Shown piece by piece: positions 1 to 57,489 of a DNA stretch of 57,489 nt (the stretch's first letter is position 1; every line of letters begins with the position of its first letter). The notes beneath the pieces were generated by a model, which searched no databases, was not told the origin of the DNA, and saw nothing but the letters and a program-made list of their open reading frames with translations. The translations under genes were made by a program, and so were the position numbers. The stretch lies in assembly GCA_017829005.1 (NCBI GenBank), contig JAGAJF010000130.1, forward strand, positions 1 through 57,489, read 5' to 3'. Origin of the DNA: Oscillospiraceae bacterium. GTDB taxonomy: Bacteria; Bacillota; Clostridia; Oscillospirales; Ruminococcaceae.

Positions 1-225
1 ACTGTTTCCGCTTTGTGCGGTGTCTCCGTATCTTGGTTTTCCGCAGCTGAAGCACGTGCTGTGATCTGTGCTGTTTTTATGACTGCAGTTCGGACATATC
101 CATACAGGCTCGTTTACATCGGGCTTCGGGACTGCCGTACCCGGGCGCACCATTCCGCAGGAGGTGCAGGTTTTATTTGAGTCTCTGTTTTTGAAATTGC
201 AATTCGGACAATACCACTCTGCCAT
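1..225 (-). CDS. Double zinc-ribbon protein, cut by left edge
   Basis: An open frame reads leftwards from ATG at 225-223 to the window edge with no stop, giving at least 75 residues; the C-terminus lies outside. It begins MAEWYCPNCNFKNRDSN and contains two CxxC...CxxC knuckle sets (CPNC with CTSC, then CPNC with CFSC), the spacing of RanBP2/zinc-ribbon modules joined by a Pro/Val linker. Such modules bind one zinc each and usually mediate protein or nucleic-acid contacts. An extended -10 lies just upstream at 266-274, and a GGGG stretch precedes the ATG. What follows the ribbons is not visible; in clostridia they often sit before a membrane or forkhead-associated domain, so the overall function is unknown. 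Confidence 0.75.
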   Translation of the reverse strand, partial: MAEWYCPNCNFKNRDSNKTCTSCGMVRPGTAVPKPDVNEPVWICPNCSHKNSTDHSTCFSCGKPRYGDTAQSGNS

Positions 226-265
226 AATTATACCCCATTTCAAAAAAAATTTTTTTCACAAGATC

Positions 266-274
266 ATTATATCA
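266..274 (-). promoter_or_regulatory. Extended -10 promoter for zinc-ribbon gene
   Basis: On the minus strand TGATATAAT combines a perfect TATAAT (266-271) with the TGn extension. No convincing -35 is present 16-18 nt upstream, as is usual for extended -10 promoters. The start codon at 225 lies about 40 nt downstream. Confidence 0.5.
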
Positions 275-327
275 CTTATCGCCTCAAAGCAGCGGATTTT
301 ATAACAAAATGGACTAAAAAATATTGT

Positions 328-364
328 AAAAAATCCAGCCCTCTTCAAAAGCAGAAGAAGGCTG
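328..364 (-). terminator. Intrinsic terminator of DUF3795 gene
   Basis: Arms at 336-346 and 354-364 (CAGCCCTCTTC against GAAGAAGGCTG) pair at 10 of 11 positions around a 7-nt loop. Read on the minus strand the hairpin is followed by ATTTTTTA. It lies about 45 nt after the stop of the DUF3795 gene. Confidence 0.7.
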
Positions 365-409
365 CTGCAGAACTTAACATTTTTATGCTTAACTACGGGG
401 CATACCCGT

Positions 410-763
410 TTACTTCAAAAGCTCCCTGCAGGCATTATGCATCTCCTCAAGTCTGAGGCGCTGCTCGCTGCCTTCGGGGACATAGCTTTGTATCTTATCG
501 CAGGGGAAAGCCTTGCACTCGGCGCAGAGCTTCACGTGCTTCTCCTTGCAGCATTTTCTAATCTCACAGCCCTTGCCGAACTTGTTGCAGTCGGCGGAAA
601 CTGTACGGCAGCCGCAGCAGGAGATGTCCTTTGGGTAAAATATCCTCTCTCCGTCAGAATATTCATGGGCGAGAAATCTGCGCATAGTGTCATCGTCACG
701 CTCGGTGGCGATAAAGACGGGACATTCATTGCACATTATTCCGCAGCAGGAAACTGTTTCCAT
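410..763 (-). CDS. DUF3795 cysteine-rich protein
   Basis: This 117-residue protein has about 14 cysteines in the pattern CCGIMCNECP near the N-terminus, then CCGCR, CEIRKCC and CAECKAFPC. The order CG.x.C..CP, C.GC, C.IR.C, C..C..FPC is the signature of the DUF3795 family, small cytoplasmic proteins thought to bind metal or an iron-sulfur cluster; no reaction is established. The start at 763 follows an AAAGGA site, and a sigma-A promoter lies at 822-850 with a small hairpin in the leader (GCAGG/CCTGC around 800-816). It is followed by its own terminator, so it looks monocistronic. Family assignment is good; function unknown. Confidence 0.85.
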   Translation of the reverse strand: METVSCCGIMCNECPVFIATERDDDTMRRFLAHEYSDGERIFYPKDISCCGCRTVSADCNKFGKGCEIRKCCKEKHVKLCAECKAFPCDKIQSYVPEGSEQRLRLEEMHNACRELLK

Positions 764-821
764 TTTTTATATCCATTCCTTTCGGTATCATAAGTAACAG
801 CAGGCAAATACCTGCCATATA

Positions 822-850
822 AGTTTACCATATTTGAGACTGTACGTCAA
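822..850 (-). promoter_or_regulatory. Sigma-A promoter for DUF3795 gene
   Basis: Minus strand TTGACG (845-850), 17-nt spacer, TAAACT (822-827). The -35 lies at the very end of the intergenic space, next to the stop codon of the PH-domain gene at 854. Confidence 0.6.
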
Positions 851-853
851 CCT

Positions 854-2362
854 TTAAAATCTCTCTCTGATAAGCTCCTGCACCTCTCTTATGGGCAGGC
901 TCTTTATCCGATGGCTGCCGATATGCTCCGAGCTTGTAAAAATATGCACATCGCAGGACTTGTTCATTCTCTGAAAAATATTCTGAGTTATCCGTATCTG
1001 CGCCACTCTTTCAAGGGGGACTGTGACGGTGTGGAACTCATATCCCCTGCAGTATTTGGCGCACACGCTGTCGGCGGTGATGTTAATGCCGTTGGTGCAG
1101 TAGGCGCACGCCTTCACAAGCAGCAGCCACACCGCAGGCACCTCGCATAGCACGGTCATAAATGTGATAAGCTCACGCCACTGGGGATACATCATCAGCA
1201 CAACAAAGCCTGCCGCCTGTATTGCAAGTATCAGCACAGCGGGAGGCCCTATGAAGCGCATAATATAGGTTATCTTAGGATTTATATATGTCTCGCTTCG
1301 TGAAAAGCCCGTAAGCAGCTTTTCCATTACGCTGCCCAGCCCCTTAACGCCGCCGCTTTTCGTTCCTCTGATGGAGCAGACGGGAACGAAAACGGGAAGC
1401 TCGTTTTTCCGCTTGCCATAGCCGGTGCAGTTAACATGAACTGAGGTCACTCCGAAAAGCTTCATCAAAAGGTTCTGCCGCATATCAGCAATGTTTATTT
1501 TCCTGCTGTTTATGCAGTACATTCTCTTTACGATAAAGCCGCCTGTGATGATAATGCATTTTCCCCGTCTGCTTACAGTGAAATTAAGGTGCCTGAGAAT
1601 ATTTGCGGCAAAGGATATTACAAAGCCTATGCCGATTATGACGGAGACTGCCACGCCTGCGGGGGATATTCCCGTAATGAGCCTGCCCGCAAGAGTGGTA
1701 ACAGCGTCGGACACGTTGTTTACCGCCTTGAAAAACTCTCTTTCCAGCCTGTCCCCGATAATGTCCGTGCTTCCCGACAAAGCGGTCATCAGAAGCACCA
1801 CTCCAGAAAGTGCCGAGGAAAAAAGCAGGGAAAAGGCTATAAGGCTCTTTGACGAGGCTTTGTAGGTAAAATTCATTCCCTCGGGCTTTCTGTCACGCCC
1901 GATTCCCTTGTTTCCGGGACTTCTGAATGCTGCGGACAGGATATTGAAAAGCTTTGCCCTGTCGGATCTATAGATCATAAGGCTCACATCGGCAGATGTC
2001 CTGCCTCCAGAAGCTGCGTCGGTGTCGATGTATACCTTCACCGCTCCGAATCGTATCAGAACGGGATTTTCCTCGCTGGTAACGGCGCTTACATTAAGAC
2101 ATGGTATCTTTGTATCGGTCCGGAATATCATTCCCTTTCTGACCGTTATGCTGTCCTCTTCAAACTCATAAAAGGTGAAATACCATCTTATGACCGCAAT
2201 GGCTATCATTGCAGTCACCGCAAGTATATCCCACCCTGCGCCCTGTGACCACCTGTAAAAATCAAATCTCAGTGCCGCCAAACCTCTTATAAGAGGAATG
2301 AGAAGCAGCCAGAAGTTTTTCGTGGTATATCCCAGAAGCGCAGCAGGGTGCTGTCGTCTCAC
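854..2362 (-). CDS. YdbT-like membrane protein with bacterial PH domains
   Basis: The 502-residue protein has paired hydrophobic segments near residues 15-65, about 170-250 and about 365-415. Each pair is followed by a soluble stretch of the bPH2 (DUF304) type, for example the FYEFEEDSITVRKGMIFRT block near residue 65. Three TM-pair plus bPH2 repeats match YdbT of Bacillus subtilis. There, YdbS and YdbT are encoded together, belong to the SigW envelope-stress regulon and help resist antimicrobial peptides. The gene starts 12 nt after the YdbS-like gene ends and shares its promoter at 3101-3129. The molecular activity of this family is unknown; the envelope-defence role is inferred from the Bacillus pair. 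Confidence 0.8.
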   Translation of the reverse strand: MRRQHPAALLGYTTKNFWLLLIPLIRGLAALRFDFYRWSQGAGWDILAVTAMIAIAVIRWYFTFYEFEEDSITVRKGMIFRTDTKIPCLNVSAVTSEENPVLIRFGAVKVYIDTDAASGGRTSADVSLMIYRSDRAKLFNILSAAFRSPGNKGIGRDRKPEGMNFTYKASSKSLIAFSLLFSSALSGVVLLMTALSGSTDIIGDRLEREFFKAVNNVSDAVTTLAGRLITGISPAGVAVSVIIGIGFVISFAANILRHLNFTVSRRGKCIIITGGFIVKRMYCINSRKINIADMRQNLLMKLFGVTSVHVNCTGYGKRKNELPVFVPVCSIRGTKSGGVKGLGSVMEKLLTGFSRSETYINPKITYIMRFIGPPAVLILAIQAAGFVVLMMYPQWRELITFMTVLCEVPAVWLLLVKACAYCTNGINITADSVCAKYCRGYEFHTVTVPLERVAQIRITQNIFQRMNKSCDVHIFTSSEHIGSHRIKSLPIREVQELIRERF

Positions 2363-2374
2363 GCCGCTCCCTCC

Positions 2375-3070
2375 TTATTTTTCGTCTTCGTTTTTATTCT
2401 CAACATCGGTAAAGCTGAGCTGCTCCGAGTTCATATCCTCAAAGGTAAGCTGAGTGACGCTGTCGTAGTCCCGTGCCATATCGCTAATCTCACGGGAGCT
2501 GAGAATATCCGAGCTGTCGGTATAAACATATCCGCTTTCCTCGGGGGAATACTCCACAAAATATTTTCCCTGAGGTATAGGCGCTTTCGTCTCGCACCGT
2601 TCACGGAAAAGCTCAAGTATCTCTCCGCAGTCCTTGTCCGAAAGGAAGAGTATGGGCATAGTTCCCCCAAGTGCCTTTAAGAAAATGAAGTTAAAGCCCG
2701 TATAACGTGACAGCGGAGCGGATATGCGTACTGCGTGCTGTACGGAAGAGAGCTTCATTATCCGATAGGTTCGGGTGAATATCCCCGAATAGGAAATGAC
2801 CTCTTTTTCATTTATCACATATCGTATGGACTTGTACCACATGGGCAGAAGTATTACTATAAACACCACGTAAACCGCGGCGAAAATTATCATCAGTGCG
2901 GTTATGACCCTGACGGGCAGTGCTGGGGTATCGGGCATATACTGAGGGAACTTGTCAAGAGCGTAGAGCCGCAGTATATTCAAAAGCACCAGAAGCACTA
3001 TTGTCAGCAGAAATGCTGTAACGGATATGAATTTCCTGCCCTTGGGGTCGGAATTGTAATTCCTGCTCAT
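2375..3070 (-). CDS. YdbS-like membrane protein with one PH domain
   Basis: This 231-residue protein has two strong transmembrane helices (about residues 15-35 and 48-75) followed by one bPH2 domain containing VINEKEVISYSGIFTRTYRI and SVQHAVRISAPLSRYTGF, the typical YdbS core. The C-terminal 50 residues are acidic and probably disordered. It is the first gene of the two-gene operon with the YdbT-like protein and has a clear AAAGGAGAG site before the ATG. Like its partner it is expected in the cytoplasmic membrane, acting in an envelope-associated complex; no enzymatic residues are evident. Confidence 0.8.
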   Translation of the reverse strand: MSRNYNSDPKGRKFISVTAFLLTIVLLVLLNILRLYALDKFPQYMPDTPALPVRVITALMIIFAAVYVVFIVILLPMWYKSIRYVINEKEVISYSGIFTRTYRIMKLSSVQHAVRISAPLSRYTGFNFIFLKALGGTMPILFLSDKDCGEILELFRERCETKAPIPQGKYFVEYSPEESGYVYTDSSDILSSREISDMARDYDSVTQLTFEDMNSEQLSFTDVENKNEDEK

Positions 3071-3100
3071 TGCGGCTCTCCTTTCAAATTTTTCTTTACT

Positions 3101-3129
3101 ATTATACCATATTTTACAAGGATACGCAA
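3101..3129 (-). promoter_or_regulatory. Sigma-A promoter for the PH-domain operon
   Basis: Minus strand TTGCGT (3124-3129), 17-nt spacer, TATAAT (3101-3106), with the TGG extension directly before the -10. It lies about 31 nt upstream of the start at 3070. Confidence 0.7.
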
Positions 3130-3199
3130 GTGCTTTTTATTTCCGAATATACGTTTCTCGTCCCGAAAACATTATAATTTATTCTTCTATTCTGAAATC

Positions 3200-3784
3200 T
3201 CACCGCTCCCCAAGGCTCTCAAGAATTATGACCCCCATGGTCAGCGGCAATGTGAAGCTTACACTTCCCGACGCAAAAAAGAATACCGCTGCCGTAATGC
3301 CCAGCAGGATATCCATTGTACGAAATGCCGATGATACGTCCTTCATCGGGCATAGCCTTTCTGCGGCCGCCCGCATTATCCTTCCCCCGTCAAGAGCCGA
3401 CAGAGGCAGAAGATTAAAGAGCATAAGGGAGATGTTTATCCCCGTGAATATCCTGTTGCCCGCAAGGCAGCCTGCTGCTCCGAGAAGGAGATTAACAAGC
3501 GGACCTGCCGCAAGCACCGAAATTTCCGACAGGGTGCTTCTTAGTGACAGAGGGTCGCTTTTAAGCTTTATTCCTCCGCTGTAGAAGGTTAGTCCCCGTA
3601 TCCTTATTTTAAGCGCCTTCATCGCCGCGATATGCCCAAGCTCGTGAAGGGCAATGGAAACTGCCGCCATTGCCGCCGTTTCGGAAAATGCGCTTTGGAG
3701 CAGCAAAAGCGCCCACACCGCAAAAAATCCGAAGGTCAGTCTGAAATGTATCCCTTTTGCATAAAAATCCGGTCCGCTGTCCAT
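3200..3784 (-). CDS. Site-2-protease-like M50 metallopeptidase
   Basis: A 194-residue intramembrane zinc protease. It shows HELGH at residues 47-51 (zinc ligands and catalytic Glu) and LSALDGGRI further on, the third-ligand motif of S2P/M50 enzymes, with four or five hydrophobic helices between. It is compact, of the SpoIVFB-like or S2P-core type without PDZ or CBS domain. The start at 3784 is chosen over an upstream ATG at 3886 because a GAAAGGA site lies 8 nt before it and family homology begins there. Such proteases release membrane-tethered regulators or sigma-factor inhibitors; the substrate here is unknown, and its neighbours are the PH-domain operon and murA. Confidence 0.85.
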   Translation of the reverse strand: MDSGPDFYAKGIHFRLTFGFFAVWALLLLQSAFSETAAMAAVSIALHELGHIAAMKALKIRIRGLTFYSGGIKLKSDPLSLRSTLSEISVLAAGPLVNLLLGAAGCLAGNRIFTGINISLMLFNLLPLSALDGGRIMRAAAERLCPMKDVSSAFRTMDILLGITAAVFFFASGSVSFTLPLTMGVIILESLGER

Positions 3785-3865
3785 AGAAAAAATCCTTTCG
3801 GAAAATGATAGATATAATATGCTTTTTCGGGGTAAAATATGACCGGAGGCTCTTATATCGCAAAA

Positions 3866-3913
3866 GGTTACAAGATGGTTACACAAAATTGTGATTATTA
3901 CAAATCGGTTACA
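3866..3913. promoter_or_regulatory. Paired GGTTACA direct repeats, candidate operator
   Basis: GGTTACA occurs at 3866-3872, 3877-3883 and 3907-3913, with a degenerate ATTACA at 3897-3902. Box starts are 11 nt apart within each pair, one helical turn, the geometry used by OmpR/PhoB-type response regulators. The pairs sit upstream of both the M50 gene and murA. Confidence 0.35.
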
Positions 3914-4048
3914 AAATTCACCCTTCGGATTTTACCGAAAAAAAGCAGACGGGTATTTTTTTGTACAGAATGACATTTATTTCAAATGTTCACAGAAAAT
4001 TTCCGTCAGATTTATTAGAGAAAAATGCTTTTAATTTGGGCTGCAATG

Positions 4049-4057
4049 TGCTATAAT
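4049..4057 (+). promoter_or_regulatory. Extended -10 promoter for murA
   Basis: TGCTATAAT at 4049-4057 is a perfect extended -10; the -35 region is poor. It predicts a leader of about 65 nt before the TTG start at 4129. Confidence 0.6.
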
Positions 4058-4090
4058 AGTTAATGCAATGAGTGAAGCTCATAATATATC

Positions 4091-4112
4091 GCTGCAAATG
4101 CATATTTGCAGC
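4091..4112 (+). promoter_or_regulatory. Leader hairpin next to murA ribosome binding site
   Basis: GCTGCAAAT (4091-4099) and ATTTGCAGC (4104-4112) form a perfect 9-bp stem around a GCAT loop. It ends 3 nt before the GGGAG ribosome binding site at 4116-4120, so it could modulate murA translation or stabilise the 5' end. No alternative anti-hairpin is obvious. Confidence 0.55.
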
Positions 4113-4128
4113 TACGGGAGATTTTACT

Positions 4129-5415
4129 TTGGAAAAGTTTATTATAAAAGGCGGCAGACGTCTTGAGGGAGAGGTAGAGATAAGCGGCGCAAAGAACGCT
4201 GTTGTGGCTATTATCCCTGCTGTTATACTTGCGGACGGTCCCTGCGTGCTTGAAAATATTCCGAATATCAGCGACGTTTCCATTTCCCTGCGTATCCTTT
4301 ACGAAATGGGTGCGGACGTACAGAAGCTGGACAAGAATACTTACCGCATTGACGCAGGAAACATCAAGGACCCCGTTGTCCCCTACGAGCTTGCCCGTCA
4401 TATGAGGGCTTCCTATTATTTCCTGGGAACTCTTCTCGGCAAATTCGGCAGAGCAAGAGTCTCCATGCCGGGCGGCTGCTATCTGGGCGACCGGCCCATT
4501 GACCAGCATCTCAAGGCTTTCTCTGCTCTGGGCGCTGCCTGCACACTGGATAACGGTATGATAGACATCTGCGCCGATTCCCTTATCGGTTCTCAGATAT
4601 ATTTTGACAAGATAACCGTGGGCGCTACCATCAATGCTATGCTTGCTGCTGTTAAGGCTACGGGTCTCACCGTTATCGAGAATGCCGCAAAAGAGCCTCA
4701 TATCGTCGATCTCGCCAATTTTCTCAATTCCATGGGTGCGGATATCATGGGCGCAGGCACCGACGTTATCAAGATAAGAGGCGTTAAGCACCTTAAAGGC
4801 ACCACCTATGCCATTATCCCCGATCAGATAGAGGCAGGCACATATATGGTCGCGGCGGCTGCCACAAAAGGAAATGTGCTTATTAAAAATGTTATTCCCA
4901 AGCACCTTGAGTCTATTACTCAGAAGCTTGCCAAGATCGGCGTTAATGTGGAGGAATTTGACGACAGCGTGAGAATTTCCGTTGACGGTCCTCTCGTTAA
5001 GACAAGCATCAAGACTATGCCCCACCCCGGTTTCCCTACTGATATGCAGCCTCAGATATCTACTCTCCTCTGTCTTGCGGAGGGTACCAGCATCGTTACG
5101 GACGAGATATTCAACAACCGTTTCCGCTATGTGGACGAGCTGAGACGTATGGGTGCGGATATTTCCGTTGAGGGCAGAGTTGCCGTTATCGAGGGTGTGG
5201 GAAAGCTTATGGGTGCGCCTGTTACCGCTCCCGACCTGAGAGCAGGCGCTGCTCTTATCATTGCGGGACTTGCCGCAGGTGGCGTTACCGAAATAGACGA
5301 TATTTACCACATCGAACGTGGCTATGAGGACATTGAGCGTAAGCTCAGGGCGCTGGGTGCGGATATCGAGAAAAAGACTGTTCCCGGCAGCTCGGTACGC
5401 AAGGTGGCGCTGTGA
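4129..5415 (+). CDS. murA: UDP-N-acetylglucosamine 1-carboxyvinyltransferase
   Basis: Catalyses the first committed step of peptidoglycan synthesis: transfer of enolpyruvate from phosphoenolpyruvate to UDP-GlcNAc in the cytoplasm. The 428-residue length fits the family. It has the N-terminal GGRRLEGEVEISGAKNA block and the active-site loop PGGCYLGDRPIDQHL with the catalytic cysteine that fosfomycin modifies. DMQPQ and the late RAGAALIIAG segment are also typical. I start it at the TTG at 4129, because GGGAG lies 8 nt upstream and the protein then begins MEKFIIKGG as in homologues; the upstream in-frame ATG at 4072 would translate the leader hairpin. It is transcribed alone, with a promoter at 4049 and a terminator at 5444. 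Confidence 0.95.
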   Translation: MEKFIIKGGRRLEGEVEISGAKNAVVAIIPAVILADGPCVLENIPNISDVSISLRILYEMGADVQKLDKNTYRIDAGNIKDPVVPYELARHMRASYYFLGTLLGKFGRARVSMPGGCYLGDRPIDQHLKAFSALGAACTLDNGMIDICADSLIGSQIYFDKITVGATINAMLAAVKATGLTVIENAAKEPHIVDLANFLNSMGADIMGAGTDVIKIRGVKHLKGTTYAIIPDQIEAGTYMVAAAATKGNVLIKNVIPKHLESITQKLAKIGVNVEEFDDSVRISVDGPLVKTSIKTMPHPGFPTDMQPQISTLLCLAEGTSIVTDEIFNNRFRYVDELRRMGADISVEGRVAVIEGVGKLMGAPVTAPDLRAGAALIIAGLAAGGVTEIDDIYHIERGYEDIERKLRALGADIEKKTVPGSSVRKVAL

Positions 5416-5443
5416 TTTTTTTAAAAGTCAATTGAAAATGTTT

Positions 5444-5481
5444 AGAGGACTGACACGAATTGTGTGCCGGTTCTCTTTTTT
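5444..5481 (+). terminator. Intrinsic terminator of murA
   Basis: AGAGGACTGACAC pairs with GTGCCGGTTCTCT at 12 of 13 positions, counting two G-T wobbles, around a short loop. A run of T follows (5475-5481). Confidence 0.8.
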
Positions 5482-5562
5482 ATTCCACATAGTTCTAAAG
5501 ACAAATGCGACAATGGTAAAAATCAATATAATAGCTTTTGCGTGAGAAAAATCGCAGTTTAC

Positions 5563-5591
5563 TTGACATTAAAAGTTAATTAAGTTATAAT
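5563..5591 (+). promoter_or_regulatory. Perfect consensus sigma-A promoter
   Basis: TTGACA (5563-5568), 17-nt spacer, TATAAT (5586-5591). Both hexamers and the spacing match the consensus exactly, predicting strong expression of the exported protein that starts at 5718. Confidence 0.85.
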
Positions 5592-5717
5592 ATTATTAGC
5601 GATATCCCGCCGAAAATATTAACTTTTTGTAAATATAAGAATACTTTGAAAAATTTTCCTGTGTTTAATTGTTTACTATACAGATGACCCGAATTTATGC
5701 AGAAAGGACGCTTTGAT

Positions 5718-7961
5718 ATGAAAAACAGACGGAGAAAAATCCTGAGCCTATCCCTTTGCACCGCTATGCTCCTTACCGCCCTGCCCTTTGCGGAGGTAAA
5801 TGCCGCCGACAGCAATACTTCCACTCAGGAAAGCAGGGAGACTGCCGAACTGAAAGCTGCCATAAGCGAGGTAAAAAAGAGGATAAACATTCCCAAGGAA
5901 CTGACAAAGTTTGACTATGAGACCGAGACAAGCTATGAAACCACATATTACAGGCTCGTATGGTACAGTCAGAAAAAGAACGACTACGGCGACCTGTACA
6001 CCGACAAGTCAATCACCGTTGAATATTTTAACGGCTTCATAAGCGGATACAGCTATTATGATATAAACATAAGCCGAAGCTCAAAGCCTGCCTTTGCAAA
6101 GCTTTCTCCCGAGGAGCAGGAGAAGTGTGTAAAAAAACATCTGAAAGCACTTAATCCCGAGCTCAAGGGAAATATGGTCATTGAAAGAGATACAGAGGAA
6201 CTTAGCCTTTACGACCGTACTGTTTATTACAATCTCTGGCGTGAAGAAAACGGAATTTATTTCGGCAGCAACATCGGAAATATAGAAATTGACAGGGATA
6301 CAGGAAAGCTTCTTAGCTTTGAGCTTACCTGGTGGAATGACGCAAAATGTCCCGACGCTTCAAATATACTCTCCGAGCAGGAGGTCACTCAGATATATGC
6401 CTCAAGAAAGCCTCTAGGGGTGCGCTACAGCCTTTTCACCGATTCGAAGTATGACTCCGAAAAAAGAGAATGGGTATACACAAGCTTCATTCTCCCCGTT
6501 TATTATCCCACGGTGGACGGCGAAAATATGATAGACGCAATTACGGGCAATTACACCTCCTACTATGACGATAGGGAAAAATATTCCTACACCGATGCCT
6601 ACAACTGGAAAGACAGTGACTATGAGGATGATGAAATATGGGCATATGAAGGTGTTGATGGCGATGGCGAATATATCGAGGATTACAGCGATGCGGAGCT
6701 TGAAGCAATTGACAAGGAAAACAAATACATAAGCGCAGAGCAGGCTTTGAAGATAATAAAGGACAACAAGTATATCAAGTTCAACAAGGAGCTTGTTCAG
6801 AGCAGTGCTTATATCAGCAGCTACACCGATGACAAGGGTAAAGAAAAGGTCTCAAAGGTCTTTAGCTACGAATTCTCCACCGATGATGAAACTAAGGACA
6901 GCATTTATCTCAGCGTTGCAATGGACGCTTTTGACGGTCATATCATAGGCTTTAACAAAAGCTATTATTACGGAGACAAAAGCCCCAATAAAAATGTGAA
7001 GCCTGTGAGCAAGACCTCCGCTGTGTCTGTTGCCGAGAAAGCCGCTGAGTATTTTATCGGGGACAAGGCTAAGGAGTACAGAGAGGACAGCGTTTGGAAC
7101 GATAACTCAAAGGAAGTGAGCAAGAGGATTTATTTTACAAGATATGTAAATGACATTCCCACCGACTTTGATGATATGAAGATCACCGTTGACTCAAGGG
7201 GCGAGGTACTGAGCTTTTCCCACACATATCACGATATGAAGTTTCCCAAGGGTAAGCTTGTGTCTGAGGAGCAGGCTTATGAGAAGCTTTTTGAGAATAT
7301 GAAGCCCGAGCTTTTTTATCACGGCTTTACCGATCTGCAGATGAAGTCCCACGTTTATCTTACCTATGAATTTGAAAGCTCCTATTTCATCAATGCTCTT
7401 ACGGGCGAGCGTATTTCATATGACGGAACGCCTTATTACTCGAACTGCGCCGAAAAGCCTGCTGCCAAGGAAGCAAAGCTTTACACCGACATCAAGGGGC
7501 ACAAGTACGAAAAGGAAATAAAAACCTTGTGGGATCACGGTATTCGTCTGACGGACAGCGAAAAGCTTGACCCCGACGGAGCAATTACTATGGGAGAATT
7601 TATTGAGCTTATCGAAAGCGTGATATTGTATGAGGAGCTTGATGATTATTATGAGAATAACCCGAAGCTGAAGGAAAAGCTTACCTACAAGGAGCTTGCA
7701 AAGCTGTATGTATACATCTATGCAAAGGGCTGCTTTGAGGCAGGCGGGATAGAGGGCATTTTTGCTCCGCCTTACAAGAATGTTCCCACCTCTGACCCAT
7801 ACTGCGGTTATATTGCAATTGCCAAATCAAAGGGGTTTATTTCTCACGGCACTTCTTTCAGCAAGGACAAAACTATTTCAAGAGCCGAAGCTTTGAAGGC
7901 GATTTATGATTATATTGCAGCCGAAAAGGGAATGAAGCTGTATGAGATATTTAATATCTGA
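5718..7961 (+). CDS. Exported protein with YcdB/PepSY-like repeats and SLH domain
   Basis: The 747-residue protein begins with a Sec signal peptide (MKNRRRKILSLSLCTAML, then a stretch ending VNAADS). The body holds tandem YcdB/YcdC (PepSY-like) domains, recognised by repeats of the type WYSQKK...ITVEYFNGFISGYSYYD and ISAEQALKII...Y. The last 150 residues contain S-layer-homology segments (LYTDIKGHKYEKEIKTLWDH; GYIAIAKSKGFISHGTSFSK; TISRAEALKAIYDYI). Such proteins are retained on the cell wall, where PepSY-like domains are thought to bind peptides or restrain proteases. The start at 5718 is preferred over 5697 because AGAAAGGA lies 9 nt before it. It is monocistronic, between a perfect promoter and a bidirectional terminator. 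Confidence 0.8.
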   Translation: MKNRRRKILSLSLCTAMLLTALPFAEVNAADSNTSTQESRETAELKAAISEVKKRINIPKELTKFDYETETSYETTYYRLVWYSQKKNDYGDLYTDKSITVEYFNGFISGYSYYDINISRSSKPAFAKLSPEEQEKCVKKHLKALNPELKGNMVIERDTEELSLYDRTVYYNLWREENGIYFGSNIGNIEIDRDTGKLLSFELTWWNDAKCPDASNILSEQEVTQIYASRKPLGVRYSLFTDSKYDSEKREWVYTSFILPVYYPTVDGENMIDAITGNYTSYYDDREKYSYTDAYNWKDSDYEDDEIWAYEGVDGDGEYIEDYSDAELEAIDKENKYISAEQALKIIKDNKYIKFNKELVQSSAYISSYTDDKGKEKVSKVFSYEFSTDDETKDSIYLSVAMDAFDGHIIGFNKSYYYGDKSPNKNVKPVSKTSAVSVAEKAAEYFIGDKAKEYREDSVWNDNSKEVSKRIYFTRYVNDIPTDFDDMKITVDSRGEVLSFSHTYHDMKFPKGKLVSEEQAYEKLFENMKPELFYHGFTDLQMKSHVYLTYEFESSYFINALTGERISYDGTPYYSNCAEKPAAKEAKLYTDIKGHKYEKEIKTLWDHGIRLTDSEKLDPDGAITMGEFIELIESVILYEELDDYYENNPKLKEKLTYKELAKLYVYIYAKGCFEAGGIEGIFAPPYKNVPTSDPYCGYIAIAKSKGFISHGTSFSKDKTISRAEALKAIYDYIAAEKGMKLYEIFNI

Positions 7962-7973
7962 CAGAAATTAACA

Positions 7974-8017
7974 TAAAAAGTATCGCCGGGAAAGCTTTTT
8001 CCCCGACGATACTTTTT
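7974..8017. terminator. Bidirectional terminator
   Basis: AAAAAGTATCG with CCGGG pairs with CCCCG and CGATACTTTTTT, giving a long stem with A-runs on one side and T-runs on the other. It serves the plus-strand SLH gene and the minus-strand pgsA gene, which converge here. Confidence 0.85.
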
Positions 8018-8028
8018 TATTGCCAAGA

Positions 8029-8595
8029 TCATTTATCCGTATTGATATAGCTCTTATAACCGTTAAGATAAATTGCTCCCGAAATAACGGTGAGGGCGGC
8101 AGATATCCAGATAAGAGCCTGTTCAACAGCCGTTACCCACATTTCATAGGAAGAGCTGTCCTTGCCGAAGATAACGGCGAAGAGGAGTATCACAACTATT
8201 GCCACCATTGTAAATGCGGTCTTGAGCTTGCCCCATATGCCTGCTGCTACCACAACTCCCTCGCCTGCGGTCACAAGTCTCAGCCCCGAGACCATAAATT
8301 CTCTTGCAATGATTATGATAACGGGAACAGCTCCCGCAAGTCCCATATCCACAAAGCAGACAAGGGCAGATATTACAAGCACCTTATCCGCAAGGGGGTC
8401 AAGGAATTTTCCGAAATTCGTTACGAGATTTCTGCTTCTTGCGATATGTCCGTCAAGGGCATCGGTTATGGAAGCAAGGGCAAAAACTACAAGCGCCCAG
8501 AGACTGCTCATCGGCACTATATCCGTAAGCAGGAAGAATATGAAAAAGGGCACCAGCACCACTCTTGCAACGGTAAGCTTATTCGGCAGGTTCAT
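8029..8595 (-). CDS. pgsA: CDP-diacylglycerol-glycerol-3-phosphate 3-phosphatidyltransferase
   Basis: Makes phosphatidylglycerol phosphate, the precursor of phosphatidylglycerol and cardiolipin, in the membrane. The 188-residue protein carries the CDP-alcohol phosphatidyltransferase signature DALDGHIARSRNL...GKFLDPLADK (D-x2-DG-x2-AR-x8-G-x3-D-x3-D) and several hydrophobic helices, of the usual length for PgsA. The start at 8595 is chosen because GGAG lies 9 nt upstream; the ATG 9 nt earlier would abut that site. It overlaps the end of rimO by 17 nt, so the two are translationally coupled. Confidence 0.93.
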   Translation of the reverse strand: MNLPNKLTVARVVLVPFFIFFLLTDIVPMSSLWALVVFALASITDALDGHIARSRNLVTNFGKFLDPLADKVLVISALVCFVDMGLAGAVPVIIIIAREFMVSGLRLVTAGEGVVVAAGIWGKLKTAFTMVAIVVILLFAVIFGKDSSSYEMWVTAVEQALIWISAALTVISGAIYLNGYKSYINTDK

Positions 8596-9922
8596 CTTCA
8601 ACATCTCCTATCAGGTCGTAGTCCATTATATCGTTTATATGCACGTTTACGAAAATGCCGGGTACAAGACGGCGCTTTTGGGAGTTGAAGAATATCTTGC
8701 CGTCAATTTCGGGTGCGTCTGCCGCACTTCTGCCGAAATAGCATTCGCCGTAGCGGTCATAGCCCTCCACAACTACCTCGATGGTCTTGTCACGAAGCTG
8801 CTGGTTTTTCTCGGTCATAATTACCATCTGCTGCTCCATAATGATATCCGAGCGGCGTTCCTTTGTCTCTTCATCAAGCTGTCCGTCCATAAGAGCTGCC
8901 TTTGTGCCCTCCTCGGCGGAATAGGGGAAACAGCCTAAGCGGTCAAATTCCATATCCTTCACAAAGTGGGCAAGGCGGTCAAACTGCTCCTCGGTCTCAC
9001 CGGGGAAGCCTGTTATAAGGGTAGTTCTGAGAATTATGCCCGGTATACGCTCTCTCAGCTTTGCAATAAGCGCTCTCAGAGCTTCCTCGTTTCCGGGACG
9101 GTTCATTTTTGAGAGTATCTCACCGTCACAGTGCTGAATGGGCATATCTATGTATTTGACTATCTTGTCCTCCCTTGCCATTACGTCAATAAGCTCGTCT
9201 GTTATCCTTTCGGGGTAGCAGTAGAGGACGCGTATCCACTTGAGCTGGGGTATCTGACTAAGCCTTGTGAGAAGCTCGGGGAGCATCGGCTTGCCGTAGA
9301 TATCCTCGCCGTAGCGTGTGCTGTCCTGAGCGATGACGATAAGCTCTCTCACGCCGTTCACCGCAAGCTCTGAGGCTTCGGCACAGAGGGCTTCCATGGG
9401 CACGCTGCGCATTTTTCCTCTGATGGAGGGGATAGCGCAGTAGGAGCAGCAGTTTGAACAGCCGTCTGCGATTTTAAGATATGAATAGAATGAAAGGGTG
9501 GTCTGCACTCTGCCGCCTGTAAGTCCGAGATTTAATTTATCATCAAAGCTTGTAAGCTGATTTCCGCCCATTACCTTTTCAACGATATCGCAGATGTGGT
9601 CGTTGGAGCCGATGCCCACAACGGCGTCTGCCTCGGGTATTTCCGAAAGCACCTCGTCCTTGTAGCGCTCCGCAAGGCAGCCTGTGATGATTATCTTCTT
9701 TATCCTGCCCTCTTTTTTGAGGGTTGCAAACTCGAGAATTGTTTCTATTGCCTCCTGCTTTGCGGACTCGATAAATCCGCAGGTGTTGATTATCGCCACA
9801 TCCGCAAGGGCTGCATCTCCAACCAGCTGATAGCCCTTTTCACTGAGCTTATATAACATTCTCTCTGCGTCTACCTGATTTTTGGAGCAGCCCAGAGAGA
9901 CCATTCCTACTCTTATTGACAT
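8579..9922 (-). CDS. rimO: Ribosomal protein S12 methylthiotransferase
   Basis: A radical-SAM enzyme that adds a methylthio group to an aspartate of ribosomal protein S12. The 447-residue protein has the N-terminal UPF0004 domain (VGMVSLGCSKNQVDAE with its cluster cysteine; NTCGFIESAKQEAI). The radical-SAM core has CSNCCSYC (CxxxCxxC for the 4Fe-4S cluster) and PIQHCDG. It ends in a C-terminal TRAM domain that presents S12. SLGCSKNxVDxE distinguishes RimO from MiaB. It starts at 9922 with AAAGGA 9 nt upstream and forms an operon with pgsA. Confidence 0.95.
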   Translation of the reverse strand: MSIRVGMVSLGCSKNQVDAERMLYKLSEKGYQLVGDAALADVAIINTCGFIESAKQEAIETILEFATLKKEGRIKKIIITGCLAERYKDEVLSEIPEADAVVGIGSNDHICDIVEKVMGGNQLTSFDDKLNLGLTGGRVQTTLSFYSYLKIADGCSNCCSYCAIPSIRGKMRSVPMEALCAEASELAVNGVRELIVIAQDSTRYGEDIYGKPMLPELLTRLSQIPQLKWIRVLYCYPERITDELIDVMAREDKIVKYIDMPIQHCDGEILSKMNRPGNEEALRALIAKLRERIPGIILRTTLITGFPGETEEQFDRLAHFVKDMEFDRLGCFPYSAEEGTKAALMDGQLDEETKERRSDIIMEQQMVIMTEKNQQLRDKTIEVVVEGYDRYGECYFGRSAADAPEIDGKIFFNSQKRRLVPGIFVNVHINDIMDYDLIGDVEDEPAE

Positions 9923-9963
9923 TTATATCATTCCTTTTCTGTGATATGGTCGCATACATTTTT

Positions 9964-9992
9964 ATTATACTACAAGCCTTATTCATTTGCAA
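9964..9992 (-). promoter_or_regulatory. Sigma-A promoter for rimO-pgsA
   Basis: Minus strand TTGCAA (9987-9992), 17-nt spacer, TATAAT (9964-9969). It is about 40 nt upstream of the rimO start. Confidence 0.7.
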
Positions 9993-10056
9993 GGGCAAAA
10001 CGAAAAATTTCAGCAAATTTTCACTCTTCAAATGTCCATTTTCCGAAAACTCCTGC

Positions 10057-10085
10057 TTGCTTTAGGCGCAATAATGTGATATAAT
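10057..10085 (+). promoter_or_regulatory. Sigma-A promoter for the mtaD-led operon
   Basis: TTGCTT (10057-10062), 17-nt spacer, TATAAT (10080-10085). It is the only clear promoter seen before the long plus-strand run that begins at 10120. Confidence 0.6.
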
Positions 10086-10119
10086 AATAATGATTATCCA
10101 CACCGAAAGGAAGCTTGCT

Positions 10120-11388
10120 ATGAATATCCTTGTGAAAAATATAAAAATGCTTATGGGCGGAGAAATTGCAGAGGGAGATATCTGCATTTCGGGCGGTACC
10201 ATTGCCGCTGCAGGCACACCCCCTAAGGAATTTACCGCCGAAAAGATAATCGACGGCTCGGGAAAGCTCGCTATTCCGGGGCTTATCAACTGCCACGCCC
10301 ATTCATATATGTCACTTTTCCGAAACCTGGCAGATGACCTTACCTTTGAGGACTGGCTTTTCGGCAGCATTATGCCCCGTGAGGACGCACTCAGCCCCAA
10401 TGATGCATACTGGGGAGCTATGCTCTCCTGCGCCGAGATGATAAAGAGCGGGACTGTATGCTTTATGGATATGCATATGTTCCCCAACAAGTGTGCCGAA
10501 GCTGCAAGCACTCTCGGTATGAGGGCTGTTATGACAAGAGGTCTTACGGGGCCCGACAGGACGGAAAAGGACGCGATTCGCCGATTTAACGAGCATATGC
10601 AGGAGAGGGAGCAATGGACAGATGACCCACTTATAAGCTTCAAGCTGGGTCCCCACGCTATTTACACCTGCGGCAGGGATTATCTTGAATTTCTCATTGA
10701 AAAGGCACAGGAAACAAATCAGGAATTTCATATCCACCTTTCCGAAACGGTGAATGAGGTGAAAAGCTGCTACAAGGAGCAGGGCAAATCTCCTGTGGAA
10801 TATCTGAATGGTATGGGATTTTTCGACGTAAAGACCGCTGCCGCTCACTGCGTTCATCTGTCCGAACACGATATGGACATTCTTGCGGAAAAAAACGTCA
10901 GCGTTATCCACAATCCAAAGAGCAATCTAAAGCTTGCAAACGGCATTGCGCCTATCCCGAGGCTGCTTGAAAAGGGCGTTAACGTATGTATGGGAACGGA
11001 CAGTCAGGCTTCAAACAACACTCTCAATATGTTCTCGGAAATGAATTTCGCCGCACTTCTCCACAAGGGCACTACAGGCATACCCACCGTATGCGCCGCA
11101 CGTGAGGTGCTTGACTTTGCAACTGTAAATGCGGCAAAGGCTCTGGGCTTTGAGAAAACCGGTGCCATTGCTGCGGGAAACAAGGCGGACATTTGCATAC
11201 TCGACCTTGACCGACCCCAGTTTTATCCCCGCAATGACCTTGCCGCCGCTCTCGTTTATTCCGCAAACGGCAGCGAGGTGGACACGGTCATCATTAACGG
11301 CGAGATCGTTCTTGAAAAGGGCAGGCTTACCCGATTTGACGAGGAGGAAATTTACGCAAAAGCAAGAGAGGTTGCGGAAAGATTTTAA
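10120..11388 (+). CDS. mtaD: 5'-methylthioadenosine/S-adenosylhomocysteine deaminase
   Basis: A zinc amidohydrolase of the ATZ/TRZ group that deaminates the adenine ring of SAH, methylthioadenosine or 5'-deoxyadenosine to the inosine form. The 422-residue protein shows PGLINCHAHSYMSLFRNLAD (HxH metal ligands and the MtaD-typical stretch), FHIHLSET, AAHCVHLSEHD and MGTDSQASNN (metal-binding Asp), in the family order. The start at 10120 is chosen over 10090 because AAAGGAAG lies just upstream and the protein then begins MNILVKNIKML. With ahcY two genes downstream it suggests a SAH to S-inosylhomocysteine to homocysteine route. Substrate choice within the family cannot be read from sequence alone. 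Confidence 0.85.
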   Translation: MNILVKNIKMLMGGEIAEGDICISGGTIAAAGTPPKEFTAEKIIDGSGKLAIPGLINCHAHSYMSLFRNLADDLTFEDWLFGSIMPREDALSPNDAYWGAMLSCAEMIKSGTVCFMDMHMFPNKCAEAASTLGMRAVMTRGLTGPDRTEKDAIRRFNEHMQEREQWTDDPLISFKLGPHAIYTCGRDYLEFLIEKAQETNQEFHIHLSETVNEVKSCYKEQGKSPVEYLNGMGFFDVKTAAAHCVHLSEHDMDILAEKNVSVIHNPKSNLKLANGIAPIPRLLEKGVNVCMGTDSQASNNTLNMFSEMNFAALLHKGTTGIPTVCAAREVLDFATVNAAKALGFEKTGAIAAGNKADICILDLDRPQFYPRNDLAAALVYSANGSEVDTVIINGEIVLEKGRLTRFDEEEIYAKAREVAERF

Positions 11389-11430
11389 GGTCAGCGACCG
11401 TTTTTATTGCAGAAAGCAGGTGAAAATGAT

Positions 11431-11802
11431 ATGAATTTCATTGACGAAGCATTATCCAAAGGACTTAAAAATGATGATTTTCTGCAAGCAATGGCAGACA
11501 TTTATAATCACCCCGAGGTTCGGGAATGTCTGGACAAATATCCCCAATTCATTCGGGATGTAATTACAATTATTGATTACGATACCGAACTGTCAATGGA
11601 GGGATTGGACTTCCGTGATTACTCAAATGAGATCAATGCGCTGAACAGGGCAGGACTTAAAACGGAAGCAGAGCTGTTGTCAAAAGTATGTGATGATAAT
11701 GATACTTTGAATGATGTTTATGACCATTTGGCAATTAACAATGATTATGATGGTTTTTGGGATACTGTAAGGGCGTATATTGATAACAATATATCCAGAT
11801 AA
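11431..11802 (+). CDS. Small acidic protein, weakly DMP19/DUF4375-like
   Basis: A 123-residue soluble acidic protein, with no signal peptide or cysteine motif. The core FIRDVITIIDYDTELSMEGL followed by INALNRAGLKTEAELLSKV recalls the DMP19/DUF4375 pattern, in which a helix is followed by an NGG-F loop and an AL...AG...A..L segment. The NGG itself is replaced by MEG, so the match is weak. The start at 11431 is preferred over 11407 because AGCAGGTG lies 8 nt before it. It sits between mtaD and ahcY, but nothing ties it to SAH metabolism. DMP19-like proteins often occur as orphan immunity-like genes. Function unknown. Confidence 0.6.
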   Translation: MNFIDEALSKGLKNDDFLQAMADIYNHPEVRECLDKYPQFIRDVITIIDYDTELSMEGLDFRDYSNEINALNRAGLKTEAELLSKVCDDNDTLNDVYDHLAINNDYDGFWDTVRAYIDNNISR

Positions 11803-11803
11803 A

Positions 11804-11873
11804 CGTTACCGAGCCACAAATTAAAAAATTTATACAAGACCTCTGAGCGAGGTCGCCGCGGGTCGTCACCCGC
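11804..11873 (+). repeat. Structured dispersed element, copy C (ahcY leader)
   Basis: Begins 1 nt after the stop of the preceding gene with CGTTACCGAGCC, the same head as copies A and B. It continues with an AT-rich centre, a GACCTC/GAGGTC hairpin (11838-11854) and a tail hairpin GCGGGT/ACCCGC around CGTC (11858-11873). The tail is followed by the ahcY ribosome binding site. The last 20 nt plus AT recur exactly, inverted, at the right edge of the window. Confidence 0.7.
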
Positions 11874-11892
11874 ATGAAAGGAAAGATAAAAA

Positions 11893-13143
11893 ATGTTAAA
11901 CACAAGTGAGATCAGAAACCCCGAGCTTTGGGAAAGCGGAGCAAGAAAAATTGAGTGGGTAAAGCAGAATATGCCCCTGCTCAGAGGAATCGAGGAGGAA
12001 TTTTCAAAGGAGAAGCCTTTTGCAGGGCTGAAGGTTGCACTGTCCGTTCATCTTGAGGCAAAGACCGCATATCTTTGCAAGGTGCTTGCGGCAGGCGGTG
12101 CGGATATGTATGTCACAGGCTCAAATCCCCTGTCCACTCAGGACGATGTGGCTGCGGCTCTCGTTCATGACGGTTTGAAGGTATTTGCCTGGTACAATGC
12201 AACAGATGAGGAATATCACCGCCACATTGCACGTGTTATCGAGGCAGGCCCCAACATTATCATTGACGACGGCGGCGACCTTGTTCACCTTATCCACACC
12301 GAACACCCCGAGCTTATCCCCAACGTTATCGGCGGCTGCGAGGAGACCACTACGGGCATTATCCGCCTTATTGCAATGAACAGGGCAGGAGAGCTGAAAT
12401 TCCCTATGGTGCTTGTTAACAACGCCGACTGCAAGCACCTTTTCGACAACCGCTACGGTACGGGGCAGTCTGTATGGGACGGCATCAACCGCACTACTAA
12501 CCTTATCGTTGCAGGCAAAAACGTTGTTGTGGCAGGCTATGGCTGGTGCGGCAAGGGCGTTGCTATGAGAGCAAAGGGTCTTGGCGCTTCGGTAATTGTC
12601 ACCGAAGTTGACCCCATAAAGGCAATGGAGGCTGTTATGGACGGCTTCAAGGTAATGAAAATGGAGGAAGCCGCTAAAATAGGCGATTTCTTCGTTACCG
12701 TTACGGGCTGCGACGGCGTTATCACCGAAAAGAGCTTTGTTAATATGAAGGACGGTGCGGTATGCTGCAATGCGGGTCATTTCGACTGCGAGGTTGATGT
12801 GGCATGGCTTCGTGAAAACTGCGTTAAATCGTGGATAGCACGCAACAATATTATGGGCTATGAGCTGAAAAACGGCAGAAGCATATACATCATCGCCGAG
12901 GGCAGGCTTGTAAATCTTGCGGCGGGAGACGGTCACCCTGCGGAAATTATGGATATGTCCTTTGCGGTGCAGGCAATGAGTGCGCTTCATCTTGTTAAGA
13001 ACAAGGGCAAGCTTGACAGTATGATAATTGACGTTCCCCGTGAGGTGGATATGGAAATTGCAAGGAGAAAGCTTGCGGCTTGGAATATTGAAATTGACAA
13101 GCTCACCCCCGAGCAGGAGGCATATCTTAACAAGGGACTTTGA
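11893..13143 (+). CDS. ahcY: Adenosylhomocysteinase, HxExK type (possible S-inosylhomocysteine hydrolase)
   Basis: An NAD-dependent hydrolase that splits S-adenosylhomocysteine, or its deaminated form, to homocysteine and a nucleoside. The 416-residue protein has GSNPLSTQDDVAAAL, GGCEETTTGIIRL, NNADCKHLFDNRYGTGQS (catalytic Asp, Lys, Asp, Asn region) and the NAD-binding VVVAGYGWCGKGVAMRAKG. At residues 53-57 it reads HLEAK, the HxExK form known from archaeal and Thermotoga enzymes, instead of the usual HxTxE that contacts the adenine amino group. It also lacks the C-terminal K...Y tail. With a SAH-type deaminase in the same operon, S-inosylhomocysteine may be the real substrate. Element C forms its leader. 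Confidence 0.92.
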   Translation: MLNTSEIRNPELWESGARKIEWVKQNMPLLRGIEEEFSKEKPFAGLKVALSVHLEAKTAYLCKVLAAGGADMYVTGSNPLSTQDDVAAALVHDGLKVFAWYNATDEEYHRHIARVIEAGPNIIIDDGGDLVHLIHTEHPELIPNVIGGCEETTTGIIRLIAMNRAGELKFPMVLVNNADCKHLFDNRYGTGQSVWDGINRTTNLIVAGKNVVVAGYGWCGKGVAMRAKGLGASVIVTEVDPIKAMEAVMDGFKVMKMEEAAKIGDFFVTVTGCDGVITEKSFVNMKDGAVCCNAGHFDCEVDVAWLRENCVKSWIARNNIMGYELKNGRSIYIIAEGRLVNLAAGDGHPAEIMDMSFAVQAMSALHLVKNKGKLDSMIIDVPREVDMEIARRKLAAWNIEIDKLTPEQEAYLNKGL

Positions 13144-13166
13144 TATTTTTCGGTCGGAGGTCGCTT

Positions 13167-13805
13167 ATGAAAAAGCTTACGGCATTTATGGCGCTTGCCA
13201 CTGTTATGACATCTCTTACTGCCTGCGGCGGAACCGAAGCACCGGCAGAAACTGCGGAACAGACAAAAGAAGAAACTGTCCTTTCCTCCGAAGCACAGAT
13301 CACCCAATCGGCTTCGGAGATGACAATTACATCTGAGGTGATTTCCGAAAAGTCGGAAACGGCACTTCTTTCGGAAGAGCCGACTTCGGTCAGCGAAACA
13401 TCGGAGAATGAGCCGCAGATACGTGTAGAGTGGGCAGACGAAGCTGTGCTTACAGCAGATCACGATGAATATGATATTTTCGAGCCGTCCGAGGAACAGG
13501 CACAGGCAGCATTCACATCGGACACTCCCGTAAAGGGCTTTGTAATACTTGAGCTTACGCTTACGGACTGCAACGATGAAGGAGTTATGACCTTTATCGC
13601 ATATCCTGCTGCATCGCCGGATATCACCCCCGGAAAGCCCCTTGTTATAGGCTTTACCTTTATGGGGGATATTCCCGGGTATGGCTTTCAATATGAGGAC
13701 ACCGACGGGAACATTCGCCGCTTTGCGCTGGAAATAAGCGGCGAGGACGGCTCTCTCCTGATACGGGAGGCAAGCGGGGAATACTATGACTTTGTTCTTG
13801 AATAA
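13167..13805 (+). CDS. Lipoprotein of unknown function
   Basis: A 212-residue lipoprotein with signal peptide MKKLTAFMALATVMTSLTAC, lipidation cysteine at residue 20, followed by about 60 residues rich in Glu, Thr and Ser as a surface linker. The folded part (about residues 90-212) contains EEQAQAAFTSDTPVKGFVILEL and FRRFALEISGEDGSLLIREA-like strands with no recognised catalytic motif. The start at 13167 follows GGAGG, 6 nt upstream. Its signal peptide is almost identical to that of the next gene, pointing to duplication of the 5' end. It is 23 nt downstream of ahcY, apparently in the same operon. Function unknown. Confidence 0.75.
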   Translation: MKKLTAFMALATVMTSLTACGGTEAPAETAEQTKEETVLSSEAQITQSASEMTITSEVISEKSETALLSEEPTSVSETSENEPQIRVEWADEAVLTADHDEYDIFEPSEEQAQAAFTSDTPVKGFVILELTLTDCNDEGVMTFIAYPAASPDITPGKPLVIGFTFMGDIPGYGFQYEDTDGNIRRFALEISGEDGSLLIREASGEYYDFVLE

Positions 13806-13841
13806 ATATATGAGGTATTACTTATTTTCGGAGGTACGGTT

Positions 13842-14084
13842 ATGAAAAAGATTTTTGCATTTATGGCGCTTGCTGCTGTTATGACATCGCTTACTGCCTG
13901 CGGCGGCGGTGAAACCTCCGTGGACAGAGCGGAAAAAGCTCTTGAAAGCGCACAGAATGCCATCGGTGAGGCTGCCGATACAAAGGCTTCACAGCTTGCC
14001 GATGCGGCTGTTGGGAATATAGAGATCTCCGATGGAAACAGGGAAACAGAGCTGCCCGATGTTGATGAACTTATAAATGAATGA
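13842..14084 (+). CDS. Small lipoprotein, twin signal peptide
   Basis: An 80-residue lipoprotein: MKKIFAFMALAAVMTSLTAC with lipidation Cys20, then GGGETS and a short alanine-rich helix (VDRAEKALESAQNAIGEAAD). It ends in an acidic tail. The signal peptide differs from that of the preceding lipoprotein at only three of 22 positions, while the mature parts are unrelated. It has GGAGG upstream. It could be a small outer-surface helix protein; function unknown. Confidence 0.7.
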   Translation: MKKIFAFMALAAVMTSLTACGGGETSVDRAEKALESAQNAIGEAADTKASQLADAAVGNIEISDGNRETELPDVDELINE

Positions 14085-14147
14085 AAATGCTAAGAATACT
14101 GCCGCTGTGCCGCTTAACGCATACTTTTTAACCGAAAGGAAAATCAG

Positions 14148-14987
14148 ATGAACGACACACTGCGTGAATATCTCAGCTACGGCAGCTTTATCCTGCCGCT
14201 GATAAAATGCAAAAAAACTATCACACCCGAGAAGGTTCTGTGGAAGGACAAGAACAGATATTTTCTGTATTTTCCGTCTCCCCGAAAAAAGATCGACACC
14301 CTTGTGATATACATACACGGCGGCGGCTGGAACAGCGGCTCTCCCTCGGATTTTCACTTTATCGGGCAGAAATTCGCCAATGAGGGGTATGACTGCATTA
14401 TGCCGGGCTACCGAAAGGCTCCCAAGGCTCATTTTGAGGAGATATCGGAGGATATTTTCACTGGTTATACAGAGATAAAAAAATTTATTTCGGATAAAGG
14501 TCACGGGTATTCAAAGACCGTTGTTGTAGGCTCATCGGCAGGAGCTCATCTGGGCGCACTGCTTTGCTATGATTCGGAGCGGCAGGAGAAATACGGTATA
14601 TCTGCCGATGAATTTGAGGGGTTTATCAGTCTTGCAGGTCCCTTATGCTTTGACCTGACCCAGACAAGCGCTCTGAACACTCTTGGAGCGAATATGTTTG
14701 GCAGCAGGGACAAATCCGAGTGGAAAAAGGGTGAGCCGGTCTCAAAGCTTAAAAAGGGTCAGAAAACCAAAGCAATGCTCATTCAGAGCAGACACGACGG
14801 TATTATAGGCTTTGAACAGGCTGAGAAATTCAGAGAACGTGCTATGGAGCTTCAAATCCCTGCGGAGCTTTTTGAAGTCACCGAAAAGCAGGATACCCAT
14901 TCGGCATACAGCGCAGGTGTTTTTTTATCCAAGCGGGCAAAATCGCCCACCCTTGATAGGGTGTTTGAATGGCTTGACAATATGTAA
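14148..14987 (+). CDS. Alpha/beta hydrolase (esterase-like)
   Basis: A 279-residue cytoplasmic serine hydrolase with the oxyanion motif YIHGGGWNSGSPSDFHF (HGGGW), the nucleophile elbow VVGSSAGAHLG (GxSxG) and probable acid and His residues in MLIQSRHDGIIGFEQ and EKQDTHSAYSAG. This combination is the BD-FAE/hormone-sensitive-lipase-like esterase group, which acts on short acyl esters. There is an AAAGGA site before the ATG. Its natural substrate is unknown; no sugar-degrading gene is adjacent. Confidence 0.85.
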   Translation: MNDTLREYLSYGSFILPLIKCKKTITPEKVLWKDKNRYFLYFPSPRKKIDTLVIYIHGGGWNSGSPSDFHFIGQKFANEGYDCIMPGYRKAPKAHFEEISEDIFTGYTEIKKFISDKGHGYSKTVVVGSSAGAHLGALLCYDSERQEKYGISADEFEGFISLAGPLCFDLTQTSALNTLGANMFGSRDKSEWKKGEPVSKLKKGQKTKAMLIQSRHDGIIGFEQAEKFRERAMELQIPAELFEVTEKQDTHSAYSAGVFLSKRAKSPTLDRVFEWLDNM

Positions 14988-15024
14988 AAGGAAGTTTTAA
15001 AGGAAAAAACGAAAGGGATATCAA

Positions 15025-15345
15025 ATGTATGATAATATCCGCAAACTGCTTGTCTCCTGCGGGTGGCAGATAACATATGATGAATTTAATATTGATTTTT
15101 CCCTTCCGTTTTTTCGGCAGACGGACAGGTTGAACGAAGATCTGCTTCAGGCTTCGTCAGAGGAATTTATCATTGATATGGGCTGGTATCCCGAGGGTGA
15201 TCCCGCCGGAAAGCTCAGAGCCTTGCTGATAAAAAATCATAACTGGCTCGAACCTGTTTCAGAATTTGAAGATAACAATGCTGCTATGCTTGAAGAGCAT
15301 ATCCGAAAGCTGATAAGCTATGCAGAGAGAGGAAGATCACAATGA
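15025..15345 (+). CDS. Small acidic protein of unknown function
   Basis: A 106-residue soluble protein with no signal or membrane segment. The stretch EEFIIDMGWYPEGDPAGKLRALLIKNHNW is distinctive and recalls small immunity-type proteins that carry an (I/D)-G-W-Y-P core, but I cannot assign a family with confidence. It has an AAAGG site upstream, and its stop overlaps the ATG of rlmD by 4 nt (ATGA), so it is translationally coupled to that gene. No toxin gene is nearby. Confidence 0.6.
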   Translation: MYDNIRKLLVSCGWQITYDEFNIDFSLPFFRQTDRLNEDLLQASSEEFIIDMGWYPEGDPAGKLRALLIKNHNWLEPVSEFEDNNAAMLEEHIRKLISYAERGRSQ

Positions 15346-16511
15346 CCGAACAAGCAAAAAAGGACGGGCAGACAAATTCCTGCCCCGTTTACAAAAAATG
15401 CAGCGGCTGCCAGCTTCGCAATATGACCTACGAGGAGCAGCTTAAATTTAAGCAGATAAAGGTTGACAGGCTTATGGGAAGGCTATGCCGCCCCGACAGG
15501 ATAATCGCCGCCGACAAACCCGAGGGCTACCGCTGCAAGGTGCAGGGAGCATTTGACTTCAAAAACGGCAAATGTGTCTCGGGAGTTTATCAGTCCTCAA
15601 CGGGAGGAGTGGTGGCTGTTGACCGCTGCGAAGTTAATGACGAGAGAGCTGACAAGATAATCAGGGCTGTAAGAAAAACGGCATTAGGGCTTAAAATTCC
15701 CGTATGGTGCAGCTTTAACGGCAAGGGCTTTCTCCGCCACGTGCTTGTGAGAATTGCAAGGAACACGGGGGAAATTATGGCAATTATTGTGGGAACTTCG
15801 GAGAATTTCCCCTCAAAAGCCGCATTTGTAAAGAGCATTACGGAAAAATGCCCTGAGATAACCACACTTATTTTCTCCGTAAACCGCTCGGACAAAATGA
15901 ATGTGGGAGACAGGTGCGAGGTGCTTTACGGCAAGGGATATATCGAGGATATCATCTGCGGCAAGCGTATCAGGATATCCCCCAAGTCCTTTGCACAGGT
16001 AAATCCCGCACAGGCTGAGAAGCTTTACGAGCTTGCTGTACGCTCTGCAAAGCTTACGGGTAAGGAAACGGTCATTGACGCATACTGCGGCATAGGCGCA
16101 ATGAGCCTTATGGCGGCAGACAAGGCGAAAAAGGTCTATGGCTGCGAGATAAACAAGTCCGCCGTAAATGACGCTGTGATAAACGCAAAGCTGAATGGCA
16201 CGGAAAATGCGGAATTTATCTGCTCGGACAGCGGAAAATTCCTTGAGGAATTCAATGAGGAAGGTCTGAAAGCTGATGTTGTTATCCTCGACCCCGCAAG
16301 GGCAGGCTGTGACAGAAAATTTCTTTCGGAGCTTGTAAAAATCTCTCCCGACCGTATCGTTTATGTTTCCTGCGAGCCGGAAACTCAGGCGAGAGATGTT
16401 TTCTTCCTGATAAAAAACGGGTACAAGCTTAAAAAGCTTATGCCTGTGGATATGTTTCCTTTTACAAATCATGTCGAATGTATAGGACTGATGGTAAAAG
16501 CAAAAAAATAA
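15342..16511 (+). CDS. rlmD: 23S rRNA (uracil-C5)-methyltransferase, RlmD/RumA family
   Basis: Methylates a uracil of 23S rRNA using S-adenosylmethionine. The 389-residue protein has the N-terminal iron-sulfur cluster CPVYKKCSGCQLRNMTYEEQ with a further cysteine in VDRCEVNDE. It has the SAM-binding VIDAYCGIGAMSLMAADKA, the ILDPARAGCDRKFL loop and the catalytic VYVSCEPETQARD. It lacks the N-terminal TRAM domain of longer RumA proteins, which is common in Firmicutes paralogues. Which uridine (747 or 1939) is modified is not certain. Confidence 0.88.
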   Translation: MTEQAKKDGQTNSCPVYKKCSGCQLRNMTYEEQLKFKQIKVDRLMGRLCRPDRIIAADKPEGYRCKVQGAFDFKNGKCVSGVYQSSTGGVVAVDRCEVNDERADKIIRAVRKTALGLKIPVWCSFNGKGFLRHVLVRIARNTGEIMAIIVGTSENFPSKAAFVKSITEKCPEITTLIFSVNRSDKMNVGDRCEVLYGKGYIEDIICGKRIRISPKSFAQVNPAQAEKLYELAVRSAKLTGKETVIDAYCGIGAMSLMAADKAKKVYGCEINKSAVNDAVINAKLNGTENAEFICSDSGKFLEEFNEEGLKADVVILDPARAGCDRKFLSELVKISPDRIVYVSCEPETQARDVFFLIKNGYKLKKLMPVDMFPFTNHVECIGLMVKAKK

Positions 16512-16544
16512 CCTTTGACAAGCCAACTGCAAGGATATGATAAA

Positions 16545-17366
16545 ATGGAAAAAAAAGACAGCATTTACGCCGACTGGAACCCCTGGCACGGCTGTACAAA
16601 AATAAGTCCCGGGTGCAGATACTGCTATGTTTACAGGCAGGACGAAATGTACGGCAGCAGTGACGCAAGCAGTCTCTGCCGAAAGACAAAGGCATTCGAA
16701 CTTCCCATACAGAAAAAGCGTGACGGCAGCTATAGGATACCCCCGCACAAAATAATATTCACCTGCTTCACCTCGGATTTTCTCCTGCAAGACGCCGATA
16801 AGTGGAGAGAAGAATGCTGGAAAATGATAAAAGAGCGGAGCGACTGTTACTTTTATTTTTTCACCAAGCGAATTGACCGCCTTGAAAAAAGCCTCCCTCC
16901 CGACTGGGGCGATGGCTATGACAATGTTATCATAGGCTGCACCGCAGAAAATCAGGACAGAGCAGATTTCCGCCTGCCCATATTTCTCTCCCTGCCCATA
17001 AAGCACCGTTCGATAATAGTCTCTCCAATGCTTGAAGAGATACACATTTCGGACTATCTTGACGAGCGTATCGAAGAGGTCTCGGTGGGCGGCGAGTCGG
17101 GTCAGTATGCCCGCCCCTGCCATTATGAATGGATACTCGAGCTGCGTCGTGAATGCGTGGAGAAAAACATTCCCTTTTATTTTCATCAGACGGGTGCAAG
17201 GTTTGTAAAGGACGGGAAAATGTATTTAATAAAGCGTAAATTCCAGGGAAGTCAGGCAAGAAAAGCAGGGATAGATTTTCGCATAGGAAACCGCTTTATT
17301 CCCGATACGGCAGAGTATAACGGGGATAAGGACGAGGATATCCAGCTTAAAATTGAAGGGATATGA
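16545..17366 (+). CDS. DUF5131 (phage Gp37/Gp68-like) radical-SAM-type protein
   Basis: A 273-residue protein with ADWNPWHGCTKISPGCRYCY near the N-terminus: three cysteines in the C-x6-C-x2-C pattern of the DUF5131/Gp37 family, thought to be spore-photoproduct-lyase-like radical-SAM enzymes. CCTAENQDRADFRLPIFLSLPIKH-like and GGESGQYARPC blocks are also family features (here the first begins with GCTAENQ). The start at 16545 is preferred over 16515 because AAGGA lies 9 nt upstream. These genes are frequent in phages and in scattered chromosomal positions; the reaction is not established. Confidence 0.8.
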   Translation: MEKKDSIYADWNPWHGCTKISPGCRYCYVYRQDEMYGSSDASSLCRKTKAFELPIQKKRDGSYRIPPHKIIFTCFTSDFLLQDADKWREECWKMIKERSDCYFYFFTKRIDRLEKSLPPDWGDGYDNVIIGCTAENQDRADFRLPIFLSLPIKHRSIIVSPMLEEIHISDYLDERIEEVSVGGESGQYARPCHYEWILELRRECVEKNIPFYFHQTGARFVKDGKMYLIKRKFQGSQARKAGIDFRIGNRFIPDTAEYNGDKDEDIQLKIEGI

Positions 17367-17372
17367 AAGTTC

Positions 17373-18251
17373 TTGGAAAAGCTTAAAATTGCACTTCTTC
17401 AGCTGCTTCCCGAAAGCAGCCTTGAGGATAATCTGAAAAAGGGCATAAACGCCTGCCGCAAAGCAAGATCAATGGGAGCGGACATTGCCCTGTTCCCCGA
17501 AATGTGGAGCTGCGGCTATGATATCCCCGAGGATATAACTGTTTTAAAAAACAGTGCGGTTTCAGCCGACGGGGATTTTGTAAACACATTCAGAAGCCTT
17601 GCCAAAGAGCTTAAAATGGCAATAGCGGTAACATTTCTCGAGAAGCATGACCCCCTCCCCCGAAACGCCGTCAGCCTTTTTGATATGAACGGAAAACTCG
17701 TGTACAGCTATGCAAAAGTGCATACCTGCGATTTCGGTGATGAAGCACGTCTCTCCCCGGGAGATGATTTTTACGTAAATGACCTTGAAACGGAAAAAGG
17801 GACGGTAAAGGTCGGCTCAATGATATGCTATGACAGGGAATTTCCCGAAAGCGCAAGAATACTTATGCTAAAGGGAGCGGAGCTGATACTCGTTCCCAAT
17901 GCCTGCCCGATGGAATTAAACAGGCTATCCCAGCTTCGGGGCAGAGCCTATGAAAATATGCTTGCCATCGCCACCTGCAATTATCCCGCGCCAAAGCCCG
18001 ACTGCAACGGTCATTCAACCCTTTTTGACGGGGTTGTCTATCTTCCCGATCTGCCCTCTTCACGTGACACCTGCGTGCTTGAAGCAAACGAAAACGAGGG
18101 TATTTTCATTGCGGAGCTTGACCTTGGAATGCTCAGAGAATACCGTGAAAATGAAGTTCACGGCAATGCCTACAGGCGACCCGAAAAATATTCCCTGCTT
18201 TTGTCGGAGGAAATAAAATATCCCTTTGTCAGAGATGACAGAAGGAACTGA
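17373..18251 (+). CDS. Nitrilase-superfamily carbon-nitrogen hydrolase
   Basis: A 292-residue amidase-type hydrolase with the Glu-Lys-Cys triad: ALFPEMWS (Glu43), YAKVHTCDFG (Lys) and SMICYDREFPE (Cys). Length and motif order fit omega-amidase, N-carbamoylputrescine amidase and related branches; I cannot choose between them. Translation starts at TTG (17373), since the nearby ATG at 17363 runs out of frame into a stop. The GAAGGG upstream is a little far, so coupling to the DUF5131 gene 6 nt away is likely. Confidence 0.85.
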   Translation: MEKLKIALLQLLPESSLEDNLKKGINACRKARSMGADIALFPEMWSCGYDIPEDITVLKNSAVSADGDFVNTFRSLAKELKMAIAVTFLEKHDPLPRNAVSLFDMNGKLVYSYAKVHTCDFGDEARLSPGDDFYVNDLETEKGTVKVGSMICYDREFPESARILMLKGAELILVPNACPMELNRLSQLRGRAYENMLAIATCNYPAPKPDCNGHSTLFDGVVYLPDLPSSRDTCVLEANENEGIFIAELDLGMLREYRENEVHGNAYRRPEKYSLLLSEEIKYPFVRDDRRN

Positions 18252-18274
18252 AATACCGAAAGGACACCGAAAAA

Positions 18275-18463
18275 ATGGAGTCAAAAAACCAGACCAACTG
18301 CGAGACCTGCGTCAATTACGTATATGACGAGGACTACGACTGCTACACCTGCCTTGTAAATCTTGACGAGGACGAAATGTACCGCTTTATGAATGGCACA
18401 AACTACTCCTGCCCCTACTTTCGCCTTGACGATGAATACGGGGTGGTAAAGCACCAGATGTAA
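18275..18463 (+). CDS. Small cysteine-rich DUF6472-like protein
   Basis: A 62-residue acidic protein: TNCETCVNYVYDEDYDCYTC, then LDEDEMYRFM and YSCPYFR. The CxxC...C..C plus later Cys arrangement suggests one zinc site. It resembles the short clostridial DUF6472 proteins (CETC.NY.YDE.Y..Y.C...LDEDEM...CPY). It has an AAAGGA site upstream, and its stop lies 3 nt before the GTG proposed for sfsA. Function unknown. Confidence 0.7.
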   Translation: MESKNQTNCETCVNYVYDEDYDCYTCLVNLDEDEMYRFMNGTNYSCPYFRLDDEYGVVKHQM

Positions 18464-18466
18464 GGA

Positions 18467-19153
18467 GTGATACCCATAAAATACGGAGAAACTGAGGAGG
18501 GGAAATTCATCTCCCGTCCCAACAGATTTATCGCCAAGGTAGAGATAAACGGCAAAGAGGAGACCGTTCACGTAAAGAACACGGGACGCTGCAAGGAGCT
18601 TCTCGTCCCCGAAGCAAGGGTAATACTTGAGAAAGCACCCATAGGCTCACCCAGAAAGACCGCCTATGACCTCATCGCCGTCTACAAAAACGGTATGCTC
18701 ATAAATATGGATAGCCAAAGTCCCAATAAGGCTGCAATGGAATTTATCCCCAAGCTCTTTGAGGGGGTCACATATGTCCGCCCCGAAACGACCTACGGCA
18801 GCTCCCGTTTTGACTTTTATATAGAAGCGGGCGAGCGGAAAATGTTTATGGAGGTCAAGGGCTGCACCTTGGAGGATAACGGCGTCTGCCGCTTTCCCGA
18901 TGCCCCCACCCAGCGAGGAGTAAAGCACGTAAACGAGCTGATAAAAGCCGCAAAAGAGGGCTATGAAGCCTATATCCTCTTTGTGATACAGATGGAAAGG
19001 GCAAAATATTTTACCCCGAACCGTGAAACTCACCCCCAGTTTGCCGAGGCTCTGAAAAAGGCTGCCGAAAACGGGGTAAAAATTCTTGCATACACCTGCA
19101 CCGTCACCCCCGACAGTATGGTGATAGACAAGCCATGCAAGGTGATTTTATAA
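18467..19153 (+). CDS. sfsA: SfsA family nuclease
   Basis: SfsA proteins were described as sugar fermentation stimulation factors and more recently as DNA/RNA nucleases with a restriction-endonuclease-like fold. The protein has GKFISRPNRFIAKVEINGKEE (OB part), VKNTGRCKELLVPEA, SRFDFYIEAG..KMFMEVKGCTLE (the D...E-x-K nuclease core) and FPDAPTQRGVKHVNEL. The start is ambiguous. GTG at 18467 lies inside the AGGAG site, 3 nt after the previous stop. ATA at 18476 has ideal 8-nt spacing to that site and gives the family-like start IKYGETEEGKF. The length is 228 or 225 residues accordingly. Confidence 0.92.
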   Translation: MIPIKYGETEEGKFISRPNRFIAKVEINGKEETVHVKNTGRCKELLVPEARVILEKAPIGSPRKTAYDLIAVYKNGMLINMDSQSPNKAAMEFIPKLFEGVTYVRPETTYGSSRFDFYIEAGERKMFMEVKGCTLEDNGVCRFPDAPTQRGVKHVNELIKAAKEGYEAYILFVIQMERAKYFTPNRETHPQFAEALKKAAENGVKILAYTCTVTPDSMVIDKPCKVIL

Positions 19154-19164
19154 GGAGATATCTT

Positions 19165-19899
19165 ATGAAAAAAAGTTCAGCTGCTCCGATAACCATAGTA
19201 TTGATTTGGTTATTTCCGTATATTGCCGCATTGGTAATATCAAATTTTTTTAATTTAAATCCGCTGACCGGACTTATCGTGAATGAACTCGGTATGTTTA
19301 TCGGAACCTTTTTGACCTATCTGCTGCATAAAAAAATTATAAATTTGCCTGTTATAAATAATGAGTGGAAGAAAATAGATCCCATACTTATGAGCAGCGT
19401 TTTTACACTGTCGCTGTCATTTACAGCCATTGTTATGTATCTGGCTTTCAGGGATGGAAATTATGTTGAATATGAAGAGCAGTTAAATCTCTTTACTATT
19501 TTAAATTATATTGCGGTCATTGTCATAAATCCATTTGTCGAAGAATTTATTTTCAGATATATGGTCATTGAAAGTATGCTGGGAAAGCATAAAAATTTTA
19601 GTATTATAGTAATTTCTACAATACTGTTCTGTATTCCGCATATGGTGGGATTGGTTTCAAGCCTTGATATTATAATAAGCTCAATTTTATTTGCCGTAAT
19701 ATATATTCAGACCAAAAACCTTATGTACACATATATTGCACACGCAAGCCACAATTTAATGGTTGAAGTGCTGTTAAACACCAACATAAATGTAATACGT
19801 TCAAATGTACTTCTTGTAATTGGCATTATCGTTTTTATATGTTCAGTAATATTCTTTTGTGTATATATAAAGAAATATAATCAAAAAGTCAACTCTTAA
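19165..19899 (+). CDS. CPBP family intramembrane metalloprotease
   Basis: A 244-residue polytopic membrane protein of the CAAX-protease/bacteriocin-processing (CPBP, Abi) family. It has INPFVEEFIFRYMVIES (EExxxR motif 1), FCIPHMVG (second histidine) and AHASHNLMV (H-x3-N motif), with about seven hydrophobic helices. The start at 19165 follows AAGGAG at 8 nt. Its sequence is clearly more AT-rich than the genes on either side, with many AAT/ATT/TTA codons, which suggests recent transfer. In Firmicutes such genes often give immunity to bacteriocins; no bacteriocin precursor is adjacent. Confidence 0.85.
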   Translation: MKKSSAAPITIVLIWLFPYIAALVISNFFNLNPLTGLIVNELGMFIGTFLTYLLHKKIINLPVINNEWKKIDPILMSSVFTLSLSFTAIVMYLAFRDGNYVEYEEQLNLFTILNYIAVIVINPFVEEFIFRYMVIESMLGKHKNFSIIVISTILFCIPHMVGLVSSLDIIISSILFAVIYIQTKNLMYTYIAHASHNLMVEVLLNTNINVIRSNVLLVIGIIVFICSVIFFCVYIKKYNQKVNS

Positions 19900-19918
19900 C
19901 GATTGTGAAGGGAGCATT

Positions 19919-20818
19919 ATGGAAAATCTCACAAACATAAACGTAATAAAAGATATATTCGAGCGCCACGGCTTCACCTTTTCAAAAGCCTTGGGACAGA
20001 ATTTCATCATAAATCCTGCCATATGTCCGAAGATAGCCGAAATGGGAAATGCCCAAAAAGGCTTTGGCATAATCGAGATAGGCACAGGCGTAGGGGTGCT
20101 TACAAACGAGCTTGCAAAGCGTGCGGACAAGGTGGTTGCAGTTGAAATAGACACCCGACTTATCCCCATTCTGGAGGAAACACTTTCGGAATACGACAAC
20201 GTCACCGTCATAAACGCCGATGTTATGAAAACCGACCTGAAAGCGGTCATAGAGGAGCATTTTAATGGACTTGACGTGGCAGTCTGCGCCAATCTCCCCT
20301 ATTACATCACCTCGCCCATAATAATGTACCTCCTTGAAAGCCGCCTGCCCATAAAGTCCGTAACGGTAATGGTGCAGAAGGAAGCAGGAGTGCGCCTGTG
20401 TGCAAAGCCCGGCAGCAGGGAGTGCGGTGCGGTGACAGCGGCGGTGCATTACTATGCGGAGCCTAAGCTGATTTTTAACGTCTCAAGGGGCAGCTTTATG
20501 CCTGCGCCCAATGTGGACTCCTGCGTGATACGCCTTGATATAAGGGAAACTCCCCCCGTTTCGGTGGCAGATGAAAAATACTTTTTCCGTCTGGTAAGAG
20601 GAGCATTTTCACAAAGGAGAAAAAACCTTGCAAACTCTCTTTCCTCATCAATGGCTATCCCCAAATCCGATGTGATAAACGCAATAAGAGCCGCAGGACT
20701 TTCGGAAAATATACGACCCGAGCAGCTTACATTACAGCAGTTTGCAGACGTGGCAGAGAAGCTTTCCGCACTTGATACAGGAGATAAAAACAATGAAAAT
20801 AACCACACCGAAGCTTAA
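19919..20818 (+). CDS. rsmA: 16S rRNA dimethyladenosine transferase
   Basis: KsgA/RsmA dimethylates the two adjacent adenines in the loop of helix 45 of 16S rRNA during small-subunit maturation. The 299-residue protein has FSKALGQNFIINPAICPKIAE, the SAM site EIGTGVGVLTNELAKRADKV, VNADV-like INADVMK and the catalytic motif ANLPYYITSPI, all in the usual order. It has a GGGAG site before ATG 19919. Its last 26 nt overlap the following isomerase gene. Confidence 0.95.
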   Translation: MENLTNINVIKDIFERHGFTFSKALGQNFIINPAICPKIAEMGNAQKGFGIIEIGTGVGVLTNELAKRADKVVAVEIDTRLIPILEETLSEYDNVTVINADVMKTDLKAVIEEHFNGLDVAVCANLPYYITSPIIMYLLESRLPIKSVTVMVQKEAGVRLCAKPGSRECGAVTAAVHYYAEPKLIFNVSRGSFMPAPNVDSCVIRLDIRETPPVSVADEKYFFRLVRGAFSQRRKNLANSLSSSMAIPKSDVINAIRAAGLSENIRPEQLTLQQFADVAEKLSALDTGDKNNENNHTEA

Positions 20819-21638
20819 CATCTTCCTCGAGCATATCTATGAGGGAGCAGAGCAGCAAAGCATAACCCCGGAAATAATGCTCACATACGCCAAAGAAGCA
20901 GGCTATGACGGACTTGAATGTGACCTGTGGCGGCTGTCGGAAAAATCGGAAACGAAAAAGCTTTTTGACAGTACAGGTCTGACTGTTTCCTCGGTCTACA
21001 ATATGTACGATCTCGGTCACGAGGACATTTCCCTTTCAAAGGAAAAAATACATTCCCATCTTGAAACCGCCGCATATTTCGGCGCGAAAACCGTCCTTGC
21101 GGTGGCAGGCTTTATAGCTCCCGAGGATAATTTTGATGCCATTCGGGGCAAAATGGCAGAGACACTTTGCTATATGTGCGAAGCCGCAAAGCAATACGGC
21201 ATTACCGTAACTCTCGAGGATTTTGACGACAATGCCGCCCCCTATTCCACCTCTGACGGACTTCTGTGGTTTATGGAAAACGTAAAGGGACTAAGTTTTA
21301 CCTTTGATACGGGAAACTTTGCATACAGCCTTGAAAACGCCGAGGACGCATACATAAAGCTCAGAAAATACATATCCCACGTCCACCTCAAGGACCGCTC
21401 CCGAGACCGCTCCCGTGCAAACACCGAAAACACCAACGGCAAGCCCGACCTTTCGGGACGAGTAATGTACCCCTGTGAGGCGGGAAACGGCTATATCGGC
21501 ATAGAGGGGCTTGTGAAAAAGCTTCTGAATGACGATTATAAGGGCAGCCTTTCAATTGAGCATTTCGGAGCAAACGATCAGCTTATGTATATGAAAAAGT
21601 CCGCCGAAAACGTATTAAGAATGATAAAGGAGATGTGA
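20793..21638 (+). CDS. Sugar phosphate isomerase/epimerase (TIM barrel)
   Basis: A 281-residue protein of the xylose-isomerase-like/AP-endonuclease-2 TIM-barrel superfamily. It has AKEAGYDGLECDLW, VTLEDFDDNAAPYST (metal-binding Glu), LSFTFDTGNFAYS, ISHVHLKDRSRDR (His metal ligand) and LSIEHFGANDQ. These positions fit a divalent metal site and a keto-sugar or inositol-type substrate. The start at 20793 is chosen because AGGAG precedes it; the longer frame would begin inside rsmA. A ThuA-domain gene two positions downstream supports a role in sugar or polyol breakdown, but the substrate is unknown. Confidence 0.82.
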   Translation: MKITTPKLNIFLEHIYEGAEQQSITPEIMLTYAKEAGYDGLECDLWRLSEKSETKKLFDSTGLTVSSVYNMYDLGHEDISLSKEKIHSHLETAAYFGAKTVLAVAGFIAPEDNFDAIRGKMAETLCYMCEAAKQYGITVTLEDFDDNAAPYSTSDGLLWFMENVKGLSFTFDTGNFAYSLENAEDAYIKLRKYISHVHLKDRSRDRSRANTENTNGKPDLSGRVMYPCEAGNGYIGIEGLVKKLLNDDYKGSLSIEHFGANDQLMYMKKSAENVLRMIKEM

Positions 21639-21640
21639 AA

Positions 21641-21883
21641 ATGAACGATAAAATTATAAATATCTGCACGGATATGATAAACGGTAAACTGAACTTTGAA
21701 GCCTTTTACGACAAGCTTACCAACCTATGCGAGGACACACGCACAGATGAGGACACCGCCTGCCTTATAGAAGATGTGCTAATGGAGCTTGAAATGATAA
21801 GCTCGGAAACAAAATCAAAAAAGGCTCTGAATGATACCGCAAAGGAATGTGCAGAGCGAATAATTGAGGAGCTTTCCAAATGA
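21641..21883 (+). CDS. Small helical protein, unknown
   Basis: An 80-residue protein (MNDKIINICTDMINGKLN...) predicted all-helical and acidic. It has no recognised motif, signal or membrane segment. ATG 21641 follows AAGGAG at 7 nt; a GTG two codons earlier is in frame but inside the site. It sits between the TIM-barrel and ThuA genes and overlaps the latter by 4 nt, so all three are co-translated. Confidence 0.65.
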   Translation: MNDKIINICTDMINGKLNFEAFYDKLTNLCEDTRTDEDTACLIEDVLMELEMISSETKSKKALNDTAKECAERIIEELSK

Positions 21884-22605
21884 TAAACGTGCTTATCTGG
21901 AACGAATATATCCACGAAAAAGAACAGCCCGAGGTGGCGAAAATCTACCCCCAGGGAATACACAAAGCAATCGGAAACTATCTTGCGGGGGACGAAAGCA
22001 TTTCCGTAAAATATGCCACCCTCGATATGCCCCGAAACGGCATTACAAAGGAGCTTCTTGAGGATACCGACGTGCTTATATGGTGGGGACATCAGGCGCA
22101 CGACAGGGTAAGCGACGAAACGGTAAAGCTCGTTACCGAACGCATAAACGGCGGAATGGGCTTTATCCCCCTCCATTCCTCCCATCACAGCAGGATATTC
22201 AAAGCCCTCTGCGGCACCTCCTGCAACCTGAAATGGCGCCACGGCGACAGAGAGCGCATATGGTGCATCTCCCCCTCCCACCCAATAGCAATGGGAGTAC
22301 CCGAGCATTTCGAGCTGCCGAGGGAAGAAATGTACGGCGAGCCATTTGATATCCCAAATCCCGACGAGGTTGTGTTTATGGGCTGGTTTTCGGGGGGCGA
22401 GGTATTCCGAAGCGGCGTGACATATAAACGGGGCGCAGGACGGATATTTTATTTTCAGCCGGGTCACGAGGAATACCCCATATATCACGATGAAAATGTG
22501 CTGAAAATAATCGCAAACGCCGTAAAATGGGCTGCTCCCGTTCACAGGGAGAGCAGAAATATCCCCTGCACCAATCCCGCCCCCCTTGAGAAAGGACAGT
22601 CATAA
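21880..22605 (+). CDS. ThuA-like (trehalose utilisation) domain protein
   Basis: A 241-residue ThuA-family protein with a glutamine-amidotransferase-like fold: VLIWNEYIHEKEQPEVAKIYPQ, DVLIWWGHQAHDRV, GMGFIPLHSSHHSRIF, KWRHGDRERIWCISPSHPIAMGVP and GRIFYFQPGHEEYPIYHD. These are the conserved blocks of the ThuA branch that lacks the catalytic Cys. ThuA was linked to keto-disaccharide metabolism in rhizobia. Its overlap with the 80-residue gene and closeness to a sugar isomerase suggest a small carbohydrate-conversion cluster. The reaction is not known. Confidence 0.88.
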   Translation: MINVLIWNEYIHEKEQPEVAKIYPQGIHKAIGNYLAGDESISVKYATLDMPRNGITKELLEDTDVLIWWGHQAHDRVSDETVKLVTERINGGMGFIPLHSSHHSRIFKALCGTSCNLKWRHGDRERIWCISPSHPIAMGVPEHFELPREEMYGEPFDIPNPDEVVFMGWFSGGEVFRSGVTYKRGAGRIFYFQPGHEEYPIYHDENVLKIIANAVKWAAPVHRESRNIPCTNPAPLEKGQS

Positions 22606-22607
22606 GT

Positions 22608-23174
22608 ATGAGAAAAACCTTCAATGCCCTTGATATCTCAAAAAGTGTCATAGCCAAAAAGGTTTCCGAGGGAGATATCTGCATAGACGCCACCGCAGGA
22701 CGGGGAAACGACACCGCCTTCCTCTGCGAGCTTGCGGGAAAAAGCGGCAGGGTCATAGCCTTTGATATCCAGGCAGACGCAATCAACAGCACAAGACAGC
22801 TCCTTTCGGAAAAGGGACTTTCGGACAGAGCAGAGCTTGTCCTCGGCAGTCATACGGATATGGACAAATACGCTGCGGAGGGAACCGTTTCCTGCATAAC
22901 CTTCAATTTCGGCTGGCTCCCCGGGGGCGACCACACCGTCCATACCCAAAAGGAAACCAGCCTTGAAGCGGTAAAGAAAGCCCTGCGGCTAATAAAAAAG
23001 GGCGGGCTTATCTCAATGATACTTTACTACGGCAGAGATACGGGCTTTGAGGAAAAGGAAGCACTTCTTGAATTTGTCAAGACCATCGACAGCGAGGAAT
23101 ACACCGTAATAACCGCCGAATTTTCCAACCGTCCCAACTGTCCGCCCATACCCATATTCATTCTCAGGGAATGA
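22608..23174 (+). CDS. mnmM: tRNA 2-thiouridine-side-chain methyltransferase, YtqB/MnmM family
   Basis: A 188-residue class I SAM methyltransferase of the rRNA_methylase/YtqB family: DICIDATAGRGNDTAFLCELAG (SAM motif I), VIAFDIQADAI (acidic residue for ribose), ITFNFGWLPGGDHTVHTQKET (family signature) and RPNCPPIPIFILRE. In Bacillus subtilis YtqB was identified as MnmM, which methylates aminomethyl-thiouridine at tRNA wobble position 34; the strong NFGWLPGGDH match supports that here. Its 3' end overlaps the convergent PAP2 gene by 11 nt. Confidence 0.85.
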   Translation: MRKTFNALDISKSVIAKKVSEGDICIDATAGRGNDTAFLCELAGKSGRVIAFDIQADAINSTRQLLSEKGLSDRAELVLGSHTDMDKYAAEGTVSCITFNFGWLPGGDHTVHTQKETSLEAVKKALRLIKKGGLISMILYYGRDTGFEEKEALLEFVKTIDSEEYTVITAEFSNRPNCPPIPIFILRE

Positions 23175-23691
23175 CATAAAATCCGATAACAGCGGGAATG
23201 ACCGCAAGCACCGCCCCGAAAACAACATCAAGGGGAAAATGCACCCCCATAAGCGGACGTGAAACCGCTATCAGAGCCGCAAGCACAAGCAGAATTACCC
23301 CAACAGGAACGTTAACATAAAAGCAGGCAAGGGCAATGACCACCGCACAGGCAGTATGACGGCTTGGGCAGGATTTTCCCTTTGTAGCTTTTGGCAGCAC
23401 AGGCTTTATGGGATATTTCTCATAAGGCCGAGGCGCATTTATCCCCTTCCTCACCGCCGTAACAAGCAGAAAAACAAAGGCAGGAACAGCAACCGCCTTG
23501 ATTATCCGCATATCTCCCGTAAAAGCAAGATACGCAAGCAGGATAATATAAGCCGCATACATAATCACAGTAGAAGCGGTCTTGAATATTTTCAGCGCCT
23601 TGATACGCCCCTTTGATGACGAAAAATAATCATACACCGAAGGATATTTTTTATAATAATCCTCACAGTGTTTCTTGTAAAAATTTGTCAT
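23164..23691 (-). CDS. PAP2 family phosphatase
   Basis: A 175-residue membrane phosphatase with the three PAP2 signatures KGINAPRP, CPSRHTA and SRPLMGVHFPLD (K...RP, PSGH-like with R for G, SR...H...D) between five or six hydrophobic helices. Enzymes of this size usually dephosphorylate undecaprenyl pyrophosphate or phosphatidate at the outer face of the membrane. Its promoter region is shared with the divergent DUF3810 gene. Confidence 0.85.
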   Translation of the reverse strand: MTNFYKKHCEDYYKKYPSVYDYFSSSKGRIKALKIFKTASTVIMYAAYIILLAYLAFTGDMRIIKAVAVPAFVFLLVTAVRKGINAPRPYEKYPIKPVLPKATKGKSCPSRHTACAVVIALACFYVNVPVGVILLVLAALIAVSRPLMGVHFPLDVVFGAVLAVIPAVIGFYVIP

Positions 23692-23735
23692 AATATAAAA
23701 CCTTTCCCCGAAAATAATAGAAAAAAGGAGAACCT

Positions 23736-24866
23736 ATGCCCGAAAAGAAGATGCTTTCCAAAAATTTTATTGCAATGCTAATAATACTTGCCCTATCCGC
23801 AGCCGCAAATATCACCGCAGTGCTTAGCACCTCCGCCGCCGACCTTTATATGAGACATATTTTCGCCCCCCTGTCCGACATCATAAGCACAGTTACGGGA
23901 ATACTCCCCTTTTCGCTGGGCGAAATACTCATAGTCCTCGGCGTACTTCTGCTTATTGCCACACCCTTTGCAGTGATAATAGGAGCGGTGAAAAAGAAAA
24001 AGGTTTTTTTAAAAGGCTTCGGCATATTTTTCGGCTGGGTGCTTATCTACATAATCTTTACCGAAACATTCAACTGCTTTGTCCTCTACCGCACCACGGA
24101 GTTTTCCCCGAAATACCATAACAGCGCAGGAGCCGCAGGCTTTACCTCGGAGCAGCTGTCACAGCTTACCGAGGAGACTATACAAAGTGCCAACGCCCTT
24201 GCAGAGGAAATATCCCGTGACGAAAACGGCGATATGCTCCTCCCCGATGATCTCGACAGCATTGCCGAGCGGGCAATGAATATCCTTGCCGAAGAATACC
24301 CAGAACTCAGCGGCATTTGCCCGAACCCAAAGAAAATAAACGGCGCCGTAATGACAAGCTTTGACCTGCAGGGCATATATTTCCCCTTCACCCTCGAGGC
24401 AAATTACAACAAAGCCCTCAGCCCCGCCCGAGTACCCTGCACCGTAATGCACGAGCTGAGCCATTTAAAAGGCTTTATCAGAGAAGACGAAGCAGGCTTT
24501 ATAGCCTACAGAGCCTGCCTTGAAGCAATAGAACCCGAGGTAAGATACAGCGGAAATATAAGCGCCATGAACTATCTTCTCTCCGCCTGCAAAAAATCCC
24601 TGCCATATGAGGAATATCTCAGCCTCTGCTCCCTCGTCTCCCCGCTTGTGAGCCGGGACAATACCTTCGTAAGCGAGGAATATATGGAATATATCCGACA
24701 AAAAGCCGTGATACCTACCGAAAAAACTCAAGCAGTCTCCGCCAAGGCAATAGACGTGACACTTAAAATAGGCGGCGTGTCAGACGGCAGAAGAAGCTAC
24801 GGACGAATGGTAGACCTGCTGCTGGAGTACCGCTATTACGTGAAAGAAGAGGTCACCTCTCCATAA
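23736..24866 (+). CDS. DUF3810 membrane metalloprotease-like protein
   Basis: A 376-residue protein with three N-terminal hydrophobic helices (about residues 10-30, 55-85 and 92-115) and a soluble C-terminal domain containing CTVMHELSHLKGFIREDEAGF. This HELSH zinc-binding motif with a downstream E is the DUF3810 signature. The family is probably a membrane-anchored zinc peptidase with unknown substrate. It has an AAAAGGAG site upstream of 23736. The 3' end overlaps the convergent HD gene by 14 nt. Confidence 0.85.
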   Translation: MPEKKMLSKNFIAMLIILALSAAANITAVLSTSAADLYMRHIFAPLSDIISTVTGILPFSLGEILIVLGVLLLIATPFAVIIGAVKKKKVFLKGFGIFFGWVLIYIIFTETFNCFVLYRTTEFSPKYHNSAGAAGFTSEQLSQLTEETIQSANALAEEISRDENGDMLLPDDLDSIAERAMNILAEEYPELSGICPNPKKINGAVMTSFDLQGIYFPFTLEANYNKALSPARVPCTVMHELSHLKGFIREDEAGFIAYRACLEAIEPEVRYSGNISAMNYLLSACKKSLPYEEYLSLCSLVSPLVSRDNTFVSEEYMEYIRQKAVIPTEKTQAVSAKAIDVTLKIGGVSDGRRSYGRMVDLLLEYRYYVKEEVTSP

Positions 24867-25455
24867 AATAGCTTGCCTCCATATCGGCAGCGTGAAGAGC
24901 ATAGGCAAGAGGAAACTGCTCAAAAGCCCTGCCCACAAGGTTAATGTCCTCACTGCCCGAAAAGCCCATATGAAATCGGATAGCAAAAGCCTCCTCACGG
25001 GACAGACGCATAAAGCCCCCGATTATGTAAACGGATTTTTCCCCGTGACCATAAGGCAAACGGTCGTCAATGGTGTAATAAGGCACCTTTTCCCAGACAC
25101 CCTGATCGTTTTTTGCATTTCTAAAATCCGTCTTGTAGAAATTCACCTTGCATATGTCGTGAAGAAGCGCAATAATAGCCCTCGTCTCCCTGTCGGCGGA
25201 AAGACCGTACAGCTCCTTCACTCTCGGACGGTCAAGATAATCGCAGAGACAGTCATAAACATTCAGACTGTGTTCAAGAAGCCCGCCCTCATAGGAACCG
25301 TGATAACGTGTGCTGGCAGGAGCAGTGAAGAAATCACTTTTGGAGGAGAGAAGATATTCAAGAAGCTTGTCAGCACCTTCACGCTTAACGTTTTCGCTGT
25401 AGATGTCAATAAAACGCTGCTTCAAAGCAGCAATATCGGGTGTAGCACCGTTCAT
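24853..25455 (-). CDS. HD-domain hydrolase
   Basis: A 200-residue cytoplasmic protein with the HD pattern: YEGGLLEHSLNVYDC (first His), IIALLHDICKVNFYK (HD pair), LPYGHGEKSVYIIGGF and HMGFSGSEDINL, ending in ALHAADMEASYF (last Asp). HD proteins of this kind are metal-dependent phosphohydrolases for nucleotides or act as YhaM-like nucleases; no nucleic-acid-binding domain is present, so a nucleotide phosphohydrolase is more likely. It has an AAAGGA site 10 nt upstream. A tandem 18-bp repeat lies immediately before it. Confidence 0.8.
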   Translation of the reverse strand: MNGATPDIAALKQRFIDIYSENVKREGADKLLEYLLSSKSDFFTAPASTRYHGSYEGGLLEHSLNVYDCLCDYLDRPRVKELYGLSADRETRAIIALLHDICKVNFYKTDFRNAKNDQGVWEKVPYYTIDDRLPYGHGEKSVYIIGGFMRLSREEAFAIRFHMGFSGSEDINLVGRAFEQFPLAYALHAADMEASYFMER

Positions 25456-25482
25456 TGATGTGATGTCCTTTCAAAAATCAAA

Positions 25483-25518
25483 ATAAAGTAGTTGACACTC
25501 ATAAAGTAGTTGACACTC
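25483..25518. repeat. Tandem 18-bp direct repeat
   Basis: ATAAAGTAGTTGACACTC occurs twice with no gap (25483-25500 and 25501-25518), perfectly conserved. It lies 27 nt upstream of the HD gene start. It could be a regulator-binding pair or an end remnant of a mobile element. Confidence 0.75.
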
Positions 25519-25528
25519 CAAGATAAAA

Positions 25529-25596
25529 GTTTCGCTCAAGCCTTTTCCAAAGGCTTGCAGGGGTCAAGGGGGCGCATTGCCCGGCGCCGCACTTCC
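25529..25596. repeat. Hairpin-rich GC element, probable dispersed repeat
   Basis: Contains CAAGCCTTT / AAAGGCTTG, a perfect 9-bp stem with a 3-nt loop (about 25538-25558). A G-rich stretch and a second small GGGC/GCCC stem follow. From general experience this type of sequence recurs between genes in Clostridia. Only one copy lies in this window, so the repeat status is inference. Confidence 0.4.
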
Positions 25597-25613
25597 ATTT
25601 TAAACACAAAATA

Positions 25614-28106
25614 TTATTTTCCCAATTCCAAAGCCTCAAAATAAGAAACCGCCCTGATATTTCCCGCCAGCTCCTCGGGCGTAATGCCCGCAGGGAGCTT
25701 TGCTTTGCTCACATAAACCCCCGCCGTGTCCCCGTGAAGGTCGAACCAGTTGTCCGAAAAAAGGCAGTCACCACCCGAAAGCTCAAGGCAAACACTCTTT
25801 GCAAAAGCCTTTGCGGAAACCACTATCTTGAACTTGTTGCCCATATCCGCAGCAGCCACCGAAAGCTCGGGGTCAATAAAGCGAAATCCCTTCGGCTGAA
25901 CGAACATAAAGGTTCCCGAAGAAAGCCTTATGCCCTTTTCCATAATGGTGTACTCAATGTAAGCCTTGTCCCTCATATTATAGGCAATGCCCGTGTTTTC
26001 GGGAGTGAGAACAATGTGATCCTCGGCGGAAAGCGGCTTTATGACCACATTTTCCATACCCTGAGCAATAACATCACCCGTGTTCATACGTGACCGCCAC
26101 CTGATAACAGCGGAAAATTCCTCACGTCTCTCGGAGGAAACATTGAGACGGATATTATCCTTGTCCTGACCGTCAGCGGAAATGAGAACTGGGGCATAGA
26201 ATTTCCGAGCATTGTAATGAAGCGCCTTCCACCTGTGATAATAATCAACGGAAGACCAGGAAATAACGGGATTTGAGTCATTCACCTGCCAGTAAAGAGA
26301 ACCCATACAAACTCCCCTGTTTCGGCGCATATGCTCAACATTCAGCCGCACAGCATCAGACTGCACCATCTGAGTTGCATAAACAAGCCCCTCAAATGTG
26401 TAAGGATAATGGGACATCTGAGCAAGGTAATACATAATTTTCTCATTGCCGTCCTCGCACTTCTGATGCGCCTCCATTACGGGAGACATCAGATTAAGAT
26501 CCCCCTCCTCGGCAAATTTCCTAACCGTTTTCAGAGACGGAACAGACTCAAAGCCGTATTCGGAGCAAAAACGGAATTTGTAGCTGTAATAATCGGTAAA
26601 GGGCTTTAAGCTGTGCCATACCGCCCAGTAATGCTGATCGCCCTTGTTGTTCGCGCCGCTGTCATTGAAGCCGCCGCCCGAGGAAGGCGAGGACGGGTGA
26701 TAAAATGTCACAGGGTCATAAAATTCAAGCACCTTCGGGATAAGCGCCTCAAAAAGTCTCAGATAATCCTTCTTGTACTCGGGGTCGGCGTCAATTCCCC
26801 AATACTGCCACATAGACTCTATCTCATTGTTGCCGCACCACATTGCAAGGGAAGGGTGATTTCTCAAACGCTTCACATTGTCAACCGCTTCGTTCTTTAC
26901 ATTGCTGCAAAAATCCACGTCCGCACGATAAACGGAGCAGGCAAACATAAAATCCTGCCAGACAAGAAGTCCCAGCCTGTCGCAGGCGTCGTAAAAATAA
27001 TCATCGGGATAATATCCGCCGCCCCAGACACGTATCATATTGAAATTCGCCATCACGCACTGCTTTAAAAGCTTCTCGGTCTTTTCTGCGCTGCACCTTG
27101 AAATTATCTGATCCTCGGGAATGTAATTTGCACCCATAGCAAAAATTTTAATGCCGTTAACCACAAAAGCAAATTCCTCGCCGTCCCCCTCACCGTCGGG
27201 AGTGCGGCTAACCGTAACCGTCCTGAGACCGATATTTTCCGTGTGAACGTCCACCTCCCCGCCCTTGTCATAAAGCTTGACGGAAAGTGCATACAAAGGC
27301 TGTGCGCCGTAATTGTGAGGATACCAAAGCTCTGCATTTTCAATTTCGCAGGAAAGGCATACCTTGCGGCTGTCCCCGATCTCTGCGGACATTTCATATT
27401 CCATTCCATCGGGAGCCGTGATAACCGCCTTAACGGACAGCTCCTCGGAGCATTTCCTGCCTGCGGTCACTTCAACAGAAAGCCCAACAATTCCCTCGTC
27501 TGCTTTACTGTGATCCTGCCTTACATATACCCCGTCAATAACGCCGCCCCTAACGCCGATAAGCTCCACATCACGCCATATGCCCATATCGGGGAGCTTA
27601 GGACCCCAGTCCCAGCCGAACATATAATGCGCCTTGCGGATATGAGGATATCCCGCAATAGTTGAAGCCACACCCCACAGCGGCTCCTTTTCGTTTTTCT
27701 CACGGATAAATTTAAGAGGCGAGAAAATATTCACCCTCAGCGCATTGCCAACAGGTCTGATAATGTCCGTAACATCAAAAACATATTCCCTGTGCATATT
27801 CTCCGCCGTACCGATGACATTCCCGTTTAAGACTATCTCGGCAAGAGTGTCAATGCCGTAAAATTTAAGCAGCACCCTGTCCGAAGCCATCATCTCATCA
27901 TCAATATCGAAGCTCCGTTCAAAGGCAATATCCCTGTCGGAAATATCCGTTGAAATGTATTCATTTTCACGGTAATACGGGTCGTCCATAAGCCCCTCAC
28001 TTAGCATTGCCGAATACAGCGACCCTGGGACCGAAACGGGGATATTAAGCTTTTCGGGTTCGTTTATATCAAAGAGAGTCCATTGTCCGTTAAGAGATAT
28101 TGTCAT
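25614..28106 (-). CDS. Beta-mannosidase, glycoside hydrolase family 2
   Basis: An 830-residue GH2 enzyme releasing mannose from beta-mannosides such as mannan oligosaccharides. It has no signal peptide and acts in the cytoplasm. The N-terminal jelly roll has SLNGQWTLFDI and VPGSLYSAMLSEGLMDDPYY. HYMFGWDWGPKLPDMGIWRD is typical of the beta-mannosidase branch. The TIM barrel holds the acid/base Glu428 in MWCGNNEIESMW and the nucleophile Glu516 in RFCSEYGFES. YWQVNDSNPVISWSSVDYY also fits. Its promoter (28196-28224) is a perfect consensus. No mannan transporter is adjacent, although a sugar-binding lipoprotein gene lies 3.4 kb away on the same strand. Confidence 0.93.
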   Translation of the reverse strand: MTISLNGQWTLFDINEPEKLNIPVSVPGSLYSAMLSEGLMDDPYYRENEYISTDISDRDIAFERSFDIDDEMMASDRVLLKFYGIDTLAEIVLNGNVIGTAENMHREYVFDVTDIIRPVGNALRVNIFSPLKFIREKNEKEPLWGVASTIAGYPHIRKAHYMFGWDWGPKLPDMGIWRDVELIGVRGGVIDGVYVRQDHSKADEGIVGLSVEVTAGRKCSEELSVKAVITAPDGMEYEMSAEIGDSRKVCLSCEIENAELWYPHNYGAQPLYALSVKLYDKGGEVDVHTENIGLRTVTVSRTPDGEGDGEEFAFVVNGIKIFAMGANYIPEDQIISRCSAEKTEKLLKQCVMANFNMIRVWGGGYYPDDYFYDACDRLGLLVWQDFMFACSVYRADVDFCSNVKNEAVDNVKRLRNHPSLAMWCGNNEIESMWQYWGIDADPEYKKDYLRLFEALIPKVLEFYDPVTFYHPSSPSSGGGFNDSGANNKGDQHYWAVWHSLKPFTDYYSYKFRFCSEYGFESVPSLKTVRKFAEEGDLNLMSPVMEAHQKCEDGNEKIMYYLAQMSHYPYTFEGLVYATQMVQSDAVRLNVEHMRRNRGVCMGSLYWQVNDSNPVISWSSVDYYHRWKALHYNARKFYAPVLISADGQDKDNIRLNVSSERREEFSAVIRWRSRMNTGDVIAQGMENVVIKPLSAEDHIVLTPENTGIAYNMRDKAYIEYTIMEKGIRLSSGTFMFVQPKGFRFIDPELSVAAADMGNKFKIVVSAKAFAKSVCLELSGGDCLFSDNWFDLHGDTAGVYVSKAKLPAGITPEELAGNIRAVSYFEALELGK

Positions 28107-28125
28107 GTATACCGTCCTTTCATAA

Positions 28126-28153
28126 CTTTATTCTTTATTCTTTATTCTTTATT
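28126..28153. repeat. CTTTATT heptamer tract, four copies
   Basis: Four perfect tandem copies of CTTTATT in the leader of the beta-mannosidase gene, immediately upstream (minus sense) of its ribosome binding site. A related imperfect tract lies at 34715-34750, also in a minus-strand leader. Slippage there could alter leader length. Confidence 0.75.
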
Positions 28154-28195
28154 CTTCAAAAACAAAAGTCATCATTTAACAATTTACCTATAATC

Positions 28196-28224
28196 ATTAT
28201 AGCACATCCGTTCCTAAATGTCAA
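28196..28224 (-). promoter_or_regulatory. Perfect sigma-A promoter for beta-mannosidase
   Basis: Minus strand TTGACA (28219-28224), 17-nt spacer, TATAAT (28196-28201): an exact consensus promoter, about 90 nt upstream of the start at 28106. No operator-like palindrome overlaps it. Confidence 0.85.
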
Positions 28225-28228
28225 TAGC

Positions 28229-28264
28229 AAAATAAAAATTTCCCGAAAAATTTTTCTGGGAAAT
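28229..28264 (-). terminator. Terminator of histidine phosphatase gene
   Basis: Minus strand ATTTCCC and GGGAAAT arms (28258-28264 and 28238-28244), an A/T-rich loop, then TTTTATTTT. It lies 67 nt past the stop at 28331 and just upstream of the next promoter. Confidence 0.65.
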
Positions 28265-28301
28265 CCACATAAATAATATTATTCGGGAAACTCATTTGCA
28301 T

Positions 28302-28368
28302 CGTTACCGAGCCGACAGTCTGCCGCCCGATCAAATTTCAGAACGATCGGCTGCAGGCTCAGCCTGCC
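28302..28368 (+). repeat. Structured dispersed element, copy A
   Basis: 67 nt reading CGTTACCGAGC at its head and ending in the hairpin GCAGGC-TCA-GCCTGC. Hand alignment to copy B shows 56 of 67 identical positions without gaps. The innermost stem pair is C-G here and T-A in copy B, so it covaries. An additional CCGATC/GATCGG stem lies in the middle. It overlaps the last 13 codons of the phosphatase gene, in antisense. Confidence 0.75.
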
Positions 28369-28891
28369 TAAGTTCGCAGTTGCCCATAAAGAAATGAGCA
28401 AACTCCTCACGGGTCATATCACGGAAATAGGTCTCAATGACCCTGCAAACGCCGCCGTGACAAACGAGAAGGATATTCTTGTGGGGATATTTCTCATACA
28501 GCTCGTCGATAAGCCCGTAGACCCTGTTCACAAGGTCAAAAACCGACTCGCCGCCCCCTGCCATACGGCAGCCGAATTCCAGCTTGTTTTCAAGAAAGCC
28601 CTCTGTGTCACGGGGCTTGCCCTCGAAGCTGCCGTAATCCCATTCTCTGAGCCGCTCATCGTAAACAGGCTCTATGCCAAGCGCCATAGCCGCATAGCCC
28701 GCCGTGTCCCTCGCCCGTTTCATAGGCGAGCAGACTATCATATCAATATCCCTATGCTCTGCCGCAAGCCTGTCAGCAAGCTCTTTTGCCTGCAAATGAC
28801 CCTTTTGGCTCAGCTCAATGTCCGTCCTTCCGCAGATGATGTTCCTGCTATTCCATTCGGTCTCCCCGTGTCGGGTAAAGTAAATTTTCAT
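28331..28891 (-). CDS. Histidine phosphatase family protein
   Basis: A 186-residue phosphoglycerate-mutase-like phosphatase: YFTRHGETEWNSRNIICGRTD with the catalytic His8 in RHG, CSPMKRARDTA (second Arg), ERLREWDYGSFEG (acid) and NILLVCHGGVCRV (second His). Members include alpha-ribazole, phosphoserine and small-metabolite phosphatases; the substrate cannot be set from sequence. The last 13 codons (about RQAEPAADRSEI and stop) lie inside repeat element A in antisense, so the native C-terminus may have been replaced by the element. Transcribed alone, followed by a terminator at 28229-28264. Confidence 0.87.
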   Translation of the reverse strand: MKIYFTRHGETEWNSRNIICGRTDIELSQKGHLQAKELADRLAAEHRDIDMIVCSPMKRARDTAGYAAMALGIEPVYDERLREWDYGSFEGKPRDTEGFLENKLEFGCRMAGGGESVFDLVNRVYGLIDELYEKYPHKNILLVCHGGVCRVIETYFRDMTREEFAHFFMGNCELRQAEPAADRSEI

Positions 28892-28914
28892 AAAATGCTC
28901 CGCCTTAAAAATAA

Positions 28915-29997
28915 TCAGTGTATTCCAATTTCACCGCAAAGCCTCTGTATCTCGAGAGCGTTTTCATCGGTGCTTGTAATAATGCTGTCCCCGTCCGAGC
29001 AAATTGTCACAAGCTTGTAGTCCGAGGTCACAGCGTAAATGGTGTGCTGCCCCGCATCGCAGGCATAGCTTTCGGATATCATCTTCGCTTTCCTGTCCGC
29101 CCCGTCCGCAAGCTCACGAATTTTTTTAAGAGTATCGGTAATGCTGCTGTCGGAGGCATCAGGCTCTCCCTCAGAGCATATTTCCATCAGCGCAGAGATA
29201 AACTCCTCATCGGAGTCGATCTCCTCACCGTTATAGTTTTCCGCCCCAAAATCATAGGAATACACATTGCCGCTCATATCAATGACATTACCGCTGTGCT
29301 GATATCCCCACGCCCAGTTTCTGTATTCGGTGATAAGCGCAATATCCGTGCTGTAGCTCTGAACATCGTATTCCTCACGCTCCGAAACATTCTCCTCCTT
29401 TGCAATGAGCCTTTCCATAAGGGCGTATAAGGAATATTCCTCTTCGCCCTCCGAGCGCACGCAGACAGTGTCCTTGCCGTAAACGCCGTGTCTGAGAAGA
29501 TATGACGCCTCCGAGCCGTTTTCGGTAAAGCGTACTTCATTGTATGCATACCGGTTTCCCAACACGTCAGTCAAGGTAAGACTGACATCACAGCCGATGT
29601 TGACCCCGTAAAATTCTCTTGTATCGGTCTCAGGCAGAGCTTCGGTGAGAGCGATAAACTCCGCGACCTCGGCAATTTCCTCTTTATCGGTTATTTCGCC
29701 CACATACATCGTCCTTGTGTCGGTCTCCTCGTCATAAACGATAACAGAACCGCTTACAGAATATCCCGAGATATCACGCTCCGATAATTTAACGGGCAAA
29801 AGCGCAGGATTGACCCATTCGGTCTCCGAAGCTGTTTCCGTTTCGGCAACGCTTTCCGTTAACTGCTCCGTTTCGGTTATCCCTTCCGTCAAGGAACCTT
29901 CGGAAACCGCCTCCGTCTCCATAACCTCCGAAGAAGCCGAGCAGGCGGTAAGAAGCAGCATTCCCACAAGTATAAAGGCTCTGACGAATTTCATCAT
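28915..29997 (-). CDS. Lipoprotein of unknown function
   Basis: A 360-residue lipoprotein: MMKFVRAFILVGMLLLTACSAS with lipobox LTAC (Cys19), then a Glu/Thr/Ser-rich linker to about residue 60. The remaining 300 residues have mixed strands and helices (SGYSVSGSVIVYDEETDTRTMYVG; EFYGVNIGCDVSLTLTDVLG; AGQHTIYAVTSDYKLVTICSDG) without a known motif. Either of two adjacent ATGs (29997, 29994) could start it; GGGAGG favours the second. A promoter-like block at 30022-30056 matches one upstream of another exported protein (52778), hinting at shared envelope-stress control. Function unknown. Confidence 0.75.
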   Translation of the reverse strand: MMKFVRAFILVGMLLLTACSASSEVMETEAVSEGSLTEGITETEQLTESVAETETASETEWVNPALLPVKLSERDISGYSVSGSVIVYDEETDTRTMYVGEITDKEEIAEVAEFIALTEALPETDTREFYGVNIGCDVSLTLTDVLGNRYAYNEVRFTENGSEASYLLRHGVYGKDTVCVRSEGEEEYSLYALMERLIAKEENVSEREEYDVQSYSTDIALITEYRNWAWGYQHSGNVIDMSGNVYSYDFGAENYNGEEIDSDEEFISALMEICSEGEPDASDSSITDTLKKIRELADGADRKAKMISESYACDAGQHTIYAVTSDYKLVTICSDGDSIITSTDENALEIQRLCGEIGIH

Positions 29998-30021
29998 AAA
30001 GACCTCCCGATGTTATTATTT

Positions 30022-30056
30022 ACAAAATAAACAACAGCCGCAGGGAATTTTTGTCA
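30022..30056 (-). promoter_or_regulatory. ECF-sigma-like promoter block, copy 1
   Basis: On the minus strand TGACAAAAATTCCC, then after a further 7 nt GTTGTTTATT. The block aligns without gaps over 35 nt with 52813-52847, identical in the TTCCC and GTTGTTTATT parts. The layout (TGnnAA-type -35, about 15 nt, GTTGTTT) is unlike sigma-A and resembles ECF promoters. Confidence 0.45.
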
Positions 30057-30078
30057 CGCCATTTGTAAACTTTTTATT

Positions 30079-30119
30079 AAAAAAGCCAAAAGCAGAGGGA
30101 AATTCCGCCGCTTTCGGCT
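30079..30119 (-). terminator. Terminator of the 30132-31334 gene
   Basis: Minus strand AGCCGAAAGC pairs with GCTTTTGGCT, imperfectly in the middle, and is followed by TTTTTT. It lies directly after the stop at 30132. Confidence 0.7.
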
Positions 30120-30131
30120 CTTGAAGAATTA

Positions 30132-31334
30132 TCAGTCAACAAGCTCGGGGTCGAAGGATTCCTTCCAGGGAAGTCCCCACTTGTTCAGAGCGTCCATAAA
30201 GGGATCGGGGTCAAATTCCTCGATGTTGTAAACACCCGGCTTCTTCCACTTGCCGGTCATAACCATCATAGCGCCTATCATAGCAGGCACGCCCGTGGTG
30301 TAGGAAATTGCCTGAGAGCCAACCTCCGCATAGCACTCCTCGTGAACGCATACGTTGTAAACATAGTAATTAACAGGCTTGCCGTCCTTAACGCCCTGCA
30401 TGATGCAGCCGATGTTGGTCTTGCCCTTTGTTCTGGGACCCAGACTTGCGGGGTCGGGGAGAACAGCCTTCAGGAACTGGAGAGGAACTATCTCCATACC
30501 GTTATAATTTATAGGCTCGATAGAGGTCATACCCACATTCTCAAGGCACTTGAGATGTGTAAGATAGGACTGTCCGAAGGTCATAAAGAAGCGGATCCGC
30601 TTAATACCCTTGATGTTAAGAGCCAGCGACTCAAGCTCCTCGTGGTGAAGAAGATACATATCCTTCTCGCCCACCTCGGGGAAATTGTAAACTCTCTTTA
30701 TCTCCATAGGCTCGGTCTCCACCCACTTGCCGTCCTCGATATAAGAGCCCTTTGCGGAGACCTCACGGATATTTATCTCGGGATTGAAGTTTGTTGCAAA
30801 GGGATAACCGTGGTCGCCCGCATTGCAGTCGAGAATGTCGATGTAGTGTATCTCGTCAAAGTAATGCTTCTGTGCATAAGCGCAGAATACTCCCGTAACG
30901 CCGGGGTCGAAGCCGCTTCCCAGAAGTGCTGTGATACCTGCCTCCTCAAATCTCTCACGATAAGCCCACTGCCAGCTGTATTCAAACTTTGCAGTGTCCT
31001 CAGGCTCGTAGTTAGCGGTGTCCACATAGTCCACCTTGCACTCAAGGCAGGCGTCCATAATTGTAAGGTCCTGATAAGGGAGAGCCACATTTATGCAGAT
31101 GTCAGGCTTAAACTCCTTCATCAAAGCAACAAGCTCCTCAACCTTGTCAGCGTCCACCTTTGCAGTGGAGATCTTTGTCTTTGTCTGCCCCTGCAGCTTT
31201 TCTTTAAGAGCGTCGCACTTGGACTTTGTGCGGGACGCTATCATAATTTCCTCAAACACCTCGGAATTCTGGCAGCACTTGTGAATAACAACGCTTGCCA
31301 CGCCTCCGCAGCCGATTATCAGAGCCTTACCCAT
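30132..31334 (-). CDS. Carboxynorspermidine synthase / saccharopine dehydrogenase family
   Basis: A 400-residue NAD(P)-dependent reductase: MGKALIIGCGGVASVVIHKC (Rossmann), MIASRTKSKCDAL, CINVALPYQDLTIMDACLE, DYVDTANYEP, GSGFDPGVTGVFCAYAQKH and INPEINIREVSAKGSY-like blocks (here FNPEINIREVSAKGSY). In gut Firmicutes this type is usually carboxynorspermidine dehydrogenase, which condenses aspartate semialdehyde with a diamine on the way to (nor)spermidine. Saccharopine dehydrogenase is the alternative. No carboxynorspermidine decarboxylase lies in the window to settle it. The start at 31334 follows GGAGG; the upstream ATG at 31430 lies in the promoter. Confidence 0.87.
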   Translation of the reverse strand: MGKALIIGCGGVASVVIHKCCQNSEVFEEIMIASRTKSKCDALKEKLQGQTKTKISTAKVDADKVEELVALMKEFKPDICINVALPYQDLTIMDACLECKVDYVDTANYEPEDTAKFEYSWQWAYRERFEEAGITALLGSGFDPGVTGVFCAYAQKHYFDEIHYIDILDCNAGDHGYPFATNFNPEINIREVSAKGSYIEDGKWVETEPMEIKRVYNFPEVGEKDMYLLHHEELESLALNIKGIKRIRFFMTFGQSYLTHLKCLENVGMTSIEPINYNGMEIVPLQFLKAVLPDPASLGPRTKGKTNIGCIMQGVKDGKPVNYYVYNVCVHEECYAEVGSQAISYTTGVPAMIGAMMVMTGKWKKPGVYNIEEFDPDPFMDALNKWGLPWKESFDPELVD

Positions 31335-31383
31335 TTTAAGATTACCTCCGCTGTATTTTTTAATTATCCGCAATGACAAAAAA

Positions 31384-31430
31384 GCATTGCCCTTAAAAAT
31401 AATTATACCACATTTTTTCGGGCAATGCAA
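31384..31430 (-). promoter_or_regulatory. Promoter with flanking 9-bp inverted repeat
   Basis: Minus strand TTGCAT (31425-31430), 17-nt spacer, TATAAT (31402-31407) with a TGG extension. A perfect inverted repeat GCATTGCCC (31384-31392) / GGGCAATGC (31420-31428) brackets the -10, one arm overlapping the -35. This is an operator candidate for the polyamine gene. Confidence 0.6.
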
Positions 31431-31454
31431 TTATTATTTTGTAAAATCGGAGTA

Positions 31455-31492
31455 TAAAAAAGTCCCTCTCCGCCTGTGAGACAGAGAGGGAT
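31455..31492 (-). terminator. Terminator of sugar-binding lipoprotein gene
   Basis: Minus strand TCCCTCTC and GAGAGGGA arms around a 13-nt loop, then CTTTTTT. It lies 25 nt past the stop at 31517. Confidence 0.85.
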
Positions 31493-31516
31493 ATTTTAAT
31501 AATACGCTGTTAAAAA

Positions 31517-32971
31517 TCAGCCAAGCTCCTTGATCTGAGCGTCAGCCTCAGCAACCAGCATATTGACAACTTCGCTGATCTCGTCTCTTGTGGTTGCCCA
31601 CTCATAGCCGTGGAAAGCAGCACGGAGACCAATCTCGGAGCCGCCGTCGGTGGTGAGGGAAGCAACATCGGTGGAAACGCCTGTAGCAAGGTCAACAACG
31701 GGATACTTGGCAGCAAGCTCGTTTATCTCCTTGTTGCGTGCGATCAGGTCATCGGACCACTGGTAGTCATCTCTGAGCTTCTGGTCGCCGATAGCGATAG
31801 CCTCGTCGTTGGTGTTTGCAAGACGTGTGCACTCAGCAAAGAGAGCAACACCTGTGGGGTTAGCCGCACCCTTGCATATTACCCAGCCGTCCAGAGTAGC
31901 AGACTGATAAGGATCGGAGCCTGCAGGAGAGGGAACGGGAGCAAAGCCCAGATTATCGGGAGATATCTGTGTTGCCCATGTATCGGGGTTAGCCTGAACG
32001 TCCCAGGAGCCTACGATGTAGAAAAGCTCCTTGCCCTCGCCCATAAACTGAGGCTGGATATTCCAGTCATAGAGTGAAAGGTCGAAAACAAGACCCTTGT
32101 TGTAAAGCTCGTAGCTCCAGTTCATTGCCTTTTCAATGGTGGGGTCATTCAGATTAACGGTCAGAGTACCGTCAACGGAAGAAACGGAAGGAACGCCTGC
32201 AGAGAGGAGAAGAGCCTTCTCGTTGAACCAGCCGTCAAGACCGTACTGCTCATTTTCCACGTCAACAAAGCTCTCAAGCATAGAGGTGAAGGTATCCCAG
32301 TTCCACTCGCCTGCCTTGTAAAGCTCCCAGGGATCGTCAAAGCCGTTTTCCTCGATGGTCTGCTTGTTGTATATAACGAGCTGCTCAGCGGAAACGCTGT
32401 TAACAAGCTCGTAGTGCTTGCCGTTGAAGTTGTATATCTCCATAGCGGGCTTCATATCAGTCCAGAGGGGAGAATCCATATCTATGTATTCGTCGATAGG
32501 CTGGAACATTCCGTTGATAACGCCCTTGGGAAGAGCCGCTGTATCACAGGGGAAGAAGTCGATGCCCTCGCCGCCCAGAACGCTTGTGGAAAGATCGGAG
32601 TAACGGCTGTTCCAAGTGGTGGGGTACCACTGTACCTCGCCGCCGTACTTGTTTTTGAAAAGGTTAAGGGGAACGGACTCGGAGTTTCCTGTACCCGAAG
32701 GGTTAATGTCGTAGTGAGCAAGCCACTTGATGGTCTTGTTCTCAAGCTCAACATCACGGAGATTTTCCTCAGCCACCTGATCGAGAGTCTTCTGATCCTC
32801 CTCCGCAACGGTAGCGGTGTTCACCTCAACAGTTACCGCAGTGGTGGTCTCCACAGTAGCTTCGGTGGTCTCCTGAGAAGTACCGCCTTCGCTGTTTCCG
32901 CCGCAGGCAGTAAGACCCATTGTGAGCGTCAGTGCGGAGATACCCGCGATGGTTTTCTTAAAATTCTTCAT
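31517..32971 (-). CDS. ABC-transporter extracellular solute-binding lipoprotein (sugar type)
   Basis: A 484-residue lipoprotein: MKNFKKTIAGISALTLTMGLTAC with lipobox LTAC, then a Thr/Glu/Val linker. The mature part is a carbohydrate-binding protein of the family 1 (MalE-like) type: WLAHYDINPSG, FPCDTAALPKGVINGMFQPIDEYID, YNKQTIEENGFDDPWELYKAGEWNWDTFTSML and FAPVPSPAGSDPYQSATLDGWVI. Sugar uptake is inferred. It starts at 32971 (AAAGGA, 9 nt). No permease or ATPase gene adjoins it, so its partner components are elsewhere. It has its own strong promoter and terminator, consistent with an abundant monocistronic binding protein. Confidence 0.9.
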   Translation of the reverse strand: MKNFKKTIAGISALTLTMGLTACGGNSEGGTSQETTEATVETTTAVTVEVNTATVAEEDQKTLDQVAEENLRDVELENKTIKWLAHYDINPSGTGNSESVPLNLFKNKYGGEVQWYPTTWNSRYSDLSTSVLGGEGIDFFPCDTAALPKGVINGMFQPIDEYIDMDSPLWTDMKPAMEIYNFNGKHYELVNSVSAEQLVIYNKQTIEENGFDDPWELYKAGEWNWDTFTSMLESFVDVENEQYGLDGWFNEKALLLSAGVPSVSSVDGTLTVNLNDPTIEKAMNWSYELYNKGLVFDLSLYDWNIQPQFMGEGKELFYIVGSWDVQANPDTWATQISPDNLGFAPVPSPAGSDPYQSATLDGWVICKGAANPTGVALFAECTRLANTNDEAIAIGDQKLRDDYQWSDDLIARNKEINELAAKYPVVDLATGVSTDVASLTTDGGSEIGLRAAFHGYEWATTRDEISEVVNMLVAEADAQIKELG

Positions 32972-33026
32972 TTCAAACATTCCTTTCATTCTCCAAAGCT
33001 TTATCTGAATAAAACTTGCTAAAAAT

Positions 33027-33055
33027 ATTGTATCATATCTGACTGTAAATGTCAA
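33027..33055 (-). promoter_or_regulatory. Sigma-A promoter for sugar-binding lipoprotein
   Basis: Minus strand TTGACA (33050-33055), 17-nt spacer, TACAAT (33027-33032). Near-consensus and about 55 nt upstream of the start at 32971. Confidence 0.8.
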
Positions 33056-33265
33056 ATGTTTTTGTATAATTTTTCGTTTGGATATGATATTTTTTCACTT
33101 AAATTAAAAGATTTTTTATGGAATATATTTTAAATTTATATTATCCGACCTTTTTCGACAATTTTTTTATTCCAATTTGTTTTATAATCCCAAATAAAGA
33201 AAAAAATGAGTTATAATATATAATATATCACTGCGTCATACGCTGAAAGGATTGAACCATTCAAT

Positions 33266-33511
33266 ATGAACTACATAGCAGCCGAACGTCTGAGAGCGCT
33301 CCGTGAGGACAACGACTACACCCAGAGGGAGATCGCAGCCCTGCTGAGATGCTCTCAGGTCAGCTATTCACATTATGAGATCGGGCGGCGGGATATCCCC
33401 CTTGACCACCTTGTGACCCTGGCCGAGTTTTACGGCGTCAGCGTGGACTATATCCTGGGCATTACCGACTCCAAGCAGAGATACCCTGAGACCGCAGTCC
33501 CCAAGGGCTAA
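33266..33511 (+). CDS. XRE-family helix-turn-helix regulator
   Basis: An 81-residue single-domain DNA-binding protein: AERLRALREDNDYTQREIAALLRCSQVSYSHYEIGRRDIPLDHLVTLAEFYGVSVDYILG, the full Cro/CI-type HTH_3 fold. The recognition helix is QVSYSHYEIG. It has an AAAGGA site upstream. It is divergent from the sugar-binding lipoprotein gene, so it may regulate that promoter or itself, but no palindrome stands out in the 210-nt AT-rich space between them. Its stop overlaps the convergent transporter gene by 4 nt. Confidence 0.88.
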   Translation: MNYIAAERLRALREDNDYTQREIAALLRCSQVSYSHYEIGRRDIPLDHLVTLAEFYGVSVDYILGITDSKQRYPETAVPKG

Positions 33512-34581
33512 CCCGTGTCTCTTCTGCTTTCTATCTTCTCCCTGATAAGGGTGTAAGCCGCCGAAACAAGGGGAATGCCCAGCATAATGCCTGCCGCTCC
33601 CCCAAGCTCCGCCCCCGCGATGATCGCCGCCAGAATAAGTATAGGCGGCAGACCCACGCTCTTTCCCACCACCTTCGGGTAGATAAAATTATTTTCAAGC
33701 TGCTGGAGTATTATGATGAACACCAGAAACCACAGGGCTGAGGAGGGCTTAACAAGAAAGAGTATAAGGGCGGAGGGTATGGCTCCCGCAATAGCCCCTG
33801 CCACAGGCACAAGAGCAGTCACAGCGATTATTGCGCTGATAAGCAGAGGATATTCAAAGCCGAAAAGCACCATTCCCATAAAGCAGAGAGTACCGAGAAC
33901 AGCCGCCTCCGACAGCTGACCCGCTATAAAGCTCACGAAACAGGAGTTTACGGCGGATATGACACGGGCGGCTTTTTTGTATGCCCCGTCGGATAATGCT
34001 GCCCTTGCCGCTGAGCTTACAAACTCAATGAGAACGTCCTTCTGGGCAAGGATATACACCGACAGCACCGCCCCCACAAGAAATGAAGCCGTCCCTTTGA
34101 GGAAGTCCGCTGTGACCTTATATGTGCGGTCGAAAAGCCCCGGCAGACGGAGAGATATCTGCTCGATAAGGCTGTCAAGGAGCCGTACAAGTACGGGAGC
34201 GTCCGCCCCGCCGCTTTCATACCGTCTGCGGAAATCGCTGTAATAGCCATCAACACTGTTTACAAAAAGAGCGGCGCTTTCCCAGAGCTTGGGCAGGATA
34301 AGCATAGCCGCAGCGGCAATGACCCCTGCAATTATGAGATATACAAGAACTATAGCCGCTCCACGGGCGGCTTTTTTGTTTATTCTCCTGCCGAAAAAGC
34401 CCTCAAAGCGGCATACGGCAGGGTCGATTACCGCCGCAAGCAATATGCCTGTGATAAAGGGCGAAACGGCAGAAAATATAAGCGAGACCGTCCCGCACAC
34501 GTCCTCGGGACGGATAAGCAGCGCCAGAGCCAGAAAGACAAGAAGCCCCGGCGCAAGATATTTTTTATAGCTTCGTCTCAT
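33508..34581 (-). CDS. AI-2E family transporter
   Basis: A 357-residue polytopic membrane protein of the AI-2E (YtvI/YdiK/PerM) family: eight predicted helices, with LVFLALALLIRPED, ISPFITGILLAAVIDP-like (here VSPFITGILLAAVIDP), the soluble central region, the late GAIAGAIPSALILFLV and QQLENNFIYPKVVGKSVGLPPILILAAI signature. Family members export autoinducer-2-like molecules or act as Na+/H+ antiporters; neither can be chosen from sequence. Repeat element B lies in its leader, the tail hairpin immediately before the GGGAGGAG site. Confidence 0.85.
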   Translation of the reverse strand: MRRSYKKYLAPGLLVFLALALLIRPEDVCGTVSLIFSAVSPFITGILLAAVIDPAVCRFEGFFGRRINKKAARGAAIVLVYLIIAGVIAAAAMLILPKLWESAALFVNSVDGYYSDFRRRYESGGADAPVLVRLLDSLIEQISLRLPGLFDRTYKVTADFLKGTASFLVGAVLSVYILAQKDVLIEFVSSAARAALSDGAYKKAARVISAVNSCFVSFIAGQLSEAAVLGTLCFMGMVLFGFEYPLLISAIIAVTALVPVAGAIAGAIPSALILFLVKPSSALWFLVFIIILQQLENNFIYPKVVGKSVGLPPILILAAIIAGAELGGAAGIMLGIPLVSAAYTLIREKIESRRDTG

Positions 34582-34591
34582 TTCTCCTCCC

Positions 34592-34658
34592 GGCAGGTTG
34601 AACCTGCAGCCGCTCGTTCTGTAATTTATTTGGGCAGCAAACTGACAGCTCGGTAACG
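34592..34658 (-). repeat. Structured dispersed element, copy B (transporter leader)
   Basis: 67 nt on the minus strand, 84% identical to copy A (11 differences, no gaps). Head CGTTACCGAGC, conserved middle CAGAACGA, tail hairpin GCAGGT-TCA-ACCTGC. The tail directly abuts GGGAGGAG and the ATG of the AI-2E transporter. Confidence 0.75.
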
Positions 34659-34714
34659 ATACAAAAGCTGTCCCAAATTTTATTACTTATATTATGCTCT
34701 CCGCACTCTCCCGT

Positions 34715-34750
34715 ATTCTTTATTATTTATTATTTATTCTTTATTCTTTA
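34715..34750. repeat. Imperfect TTTATTC/TTTATTA tract
   Basis: Tandem heptamer-like units related to the tract at 28126-28153, again in the leader of a minus-strand gene. On its 5' side (minus sense) lies AAAGGAG with no ORF after it, perhaps the relic of a lost gene start. Confidence 0.6.
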
Positions 34751-34813
34751 AATTTCTCCTTTCACGATTTATCTCTATACTCTATTTTAAAAAAATCTCC
34801 ATTTCCAATTTAA

Positions 34814-34846
34814 TAAAAAAAGTCTCCCCCATTAAAAGAGAGAGAC
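34814..34846 (-). terminator. Terminator of yeiH gene
   Basis: Minus strand GTCTC and GAGAC arms (34842-34846 and 34822-34826) with a 15-nt loop, then a run of seven T. The stem is short but the tract is strong. Confidence 0.65.
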
Positions 34847-34854
34847 AAATAATA

Positions 34855-35889
34855 TCAAACTATCCCCACAAAATATTCCACAGCAATAGCCACAATGACC
34901 ACCAGCGCCGAAATGATAAATCCGTGGAGCATAGGAGCAATACCCGATTTTTTCATATCCTTGAAGCTTGTGTTAAGTCCGATAGCCCCGAGAGCCGCAA
35001 TCATAAGGAACTTGCTGATTTCCTTCATACCGTGGGAAACAGAGACAGGGATAAAGCCGAAGCTGTTTATTACCGCAAGACCCACAAATCCGAGAATAAA
35101 GAGTGGGAGTATTTTCGTGATATGAAGCTTTGCCCTGACGCTTTCGCCGCCCTCTGAAGCCGCTTCCTTGCGCTTGATGTGTGCGTTAATGAGCGCAAAC
35201 ACAATGACCGTGGGAATGATGGAAAGCGTGCGGGTGAGCTTTACCATGGTGGCAAAGTCTCCCGCCGCCTCGGAAAATGCATAGCCTGCCGCAACCACGC
35301 TGGAGGTGTCGTTAACGGCAGTGCCTGCCCATAAGCCGTATGCCATATCCGAAAGCCCCATCGCCCTGCCCATAATGGGAAACAGCACTATCATAGCCAT
35401 ATCAAAGAGGAAGGTAGCCGACATAGAGTAAGCAATGTCATTGTCATCGGCGTCAATGACGGGTGCGATAGCCGCAATTGCCGAGCCGCCGCATATTCCC
35501 GTACCCGCGGAAATCAGATTTGAAAGCTTCCAGTTGATTTTAAGAGCCCTGCCCACAAAGTGACCCACTCCGAAGCAGGTCAGCAGGGTGAAGAACATCA
35601 CGCAAAGAGAAAGCTTTCCCACCTCAAGCACGACCGCAATATTAAGGCTTGCCCCAAGAAGGATAATGGCAAATTTCAGCATTTTCTTCGATGTGAATTT
35701 AAGTCCCGGCTCAAAGGTCTCCCCGGGCTTGCGTATGCCGTTTATTATCATTCCGATAAAAAGTGCGATGACCGAGGCACCGATAAGATGTACGGGAAGC
35801 AGACCCTCTATAAATTTTGCGGCTGCCGCTATCACAAGGGCTAAAGCGAAGCCCGGCAGCAGAGCGACAATTTTTTTGACAGTATTCAT
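34855..35889 (-). CDS. YeiH/UPF0324 family putative sulfate or sulfite exporter
   Basis: A 344-residue membrane protein with about ten helices and the family blocks FIGMIINGIRKP, KFAIILLGASLNIAVVLEVGK, LISAGTGICGGSAIAAIAPVIDADD and GLWAGTAVNDTSSVVAAGYAFS. UPF0324/YeiH proteins are predicted to export sulfate or other sulfur oxyanions, mostly on genome-context grounds. The gene is divergent from a LysR regulator, the same arrangement as yeiE-yeiH in enterobacteria, and shares its palindromic promoter region. The GGAGAG site fits ATG 35889. Confidence 0.85.
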   Translation of the reverse strand: MNTVKKIVALLPGFALALVIAAAAKFIEGLLPVHLIGASVIALFIGMIINGIRKPGETFEPGLKFTSKKMLKFAIILLGASLNIAVVLEVGKLSLCVMFFTLLTCFGVGHFVGRALKINWKLSNLISAGTGICGGSAIAAIAPVIDADDNDIAYSMSATFLFDMAMIVLFPIMGRAMGLSDMAYGLWAGTAVNDTSSVVAAGYAFSEAAGDFATMVKLTRTLSIIPTVIVFALINAHIKRKEAASEGGESVRAKLHITKILPLFILGFVGLAVINSFGFIPVSVSHGMKEISKFLMIAALGAIGLNTSFKDMKKSGIAPMLHGFIISALVVIVAIAVEYFVGIV

Positions 35890-35928
35890 AATTTCTTCTC
35901 TCCTTGAAATATTATTTGCTTTGTTATC

Positions 35929-35960
35929 TTGATTTTATCACAGATTTATGATAAAATCAA
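35929..35960. promoter_or_regulatory. Mirror-symmetric divergent promoter/operator, yeiH/lysR
   Basis: TTGATTTTATCA (35929-35940) and TGATAAAATCAA (35949-35960) are a perfect 12-bp inverted repeat with an 8-nt centre. Read on either strand it gives TTGATT, 17 nt, TAAAAT: a complete face-to-face promoter pair inside the operator. Binding of the LysR protein would cover both promoters at once. Confidence 0.7.
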
Positions 35961-35961
35961 A

Positions 35962-35985
35962 TTATCATTTAATATCAGATGATAA
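35962..35985. promoter_or_regulatory. Second inverted repeat, LysR-type site
   Basis: TTATCAT (35962-35968) and ATGATAA (35979-35985) are perfect 7-bp arms 10 nt apart, sharing the TTATCA core of the first operator. It lies between the lysR promoter and the lysR start. Confidence 0.5.
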
Positions 35986-36012
35986 GAAAATATTATCACG
36001 GGAGAGAATTTC

Positions 36013-36885
36013 ATGATAGATGTGCGAATAGAGACCTTTCTGACCCTATGCAGGCTGATGAATTACCGAAAGACCGCCGAGGAGCTTAATATGACCCAGC
36101 CTGCCGTTACCCAGCATATCCATTATCTTGAGAATTATTACGGCTGCAGGCTGTTCATCTATGACCGGAAGAGCCTTAAAATGACTGACGAAGCGGAGCT
36201 TTTGAAAAAATACGCCGAGAATATTTCCTATCAGGAGAAAAAGCTGAAAACCGCACTGTCGGAAAAGGGCTGCCGTCAGCTGTCCATAGGCGCCACCAAA
36301 ACTGTTGGCGAATATGTCATAGCAGAGCATATCGGCAGCTTTCTGAAGGAGGACAATAACCGCATTTGCGTAAACATCGACAATACGGAAAACCTGCTTC
36401 GGGCGTTGTCACGGGGAACAATTGACTTTGCTGTGATAGAAGGCTTTTTCGACCGAAGTCATTTTGCGTCAAGGCTGTACCGAAGGGAGCCTTTTGTGGG
36501 GATATGCGGAAAAAGTCACCCCTTTTCGGGACGGGAAATCACCCTTGAGGAAGTGATGAAGGAGCATATTTTTGTCCGCGAAGAGGGCAGCGGCACAAGA
36601 GAGATACTGGAGCAGCTCCTTGCCGAGGAAAACCGCTCCCTTTCGGAATTTAAGAAAATAAGCGTCATAAGCAGCTTCGGGCTTACTTCAAAGCTGCTCT
36701 GTGAAAACGGCGGCATTGCATTCGCATATCGTGCGGCGGGAGAAAATGACCCGAAGCTCGGCAGCTTCAAGCTTGCGGGCAGGGATATTGTGAGAGAGTT
36801 CAATTATGTGTACCTTGACACCCCCTTTTCCCAAAACGATGTGGAATATTTCGACTCCTTCCGCCCCGAAAAATCGGCAGAATAA
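36013..36885 (+). CDS. LysR family transcriptional regulator
   Basis: A 290-residue LysR protein: winged HTH in residues 1-60 (VRIETFLTLCRLMNYRKTAEELNMTQPAVTQHIHYLE) and a periplasmic-binding-like effector domain from about residue 90 (LSIGATKTVGEYVIAEHI; FVREEGSGTREILEQLL). YRKTAEELNMTQPAVTQ groups it with YeiE/CysL-type regulators that control sulfur or anion transport. It is divergent from yeiH and most likely represses or activates it through the palindromes at 35929-35985. It has a GGGAGAG site before ATG 36013. Confidence 0.9.
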   Translation: MIDVRIETFLTLCRLMNYRKTAEELNMTQPAVTQHIHYLENYYGCRLFIYDRKSLKMTDEAELLKKYAENISYQEKKLKTALSEKGCRQLSIGATKTVGEYVIAEHIGSFLKEDNNRICVNIDNTENLLRALSRGTIDFAVIEGFFDRSHFASRLYRREPFVGICGKSHPFSGREITLEEVMKEHIFVREEGSGTREILEQLLAEENRSLSEFKKISVISSFGLTSKLLCENGGIAFAYRAAGENDPKLGSFKLAGRDIVREFNYVYLDTPFSQNDVEYFDSFRPEKSAE

Positions 36886-36910
36886 ACAAAACTTTTACTG
36901 CCGATTTTTC
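36868..36910 (+). terminator. Terminator of lysR
   Basis: GAAAAATCGGCAG (36868-36880) pairs perfectly with CTGCCGATTTTTC (36898-36910). The stop codon lies in the loop; the ascending T-run is in the 3' arm. Confidence 0.7.
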
Positions 36911-36920
36911 CCTCAGACTG

Positions 36921-36949
36921 TTGAAATTTATGGGGAAATATGTTATAAT
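36921..36949 (+). promoter_or_regulatory. Sigma-A promoter for the amidase fusion
   Basis: TTGAAA (36921-36926), 17-nt spacer, TATAAT (36944-36949), about 70 nt before the ATG at 37022. Confidence 0.8.
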
Positions 36950-37021
36950 AAAATCATGCCTTCGGGCAAGGAATTTACAAAGAAAAGAAACGAACAAGAG
37001 ATAAAAATATATAGGAGAACT

Positions 37022-40000
37022 ATGAAAAAGAAAAAATTATCCGAAAGGCTCGCCGCCCTCGCCTGTGCCGCTCTGATGTCGGTGCCGCTGTGGGGAGATA
37101 TGAGCGAAGCCCTTTCCTTCGGCATTCAAGCCTCCGCCGAAAGTGAGGCGGTATATGAGGAAATAGTCCCCGAGGTGCAGAGGGACGAGGAGCTTGAGAG
37201 CTTCAAAGAGCCCGAGTATACGCCTATGTTTTCCTTTCCCGACGAGGTGAGAGGGGTTTACATAAATCCCGAAAAGGATTTTCCCCTGACGGACGAAAAC
37301 GGCGAACCCCTTTCCGAGGAAGAAATTGCCGCGGGGATAGATAACGCTCTGGACGCCGCTCAGGACAAGAGCCTTAACACCGTTATCATCACCACCTCCG
37401 ACGAAAACGGCGTTTACTACAGCCTTGACGTGAACAAGACCGCTGTCCGCTCCCCCGCCGAGCTGTGCGTGGAAAGAGCCGCCGACAGAGGTATGTATGT
37501 TTACGTTACATTCAATATAAATTCCGCTCTTTCGGGCATTACCGAGGAGACTGCCAAGGCAAGGATAGACCGCCTTGCCCTTACCGCACATAATTTCACC
37601 GTAAAATACCCCGTTGACGGAATTATAATCGACGGCTATTATTCAAAGCGAGATAACGCAAGCTTTGCAAATTACATTGAAAACGGCTCGGGAATTGGCT
37701 ATGACAACTGGCTCCTTGACAACGGAGCATACGTGTTCAGCCTTGTTTCAGACGCTGTACGCAGAACCAGCAACAGCGTTCCCGTGGGCATTTCCATAAA
37801 CGATATCTGGGCGAATTACACCACCAAGGAAGAGGGCAGCGAGACATCGGTCAGCTTTGAAGCCCTTACCGACGGATATGCGGACACTCTGGGATATATC
37901 GAAAAGGGCTATGCGGATTTTATCCTCGTAAAAGCAGAGGGCGCATTTGCCAGCGAAACTATGCCCTTTGAGGACGTGGCAGGCTGGTGGAACGAGAAGG
38001 CGCAGTCCGCAGGCATACCCATGATAATAGACCATTTCAACGAAAGGATATGCACCGATTATACAGGCTGGGGCTCACCCGACGAGCTTGTAAAGCAGGT
38101 CATAAAGGCGGACGAGTACGATGCCTGCATAGGCAGCGTTTTCAACTCTCTCCCCTCTCTTAAAGAGAATGCCGAGGAGTCCACCTCCGTTCTTGTGAAG
38201 CATTTCAACGACCAGATAGACAGAGAGGGCTTAAACAACGAGCTTGAAATGACCCTCCCCCTTACCACCAAGTTCAAGACCGAGGAGCCTACAGTTATTT
38301 TCGCAGGTTCATTTGACCCGAATTTCACCATTTACTTCCAAGGCGAGCCAATTGAGCTGAACGAAGCGGGACGATTTTATTTCAATATGGATCTTGACGT
38401 GGGCGTGAACACATTCACCTTCAAGAACAAGGGCAAGACCGTTACCTACAAGATAACAAGAACGGTGAATGTTCTCAAAAGCGTCGAGCCTGCCGTTTCG
38501 GAAATGCGTGTGGAGGAACAGTCTGCCATCACCCTCAGCGCCATCGCATACAAGGGCTCAGAGGTAACAGCCGAAATAAACGGGAAATCCGTTGAACTTA
38601 AGCCCATTGACGGTCAGACAGATGAGCTTGACCCCAACTCCAACTATACAAAATACATAGGCACATACATTGCCCCCCAAGGCATCAAGGGGCAGGATAT
38701 CGACCTTGGAAATGTCACCTTCTACGGCACATACCGCACCAAAACAGGCGACTTCAACGAGAGCAGAACGGGCAGCCGCATTATCGTGAATGCTCTTGCG
38801 GAAATTCTCAACGACTACAGCGGAAATCTCCTTGAGGTAAAAAATGACAACACCATGGTCTATGACGCAAAGACCACAAGCACTAATCCCACCCCCGATA
38901 TGGCACGTCTTCCCGCAGGAACACTTGATTATCAGGTCAAGACCGTAAGCTATTCGGGAACGGATTATTACCTTACAAATTCGGGCAAGAGAATAAGGGT
39001 AAGTGATGTGAATGTCCTTGACAACAAGCCCTTAGGCTCAAATCCCATAAGCGTGGCAAGCGCCGCAAAGGACGGTACGGACACAGTTATCAAGCTCCGC
39101 ACAAATTCAAAGGTACCCTTTGCAATGTCCTTTACGGGAGTAAGCTACAACGGCGGAAACAACGGAAATTACTATGTATCCTCATTTAACGCAAGCGCTC
39201 TTGTAATTACCTTCGACTACGTGACAAGCATTGCCGCAAGCAGCATAACCTTCCCCGAAAGCGCCGTATTCACCGAGGGCGTGTGGGACACCTGCGAGTC
39301 GGGCGAGCTTACCAAAACAAGGCTCACCCTCACCCTGAGACAGTCGGGCATTTTCGGCGGCGTCACATCATCATATGACGATGAAGGCAATCTTACATTC
39401 AGATTTAACGGCTGCCGAAATTCCCTTAACGGCGCAACTGTAGTCATCGACCCGGGACACGGCTATACGGGAGCTTCCCAGTTCGACCCCGGTGCTGTGG
39501 GACATATCAAGGAGCAGGAAGCAAACCTTGCCATCGCAAAGCTTGTTACCTCAAAGCTTGAAGCGGCAGGCGCAAATGTTATCCGTCTCAAGACCGAGAG
39601 CGAGACCTATGTGACCGCCCAGCGAGCTTCTATCGCAAGGCAGTATAACCCCGACCTTTTCCTTGCCATTCACTGCAATGCCGCAGGAGAAAGCGCACGG
39701 GGCGCAGAAGCCTATTACTTCACCCCCTTCTCCCAGCCCCTTGCCGACCGCATTTCCGCCCGCATAGGCTCATATCTGGGAAAACACGTGGATAACGCCG
39801 AGGGTATGGACAGAGGCGAGCAGTACAATTACTTCTTCGTGACCCAGCAGCAGGATTTCCCCTCCGTACTTATCGAATGTGCATTCGTTACCAATTATAC
39901 GGAAGCAATGGCTCTGGCAAATCCCACCCATCAGGACGGTATCGCTCAGGCAATTGTTGACGGAGCGGCGGATTATCTTGGCAGATGCGGATATTCCTGC

Positions 40001-40192
40001 TACGGCGACGGCTCAGCCGATTTCACAAACAGCGGCGCGGTGTATACCCAGAGCGTGCCCGAAGCAGTTCCCGTTACCGAGAATACGGGTGTACCCGAAG
40101 CAGCTGTGCAGCAGCCCATTACATCGGAGGATATCGTCACAACTCCTGCCGACCCCAATTTTGCAGATCCCTACGATCTGCTGAATCCGTAA
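37022..40192 (+). CDS. Secreted GHL10-like / N-acetylmuramoyl-L-alanine amidase fusion
   Basis: A 1056-residue exported cell-wall enzyme. It has a signal peptide (MKKKKLSERLAALACAALMS...; likely cut after QASA). Residues about 75-400 are a glycosyl-hydrolase-like TIM barrel of the GHL10/DUF4015 type (EVRGVYINPEKDF; DGIIIDGYYSKRDNAS; DFILVKAEGAF). Residues about 410-790 hold beta-rich Ig/AMIN-like regions. Residues about 803-1000 are an amidase_3 domain with zinc and catalytic residues in VIDPGHG, EQEANLAIAKLV, AIHCNA and LIECAFVTN. The amidase cuts the MurNAc-L-Ala bond; the barrel may act on glycans. A Pro/Thr/Val tail follows. The start at 37022 has AGGAG upstream; the frame is open further 5' but crosses the promoter. 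Confidence 0.88.
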   Translation: MKKKKLSERLAALACAALMSVPLWGDMSEALSFGIQASAESEAVYEEIVPEVQRDEELESFKEPEYTPMFSFPDEVRGVYINPEKDFPLTDENGEPLSEEEIAAGIDNALDAAQDKSLNTVIITTSDENGVYYSLDVNKTAVRSPAELCVERAADRGMYVYVTFNINSALSGITEETAKARIDRLALTAHNFTVKYPVDGIIIDGYYSKRDNASFANYIENGSGIGYDNWLLDNGAYVFSLVSDAVRRTSNSVPVGISINDIWANYTTKEEGSETSVSFEALTDGYADTLGYIEKGYADFILVKAEGAFASETMPFEDVAGWWNEKAQSAGIPMIIDHFNERICTDYTGWGSPDELVKQVIKADEYDACIGSVFNSLPSLKENAEESTSVLVKHFNDQIDREGLNNELEMTLPLTTKFKTEEPTVIFAGSFDPNFTIYFQGEPIELNEAGRFYFNMDLDVGVNTFTFKNKGKTVTYKITRTVNVLKSVEPAVSEMRVEEQSAITLSAIAYKGSEVTAEINGKSVELKPIDGQTDELDPNSNYTKYIGTYIAPQGIKGQDIDLGNVTFYGTYRTKTGDFNESRTGSRIIVNALAEILNDYSGNLLEVKNDNTMVYDAKTTSTNPTPDMARLPAGTLDYQVKTVSYSGTDYYLTNSGKRIRVSDVNVLDNKPLGSNPISVASAAKDGTDTVIKLRTNSKVPFAMSFTGVSYNGGNNGNYYVSSFNASALVITFDYVTSIAASSITFPESAVFTEGVWDTCESGELTKTRLTLTLRQSGIFGGVTSSYDDEGNLTFRFNGCRNSLNGATVVIDPGHGYTGASQFDPGAVGHIKEQEANLAIAKLVTSKLEAAGANVIRLKTESETYVTAQRASIARQYNPDLFLAIHCNAAGESARGAEAYYFTPFSQPLADRISARIGSYLGKHVDNAEGMDRGEQYNYFFVTQQQDFPSVLIECAFVTNYTEAMALANPTHQDGIAQAIVDGAADYLGRCGYSCYGDGSADFTNSGAVYTQSVPEAVPVTENTGVPEAAVQQPITSEDIVTTPADPNFADPYDLLNP

Positions 40193-40200
40193 AAAATAAA

Positions 40201-40240
40201 GGCAGGAGGCAAGAGATATGAACAGCGCTTGCCTTCTGCC
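40201..40240. terminator. Bidirectional terminator
   Basis: GGCAGGAGGCAAG (40201-40213) and CTTGCCTTCTGCC (40228-40240) form a 13-bp stem with one G-T pair. Minus-strand reading ends in TTTATTTTTT (DUF378 gene); plus-strand reading ends in CTTTTGC (amidase gene), which is weaker. Confidence 0.75.
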
Positions 40241-40262
40241 CTTTTGCATTTTCCGTTTTCCT

Positions 40263-40475
40263 TTAATGACCTCTTGCCTCGGCACTTGCAGGCTCCCTGA
40301 ACAGCAGGGTAATGCACCATACCGCCGACAGCGCAACTAAGATATACACCACTCTGCTGAGAAGTGCGCCCGTTCCGCCGAACAGCCAGGCTACAAGGTC
40401 AAAGCTGAATATTCCCACAAGACCCCAGTTAAGTCCGCCGATGATGAGCAGAACAAGAGCTATCTTGTCAAACAT
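40263..40475 (-). CDS. DUF378 small membrane protein
   Basis: A 70-residue protein with two helices: MFDKIALVLLIIGGLNWGLVGIFSFDLVAWLFG and LLSRVVYILVALSAVWCITLLF. The IGGLNWGL..FDLVA block is the DUF378 signature. It is an inner-membrane protein of unknown role. Upstream on the same strand lies a long-stem leader (40503-40549), which it may share with the divergent GGDEF gene. Confidence 0.88.
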   Translation of the reverse strand: MFDKIALVLLIIGGLNWGLVGIFSFDLVAWLFGGTGALLSRVVYILVALSAVWCITLLFREPASAEARGH

Positions 40476-40502
40476 ATTAAGACCTACTTTCTATAGTAAA
40501 AT

Positions 40503-40585
40503 GAAACGCCGATAAGCCTTTGTTTTCAAGTTCTCTACCGGCGTTTCCGCAAACCCGAGGAATGTCCTCGCTGTTATTATCTGAA
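40503..40585. other. Hairpin-rich divergent leader, DUF378 / GGDEF
   Basis: GAAACGCCG and CGGCGTTTC, near 40503-40511 and 40541-40549, are perfect 9-bp arms about 29 nt apart. They are followed on the plus strand by a small GAGGA/TCCTC hairpin. No known riboswitch consensus was recognised. It could be a leader RNA in either direction or an operator. Confidence 0.45.
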
Positions 40586-40702
40586 AATAAACAAGGATTA
40601 TTCACCGAATAATTTTCTATATTGCTAAAGTTTTTCCATTGTTATGCCGATATAAATTATATATTACAAAATTTTCAAGTAAATTGACGGAGGAGCAGCA
40701 TT

Positions 40703-41791
40703 TTGAAAAACACAGAGACAAAACAGCTATTTTCAAAGATATTCGTTGACGGCACAGCTGTCACGAACAGGATAAAATACACCATTCTCCAATGGGCTGC
40801 GGCAACTGTTCACTTTCTGCTTATTTTTATCTTTGCCTCGGTAGGGGTTTACAGCATGGTGGTATTCAATATTGCCAGCACCATCTGCTATATCCTCTGC
40901 GGCATACTTGTGAAAAAAGAGCGATATATCCTGTTTTATTACATAGCCTTTGTGGAAATATGCCTTCACTCCTACATCGCCACCATACTTGTGGGCTGGG
41001 CGCCGGGATTTCCATTGTATATAATCGGTATAATGCCCGTCATTTTCTATATGCATTTTTCCCTTGACGAAAGCGCAGGGCTTCACGAATCGCTGCTTAT
41101 CGGGCTTTGCTGTCTGCTGACCTTTGTTGTCTGCAAGATTATCTCCTATAGGATAGAGCCAATATATATCATTTCCGAAAGGGCAGCCACATATATTTAC
41201 ATTTTCAACACCTTCTGCACCTTTGGTCTGCTGCTGTTTTTCTCCCTTTTTTTCCTTCGTGAGATACAGTTTTCAAGATATGTCCTTGAGGAGCAGAACG
41301 CCAAGCTTGACAAGATAGCGGGTATCGACGCTCTCACAGGGCTTTACAACCGCCGAAGCATGGACAAGCTGCTGAACAATGCAGTAAACTCGGGCAAGAC
41401 ATTTTCTGTTATTATGTGCGATATCGACGATTTTAAAAAAATAAATGACGCCTACGGTCACAACAGCGGAGATGAGGTTCTGAGACGTATCTCGGAGGCG
41501 GTCATGTCAATTCTTCGCGATAATGATTTCGTATGCAGATGGGGCGGTGAGGAGATACTTATCCTTGCGGGGGCTACTCCTCTGAACGGCGCCGCTCTGG
41601 TGGCAGAGCGGATAAGGACGCATATCGAGGAAATGGAGATAATGTGCGATGACTGCTGTATCAGATGCACCATCACCGCTGGCGCCGCCGAAAGCACCGA
41701 AGCAGGCAGCATTGACGAAATAATCGGTCTTGCGGACGAACGTCTCTACTGCGGAAAAAAGTCGGGCAAAAACAAGGTAGTTTCGGAATAA
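40703..41791 (+). CDS. Membrane diguanylate cyclase (GGDEF)
   Basis: A 362-residue protein with six hydrophobic helices in residues about 25-190 and a C-terminal GGDEF domain. The domain has AGIDALTGLYNRRSMDKLL, VIMCDIDDFKKINDAYGHNSGDEVLR, an I-site candidate RDND, and the active site WGGEEIL (GGEEF class, active). It should make cyclic di-GMP in response to a membrane-sensed signal. Translation begins at TTG 40703 with GGAGGAG upstream. No EAL or HD-GYP phosphodiesterase lies in the window. Confidence 0.9.
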   Translation: MKNTETKQLFSKIFVDGTAVTNRIKYTILQWAAATVHFLLIFIFASVGVYSMVVFNIASTICYILCGILVKKERYILFYYIAFVEICLHSYIATILVGWAPGFPLYIIGIMPVIFYMHFSLDESAGLHESLLIGLCCLLTFVVCKIISYRIEPIYIISERAATYIYIFNTFCTFGLLLFFSLFFLREIQFSRYVLEEQNAKLDKIAGIDALTGLYNRRSMDKLLNNAVNSGKTFSVIMCDIDDFKKINDAYGHNSGDEVLRRISEAVMSILRDNDFVCRWGGEEILILAGATPLNGAALVAERIRTHIEEMEIMCDDCCIRCTITAGAAESTEAGSIDEIIGLADERLYCGKKSGKNKVVSE

Positions 41792-41879
41792 TTACGAATT
41801 TTATCCCAAAAAATATTGTATATATTTAAAGTTAAAGCACAGAACAGCACATTACTCCCGTGAAAGGATGATCACAAGA

Positions 41880-42821
41880 ATGGTAAAATTCGCAGCAGTG
41901 ACTTCAATAAACAGAGAAGCGAAAAAACCCGAAGGCTTTATCAAGCTTTCCGAGGACAATTATTCCGCATATATCGCAGAAGCGGCTCAGAGAGCGATAC
42001 TCTCGGAAAAGCCCATTATCCTGCTGTCGGGTCCCTCAGGCTCGGGCAAGACCTCGGCGGCGCTTAGGCTTGAAAAATGCCTTCGTGAGCAGGGATATGC
42101 GGCTCATACCCTGTCTATGGATAACTATTTTCTCCCCATTGACGAGGAAAGCGCAAAGGAGCTGCCCCGTGACGAGGAGGGAAACATTGACCTTGAGTCT
42201 CCGCTGAGACTTGATATCCCCCTGTTTTCGGAGCATCTTCGTAAGCTTGCGGCAGGCGAGGAATTTGATATGCCCCGCTTTGACTTTGCCACACAGTCAC
42301 GAAGCGGCTCTGTAAAGATGTCACGAAAGCATAACGAGATAATGATAATCGAGGGCATACACGCATTAAATCCCACCGTAACAGGCGACACACACAAATT
42401 CGCCATGTGTATGTACGTCTCTGTCCGCACAAGGCTCAAAGCCGCCGACGGGACACTTCTCCACCCCAGACACATCAGGCTTATGCGCCGTCTCTGCCGC
42501 GACAAGCTTTTCAGAAAGAGACAGTATGAGGAAAGCTTTAAGATGTTCACCAGCGTTTCGAGAGGCGAGGATCTGTACATAACCCCCTACAAGTCACGGG
42601 CAGATTTCGATATCGACACCTTTATCGCCTATGAAGCTTCTGTTTACAAAAATTTCCTGATTGATGGGCTTACCGCTCAGAAGGATAAGGAGCTGGCAAA
42701 GTTCCCTGCCTGTGAGGAAATTCTGAAATTCTTGGGCGAGCTTGACCCTGTTGCCCCCGAATATGTTCCCCCCGCTTCTATGATAAGAGAATTCATAGGC
42801 GGCAGCGAGCTTAATTACTGA
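41880..42821 (+). CDS. Nucleoside (uridine-type) kinase
   Basis: A 313-residue P-loop kinase of the phosphoribulokinase/uridine kinase family: LLSGPSGSGKTSAALRLEKCL (Walker A, residues 51-58), TLSMDNYFLPIDEESAKELP, DIPLFSEHLRKLAAGEEFDMPRFDF, MIIEGIHALNP and HPRHIRLMRRLCRDKLFR. These match the clostridial nucleoside kinase group, often fused to a TGS-like N-terminus that is absent here. It phosphorylates uridine/cytidine or a related nucleoside. The start at 41880 is preferred because the ATG at 41868 overlaps the AAAGGA site. Confidence 0.85.
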   Translation: MVKFAAVTSINREAKKPEGFIKLSEDNYSAYIAEAAQRAILSEKPIILLSGPSGSGKTSAALRLEKCLREQGYAAHTLSMDNYFLPIDEESAKELPRDEEGNIDLESPLRLDIPLFSEHLRKLAAGEEFDMPRFDFATQSRSGSVKMSRKHNEIMIIEGIHALNPTVTGDTHKFAMCMYVSVRTRLKAADGTLLHPRHIRLMRRLCRDKLFRKRQYEESFKMFTSVSRGEDLYITPYKSRADFDIDTFIAYEASVYKNFLIDGLTAQKDKELAKFPACEEILKFLGELDPVAPEYVPPASMIREFIGGSELNY

Positions 42822-42822
42822 T

Positions 42823-42870
42823 ACGAAAAAACGACCGCTCCACAGCAATGTGAAGCGGTCGTTTTTTCGT
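42823..42870. terminator. Strong bidirectional terminator
   Basis: A perfect 17-bp stem, 42823-42839 with 42854-42870, begins with ACGAAAAAA and ends with TTTTTTCGT. It has a further CACA/TGTG pairing in the loop. It terminates both the kinase gene and the convergent chaperone operon; the outermost base belongs to the dnaJ stop codon. Confidence 0.9.
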
Positions 42871-44030
42871 TATATATCGCTTTTAAGTATATCCTTAACC
42901 TTGTCAAAGAAGCTTTTGCGCTTGTTGTAATTGCCGTCGCCCAAACTTTCCTCGAACTTTTTCAGAAGCTCCTTCTGATTTCTGTTAAGATTTTTGGGAA
43001 CTTCCACATTAACGGTAACATACTGGTCTCCTCTGTCGGAGCGGTTTATACGTTTAACGCCCTTGCCTCTTATTCTGAACACAGTACCCGACTGAGTTCC
43101 CTCGGCAATGGTTATCTTGCCCTTGCCGTCAATGCAGGGTATCTCTATCTCATCGCCTAAAACTGCCTGAGTGAAGGTGATAGGCACCTCAGTGCGGATA
43201 TCGTAGCCGTCCCTCTCGAAAATGGGATCGGGACGAACCTGGATAGTTACATGGAGATCGCCGCTTGGACCGCCGTTTGCACCGCTGTGACCCTGACCTC
43301 TTACCTGGAGCGTCTGACCGTCGTCAATGCCCGCAGGAATGGTAACGGTAACAGTCTTAGCCACAGAAACTCTGCCCGAACCGTGACACTTGGAGCAGGG
43401 ATTTGTAATGACCTTGCCCTTTCCGCCGCAGCGTGTGCAGGGACGCTGTGAGGATATCATACCCAGCGGAGTGCGCTGAGCGGTCTTGACATAACCCGTG
43501 CCGCGGCATTCGGAACAGGTCTCAGCCGAAGAGCCTGCCGCTGCACCCGTGCCGCCGCAGTCGGAACAGCTTTCCGTCCTGTTGACCTTGATGTCCACCT
43601 TTGTACCGTTGCAGGCGTCCATAAAGTCAATGGTGGCATAGGTCTGGATATCCTGACCTCTTCTGGGAGCATTGGGATTTGATGACCTGCCGCCGAAGCT
43701 GCTTCCGCCGAAAATGGAGCTGAAAATATCGCCGATATCGCCCATATCTCCGAAGCCGCCAAATCCGCCGAAGCCTCCGCCGCCCCCTGCGCCGAAATTG
43801 GGATCAACGCCTGCAAAGCCGAACTGATCGTACTTAGCCTTTTTATCGGGGTCAGAGAGACATTCATATGCCTCGTTGACCTCCTTCATTTTCTCCTCGC
43901 ACTCCTTGTCGTCGGGGTGGAGGTCGGGGTGGTATTTTTTAACGCAGGCACGGTATGCCTTTTTTATTTCATCGTCCGAAGCTCCCTTTGAAAGCCCCAG
44001 CACCTCATAATAATCTCTCTTGTCAGCCAT
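42870..44030 (-). CDS. dnaJ: Chaperone protein DnaJ
   Basis: A 386-residue type I Hsp40 that delivers substrates to DnaK and stimulates its ATPase. The J domain is residues 1-70 with the HPD motif in YHPDLHPDD, followed by a Gly/Phe-rich segment (GAGGGGGFGGFGGFGD). Four zinc-binding repeats follow (CSDCGGTG, CSECRGTG, CTRCGGKG, CSKCHGSG), then the C-terminal substrate-binding domain. The start at 44030 (MADKRDYYEVLGL) is taken rather than 44051. Last gene of hrcA-grpE-dnaK-dnaJ, separated from dnaK by two intercistronic hairpins. Confidence 0.97.
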   Translation of the reverse strand: MADKRDYYEVLGLSKGASDDEIKKAYRACVKKYHPDLHPDDKECEEKMKEVNEAYECLSDPDKKAKYDQFGFAGVDPNFGAGGGGGFGGFGGFGDMGDIGDIFSSIFGGSSFGGRSSNPNAPRRGQDIQTYATIDFMDACNGTKVDIKVNRTESCSDCGGTGAAAGSSAETCSECRGTGYVKTAQRTPLGMISSQRPCTRCGGKGKVITNPCSKCHGSGRVSVAKTVTVTIPAGIDDGQTLQVRGQGHSGANGGPSGDLHVTIQVRPDPIFERDGYDIRTEVPITFTQAVLGDEIEIPCIDGKGKITIAEGTQSGTVFRIRGKGVKRINRSDRGDQYVTVNVEVPKNLNRNQKELLKKFEESLGDGNYNKRKSFFDKVKDILKSDI

Positions 44031-44050
44031 AAATATGACCATCCTTTCCA

Positions 44051-44110
44051 AAGAGCGCCTGTATCACGCTCTTAAAACCGACAACAAGGGCGGAGAAAAT
44101 GTCCGCCCTT
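44051..44110 (-). promoter_or_regulatory. Two hairpins between dnaK and dnaJ
   Basis: AAGGGCGGA / TCCGCCCTT (44086-44110) and AAGAGCG / CGCTCTT (44051-44073) are perfect stems in the intercistronic space. Neither has a T-run, so they look like RNA processing or stability elements rather than a terminator; the second ends just before the dnaJ ribosome binding site. Confidence 0.6.
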
Positions 44111-44135
44111 TGCCGCAAAATAATTATGCCAAAAA

Positions 44136-45971
44136 TTATGACTCTGTGAATTCTGCGTCAACGAAGCCGTCATCATTGCCGCCGTTTGAAGCGCCGTTAT
44201 CCTGAGGAGCCTCGCCCTGTGCAGCCTGTCCTGCTGCGCCTGCAGCCTGATATACCTTGGAAGAAAGGTCATAAACAGCCTTCTGCAGCTCGTCGGTCTT
44301 AGCCTTCATATCAGCAGTATTGCCGCTCTCGATAGCCTTCTTGAGTTCATCTATCTTAGCCTGAATGGGAGCCTTGTCGGACTCGCTTACCTTGTCGCCG
44401 AAATCGGTGAGAGCCTTTTCGCTCTGGAATACGAGGGACTCAGCCTGATTTTTGATGTCAACCTCTTCCTTGCGCTTCTTGTCCTCTTCCGCATATCTCT
44501 CAGCTTCCTCAACAGCCTTGTCGATATCCTCCTTGGACATATTGGAGGAGGACTGAATGGTGATGTTCTGCTCCTTGCCTGTGCCAAGATCCTTTGCAGA
44601 TACGTGAACGATACCGTTGGAGTCGATGTCAAATGTTACCTCGATCTGAGGGATACCTCTGGGTGCGGGAGCGATGCCGTCAAGACGGAACATACCAAGC
44701 TGCTTGTTGTCCTTTGCAAATTCTCTCTCGCCCTGGAGAACGTTGATATCAACAGCTGTCTGATTATCGGCAGCGGTGGAGAATACCATTGTGTGCTTGA
44801 TGGGGATAGCCTTGTTTCTCTCGATCATCTTTGTGCATACGCCGCCCATAGTCTCGATACCGAGAGAAAGAGGAGTAACGTCACGGAGAACCATTCCCGT
44901 AACATCGCCTGTGAATACACCGCCCTGGAGAGCAGCACCGAGAGCAACGCACTCATCGGGGTTGATGCCCTTGAAGGGCTCTGTGTTCATAAACTTCTTA
45001 ACAGCCTCCTGAACCGCAGGGATTCTGGAAGAACCGCCAACCATAAGCACCTTGTTGATGTCGGAGGGCTTGAGACCTGCGTCGGCAAGTGCCTGCTTAA
45101 CGGGACCCATTGTGGACTCAACGAGGTCGTGAGTCAGCTCGTCGAACTTAGCCTTTGTAAGAGTAAGCTCAAGGTGCTTGGGGCCTGTTGCATCGGCAGT
45201 GATATAGGGAAGGTTTATCATAGATGTGGGAGTGGAGGAAAGCTCTATCTTGGACTTTTCTGCAGCCTCTTTAAGTCTCTGCATAGCCATCTTGTCGCCG
45301 GAAAGGTCAATTCCGTCGGAAGCCTTGAAGGAGTCGATCATCCAGTTGATAATACGCTGGTCGAAATCATCGCCGCCCAGGTGGTTGTTACCTGCGGTAG
45401 CCTTAACCTCCTGAACGCCGTCGCCCATTTCGATGATGGATACATCGAAGGTACCGCCGCCCAGGTCGTAAACCATAACGGTCTGATCCTGCTCCTTGTC
45501 GATACCGTAGGAAAGAGCTGCAGCAGTAGGCTCGTTGATTATTCTCTTTACATTGAGACCTGCGATCTGTCCTGCGTCCTTTGTAGCCTGACGCTGAGCA
45601 TCGGTGAAGTATGCGGGAACGGTGATAACAGCCTCTGTAACAGGCTCGCCCAGATATGCCTCAGCGTCTGCCTTAAGCTTCTGGAGTATCATAGCGGAAA
45701 TTTCCTGAGGGGTGTACTTCTTGTCGCCGATAGTTACCTTGTAGTCTGTACCCATATGTCTCTTGATAGAGGAAACAGTTCTCTCAGCGTTTGTAACAGC
45801 CTGGCGCTTAGCTACCTGACCTACAAGTCTCTCGCCTGTCTTAGTGAAGCCTACAACGGAGGGAGTGGTTCTTGCACCTTCGGAGTTTGCAATTACGACT
45901 GCGCTGCCGCCCTCCATAACGGCTACGCAGGAGTTAGTTGTACCAAGGTCGATACCAATGATCTTTGACAT
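44136..45971 (-). CDS. dnaK: Chaperone protein DnaK (Hsp70)
   Basis: A 611-residue ATP-dependent chaperone. The ATPase domain has [46 protein letters not shown] and [17 protein letters not shown]; the substrate-binding domain has [16 protein letters not shown]. The helical lid ends in a Gly/Ala-rich tail with [11 protein letters not shown]. The segment missing after GTDYKV is typical for Firmicutes DnaK. The start at 45971 (MSKIIG) follows AAAGGAAG; the ORF extends six codons upstream without support. Confidence 0.98.
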
Positions 45972-46032
45972 AAAAATTCTTCCTTTCAAAACGTGGATTT
46001 GTTCATTTTATTTTTCCTGATATAGGGAAATG

Positions 46033-46611
46033 TTACGGATTAGCCACCGTCACCATTGCATGGCGGATAACCTTTTTGCCTAAGGTGTAGCCCTTTTGGA
46101 GAACTGCCGCAACGGTGTTCTCTCCAAGATTTTCGTCCTCGCAGCTGCTTACCGCATTGTGGAGATTGGGGTCAAAGGGCTGACCCTGAGCGGGTATCTC
46201 CGAAACGCCCAGCTTTTCAAGAATGGTAAGATACTGCTTGAAAATCATCTCAATTCCCTTCTTGAAATTCTCGTCGGAACATTCTGCTGTTGCAGCTCTT
46301 TCAAAGTTGTCGATAACTCCCAGAACTTCGGTAACTGTCTTCATAAGAGCGTTGTCATAAGCGTCCTGCTTTTCCTTGAGGGAGCGTGTGCGGTAGTTGT
46401 AATACTCGGCGTCAAGGCGGAGATATTTTTCCTTTTCGTCCGCAAGCTCCTTTTTAAGGCTTTCCACCTCTGCCGCAAGCTTTTCCTCGGCAGTAGGCTC
46501 GGGAGCCGCTTCCTCCGCAGGCTTTTCGGCATTTTCGGCAGCTTCCTGTTCAGCTGTTTCCTGCTCCTCGGGGATATCTTCTGTAATATCTGTCTGCTTT
46601 TCTTCTGCCAT
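46033..46611 (-). CDS. grpE: Nucleotide exchange factor GrpE
   Basis: A 192-residue homodimeric factor that releases ADP from DnaK. Residues 1-50 are acidic, Glu/Ala-rich and disordered. A long coiled coil follows (EKLAAEVESLKKELADEKEKYLRLDAEYYNYRTRS, within the segment 45-85). The C-terminal beta domain contains NPNLHNAVSS-like PFDPNLHNAVSS and GYTLGKKVIRHAMVTVA, the family signature. It begins 10 nt after hrcA, whose stop lies in the grpE ribosome binding site. Confidence 0.97.
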   Translation of the reverse strand: MAEEKQTDITEDIPEEQETAEQEAAENAEKPAEEAAPEPTAEEKLAAEVESLKKELADEKEKYLRLDAEYYNYRTRSLKEKQDAYDNALMKTVTEVLGVIDNFERAATAECSDENFKKGIEMIFKQYLTILEKLGVSEIPAQGQPFDPNLHNAVSSCEDENLGENTVAAVLQKGYTLGKKVIRHAMVTVANP

Positions 46612-46620
46612 TTTTATATA

Positions 46621-47682
46621 TCATCCTTTCTGTCCGTCATCTTTCGTTTCCAGCGCAGGTGGGAAAACATCGGAGTCCTCCGAAAGCAGCTCGCTTATCC
46701 TTTCGGTCATATACTCGATGTAAGGTATCACCTTTGCATAATCAAGTCTCAGAGGACCAATAAGTCCCAGCGAACCCGCCGTCCGCCTGCCCTTTTTAAT
46801 GGGGGAAACGATCATACTCGAATTTCCGATAACGAAGCCGCCGTCCTCTCCGAACAGTACCTTCAGCTCACTGAAGCTGTCGTCCAAAAGCTTTGAAAAC
46901 TCATTTTTCTGCTCAAAGAATTTTATAACGTCGCCTGCTTCGATATCGTTTCGCTTCAAAAGGTTCTTTTCGCAGCTGACGTGAACATCGCTCTGCATAA
47001 AGCCCTTCGCAAGCTCTCTTATCCCCTTCATAAGGGGGGAAAGAGTAACGGTATATGCACCCATCGCCTCGGCAAGGCGCTCCAGCGTTTCGTCCGAAAG
47101 GCTGTCAACGCTCATTCCGCTGAGGTTTTTGGTCATATATTCATTGAAAAACGCAAGCTGCTCGTGAGTAAGGTCAAGCTCCAGCCTGCACACCTTGTTC
47201 TGTATGCTGCCCGACGAGGTTATCATCAGAAGCACATACATATGCTTTCCCGTGGGAACAGCATCGACCTTTGCAATTACCGAAAACTGGGGAGCGCAGT
47301 TTGAAACTACAGCCGCACAGTCGGTTATCTCCGCCAGCGCCCTTGTGGCATTGTCAATGAGAGCCTCTTCCGAGGAGAAATCCTCACCGATAGCTTCGTC
47401 GAGCATCGCCTTTTCATCGTCCGTAAGCGCCCTTTTGGGCATAAGCGTTTCAATATAAAGCTTATAGCCGCTGTAGGTGGGGATACGCCCTGCGGAGGTA
47501 TGAGGCTGCTCAAGGAAACCAAGCTGCTCCAGCATTGCCATATCGTTTCTGATAGTGGCGGAGGAAACTCTGATATCGGGGAGAGCGGCAATGGTTTTTG
47601 AGCCTACAGGCTCTCCTGTCCGGATATATTCATCAACAACTGCAGCCAGAATTCTGAGCTTTCTGTCGTCCAGCAGGATCAT
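46621..47682 (-). CDS. hrcA: Heat-inducible transcription repressor HrcA
   Basis: A 353-residue repressor that binds CIRCE and whose folding depends on GroEL. It has an N-terminal winged helix (LDDRKLRILAAVVDEYIRTGEPVGSKTIA; RVSSATIRNDMAMLEQLGFLEQPHTSAGRIPT) and a C-terminal GAF-like dimerisation region ending GSLGLIGPLRLDYAKVIPYIEYM. ATG 47682 is used; a GTG one codon upstream is also in frame. It is the first gene of the chaperone operon and is autoregulated through the CIRCE at 47718-47744. Confidence 0.97.
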   Translation of the reverse strand: MILLDDRKLRILAAVVDEYIRTGEPVGSKTIAALPDIRVSSATIRNDMAMLEQLGFLEQPHTSAGRIPTYSGYKLYIETLMPKRALTDDEKAMLDEAIGEDFSSEEALIDNATRALAEITDCAAVVSNCAPQFSVIAKVDAVPTGKHMYVLLMITSSGSIQNKVCRLELDLTHEQLAFFNEYMTKNLSGMSVDSLSDETLERLAEAMGAYTVTLSPLMKGIRELAKGFMQSDVHVSCEKNLLKRNDIEAGDVIKFFEQKNEFSKLLDDSFSELKVLFGEDGGFVIGNSSMIVSPIKKGRRTAGSLGLIGPLRLDYAKVIPYIEYMTERISELLSEDSDVFPPALETKDDGQKG

Positions 47683-47717
47683 CACCCTCTTCCTTTAGCA
47701 CTTTAAACATCATTCTG

Positions 47718-47744
47718 TTAGCACTCATTCTTCTTGAGTGCTAA
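47718..47744. promoter_or_regulatory. CIRCE operator (perfect)
   Basis: TTAGCACTC, 9 nt, GAGTGCTAA exactly matches the CIRCE consensus. It lies immediately downstream of the -10 of the hrcA promoter and about 36 nt before the ATG, where HrcA blocks initiation. Confidence 0.97.
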
Positions 47745-47748
47745 TTAT

Positions 47749-47776
47749 ATTATACACCATTTTTCCGACTTGTCAA
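47749..47776 (-). promoter_or_regulatory. Sigma-A promoter of the heat-shock operon
   Basis: Minus strand TTGACA (47771-47776), 16-nt spacer, TATAAT (47749-47754). Both hexamers are exact. It lies between the two CIRCE sites. Confidence 0.85.
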
Positions 47777-47794
47777 GGGGTTTTGAAAAAAAAT

Positions 47795-47821
47795 TTAGCA
47801 AATTCACCGGGGGAGTGCTAA
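47795..47821. promoter_or_regulatory. Second, half-degenerate CIRCE-like site
   Basis: TTAGCAAAT, 9 nt, GAGTGCTAA. The right arm is a perfect CIRCE half and the left arm matches 6 of 9; the 9-nt spacing is conserved. It sits 18 nt upstream of the -35, with centres 77 bp apart between the two sites. Confidence 0.65.
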
Positions 47822-47923
47822 AAGTCACGTCCCAACAGCGGTATGACAGGCATTTTACACGTTAATTATGCCCGAATCCCTTTGGACACGCTTTATAGTC
47901 AATATTTTTTATTATTATCATTC

Positions 47924-48304
47924 TCAGTCTCCCGAAAGCAGATGAAGGGTCTCGGGAAATATCTCCCAGTAAAACCTTCTTGCCGATCGGGGAAAATCAT
48001 CAAGAATACCGTGTTCGGGGTCGTAAAAAATGCCCTCAGCATACAGCGACCAATGCCAGCAGCGGGGAGTTTCAAGGCTTAGAAGTGCGCAGGGAGGAAG
48101 GTCTGCTTTCGTCTGTGCCTGTTTGCGCTCAGGCGAAAATTTTACGCCGTGTTCGGTCAGGACGCGCTTCATTTCCCGCAGGTCGGTCTCCCGTTCATTT
48201 CCCAGATATTTACAGATGCAGTCCACAGTCGTTCCCAGCAGCATTGCAAGGACTGCCTGACCGCATTGAAGGTCGGTAGGCTCGTGAATGTACTTAATGT
48301 TCAT
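47924..48304 (-). CDS. Papain-like / C39-like cysteine peptidase-fold protein
   Basis: A 126-residue protein: EPTDLQCGQAVLAMLLGTTVD (QCGQ with the would-be catalytic cysteine), then HWSLYAEGIFYDPEHGILDDF with the His and Asp positions of the C39/papain-like fold. No signal peptide, ATPase or transporter domain is attached, so this is the stand-alone short form often annotated as C39-like or AvrRpt2-like. A peptidase or a degenerate binding role are both possible. It has a GGAG site upstream of ATG 48304. Its neighbours, the heat-shock operon and a cation antiporter, give no clue. Confidence 0.7.
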   Translation of the reverse strand: MNIKYIHEPTDLQCGQAVLAMLLGTTVDCICKYLGNERETDLREMKRVLTEHGVKFSPERKQAQTKADLPPCALLSLETPRCWHWSLYAEGIFYDPEHGILDDFPRSARRFYWEIFPETLHLLSGD

Positions 48305-48348
48305 CTTTATAATGCTCCAATCAGAAATAACATATGTATTTTTTCATA

Positions 48349-48385
48349 AAAAACGACTGCCGCACAAAGCAAATGTGCAGCAGCC
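48349..48385 (-). terminator. Terminator of cation antiporter gene
   Basis: Minus strand GCTGCTGCACA pairs with TGTGCGGCAGT (11 bp with two G-T) around a 7-nt loop, then CGTTTTTT. It lies 15 nt past the stop at 48401. Confidence 0.8.
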
Positions 48386-48400
48386 AAAAATTTCAGATCA

Positions 48401-49615
48401 TCACTTAGCCGCAATGGCAGGCTCCTTCTCGGTAGAACCGCTGTCCTCGCCGGGCTTGTCCTTGAAAACAACTTTAAGCAGAACGGGTGTGAGGATAGTG
48501 GTAAGCACCACCATAATAACGATGGGAGCGAAGAACTTGTCGCTCATAAGTCCCACAGCCTCGCCCTTGTTGGCAACAATGAGGGCGACCTCTCCTCGTG
48601 AGACCATTCCCACGCCTATCTGCAGCGCTTCCTTATTGCTGTATTTGCAGCATTTTGCGCCCAGACCGCAGCCTATTATCTTTGTGAGGATAGCCACAAC
48701 AGTTATAAGAACGGTAAATAGGATTATCTCCATATTCATCTCGGGGAGAACGACCTTGAGGCCAATGCTTGCGAAGAAAATAGGCGAAAGGAGCAGATAG
48801 GAAAGGGTATCAAAACGCTTGTTGATATAATCCGCCTTCTTTGTTCCCGAAATTGCAAGACCTGCAAAGAATGCGCCTGTGATGTCCGCAACGCCGAAAA
48901 ATTCCTCGGCACAGTAGGAAAGGATAAGGCAGAAGGCAAAGCTTATCACAACGTATCTTCTGAGCTTTACGGGACTGTTGTCCGTCCATTTTTTGAAGAG
49001 GTAGTGATATCCCACCGCAGCCACGAAGGTGAAGGCAAAGAAGCCAAGTATTTTCAGAAGCACAGTGCCTATCTTAACGGTGGGGTCAGCCATACTGATG
49101 ACCATTGTAAGGGCGATAATGCCTAAGATATCGTCGATAATTGCGGCTCCGAGAATTGCATTTCCCGCAGGAGTGGAGAGCTTGCCCATCTCCTTGAGGG
49201 TCTCCACGGTGATACTTACCGAAGTGGCGGTAAGGATAATGCCGATGAAGATATTCTGGAGCATTTTGTTGCCGTCAACACTGTCATTAAAGAAATATGC
49301 CACAGCCGCACCGCCCGCAAGAGGCACAAGCACGCCGATAAGGGCAATAAGGAAGGAAGCCTTGCCCGATTTTTTCAGCTCCTTGATGTCGGTCTCAAAG
49401 CCTGCGGCGAACATCAGCACGATAACGCCCACCTCGGAAAGACAGCTGAGCATTTCGGTAGAGTGGATAAGTCCCAGACAGGCAGGTCCCAGAATAACGC
49501 CCGCCAGCAGCGCGCCCACCACCTGAGGAAGCTTTATTTTCTTGGAAAAAAGTCCCAGCACCTTTGTGCTTATAAGAATAAGGGCTATGGAAAGCAGGTA
49601 CGAATAATCTTCCAT
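48401..49615 (-). CDS. Cation:proton antiporter (CPA2, Kef type)
   Basis: A 404-residue membrane protein with about twelve helices and the CPA2 blocks LPQVVGALLAGVILGPACLGLI, FAAGFETDIKELKKSGKASFLIA, ILTATSVSITVETLKEMGKL, AIIDDILGIIALTMV (the conserved Asp pair) and FFASIGLKVVLPEMN. It has no C-terminal TrkA-N regulatory domain, so it is a NhaS/YjbQ-like exchanger core. It exchanges Na+ or K+ for H+. It has its own promoter and terminator. Confidence 0.9.
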   Translation of the reverse strand: MEDYSYLLSIALILISTKVLGLFSKKIKLPQVVGALLAGVILGPACLGLIHSTEMLSCLSEVGVIVLMFAAGFETDIKELKKSGKASFLIALIGVLVPLAGGAAVAYFFNDSVDGNKMLQNIFIGIILTATSVSITVETLKEMGKLSTPAGNAILGAAIIDDILGIIALTMVISMADPTVKIGTVLLKILGFFAFTFVAAVGYHYLFKKWTDNSPVKLRRYVVISFAFCLILSYCAEEFFGVADITGAFFAGLAISGTKKADYINKRFDTLSYLLLSPIFFASIGLKVVLPEMNMEIILFTVLITVVAILTKIIGCGLGAKCCKYSNKEALQIGVGMVSRGEVALIVANKGEAVGLMSDKFFAPIVIMVVLTTILTPVLLKVVFKDKPGEDSGSTEKEPAIAAK

Positions 49616-50018
49616 AAAAATCGTCCTTTCTAATATATCATTTATTATCAGTCTGAATTATAGCATAATATTTGTGAATATTCAACACTTATTTTATAAA
49701 CCTGAAAATTCTCATTTTTTGTAAAATCTTGATATATATTTAACGTTTATATTGTGTAAAAAGACTGAAATCCAAGAGTAAGCTGTGTGATAAAACAGTG
49801 AAATCATAATGCTGCTATTATGATATGATAACAGCAGTAAGCAATGGAGAAAACCTCTGCGCTATAAAATTTGATAGTTTGTGTGGAATTTATTAAATAC
49901 ATTATGTTTTTTAACATTCGGTTCATAGTAATAAGCTATAATATTAAAGTATATAAATATACGCTGTCAGCAGCTTCTTCACAGCGCCGACAGGGACAAC
50001 TTTTTTAAGGAGAAAACA
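49616..50018. other. 403-nt divergent intergenic region
   Basis: AT-rich, without a supported ORF. It contains the antiporter promoter, a set of competing inverted repeats at 49803-49837 and a consensus -10 (TATAAT, 49937-49942) without a clear -35. A leader with alternative CGCTGT/ACAGCG and CTGTC/GACAG hairpins (about 49971-49993) lies before the GGDEF fusion gene. Confidence 0.55.
49657..49685 (-). promoter_or_regulatory. Sigma-A promoter for cation antiporter
   Basis: Minus strand TTGAAT (49680-49685), 17-nt spacer, TATAAT (49657-49662), with TGC before the -10 (extended). Confidence 0.75.
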
Positions 50019-51965
50019 ATGGGAAAGCGTAAGGTTATCGGTGTAATACTTTCTGAACCCGAGTCCATATATCAGCAGCGTCTGCTCAAGGGCATTTTTA
50101 TGCAGTGCAGAGAATACGGCTATGATGCAGCCGTATTTGCATCGCTCTCAAAGCCCGGAATGTCCTACAAGGATTACCAGGAGGGCGAGGCAAATATATT
50201 TGAGCTCATAAACTTTGACCTTGTGGACGGAGTTATCGTACCGCCCATAACCCTTTCGGGCGACCCGGAGCTTCAGGAACACATTCTCCGTAAGCTGCAG
50301 AAGGAGTGCAGAAAGCCAGTTGTTGCTCTTGATATGCCCTACGGCGATTATCCCGTTGTCTATACCGACGACCGCAGCGCCTTTGCCGCCATAACCGCCC
50401 ATATCATCGACGTCCACGAATGCAGGAGGATTTATTTTCTGACAGGCACAATGGGCTTTACCGTGTCCGAGCAGCGTCTGGCAGGCTATACCGATATAAT
50501 GAAAAAGCGTGATATCCCCGTGGACGACAGTATGATATTTTACGGCGATTTCTGGTATTCGGGAGGCGAAGCCTTAGCCGACAGGATAATTTCGGGAGAA
50601 GTGGAAATGCCCGAAGCCGTGGTATGCGCCAGCGACCATATGGCTATAGGTCTCGTAAACCGCCTTGTGGAAAACGGCATAAAGGTACCCGAACAGGTGA
50701 TCGTAACAGGCTATGACGGCACCGCCGAAGCAGTGCTGAACGATATTTCCATAACCACCTGTATCCCCGATATCGGCAGTACAGCCGCAAAGGCTGTAAA
50801 TGTTCTCAGAGAGCAGATAGAGCCTGAGAGCGAAGTCATTCCCGTCCGTTCGGTCAAGGATAAGGGACTTCGTATCTGCTCCAGCTGCGGCTGTCCCGAA
50901 AATATGGCATATGTTAAGGAATGTCTCAACAATTCTCTTTTCCGTACCAACTGGAATTACAACGATAAAGGGATAGAGGATCGTGTGGATATAAATATGC
51001 TCCTTGAGAGCTATATGTTTGAGAATTTCGCAGGCTCGGAGGATATCGAGGACTGTCTTTACAAAATTTTCGGTTCGGATTATCTTATCAGACCCTACGG
51101 CCGTTTTTACCTCTGTCTCACGGAAGAATGGCTCAACTCCGACGAACAGTCTGCAAAGGGATATCCCGACAAGATGAAAACGGTCATTTACAAACGCCCC
51201 TGGAACGATTCGGGAGACAAATTTGAGGACATTTATTACTCCAACGACAAGGGTGAGGAATTTGATACAAAGCTTATGCTCCCCCGTGTGTGGGAGGAGC
51301 GTGAAGAGCCCTCTGTATTTTATTTCGCACCCGTTCACTACATCAAGGACACTCTGGGCTATTCCGTGATAGAGTGCAGTCTTACAGAGAAGCATATCAT
51401 AGGCAACGTTTACCGCAACTGGCTCAGAAACGTAAGCAGCGCCCTTGAGATGATAAGAGTGCGCACACGTCTGCAGATGTTCTCAGAGAGAGACGCAATG
51501 ACAGGTCTCTATAACAGACGGGGAATGGAAAAGGAGCTTGAAAAGCTGCTCAGAAATGCCAAGCCCTCCGACAAAATGCTTGTGTTCGTAATAGATATGG
51601 ACGGGCTTAAACTCATAAATGACACCTATGGGCATACCGAGGGCGACTACGGTATAAAGACAATCGCCAATGTTTCCCGTCAGATAACCAAAAATGACGA
51701 GATATGCGTAAGGGCGGGCGGTGATGAGTTTTACATAGTCGGCGTGGGTGACTACAGCTCCATCGACGCTCTCATAAGAGTACAATGCTTCAATCAGGCT
51801 ATCGAGGAGACCGACAAGGCGACCACAAAGCCTTATGAGATTTCCGCAAGCATAGGCTACTGCTGCGAGAGCCTTTCCCATCGGATAGCATTTGCAGAGC
51901 TTCTGCGCATTGCCGACGGCAGAATGTATGAGAACAAGGCTGCAAGAAAAAAGCAGAGAAGATAA
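50019..51965 (+). CDS. LacI-type sensor domain fused to GGDEF (diguanylate cyclase)
   Basis: A 648-residue cytoplasmic fusion. Residues 1-285 are a LacI/periplasmic-binding-protein-1 fold (VIGVILSEPESIYQQRLLKGIFMQCREYGYD; NFDLVDGVIVPP; RRIYFLTGTMGFTVSEQRLAGY; PEAVVCASDHMAIGLVNRL). There is no DNA-binding head and no signal peptide. CSSCGC follows near residue 290, then a linker region of about 170 residues and a GGDEF domain from about 485 (DAMTGLYNRRGMEKEL; DMDGLKLINDTYGHTEGDYG; RAGGDEFYIVG, intact active site). The I-site RxxD is absent (TKND). It probably couples a small intracellular ligand, perhaps a sugar, to c-di-GMP synthesis. Confidence 0.88.
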   Translation: MGKRKVIGVILSEPESIYQQRLLKGIFMQCREYGYDAAVFASLSKPGMSYKDYQEGEANIFELINFDLVDGVIVPPITLSGDPELQEHILRKLQKECRKPVVALDMPYGDYPVVYTDDRSAFAAITAHIIDVHECRRIYFLTGTMGFTVSEQRLAGYTDIMKKRDIPVDDSMIFYGDFWYSGGEALADRIISGEVEMPEAVVCASDHMAIGLVNRLVENGIKVPEQVIVTGYDGTAEAVLNDISITTCIPDIGSTAAKAVNVLREQIEPESEVIPVRSVKDKGLRICSSCGCPENMAYVKECLNNSLFRTNWNYNDKGIEDRVDINMLLESYMFENFAGSEDIEDCLYKIFGSDYLIRPYGRFYLCLTEEWLNSDEQSAKGYPDKMKTVIYKRPWNDSGDKFEDIYYSNDKGEEFDTKLMLPRVWEEREEPSVFYFAPVHYIKDTLGYSVIECSLTEKHIIGNVYRNWLRNVSSALEMIRVRTRLQMFSERDAMTGLYNRRGMEKELEKLLRNAKPSDKMLVFVIDMDGLKLINDTYGHTEGDYGIKTIANVSRQITKNDEICVRAGGDEFYIVGVGDYSSIDALIRVQCFNQAIEETDKATTKPYEISASIGYCCESLSHRIAFAELLRIADGRMYENKAARKKQRR

Positions 51966-51971
51966 ATAATA

Positions 51972-52000
51972 ACGGGGCTGCCTGAACAGTCCCGTTTTTT
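51972..52000 (+). terminator. Terminator of the GGDEF fusion gene
   Basis: ACGGG and CTG pair with CAG and CCCGT with one G-T mismatch between; six T follow. It lies 7 nt past the stop and also abuts the convergent gene ending at 52002. Confidence 0.8.
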
Positions 52001-52001
52001 G

Positions 52002-52778
52002 TTACGATTTTTTCTTCTTCATACAAGCTATCAGAATGCCCGAGCCGCCTGCCGCCGCAAGAGCAAGAACTGTGGGAACAAGCATTCCGCTGCTGTCCCC
52101 CTTCTCTTCAAAAACGCTTTCCGAGGTCATAGCCCCTGCGGAAACGTCCTCCCCGAAGGGAGCAGGGTCGGAGGGGTCTGTAAGACAGAACCAGCCGCTG
52201 TTGCCCCAGATGTAGTTCACATAGCCCCATTTGCCGCCCAGCTTGTCGGTGTAAAGGCTGCTTACATAGCGCCCAAAATCCTCGGGGTGACTTTCCATAG
52301 CAATGCTTTCGGTACTGCCGGGGTATTCCCAGAGATAGATGGTACCCTCAGCTCTCAGGGCAGCAAATTCGTCCGTTTTTGCTTCTGTTATCTCTTTCTT
52401 ATGCTCCTCGTTGAAGGAGTAATTGTCATACACAGGCTCAAGTCCCTCAAGGGATATCCACAGAAGCTCATCGTCTCCCTTGAAATCGAAATATCCGCCC
52501 CACTGCACTCCTTTATCATCTGTGTAATAAAGCCCGATAGCGGGAGATACTCCCGTGGACAGCTTACCCGTTTCCTTTCCGCCCGGGTCATCATACACCT
52601 TTGTTTCGGCGGTAAGGGTGTATTTTCGTCCGTCCTTTCCGTAGGGACGGGTAATGTCACCCGAATGGGAATTGAAAAAGCTGTCTCCAGCCGGCTCAAC
52701 GATAATGTCGGCGCTGACCGATGTACCCATTCCTGCAAACAGAAGAACTGCCGCCGCTGTGATAATAAGTTTTTTCAT
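52002..52778 (-). CDS. Exported membrane-anchored protein with SH3-like repeats
   Basis: A 258-residue protein: signal peptide MKKLIITAAAVLLFAGMGTSVSA, two SH3-like beta segments that share a WGGYFDF / WGYVNY core with preceding YTDDKG or YTDKLGG, and a C-terminal helix (MLVPTVLALAAAGGSGILIACM) followed by KKKKS. This is a type I membrane anchor without an LPXTG site. The SH3-like parts suggest binding to wall peptides or polymers. Its promoter block (52813-52847) matches that of the lipoprotein gene at 28915. Function unknown. Confidence 0.75.
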   Translation of the reverse strand: MKKLIITAAAVLLFAGMGTSVSADIIVEPAGDSFFNSHSGDITRPYGKDGRKYTLTAETKVYDDPGGKETGKLSTGVSPAIGLYYTDDKGVQWGGYFDFKGDDELLWISLEGLEPVYDNYSFNEEHKKEITEAKTDEFAALRAEGTIYLWEYPGSTESIAMESHPEDFGRYVSSLYTDKLGGKWGYVNYIWGNSGWFCLTDPSDPAPFGEDVSAGAMTSESVFEEKGDSSGMLVPTVLALAAAGGSGILIACMKKKKS

Positions 52779-52812
52779 ACCGATAATTCCTCCCGTTTTA
52801 ATTTTTCTGTCT

Positions 52813-52847
52813 GTATAATAAACAACTGTGACCGGGAAAATTTTGCA
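52813..52847 (-). promoter_or_regulatory. ECF-sigma-like promoter block, copy 2
   Basis: Minus strand TGCAAAATTTTCCCGG, six more nt, then TTGTTTATTATAC. It aligns without gaps over 35 nt with 30022-30056. It lies 35 nt upstream of the start at 52778. Confidence 0.45.
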
Positions 52848-52871
52848 TATTTTTTCGGGCAGATGAAAATT

Positions 52872-53888
52872 TTACACTGCCCCGTAATTTCTGATAATGA
52901 TATACGCCATATAAGCCCCGTAAAGGGTCACAAGCACAACGCCCTCAGTGCGGGACATCTTCTTTCCCGTAAGATACCAGATATATGCGATAAGGCTCAT
53001 AACGATAAGGATAATTCCGTCTATGACAGCAGAGCCTTCCGCTGCAATGGGAGTTATTACGCCCGAAATGCCCAGGATACAGAGGACATTGAAAATATTT
53101 GAGCCTACCACATTTCCCACAGCCATATCGTTCTCGCCCTTTTTAGCAGCTGTTATTGAGGTAACAAGCTCGGGAAGGCTTGTACCCATTGCACAAATGG
53201 TAAGTCCTGCCAGAGTTTCGCTCATTCCTGCCGCAAGGGCGATGGACTGAGCATTGTCAACAACAAGATTGCCGCCGAGAACAATTCCCAGAACGCCGCC
53301 CCCGATGCCGAGAGCGCATTTCAGGGGAGAAAAATCCGTCTTTGTCTCTTCCTCGTCCCCGCTGTCCTTGCCTGCAAGCTTTATGGAGACAATGATATAA
53401 GCGATAAGGGCTATGATAAGCACTGACGCTTCTACCCTGCTCATAGTACCGTCAAGGATAAATATGACAAAAAGTGCCATTGCCCCGATAGATATGGGAT
53501 AATCACGCTTTGCAACGCTGCTGTTAGTGTCAATGGGCTTTATGGCGGAGCATACGCCAAGCACCATAAGGAGATTAAAGATATTTGAGCCTATGACATT
53601 GCTTATGGCAAGGGAATTGGAGCCGCTCACCGCCGCCGATATGCTTACCGCAAGCTCGGGTGCGCTGGTTCCCATTGCCACGATGGTAAGTCCCACGATG
53701 AGGGAAGGGATTTTAAGCTTTCTTGCAAGAGAACAGCTGCCTTCAACGAAATAGTCCGCTCCGCTTATAAGCATATAAAAGCCTGCAAGGAGCATTATTA
53801 TGCTGAGTATCACCATTTGCGGCAGGGGGAAAATATAGCTTGTTACCACTGCCAAAGCAAGCAGGATAATGTACAGTATCGGTTTCAT
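52872..53888 (-). CDS. Calcium/sodium antiporter (CaCA family, YrbG type)
   Basis: A 338-residue exchanger of about ten helices with the two inverted alpha repeats GTSAPELAVSISAAVSGSNS...NVIGSNIFN and GTSLPELVTSITAAKKGEND...NVVGSNIFN that build the ion site. It exports Ca2+ or other cations in exchange for Na+ or H+. It begins 13 nt after ktrA, with a GGAG site 7 nt before the ATG, and is read as the third gene of the ktrB-ktrA operon. This joins K+ uptake to Ca2+/Na+ exchange in one transcript. Confidence 0.92.
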   Translation of the reverse strand: MKPILYIILLALAVVTSYIFPLPQMVILSIIMLLAGFYMLISGADYFVEGSCSLARKLKIPSLIVGLTIVAMGTSAPELAVSISAAVSGSNSLAISNVIGSNIFNLLMVLGVCSAIKPIDTNSSVAKRDYPISIGAMALFVIFILDGTMSRVEASVLIIALIAYIIVSIKLAGKDSGDEEETKTDFSPLKCALGIGGGVLGIVLGGNLVVDNAQSIALAAGMSETLAGLTICAMGTSLPELVTSITAAKKGENDMAVGNVVGSNIFNVLCILGISGVITPIAAEGSAVIDGIILIVMSLIAYIWYLTGKKMSRTEGVVLVTLYGAYMAYIIIRNYGAV

Positions 53889-53901
53889 ATTCTTTCTCCG
53901 T

Positions 53902-54555
53902 TCACTTTATTTTGCTCAGCAGTTTCTCCATATCACGCTGCTTGCCCAGAACAAGGACATGGTCGCCGTCATCAAAAACATAGTCCGCTCCCGGGAGAGT
54001 AATGACCTCGTCACCCTTTTTAATGGCAAGAATGTTTATCTTGTACTTGTTGCGGATATTCAGCTCTATAATGCTGTGGTTGTCCCATGAGTCGAGAATG
54101 GGTATCTCGTAAATGCCCGTGTCCTCGGATATCTCAGTGTAGTCGAAAATATTGGAAAGGCTGTACTGAACAGCCAGCTTCTCGGCTCTGTCTCTCTCGG
54201 GATATACCACCTCGTCGGCACCGTTTCTGCCGAGAAATTTGGCGTGGATATCGGTGCTTGCCTTGCTCACTACCTTCTTTGCTCCAAGCTCCTTGAGCTG
54301 GCTTGTTATCTCAAGGCTTGCCTGGAAATTGCTTCCGATGCACACAAAGCAGATGTCAAAATTTCTTACGCCAAGGCTTTCCAGTGCCTCTCTTTTGGTG
54401 CAGTCGGCTATCTTTGCATTTACCGAATACTGCATAAATTCACGGATATTGTCCTCGCTGTTGTCCACCACCATAACATCGTTTCCGATCTCCGAAAACT
54501 TTATGGCAAGAGTTTTTCCAAATCTTCCCAGACCAATAATAAGTACCGAACGCAT
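53902..54555 (-). CDS. ktrA: Potassium uptake regulatory subunit (KtrA/TrkA)
   Basis: A 217-residue RCK protein: RSVLIIGLGRFGKTLAIKF (GxGxxG nucleotide site), VMVVDNSEDNIREFM, DFCFV-like FDICFVCIGSNFQASLEIT and a TrkA-C domain from about residue 140 (YEIPILDSWDNHSIIELNIRNKYKINILAI). It gates the KtrB channel by binding ATP/ADP or cyclic di-AMP; the C-terminal domain is the c-di-AMP site in Staphylococcus KtrA. ATG 54555 is used; the frame begins at a TTG that overlaps the GGAG site. It follows ktrB by 19 nt. Confidence 0.92.
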   Translation of the reverse strand: MRSVLIIGLGRFGKTLAIKFSEIGNDVMVVDNSEDNIREFMQYSVNAKIADCTKREALESLGVRNFDICFVCIGSNFQASLEITSQLKELGAKKVVSKASTDIHAKFLGRNGADEVVYPERDRAEKLAVQYSLSNIFDYTEISEDTGIYEIPILDSWDNHSIIELNIRNKYKINILAIKKGDEVITLPGADYVFDDGDHVLVLGKQRDMEKLLSKIK

Positions 54556-54574
54556 AAATTTCTCCAACCTTTCA

Positions 54575-55957
54575 TTATCCTACATTTACCTGCTCAACAG
54601 GATTGTGAACACCCGTAAATTTCTTTGTCCTTGTGAAAATAAGCGCAAAGGAAACGCTGCCAACTCTTCCGCAGTACATAAGAAGGATTATGACCACCCT
54701 GGAAAAGGGTATCAGGTCTCTTGTTATGCCTGTTGTCATTCCAACCGTATTTATCGCCGAGAAGCCCTCAAAAACAACGTCCTTAACCGCAAGCTCGGGC
54801 TGTGCGCCGCTTATGAGAAGTATTCCCGTGAAAACGATGAACAGGTTTATGGCGATGACCGTCAGAGCCTTTGCGGTGATATCCTCCTCGAGACGTCTGC
54901 CGAATACGTCGATGTCCTCGCTGTTTTTCATGCTTGCGATCGCCGCAAAAAACAGCACCGCAACTGTCACAGTCTTAACGCCGCCAGCGGTTGAGCCGGG
55001 GCTGCCGCCGATGAACATATAGATGATGGTCAGTATTGTTCCCCCGGGGCTGAGTGCCGCAGTATCAACGGTATTGAAGCCCGCAGTTCTGGGAGTTACC
55101 GAGTCAAAGAAGGAGTTTAAGAGACTTTGTCCCACCCCTGCACCTGCATTGGTGTAGTTTTGCTCAAAGATGAAAAACAGCGCTGTTCCCATCACGGTGA
55201 GAATTGCGGTGAACACAAGAGCAAGCTTGCTGTGGAGCCTGTACGCCGAAAATTTCAGCTTGTTTTTGGCAATATCGTCCCACACTGAGAAGCCTATGCC
55301 GCCGATAAGCACAAGCATACATACAGTAATGCACACAAGGGGGTCGGAAACAAATTCGCACAGGGAAGAGTATTCCCCGTATTTTCCGTTAAGGTCAAAG
55401 CCTGCGTTGCAGAATGCGGATATGGACATAAACAGTGCATTTCCTATGCCCTCCAGAGGTCCCATTTTCGGTATGAAGCGCACCGCAAGAAGCACGGCTC
55501 CCATGCCCTCGAAGAGAAATGTTCCGAGGGCGATCTTTTTCACCATACGGACAATTCCTGCAAGCTGCATACCGTTAACGCTGTCCTGGAGCACGCTTCT
55601 TTCCTTGAGACCTATCTTTCTGCCCGTTGCCATTGCCGCAAGGGAGATTATGGTCATAAAGCCCAGACCGCCTATCTGTATCAGCAGGATAATCACTATC
55701 TGCCCGAATACAGACCACTGTGTATATGTATCAAACACCGCAAGCCCCGTTACACAGGTGGCGGAGGCGGCGGTGAACATTGCATCAAGAAAACGGGGCG
55801 TTTCCCCTTTTGATGATACGGGAAGCATCAGCAGAAGCGTTCCCAGAAGTATCAATGCCATATAGCCGAATGCGATTATCTGAGCGGAGGAAAGCTTATT
55901 CATTCTCAGCTTTTTTCCGTTTTTTATTCCCTTCAGAGTGTCCCCGAGCTTTCCCAT
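54575..55957 (-). CDS. ktrB: Potassium uptake transmembrane subunit (KtrB/TrkH)
   Basis: A 460-residue K+ translocating subunit with eight core helices arranged as four pore repeats. The filter-like segments are SATCVTGLAVFDTYTQWS, ISAFCNAGFDL, VTPRTAGFNTVDT and FSAINTVGMTTGITRDL. It takes up K+ driven by Na+ or the membrane potential and partners KtrA. It starts at 55957 with AAAGGA upstream and a near-consensus promoter at 55995-56023. First gene of the ktrB-ktrA-CaCA operon. Confidence 0.93.
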   Translation of the reverse strand: MGKLGDTLKGIKNGKKLRMNKLSSAQIIAFGYMALILLGTLLLMLPVSSKGETPRFLDAMFTAASATCVTGLAVFDTYTQWSVFGQIVIILLIQIGGLGFMTIISLAAMATGRKIGLKERSVLQDSVNGMQLAGIVRMVKKIALGTFLFEGMGAVLLAVRFIPKMGPLEGIGNALFMSISAFCNAGFDLNGKYGEYSSLCEFVSDPLVCITVCMLVLIGGIGFSVWDDIAKNKLKFSAYRLHSKLALVFTAILTVMGTALFFIFEQNYTNAGAGVGQSLLNSFFDSVTPRTAGFNTVDTAALSPGGTILTIIYMFIGGSPGSTAGGVKTVTVAVLFFAAIASMKNSEDIDVFGRRLEEDITAKALTVIAINLFIVFTGILLISGAQPELAVKDVVFEGFSAINTVGMTTGITRDLIPFSRVVIILLMYCGRVGSVSFALIFTRTKKFTGVHNPVEQVNVG

Positions 55958-55994
55958 TTTGAATGTCCTTTCAAATCATTAAAGATACACATTT

Positions 55995-56023
55995 ATTTTA
56001 GCACAAGGTCTGTTTTTTGTCAA
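55995..56023 (-). promoter_or_regulatory. Sigma-A promoter for the ktrBA operon
   Basis: Minus strand TTGACA (56018-56023), 17-nt spacer, TAAAAT (55995-56000). It is about 38 nt upstream of the ktrB start. Confidence 0.8.
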
Positions 56024-56086
56024 TTATAAATTCATAGTTTTAATGTATAATATCATAAATGATATTTGAAAGGAACGTGACAGCTT

Positions 56087-56599
56087 ATGATACCTCTTGA
56101 AATAGAGCGGAAATTCCTTATCCGTCAGTCGACAGAGCTTTTTGATAACTGTTCAGAAAAAACGGATATTGTGCAGACCTATCTCGTAAGACCCGACCCG
56201 TCCCTGCAGCGGCGTGTCAGGTCCATGACAACAAATGGCACTGCAAAATATTTTTACACCGAAAAGCGTTTTCTCTCCGCTTCCACCCGTGAAGAGAATG
56301 AACGGGAAATATCCTGTGAAGAATATGAAGCCTTGCTCGGTGAAGCGGATAGGGAGCTTGTTCCCATTATCAAGACAAGGCATATCCTCATATACAAATC
56401 CCAGCGGTTTGAGATCGACTGCTATCCCTTTTCCGACAGCCTCGCTTCTATGGAGCTGGAGCTTTCCGACGAACATCAGGTCATTTATTTCCCGCCCTTT
56501 GCGGATATTATCAAAGAGGTAACGGGCGACAAGCGTTACTCAAATGCCGCCCTTGCAAAAAACGGCTGCTTCCCCGATGAGGAGCAGCAGCCGAAATAA
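56087..56599 (+). CDS. CYTH domain protein (triphosphate-processing)
   Basis: A 170-residue single-domain CYTH protein: PLEIERKFLIRQ (the EIERKF metal/phosphate signature), QTYLVRPDPSLQRRVRSM, YFYTEKRFLSASTREENEREIS, KTRHILIYKSQRFEIDCYPF and LASMELELSDEHQ. The basic and acidic residues alternate along the tunnel as in inorganic triphosphatases. It probably hydrolyses tripolyphosphate or a nucleoside triphosphate in the cytoplasm. It has an AAAGGA site upstream. Its last codons contain the hairpin that terminates the convergent M23 gene. Confidence 0.88.
   Translation: MIPLEIERKFLIRQSTELFDNCSEKTDIVQTYLVRPDPSLQRRVRSMTTNGTAKYFYTEKRFLSASTREENEREISCEEYEALLGEADRELVPIIKTRHILIYKSQRFEIDCYPFSDSLASMELELSDEHQVIYFPPFADIIKEVTGDKRYSNAALAKNGCFPDEEQQPK
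56557..56593 (-). terminator. Terminator of M23 gene, inside the CYTH gene
   Basis: Minus strand CGGCTGCT (56586-56593) pairs perfectly with AGCAGCCG (56563-56570), then TTTTTT. It lies within the last codons of the convergent CYTH gene. Confidence 0.8.
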
Positions 56600-56621
56600 T
56601 AATTTTTCAACGGTTTCCGAA

Positions 56622-57374
56622 TTATGAGCCTTCGCCCGAAAGCATATCGGCAGGGTCTGTCCAGGAGCCGTTTTTCTTTACTCCGAAATGGAGATGAGGA
56701 TCTTCGGATATCTCCGCTTCCGCTGTGGAGCCTACCTCGCCGATGACTGTGCCTGCACTGACGGTATCCCCCTCGGATACGGGAACATCGTAGGCAAGGT
56801 TGCAGTAATAGCCCTCATAGCCGCTGCCGTGGTCGATAACGACGGTCACGCCCATAAGGGGGTCATCGGTGACGGAGGTAACTGTTCCCGAGGCGGCGGA
56901 TTTTACGGCTGAGCCTGTTTCGGCGGCAATGTCAATGCCGTCATGGGTCTTCCAGACGCTGAGAGTTTTGGATTTTACCAGCTCCCCTCCCGAGTAATTT
57001 GACAGGATATCGCCGTTTACGGGTCTGACTGCCGCCCCCGTAAAGGTCTCGGAAACAGGCTCAGCTTCGGGTGAAGCTTCATTTTCCATACCAAAGGCGT
57101 CCTGCTCAAGTATCATTGTCTCCTCTGCCGCTGCAGGCTCGGATGGCTCCATAGGCACGTTCTCCGCAGGGATATTTGCCTCTGCGGCAGGCTCGGTCAC
57201 AGCTTCGGTCTCCGTCTGAGATGTACTGTCCTTTACTCCCGTAAGCTCTCCCGCAAGCTCCTCGGTGGCTTTGTTGTAGGAAAAGATACCCAATGCCGCC
57301 ACTGCTGCAAGGCAGAAGCAGATTATCGCTGCTGTACTTTTTCCCGAAAGCTTGCCGTTAAAAAAGTTTTTCAT
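56622..57374 (-). CDS. M23 (LytM) peptidase-domain protein, SpoIIQ-like
   Basis: A 250-residue protein with one N-terminal helix (residues about 14-32), a Glu/Pro/Ala-rich extracytoplasmic linker to about residue 115 and a LytM/M23 domain: WKTHDGIDIAAETGSAVKSA, GTVTSVTDDPLMGVTVVIDHGSGYEGYYCNL and DPHLHFGVKKNG. The zinc residues H...D and HxH are present. The single TM anchor, size and DDPLMGVTVVIDHG phrase resemble clostridial SpoIIQ, the forespore partner of SpoIIIAH. A general endopeptidase is the alternative; no sporulation gene is adjacent. The start at 57374 follows AAAGGA at 9 nt. Confidence 0.85.
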   Translation of the reverse strand: MKNFFNGKLSGKSTAAIICFCLAAVAALGIFSYNKATEELAGELTGVKDSTSQTETEAVTEPAAEANIPAENVPMEPSEPAAAEETMILEQDAFGMENEASPEAEPVSETFTGAAVRPVNGDILSNYSGGELVKSKTLSVWKTHDGIDIAAETGSAVKSAASGTVTSVTDDPLMGVTVVIDHGSGYEGYYCNLAYDVPVSEGDTVSAGTVIGEVGSTAEAEISEDPHLHFGVKKNGSWTDPADMLSGEGS

Positions 57375-57460
57375 ATTACCATATCCTTTCATTTTTACGC
57401 TTGGAAGCTTTTTGCTTCTTTTGCTATTTTTGCCGATTTTACCGTCTTTATACGACACAT

Positions 57461-57489
57461 AAAAAAAATGCGGGTGACGACCCGCGGCG
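57461..57489 (-). repeat. Tail of dispersed element, copy D, cut by right edge
   Basis: Minus strand GCGGGT-CGTC-ACCCGC hairpin followed by ATTTTTTTT. The 22 nt at 57468-57489 match the tail of copy C exactly, in inverse orientation. Here the T-run makes it an intrinsic terminator for a gene beyond the edge, or an attenuator before the M23 gene. The head, if present, lies outside the window. Confidence 0.7.

What the first reader, a model, noticed from the sequence alone, without database searches (positions are those of the whole stretch)
28302..34658. A 67-nt dispersed intergenic element with a covarying tail hairpin (copies A and B)
Seen directly: 28302-28368 (plus) and 34592-34658 (minus) align without gaps with 56 of 67 identities. 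Both begin CGTTACCGAGC, share CAGAACGA in the middle and end in a hairpin. The closing base pair of that hairpin is C-G in A and T-A in B, so both partners changed and pairing was kept. This suggests selection on RNA or cruciform structure. It is not an insertion sequence (no ORF) nor a simple REP. Whether it is a mobile MITE-like repeat or a functional RNA is open.
Basis: seen in the sequence. Interest (0 to 1): 0.7.

Follow-up and report, generated by a model that had tools for sequence, protein, structure and literature searches.

The report
Stop-codon-hugging modular bacterial repeat
A short non-coding repeat with a conserved hairpin end is scattered through the genomes of a group of uncultured Ruminococcus-like gut bacteria, often placed exactly where a gene ends, and looks like a new family of the small mobile repeats known from other bacteria.

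Summary
In detail: A and B match at 56 of 67 (62 of 74) positions, and the apical hairpin pair is C-G in A and T-A in B. They belong to a dispersed family: 50 matches at E<=1e-3 in the own genome, A included, 61 by covariance model, plus a diverged third copy C at 11804-11873. Matches occur in 17 of 20 genus genomes, own included, some weak, and in 3 of 98 genomes of other genera in the family. The unit is modular: variable left module, box GTTACCGAGC, variable middle, box AACGA, hairpin tail. Units form tandem arrays, and tails differ between two species at two orthologous sites. The hairpin covaries: 5 of 6 pairs have two-sided changes. One clean and three less clean sites lacking the element show no target duplication. 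Tails hug stop codons: 11 of 46 tail ends lie 0-4 nt from one, against about 1.3% expected. Best reading: a non-autonomous BOX/REP-like small interspersed repeat with an unknown mobiliser. No Y1 transposase, TnpB or RT domain was found in the own draft genome; no Rfam match.

The parts
28302..28368 (+). Copy A, box-to-tail part (5' box, variable middle, 3' box, tail-1 hairpin)
28284..28301 (+). Copy A, left module; left end placed at about 28284 by comparison with the G010 site lacking the element
   Evidence: inferred from a diverged site, give or take a few nt
28353..28367 (+). Copy A tail hairpin GCAGGCTCAGCCTGC
   Evidence: genus-wide support for this hairpin
28331..28891 (-). Histidine-phosphatase family gene whose last codons and stop lie inside copy A (ends CELRQAEPAADRSEI; G010 reads CELRWGEK by my hand translation)
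34592..34658 (-). Copy B, box-to-tail part
34659..34677 (-). Copy B, left module; left end placed at about 34677 by comparison with the G010 site lacking the element
   Evidence: give or take a few nt
34593..34607 (-). Copy B tail hairpin GCAGGTTCAACCTGC, directly in front of the GGGAGGAG ribosome-binding site of the next gene
33508..34581 (-). AI-2E family transporter gene with copy B in front of it
11804..11873 (+). Copy C: diverged core plus tail-2 hairpin GCGGGTCGTCACCCGC (11858-11873), between the TAA stop at 11800-11802 and the ORF starting at 11893

Best explanation
This is a family of small, modular, non-autonomous interspersed repeats (about 85-100 nt per unit) in one genus of uncultured Ruminococcus-like bacteria and a few other genera of its family. 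A unit is a lineage-specific left module, a conserved GTTACCGAGC box, a variable middle of about 25 nt, a conserved AACGA box, and a hairpin tail of exchangeable type. Shown: dispersal, modularity, tandem arrays of differing copy number, different tails at orthologous sites, presence in one species and absence from near relatives, no target-site duplication at the sites compared, hairpin covariation, and a strong excess of tail edges at gene 3' ends. Inferred: copies are moved by an enzyme supplied in trans that recognises the hairpin (no resident candidate identified); insertion next to a stop codon is favoured or selectively tolerated; and, where it lies between stop codon and terminator, the hairpin is transcribed as the start of the 3' UTR and may affect mRNA decay or the end of translation, as proposed for REP and BOX elements.
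For: 50 own-genome matches at E<=1e-3 with A as query, A included and 61 at E<=0.01 with the CM. Tail types by pattern: 34 tail 1, 17 tail 2, 3 unclassified, of 54. Tandem arrays with 66-, 95-, 100- and 105-nt periods. Head-to-head composite pieces 95.5-100% identical over 139-155 nt between G000 contigs C46, C154 and five G010 places, with no long match beyond the repeat. Six tandem units in G000 against one at the orthologous G010 site; tail 2 against tail 1 at another orthologous site, and a second such difference. A and B absent from G010. C116: a 97-nt insertion where G010 has the uninterrupted join AATAACTTT|TGATACTG. C40:12952: a 99-nt insertion directly after the stop codon. Covariation: 0 of 500 shuffles reach any of five measures; 99.6% of cells paired against 20.5-46.2% for slid versions. 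11 of 46 tail ends 0-4 nt from a stop codon against 1.26-1.28% of intergenic positions. A tRNA-Pro 3' end abuts one tail exactly.
Against: No mobilising enzyme was found, and only three Pfam families were looked for. Movement is inferred from presence and absence in draft metagenome-assembled genomes. 30 of 46 own-genome tail ends are not within -15 to +4 of a stop, and G010 has only 4 of 35 at 0-4 nt. Expression was not tested. The covariation set was picked by hand from hits of a model that already contains the hairpin, and the 34 own-genome copies were themselves chosen by a hairpin pattern, so hairpin conservation among them is partly circular.
Confidence: 0.7

Rival explanations
1. A functional cis-regulatory or 3'-processing RNA kept at many genes for its activity, not a mobile element. 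The tail hairpin would be a transcript stabiliser or a stop-proximal attenuator.
For: Compensatory changes across the genus; tail flush with stop codons, between stop and terminator at some genes by eye.
Against: Copies are present or absent at the same genes in closely related species; near-identical pieces lie at places that share nothing beyond the repeat; some copies sit in front of genes (B) or hundreds of bases from the next called ORF. Of the core stem proposed by single-sequence folding, one pair fails in 20 of 39 rows and another in 21 of 39. Hairpin identity within the own genome (0.98 against 0.78 for the middle) cannot be used, since those copies were chosen by hairpin pattern.
Confidence: 0.12
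2. A MITE of a DDE transposase: the composite head-to-head form (tail-core-linker-core-tail, about 185-195 nt) is the real element, with cores as long terminal inverted repeats, and single units are broken halves.
For: Composite pieces are nearly identical between two species and several lie at contig ends; the two cores are in inverted orientation.
Against: No target duplication at the single-unit sites compared. By inspection single units outnumber composites and form their own arrays; the two ends of a composite carry different hairpins. Composites themselves are untested: no clean empty site of one could be aligned.
Confidence: 0.1
3. A REP-like element moved by a Y1 (HUH) transposase of the RAYT or IS200/IS605 kind.
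For: Hairpin end, no target duplication, intergenic dispersal.
Against: No Y1_Tnp match in G000 or G010; of the 16 genus genomes in that search only G012 has one. TnpB (PF07282) not found in G000 or G010. No fixed tetranucleotide outside the tails by eye. The genomes are drafts, so a missing gene is not proof.
Confidence: 0.08

Closest known systems
BOX elements of Streptococcus pneumoniae (PMC3049150, passages seen)
   Same: Composite modular repeat with an inner module in variable tandem number, predicted stem-loops, interspersed; of 58 CDSs overlapping BOX elements there, 36 overlap at the extreme 3' end with BOX encoding the stop codon.
   Different: No BOX sequence was compared; here the hairpin tail itself comes in exchangeable types, and conserved boxes flank a variable middle.
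REP/BIME elements of enterobacteria (recalled)
   Same: Short hairpin repeats, mosaic combinations in both orientations, often near gene 3' ends.
   Different: REPs go with Y1 RAYT transposases; none found in the own genome. The unit is longer, with two conserved boxes.
MIRU of Mycobacterium tuberculosis (recalled)
   Same: Tandemly variable intergenic units reported at stop codons within operons.
   Different: Unrelated lineage; not compared by sequence; no hairpin-tail exchange recalled.
Prokaryotic MITEs (review PMC10969869, passages seen)
   Same: Non-autonomous, non-coding, mostly intergenic; QMITE2 is reported there mainly in 3' untranslated regions.
   Different: MITEs have terminal inverted repeats and target duplications (definition seen in PMC3049150); neither was seen for single units here.

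Membership tests
MITE | Terminal inverted repeats on the unit | tested here: not met
   Single units carry a hairpin at one end only; inverted cores occur only in composites
MITE | Target-site duplication | tested here: not met
   C116 (clean) and C40:12952 (flank diverged) show none beyond at most one T; A and B show changed or missing target bases, not duplication. Four single-unit sites only; no composite site tested
REP/BIME | Associated RAYT (Y1) transposase in the genome | tested here: not met
   PF01797: 0 matches in G000 and G010; both are incomplete drafts
REP/BIME | Conserved tetranucleotide next to the hairpin | tested here: inconclusive
   None obvious outside the tails by eye; not scored
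BOX element | Modular composition with modules in variable tandem number | tested here: met
   Tandem units, 6 against 1 at orthologous sites, two tail types
BOX element | Sequence homology to boxA/boxB/boxC | not tested
   No BOX reference sequence was compared
IS200/IS605 or IS607-type element | Y1 TnpA and/or TnpB in the genome | tested here: not met
   PF01797 and PF07282 without matches in G000; the serine TnpA of IS607 was not searched
Retroposed RNA | Reverse transcriptase in the genome | tested here: not met
   PF00078 without matches in G000, G010 and G014; present in 2 of 20 genus genomes
Known RNA family (Rfam 15) | Match at gathering score | tested here: not met
   0 matches in the window and in 20 chosen loci

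The most novel reading that the evidence does not exclude
A mobile repeat whose insertion is targeted to gene 3' ends (stop codons, a tRNA 3' end) without target-site duplication and without any known transposase, with the hairpin tail on the gene side. This would point to an undescribed integration route that reads the end of a coding sequence or transcript, for example priming from RNA 3' ends by an enzyme supplied in trans or since lost.
Probability: 0.12. Interest if true: 0.85.

Novelty: new variant of a known kind. Interest (0 to 1): 0.52.

Why it matters
It adds a well-delimited family of small interspersed repeats in a little-studied gut lineage, with direct evidence that tail modules differ between species at the same site. 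It supplies many natural tests of what a hairpin does immediately after a stop codon, and it poses a clear open question: what enzyme moves it. In practice such repeats lie at contig ends of metagenome assemblies and alter the C-termini of annotated genes.

Tried and rejected
Tail as a classical terminator: the scan of 28000-35000 reported none at A or B; at some loci a separate terminator-like hairpin lies beyond the element (by eye). Integron attC-like site: the box order GTT...AAC is the reverse of attC (recalled, by eye only). A second stem suggested by single-sequence folding (z-scores -0.8 to -2.1, so folding of the 67 nt is not outstanding): 83.8% paired in 34 own-genome copies, 74.4% genus-wide with two pairs failing in 20 and 21 of 39 rows, not adopted. 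Phage or plasmid carriage: no match to A at E<=1e-5 in phages or plasmids; a hairpin pattern gave 0 viral contigs; a loose box pattern gave 24 viral stretches, none with an R2 match at E<=0.01. I picked 29 of those 111 by title; R1 gave 29 matches at E<=0.05 in 19 of the 29 loci. Empty sites sought for the G002 and G010 composites were not alignable. C40:13861 is not an empty site: G010 keeps a remnant of the tail; the C112:56919 and C54 flanks diverge in G010; the weak copy C20:952 has a different insert in G010. The G010 stretch expected to match the tRNA-Pro site diverges before it. Literature: in the listings I recognised no paper on this repeat (one search listed 12 of 9,501, 12 of 16; abstracts' starts only); some searches sought analogues. 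The library lacks most subscription journals.
Full report
Observation. A (28302-28368, +) and B (34592-34658, -) agree at 56 of 67 positions and at 62 of 74 with seven more upstream bases; they are the first and longest of 13 inverted-repeat pairs listed for the window. The hairpins are at 28353-28367 and 34593-34607, and the loop-closing pair is C-G in A and T-A in B. A third, diverged copy C with another hairpin lies at 11804-11873 (R2, 29.8 bits, E=3e-6).

Copy number. With A as query the own genome (2.88 Mb, 163 contigs, 93.7% complete) gives 60 matches at E<=10, of which 50 at E<=1e-3, A included. nhmmer on the fetched stretches gives 54 copies or fragments, one of them at E=0.35. By hairpin pattern: 34 tail 1 (GCAGGCTCAGCCTGC type), 17 tail 2 (GCGGGTCGTCACCCGC type), 3 unclassified. 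CM R1, built from the 34 tail-1 copies, finds 61 matches at E<=0.01 in G000 and matches in 17 of 20 genus genomes, own included; in G005 and G007 a single match, in G017 the best is E=0.003. A plain DNA search at E<=1e-3 found A in 8 of 61 genomes, all of them among the 20 of this genus. CM R2, built from 39 sequences, finds matches in 5 of 100 family genomes at E<=1e-4 (stricter filters, weak matches may be lost): G000 49, G014 44, G134 27, G120 18, G024 1; the last three are other genera, so 3 of the 98 genomes outside the genus.

Anatomy. Mean column identity in the 34 own-genome tail-1 copies: 5' box 0.97, middle 0.78, 3' box 0.92, hairpin 0.98; in the 39-sequence genus set 0.93, 0.57, 0.87, 0.90. 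The hairpin figure for the own genome is inflated, because those copies were sorted by a hairpin pattern. The left module differs between lineages (G000, G012, G014 compared by eye). Tandem arrays: 66-nt period (six units at C26), 100 nt (C46, C54), 95 nt (G014), 105 nt (G012). Head-to-head composites with a linker of about 52 nt occur at C54, C136 and C115 and in G010 and G002; pieces of them in G000 C46 and C154 are 95.5-100% identical over 139-155 nt to five G010 places, with no long match beyond the repeat.

Orthologous sites, G000 against G010. C26: six units against one. C40:4989: tail 2 against tail 1 with the same flanks. C53: the two units lie about 42 nt closer in G000. C110:19934: in G000 the gene runs into the hairpin's TGA, while G010 has nine more bases and its own stop by my reading (all). 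C20: hairpin GCAGGCTCAGCCTGC against GCAGGTTCAACCTGC, a two-sided change at one site, by mutation or by conversion from another copy. C40:17784: tail 2 in G000, part of tail 2 plus tail 1 in G010. Which state is older is not known in any of these.

Sites without the element. B: absent from G010; a few bases at the join differ; no duplication. A: absent from G010 and G013; by hand translation the G010 gene ends RWGEK where G000 has RQAEPAADRSEI with its stop inside A, and about 12 bases of the G010 site are not seen in G000. C116: G000 has AATAACTTT|97 nt|TGATACTGTCGG, G010 has AATAACTTTTGATACTGTCGG uninterrupted (the alignment program placed its gaps differently, the join is my re-reading); G013, G002 and G004 also lack it but are more diverged at the join. 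The insertion lies four bases after the TAA. C40:12952: 99 nt directly after TAA in G000, absent from G010, right flank somewhat diverged, element degenerate.

Position. nhmmer hits of profiles A2 and A3 on the held G000 stretches: 67 hits, of which 10 without a recognisable hairpin and 9 array-internal were dropped and repeated edges merged, leaving 46 tail ends. Hairpin patterns and the rule that extends the edge over short CTCAGCCTGC repeats were written after seeing the copies; without that extension 11 of 54 copies are also 0-4 nt from a stop. Of the 46, 33 face the stop side of the next ORF, 11 the start side, 2 neither; intergenic positions of the same stretches give 14,292 to 13,308. 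11 of 46 have the stop 0-4 nt away, 16 of 46 within -15 to +4, so 30 of 46 are not flush. Random intergenic positions qualify for 0-4 nt in 1.26% (same stretches) and 1.28% (window) of cases; binomial about 1e-11. G010: 4 of 35 and 9 of 35; G013: 2 of 6 and 3 of 6. G010 shares sites with G000, so it is not an independent sample. ORFs are simple longest-ORF calls of at least 70 codons. One tail abuts a tRNA-Pro gene exactly. B and C have the tail just before a ribosome-binding site; in C the 5' box side lies one base after a stop codon.

Covariation. A6 holds 39 sequences from 15 genus genomes: 35 picked by hand from the 101 matches (repeated places, truncated and similar matches left out) and four own copies, aligned by MAFFT without structure. 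Five of six pairs have two-sided changes, 19 cells, 10 further pair types, 99.6% of cells paired; 0 of 500 shuffles reach any measure; slid versions pair 20.5-46.2%. R1, which found these matches, contains the hairpin, so the set leans towards paired tails. Within the 34 own-genome copies only 3 cells have two-sided changes. A core stem is not supported genus-wide.

Mobiliser. PF01797: no match in G000 or G010; G012 alone among the 16 genus genomes of that call. PF07282: 3 of 20 genus genomes, none G000 or G010, one over the cut-off. PF00078: 2 of 20, none G000, G010 or G014. IS91, IS110, serine and tyrosine recombinases were not searched. Absence of target duplication speaks against DDE transposition; absence of an evident common target word (by eye) speaks against strongly site-specific enzymes; both are inferences from few sites.

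Function. Where the copy lies between stop codon and terminator (C116, C40:17784, and A, by eye) the hairpin will be the first part of the 3' UTR. An effect on decay or on the end of translation is inferred by analogy with REP and BOX elements and not tested. The stop-flush excess has three readings: targeting, selection, or a ratchet of small deletions on the tail side (the C110 difference is compatible with that). The two insertions at stop +4 and stop +0 favour flushness at the time of insertion, but two sites are few.

Literature seen. PMC3049150: passages on BOX modules, MITE definition and CDSs ending in BOX elements. PMC10969869: passages on MITE location and RPEs. PMC5009743: the term sought was not in the held text. 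Others: search listings only. MIRU, RAYT and REP statements are recalled.

Noticed in passing
28129-28192 and 34714-34777: Both A and B lie near an AT-rich TATTCTT-type heptamer run (direct repeat D3, 73% identity); similar runs are seen beside some other copies.
   Followed up: no
L294 (G010:C9:26500-28700) against G000 C112:49324 and C145:3479: Synteny breaks right at element copies: one G010 contig matches two different G000 contigs on either side of a copy, either recombination between copies or a chimeric assembly.
   Followed up: no
L003 (G000:C24), L026 (G000:C112), L325 (G013): Another GC-rich hairpin sequence (GGGGACGGGAGACCCGTCCCC type) recurs in the loci and lies close to the element at C24 and C112.
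   Followed up: no
Tails at G000 C20, C24:12676, C26, C40:336, C55, C65: Tail 1 is lengthened by extra copies of a CTCAGCCTGC-like decamer, which by my reading supplies the stop codon of the neighbouring gene at C24:12676 and C65.
   Followed up: partly
28196-28224 (-): Perfect sigma-70 consensus promoter TTGACA-17-TATAAT with TG, upstream of the glycosyl hydrolase family 2 gene 25614-28106.
   Followed up: no
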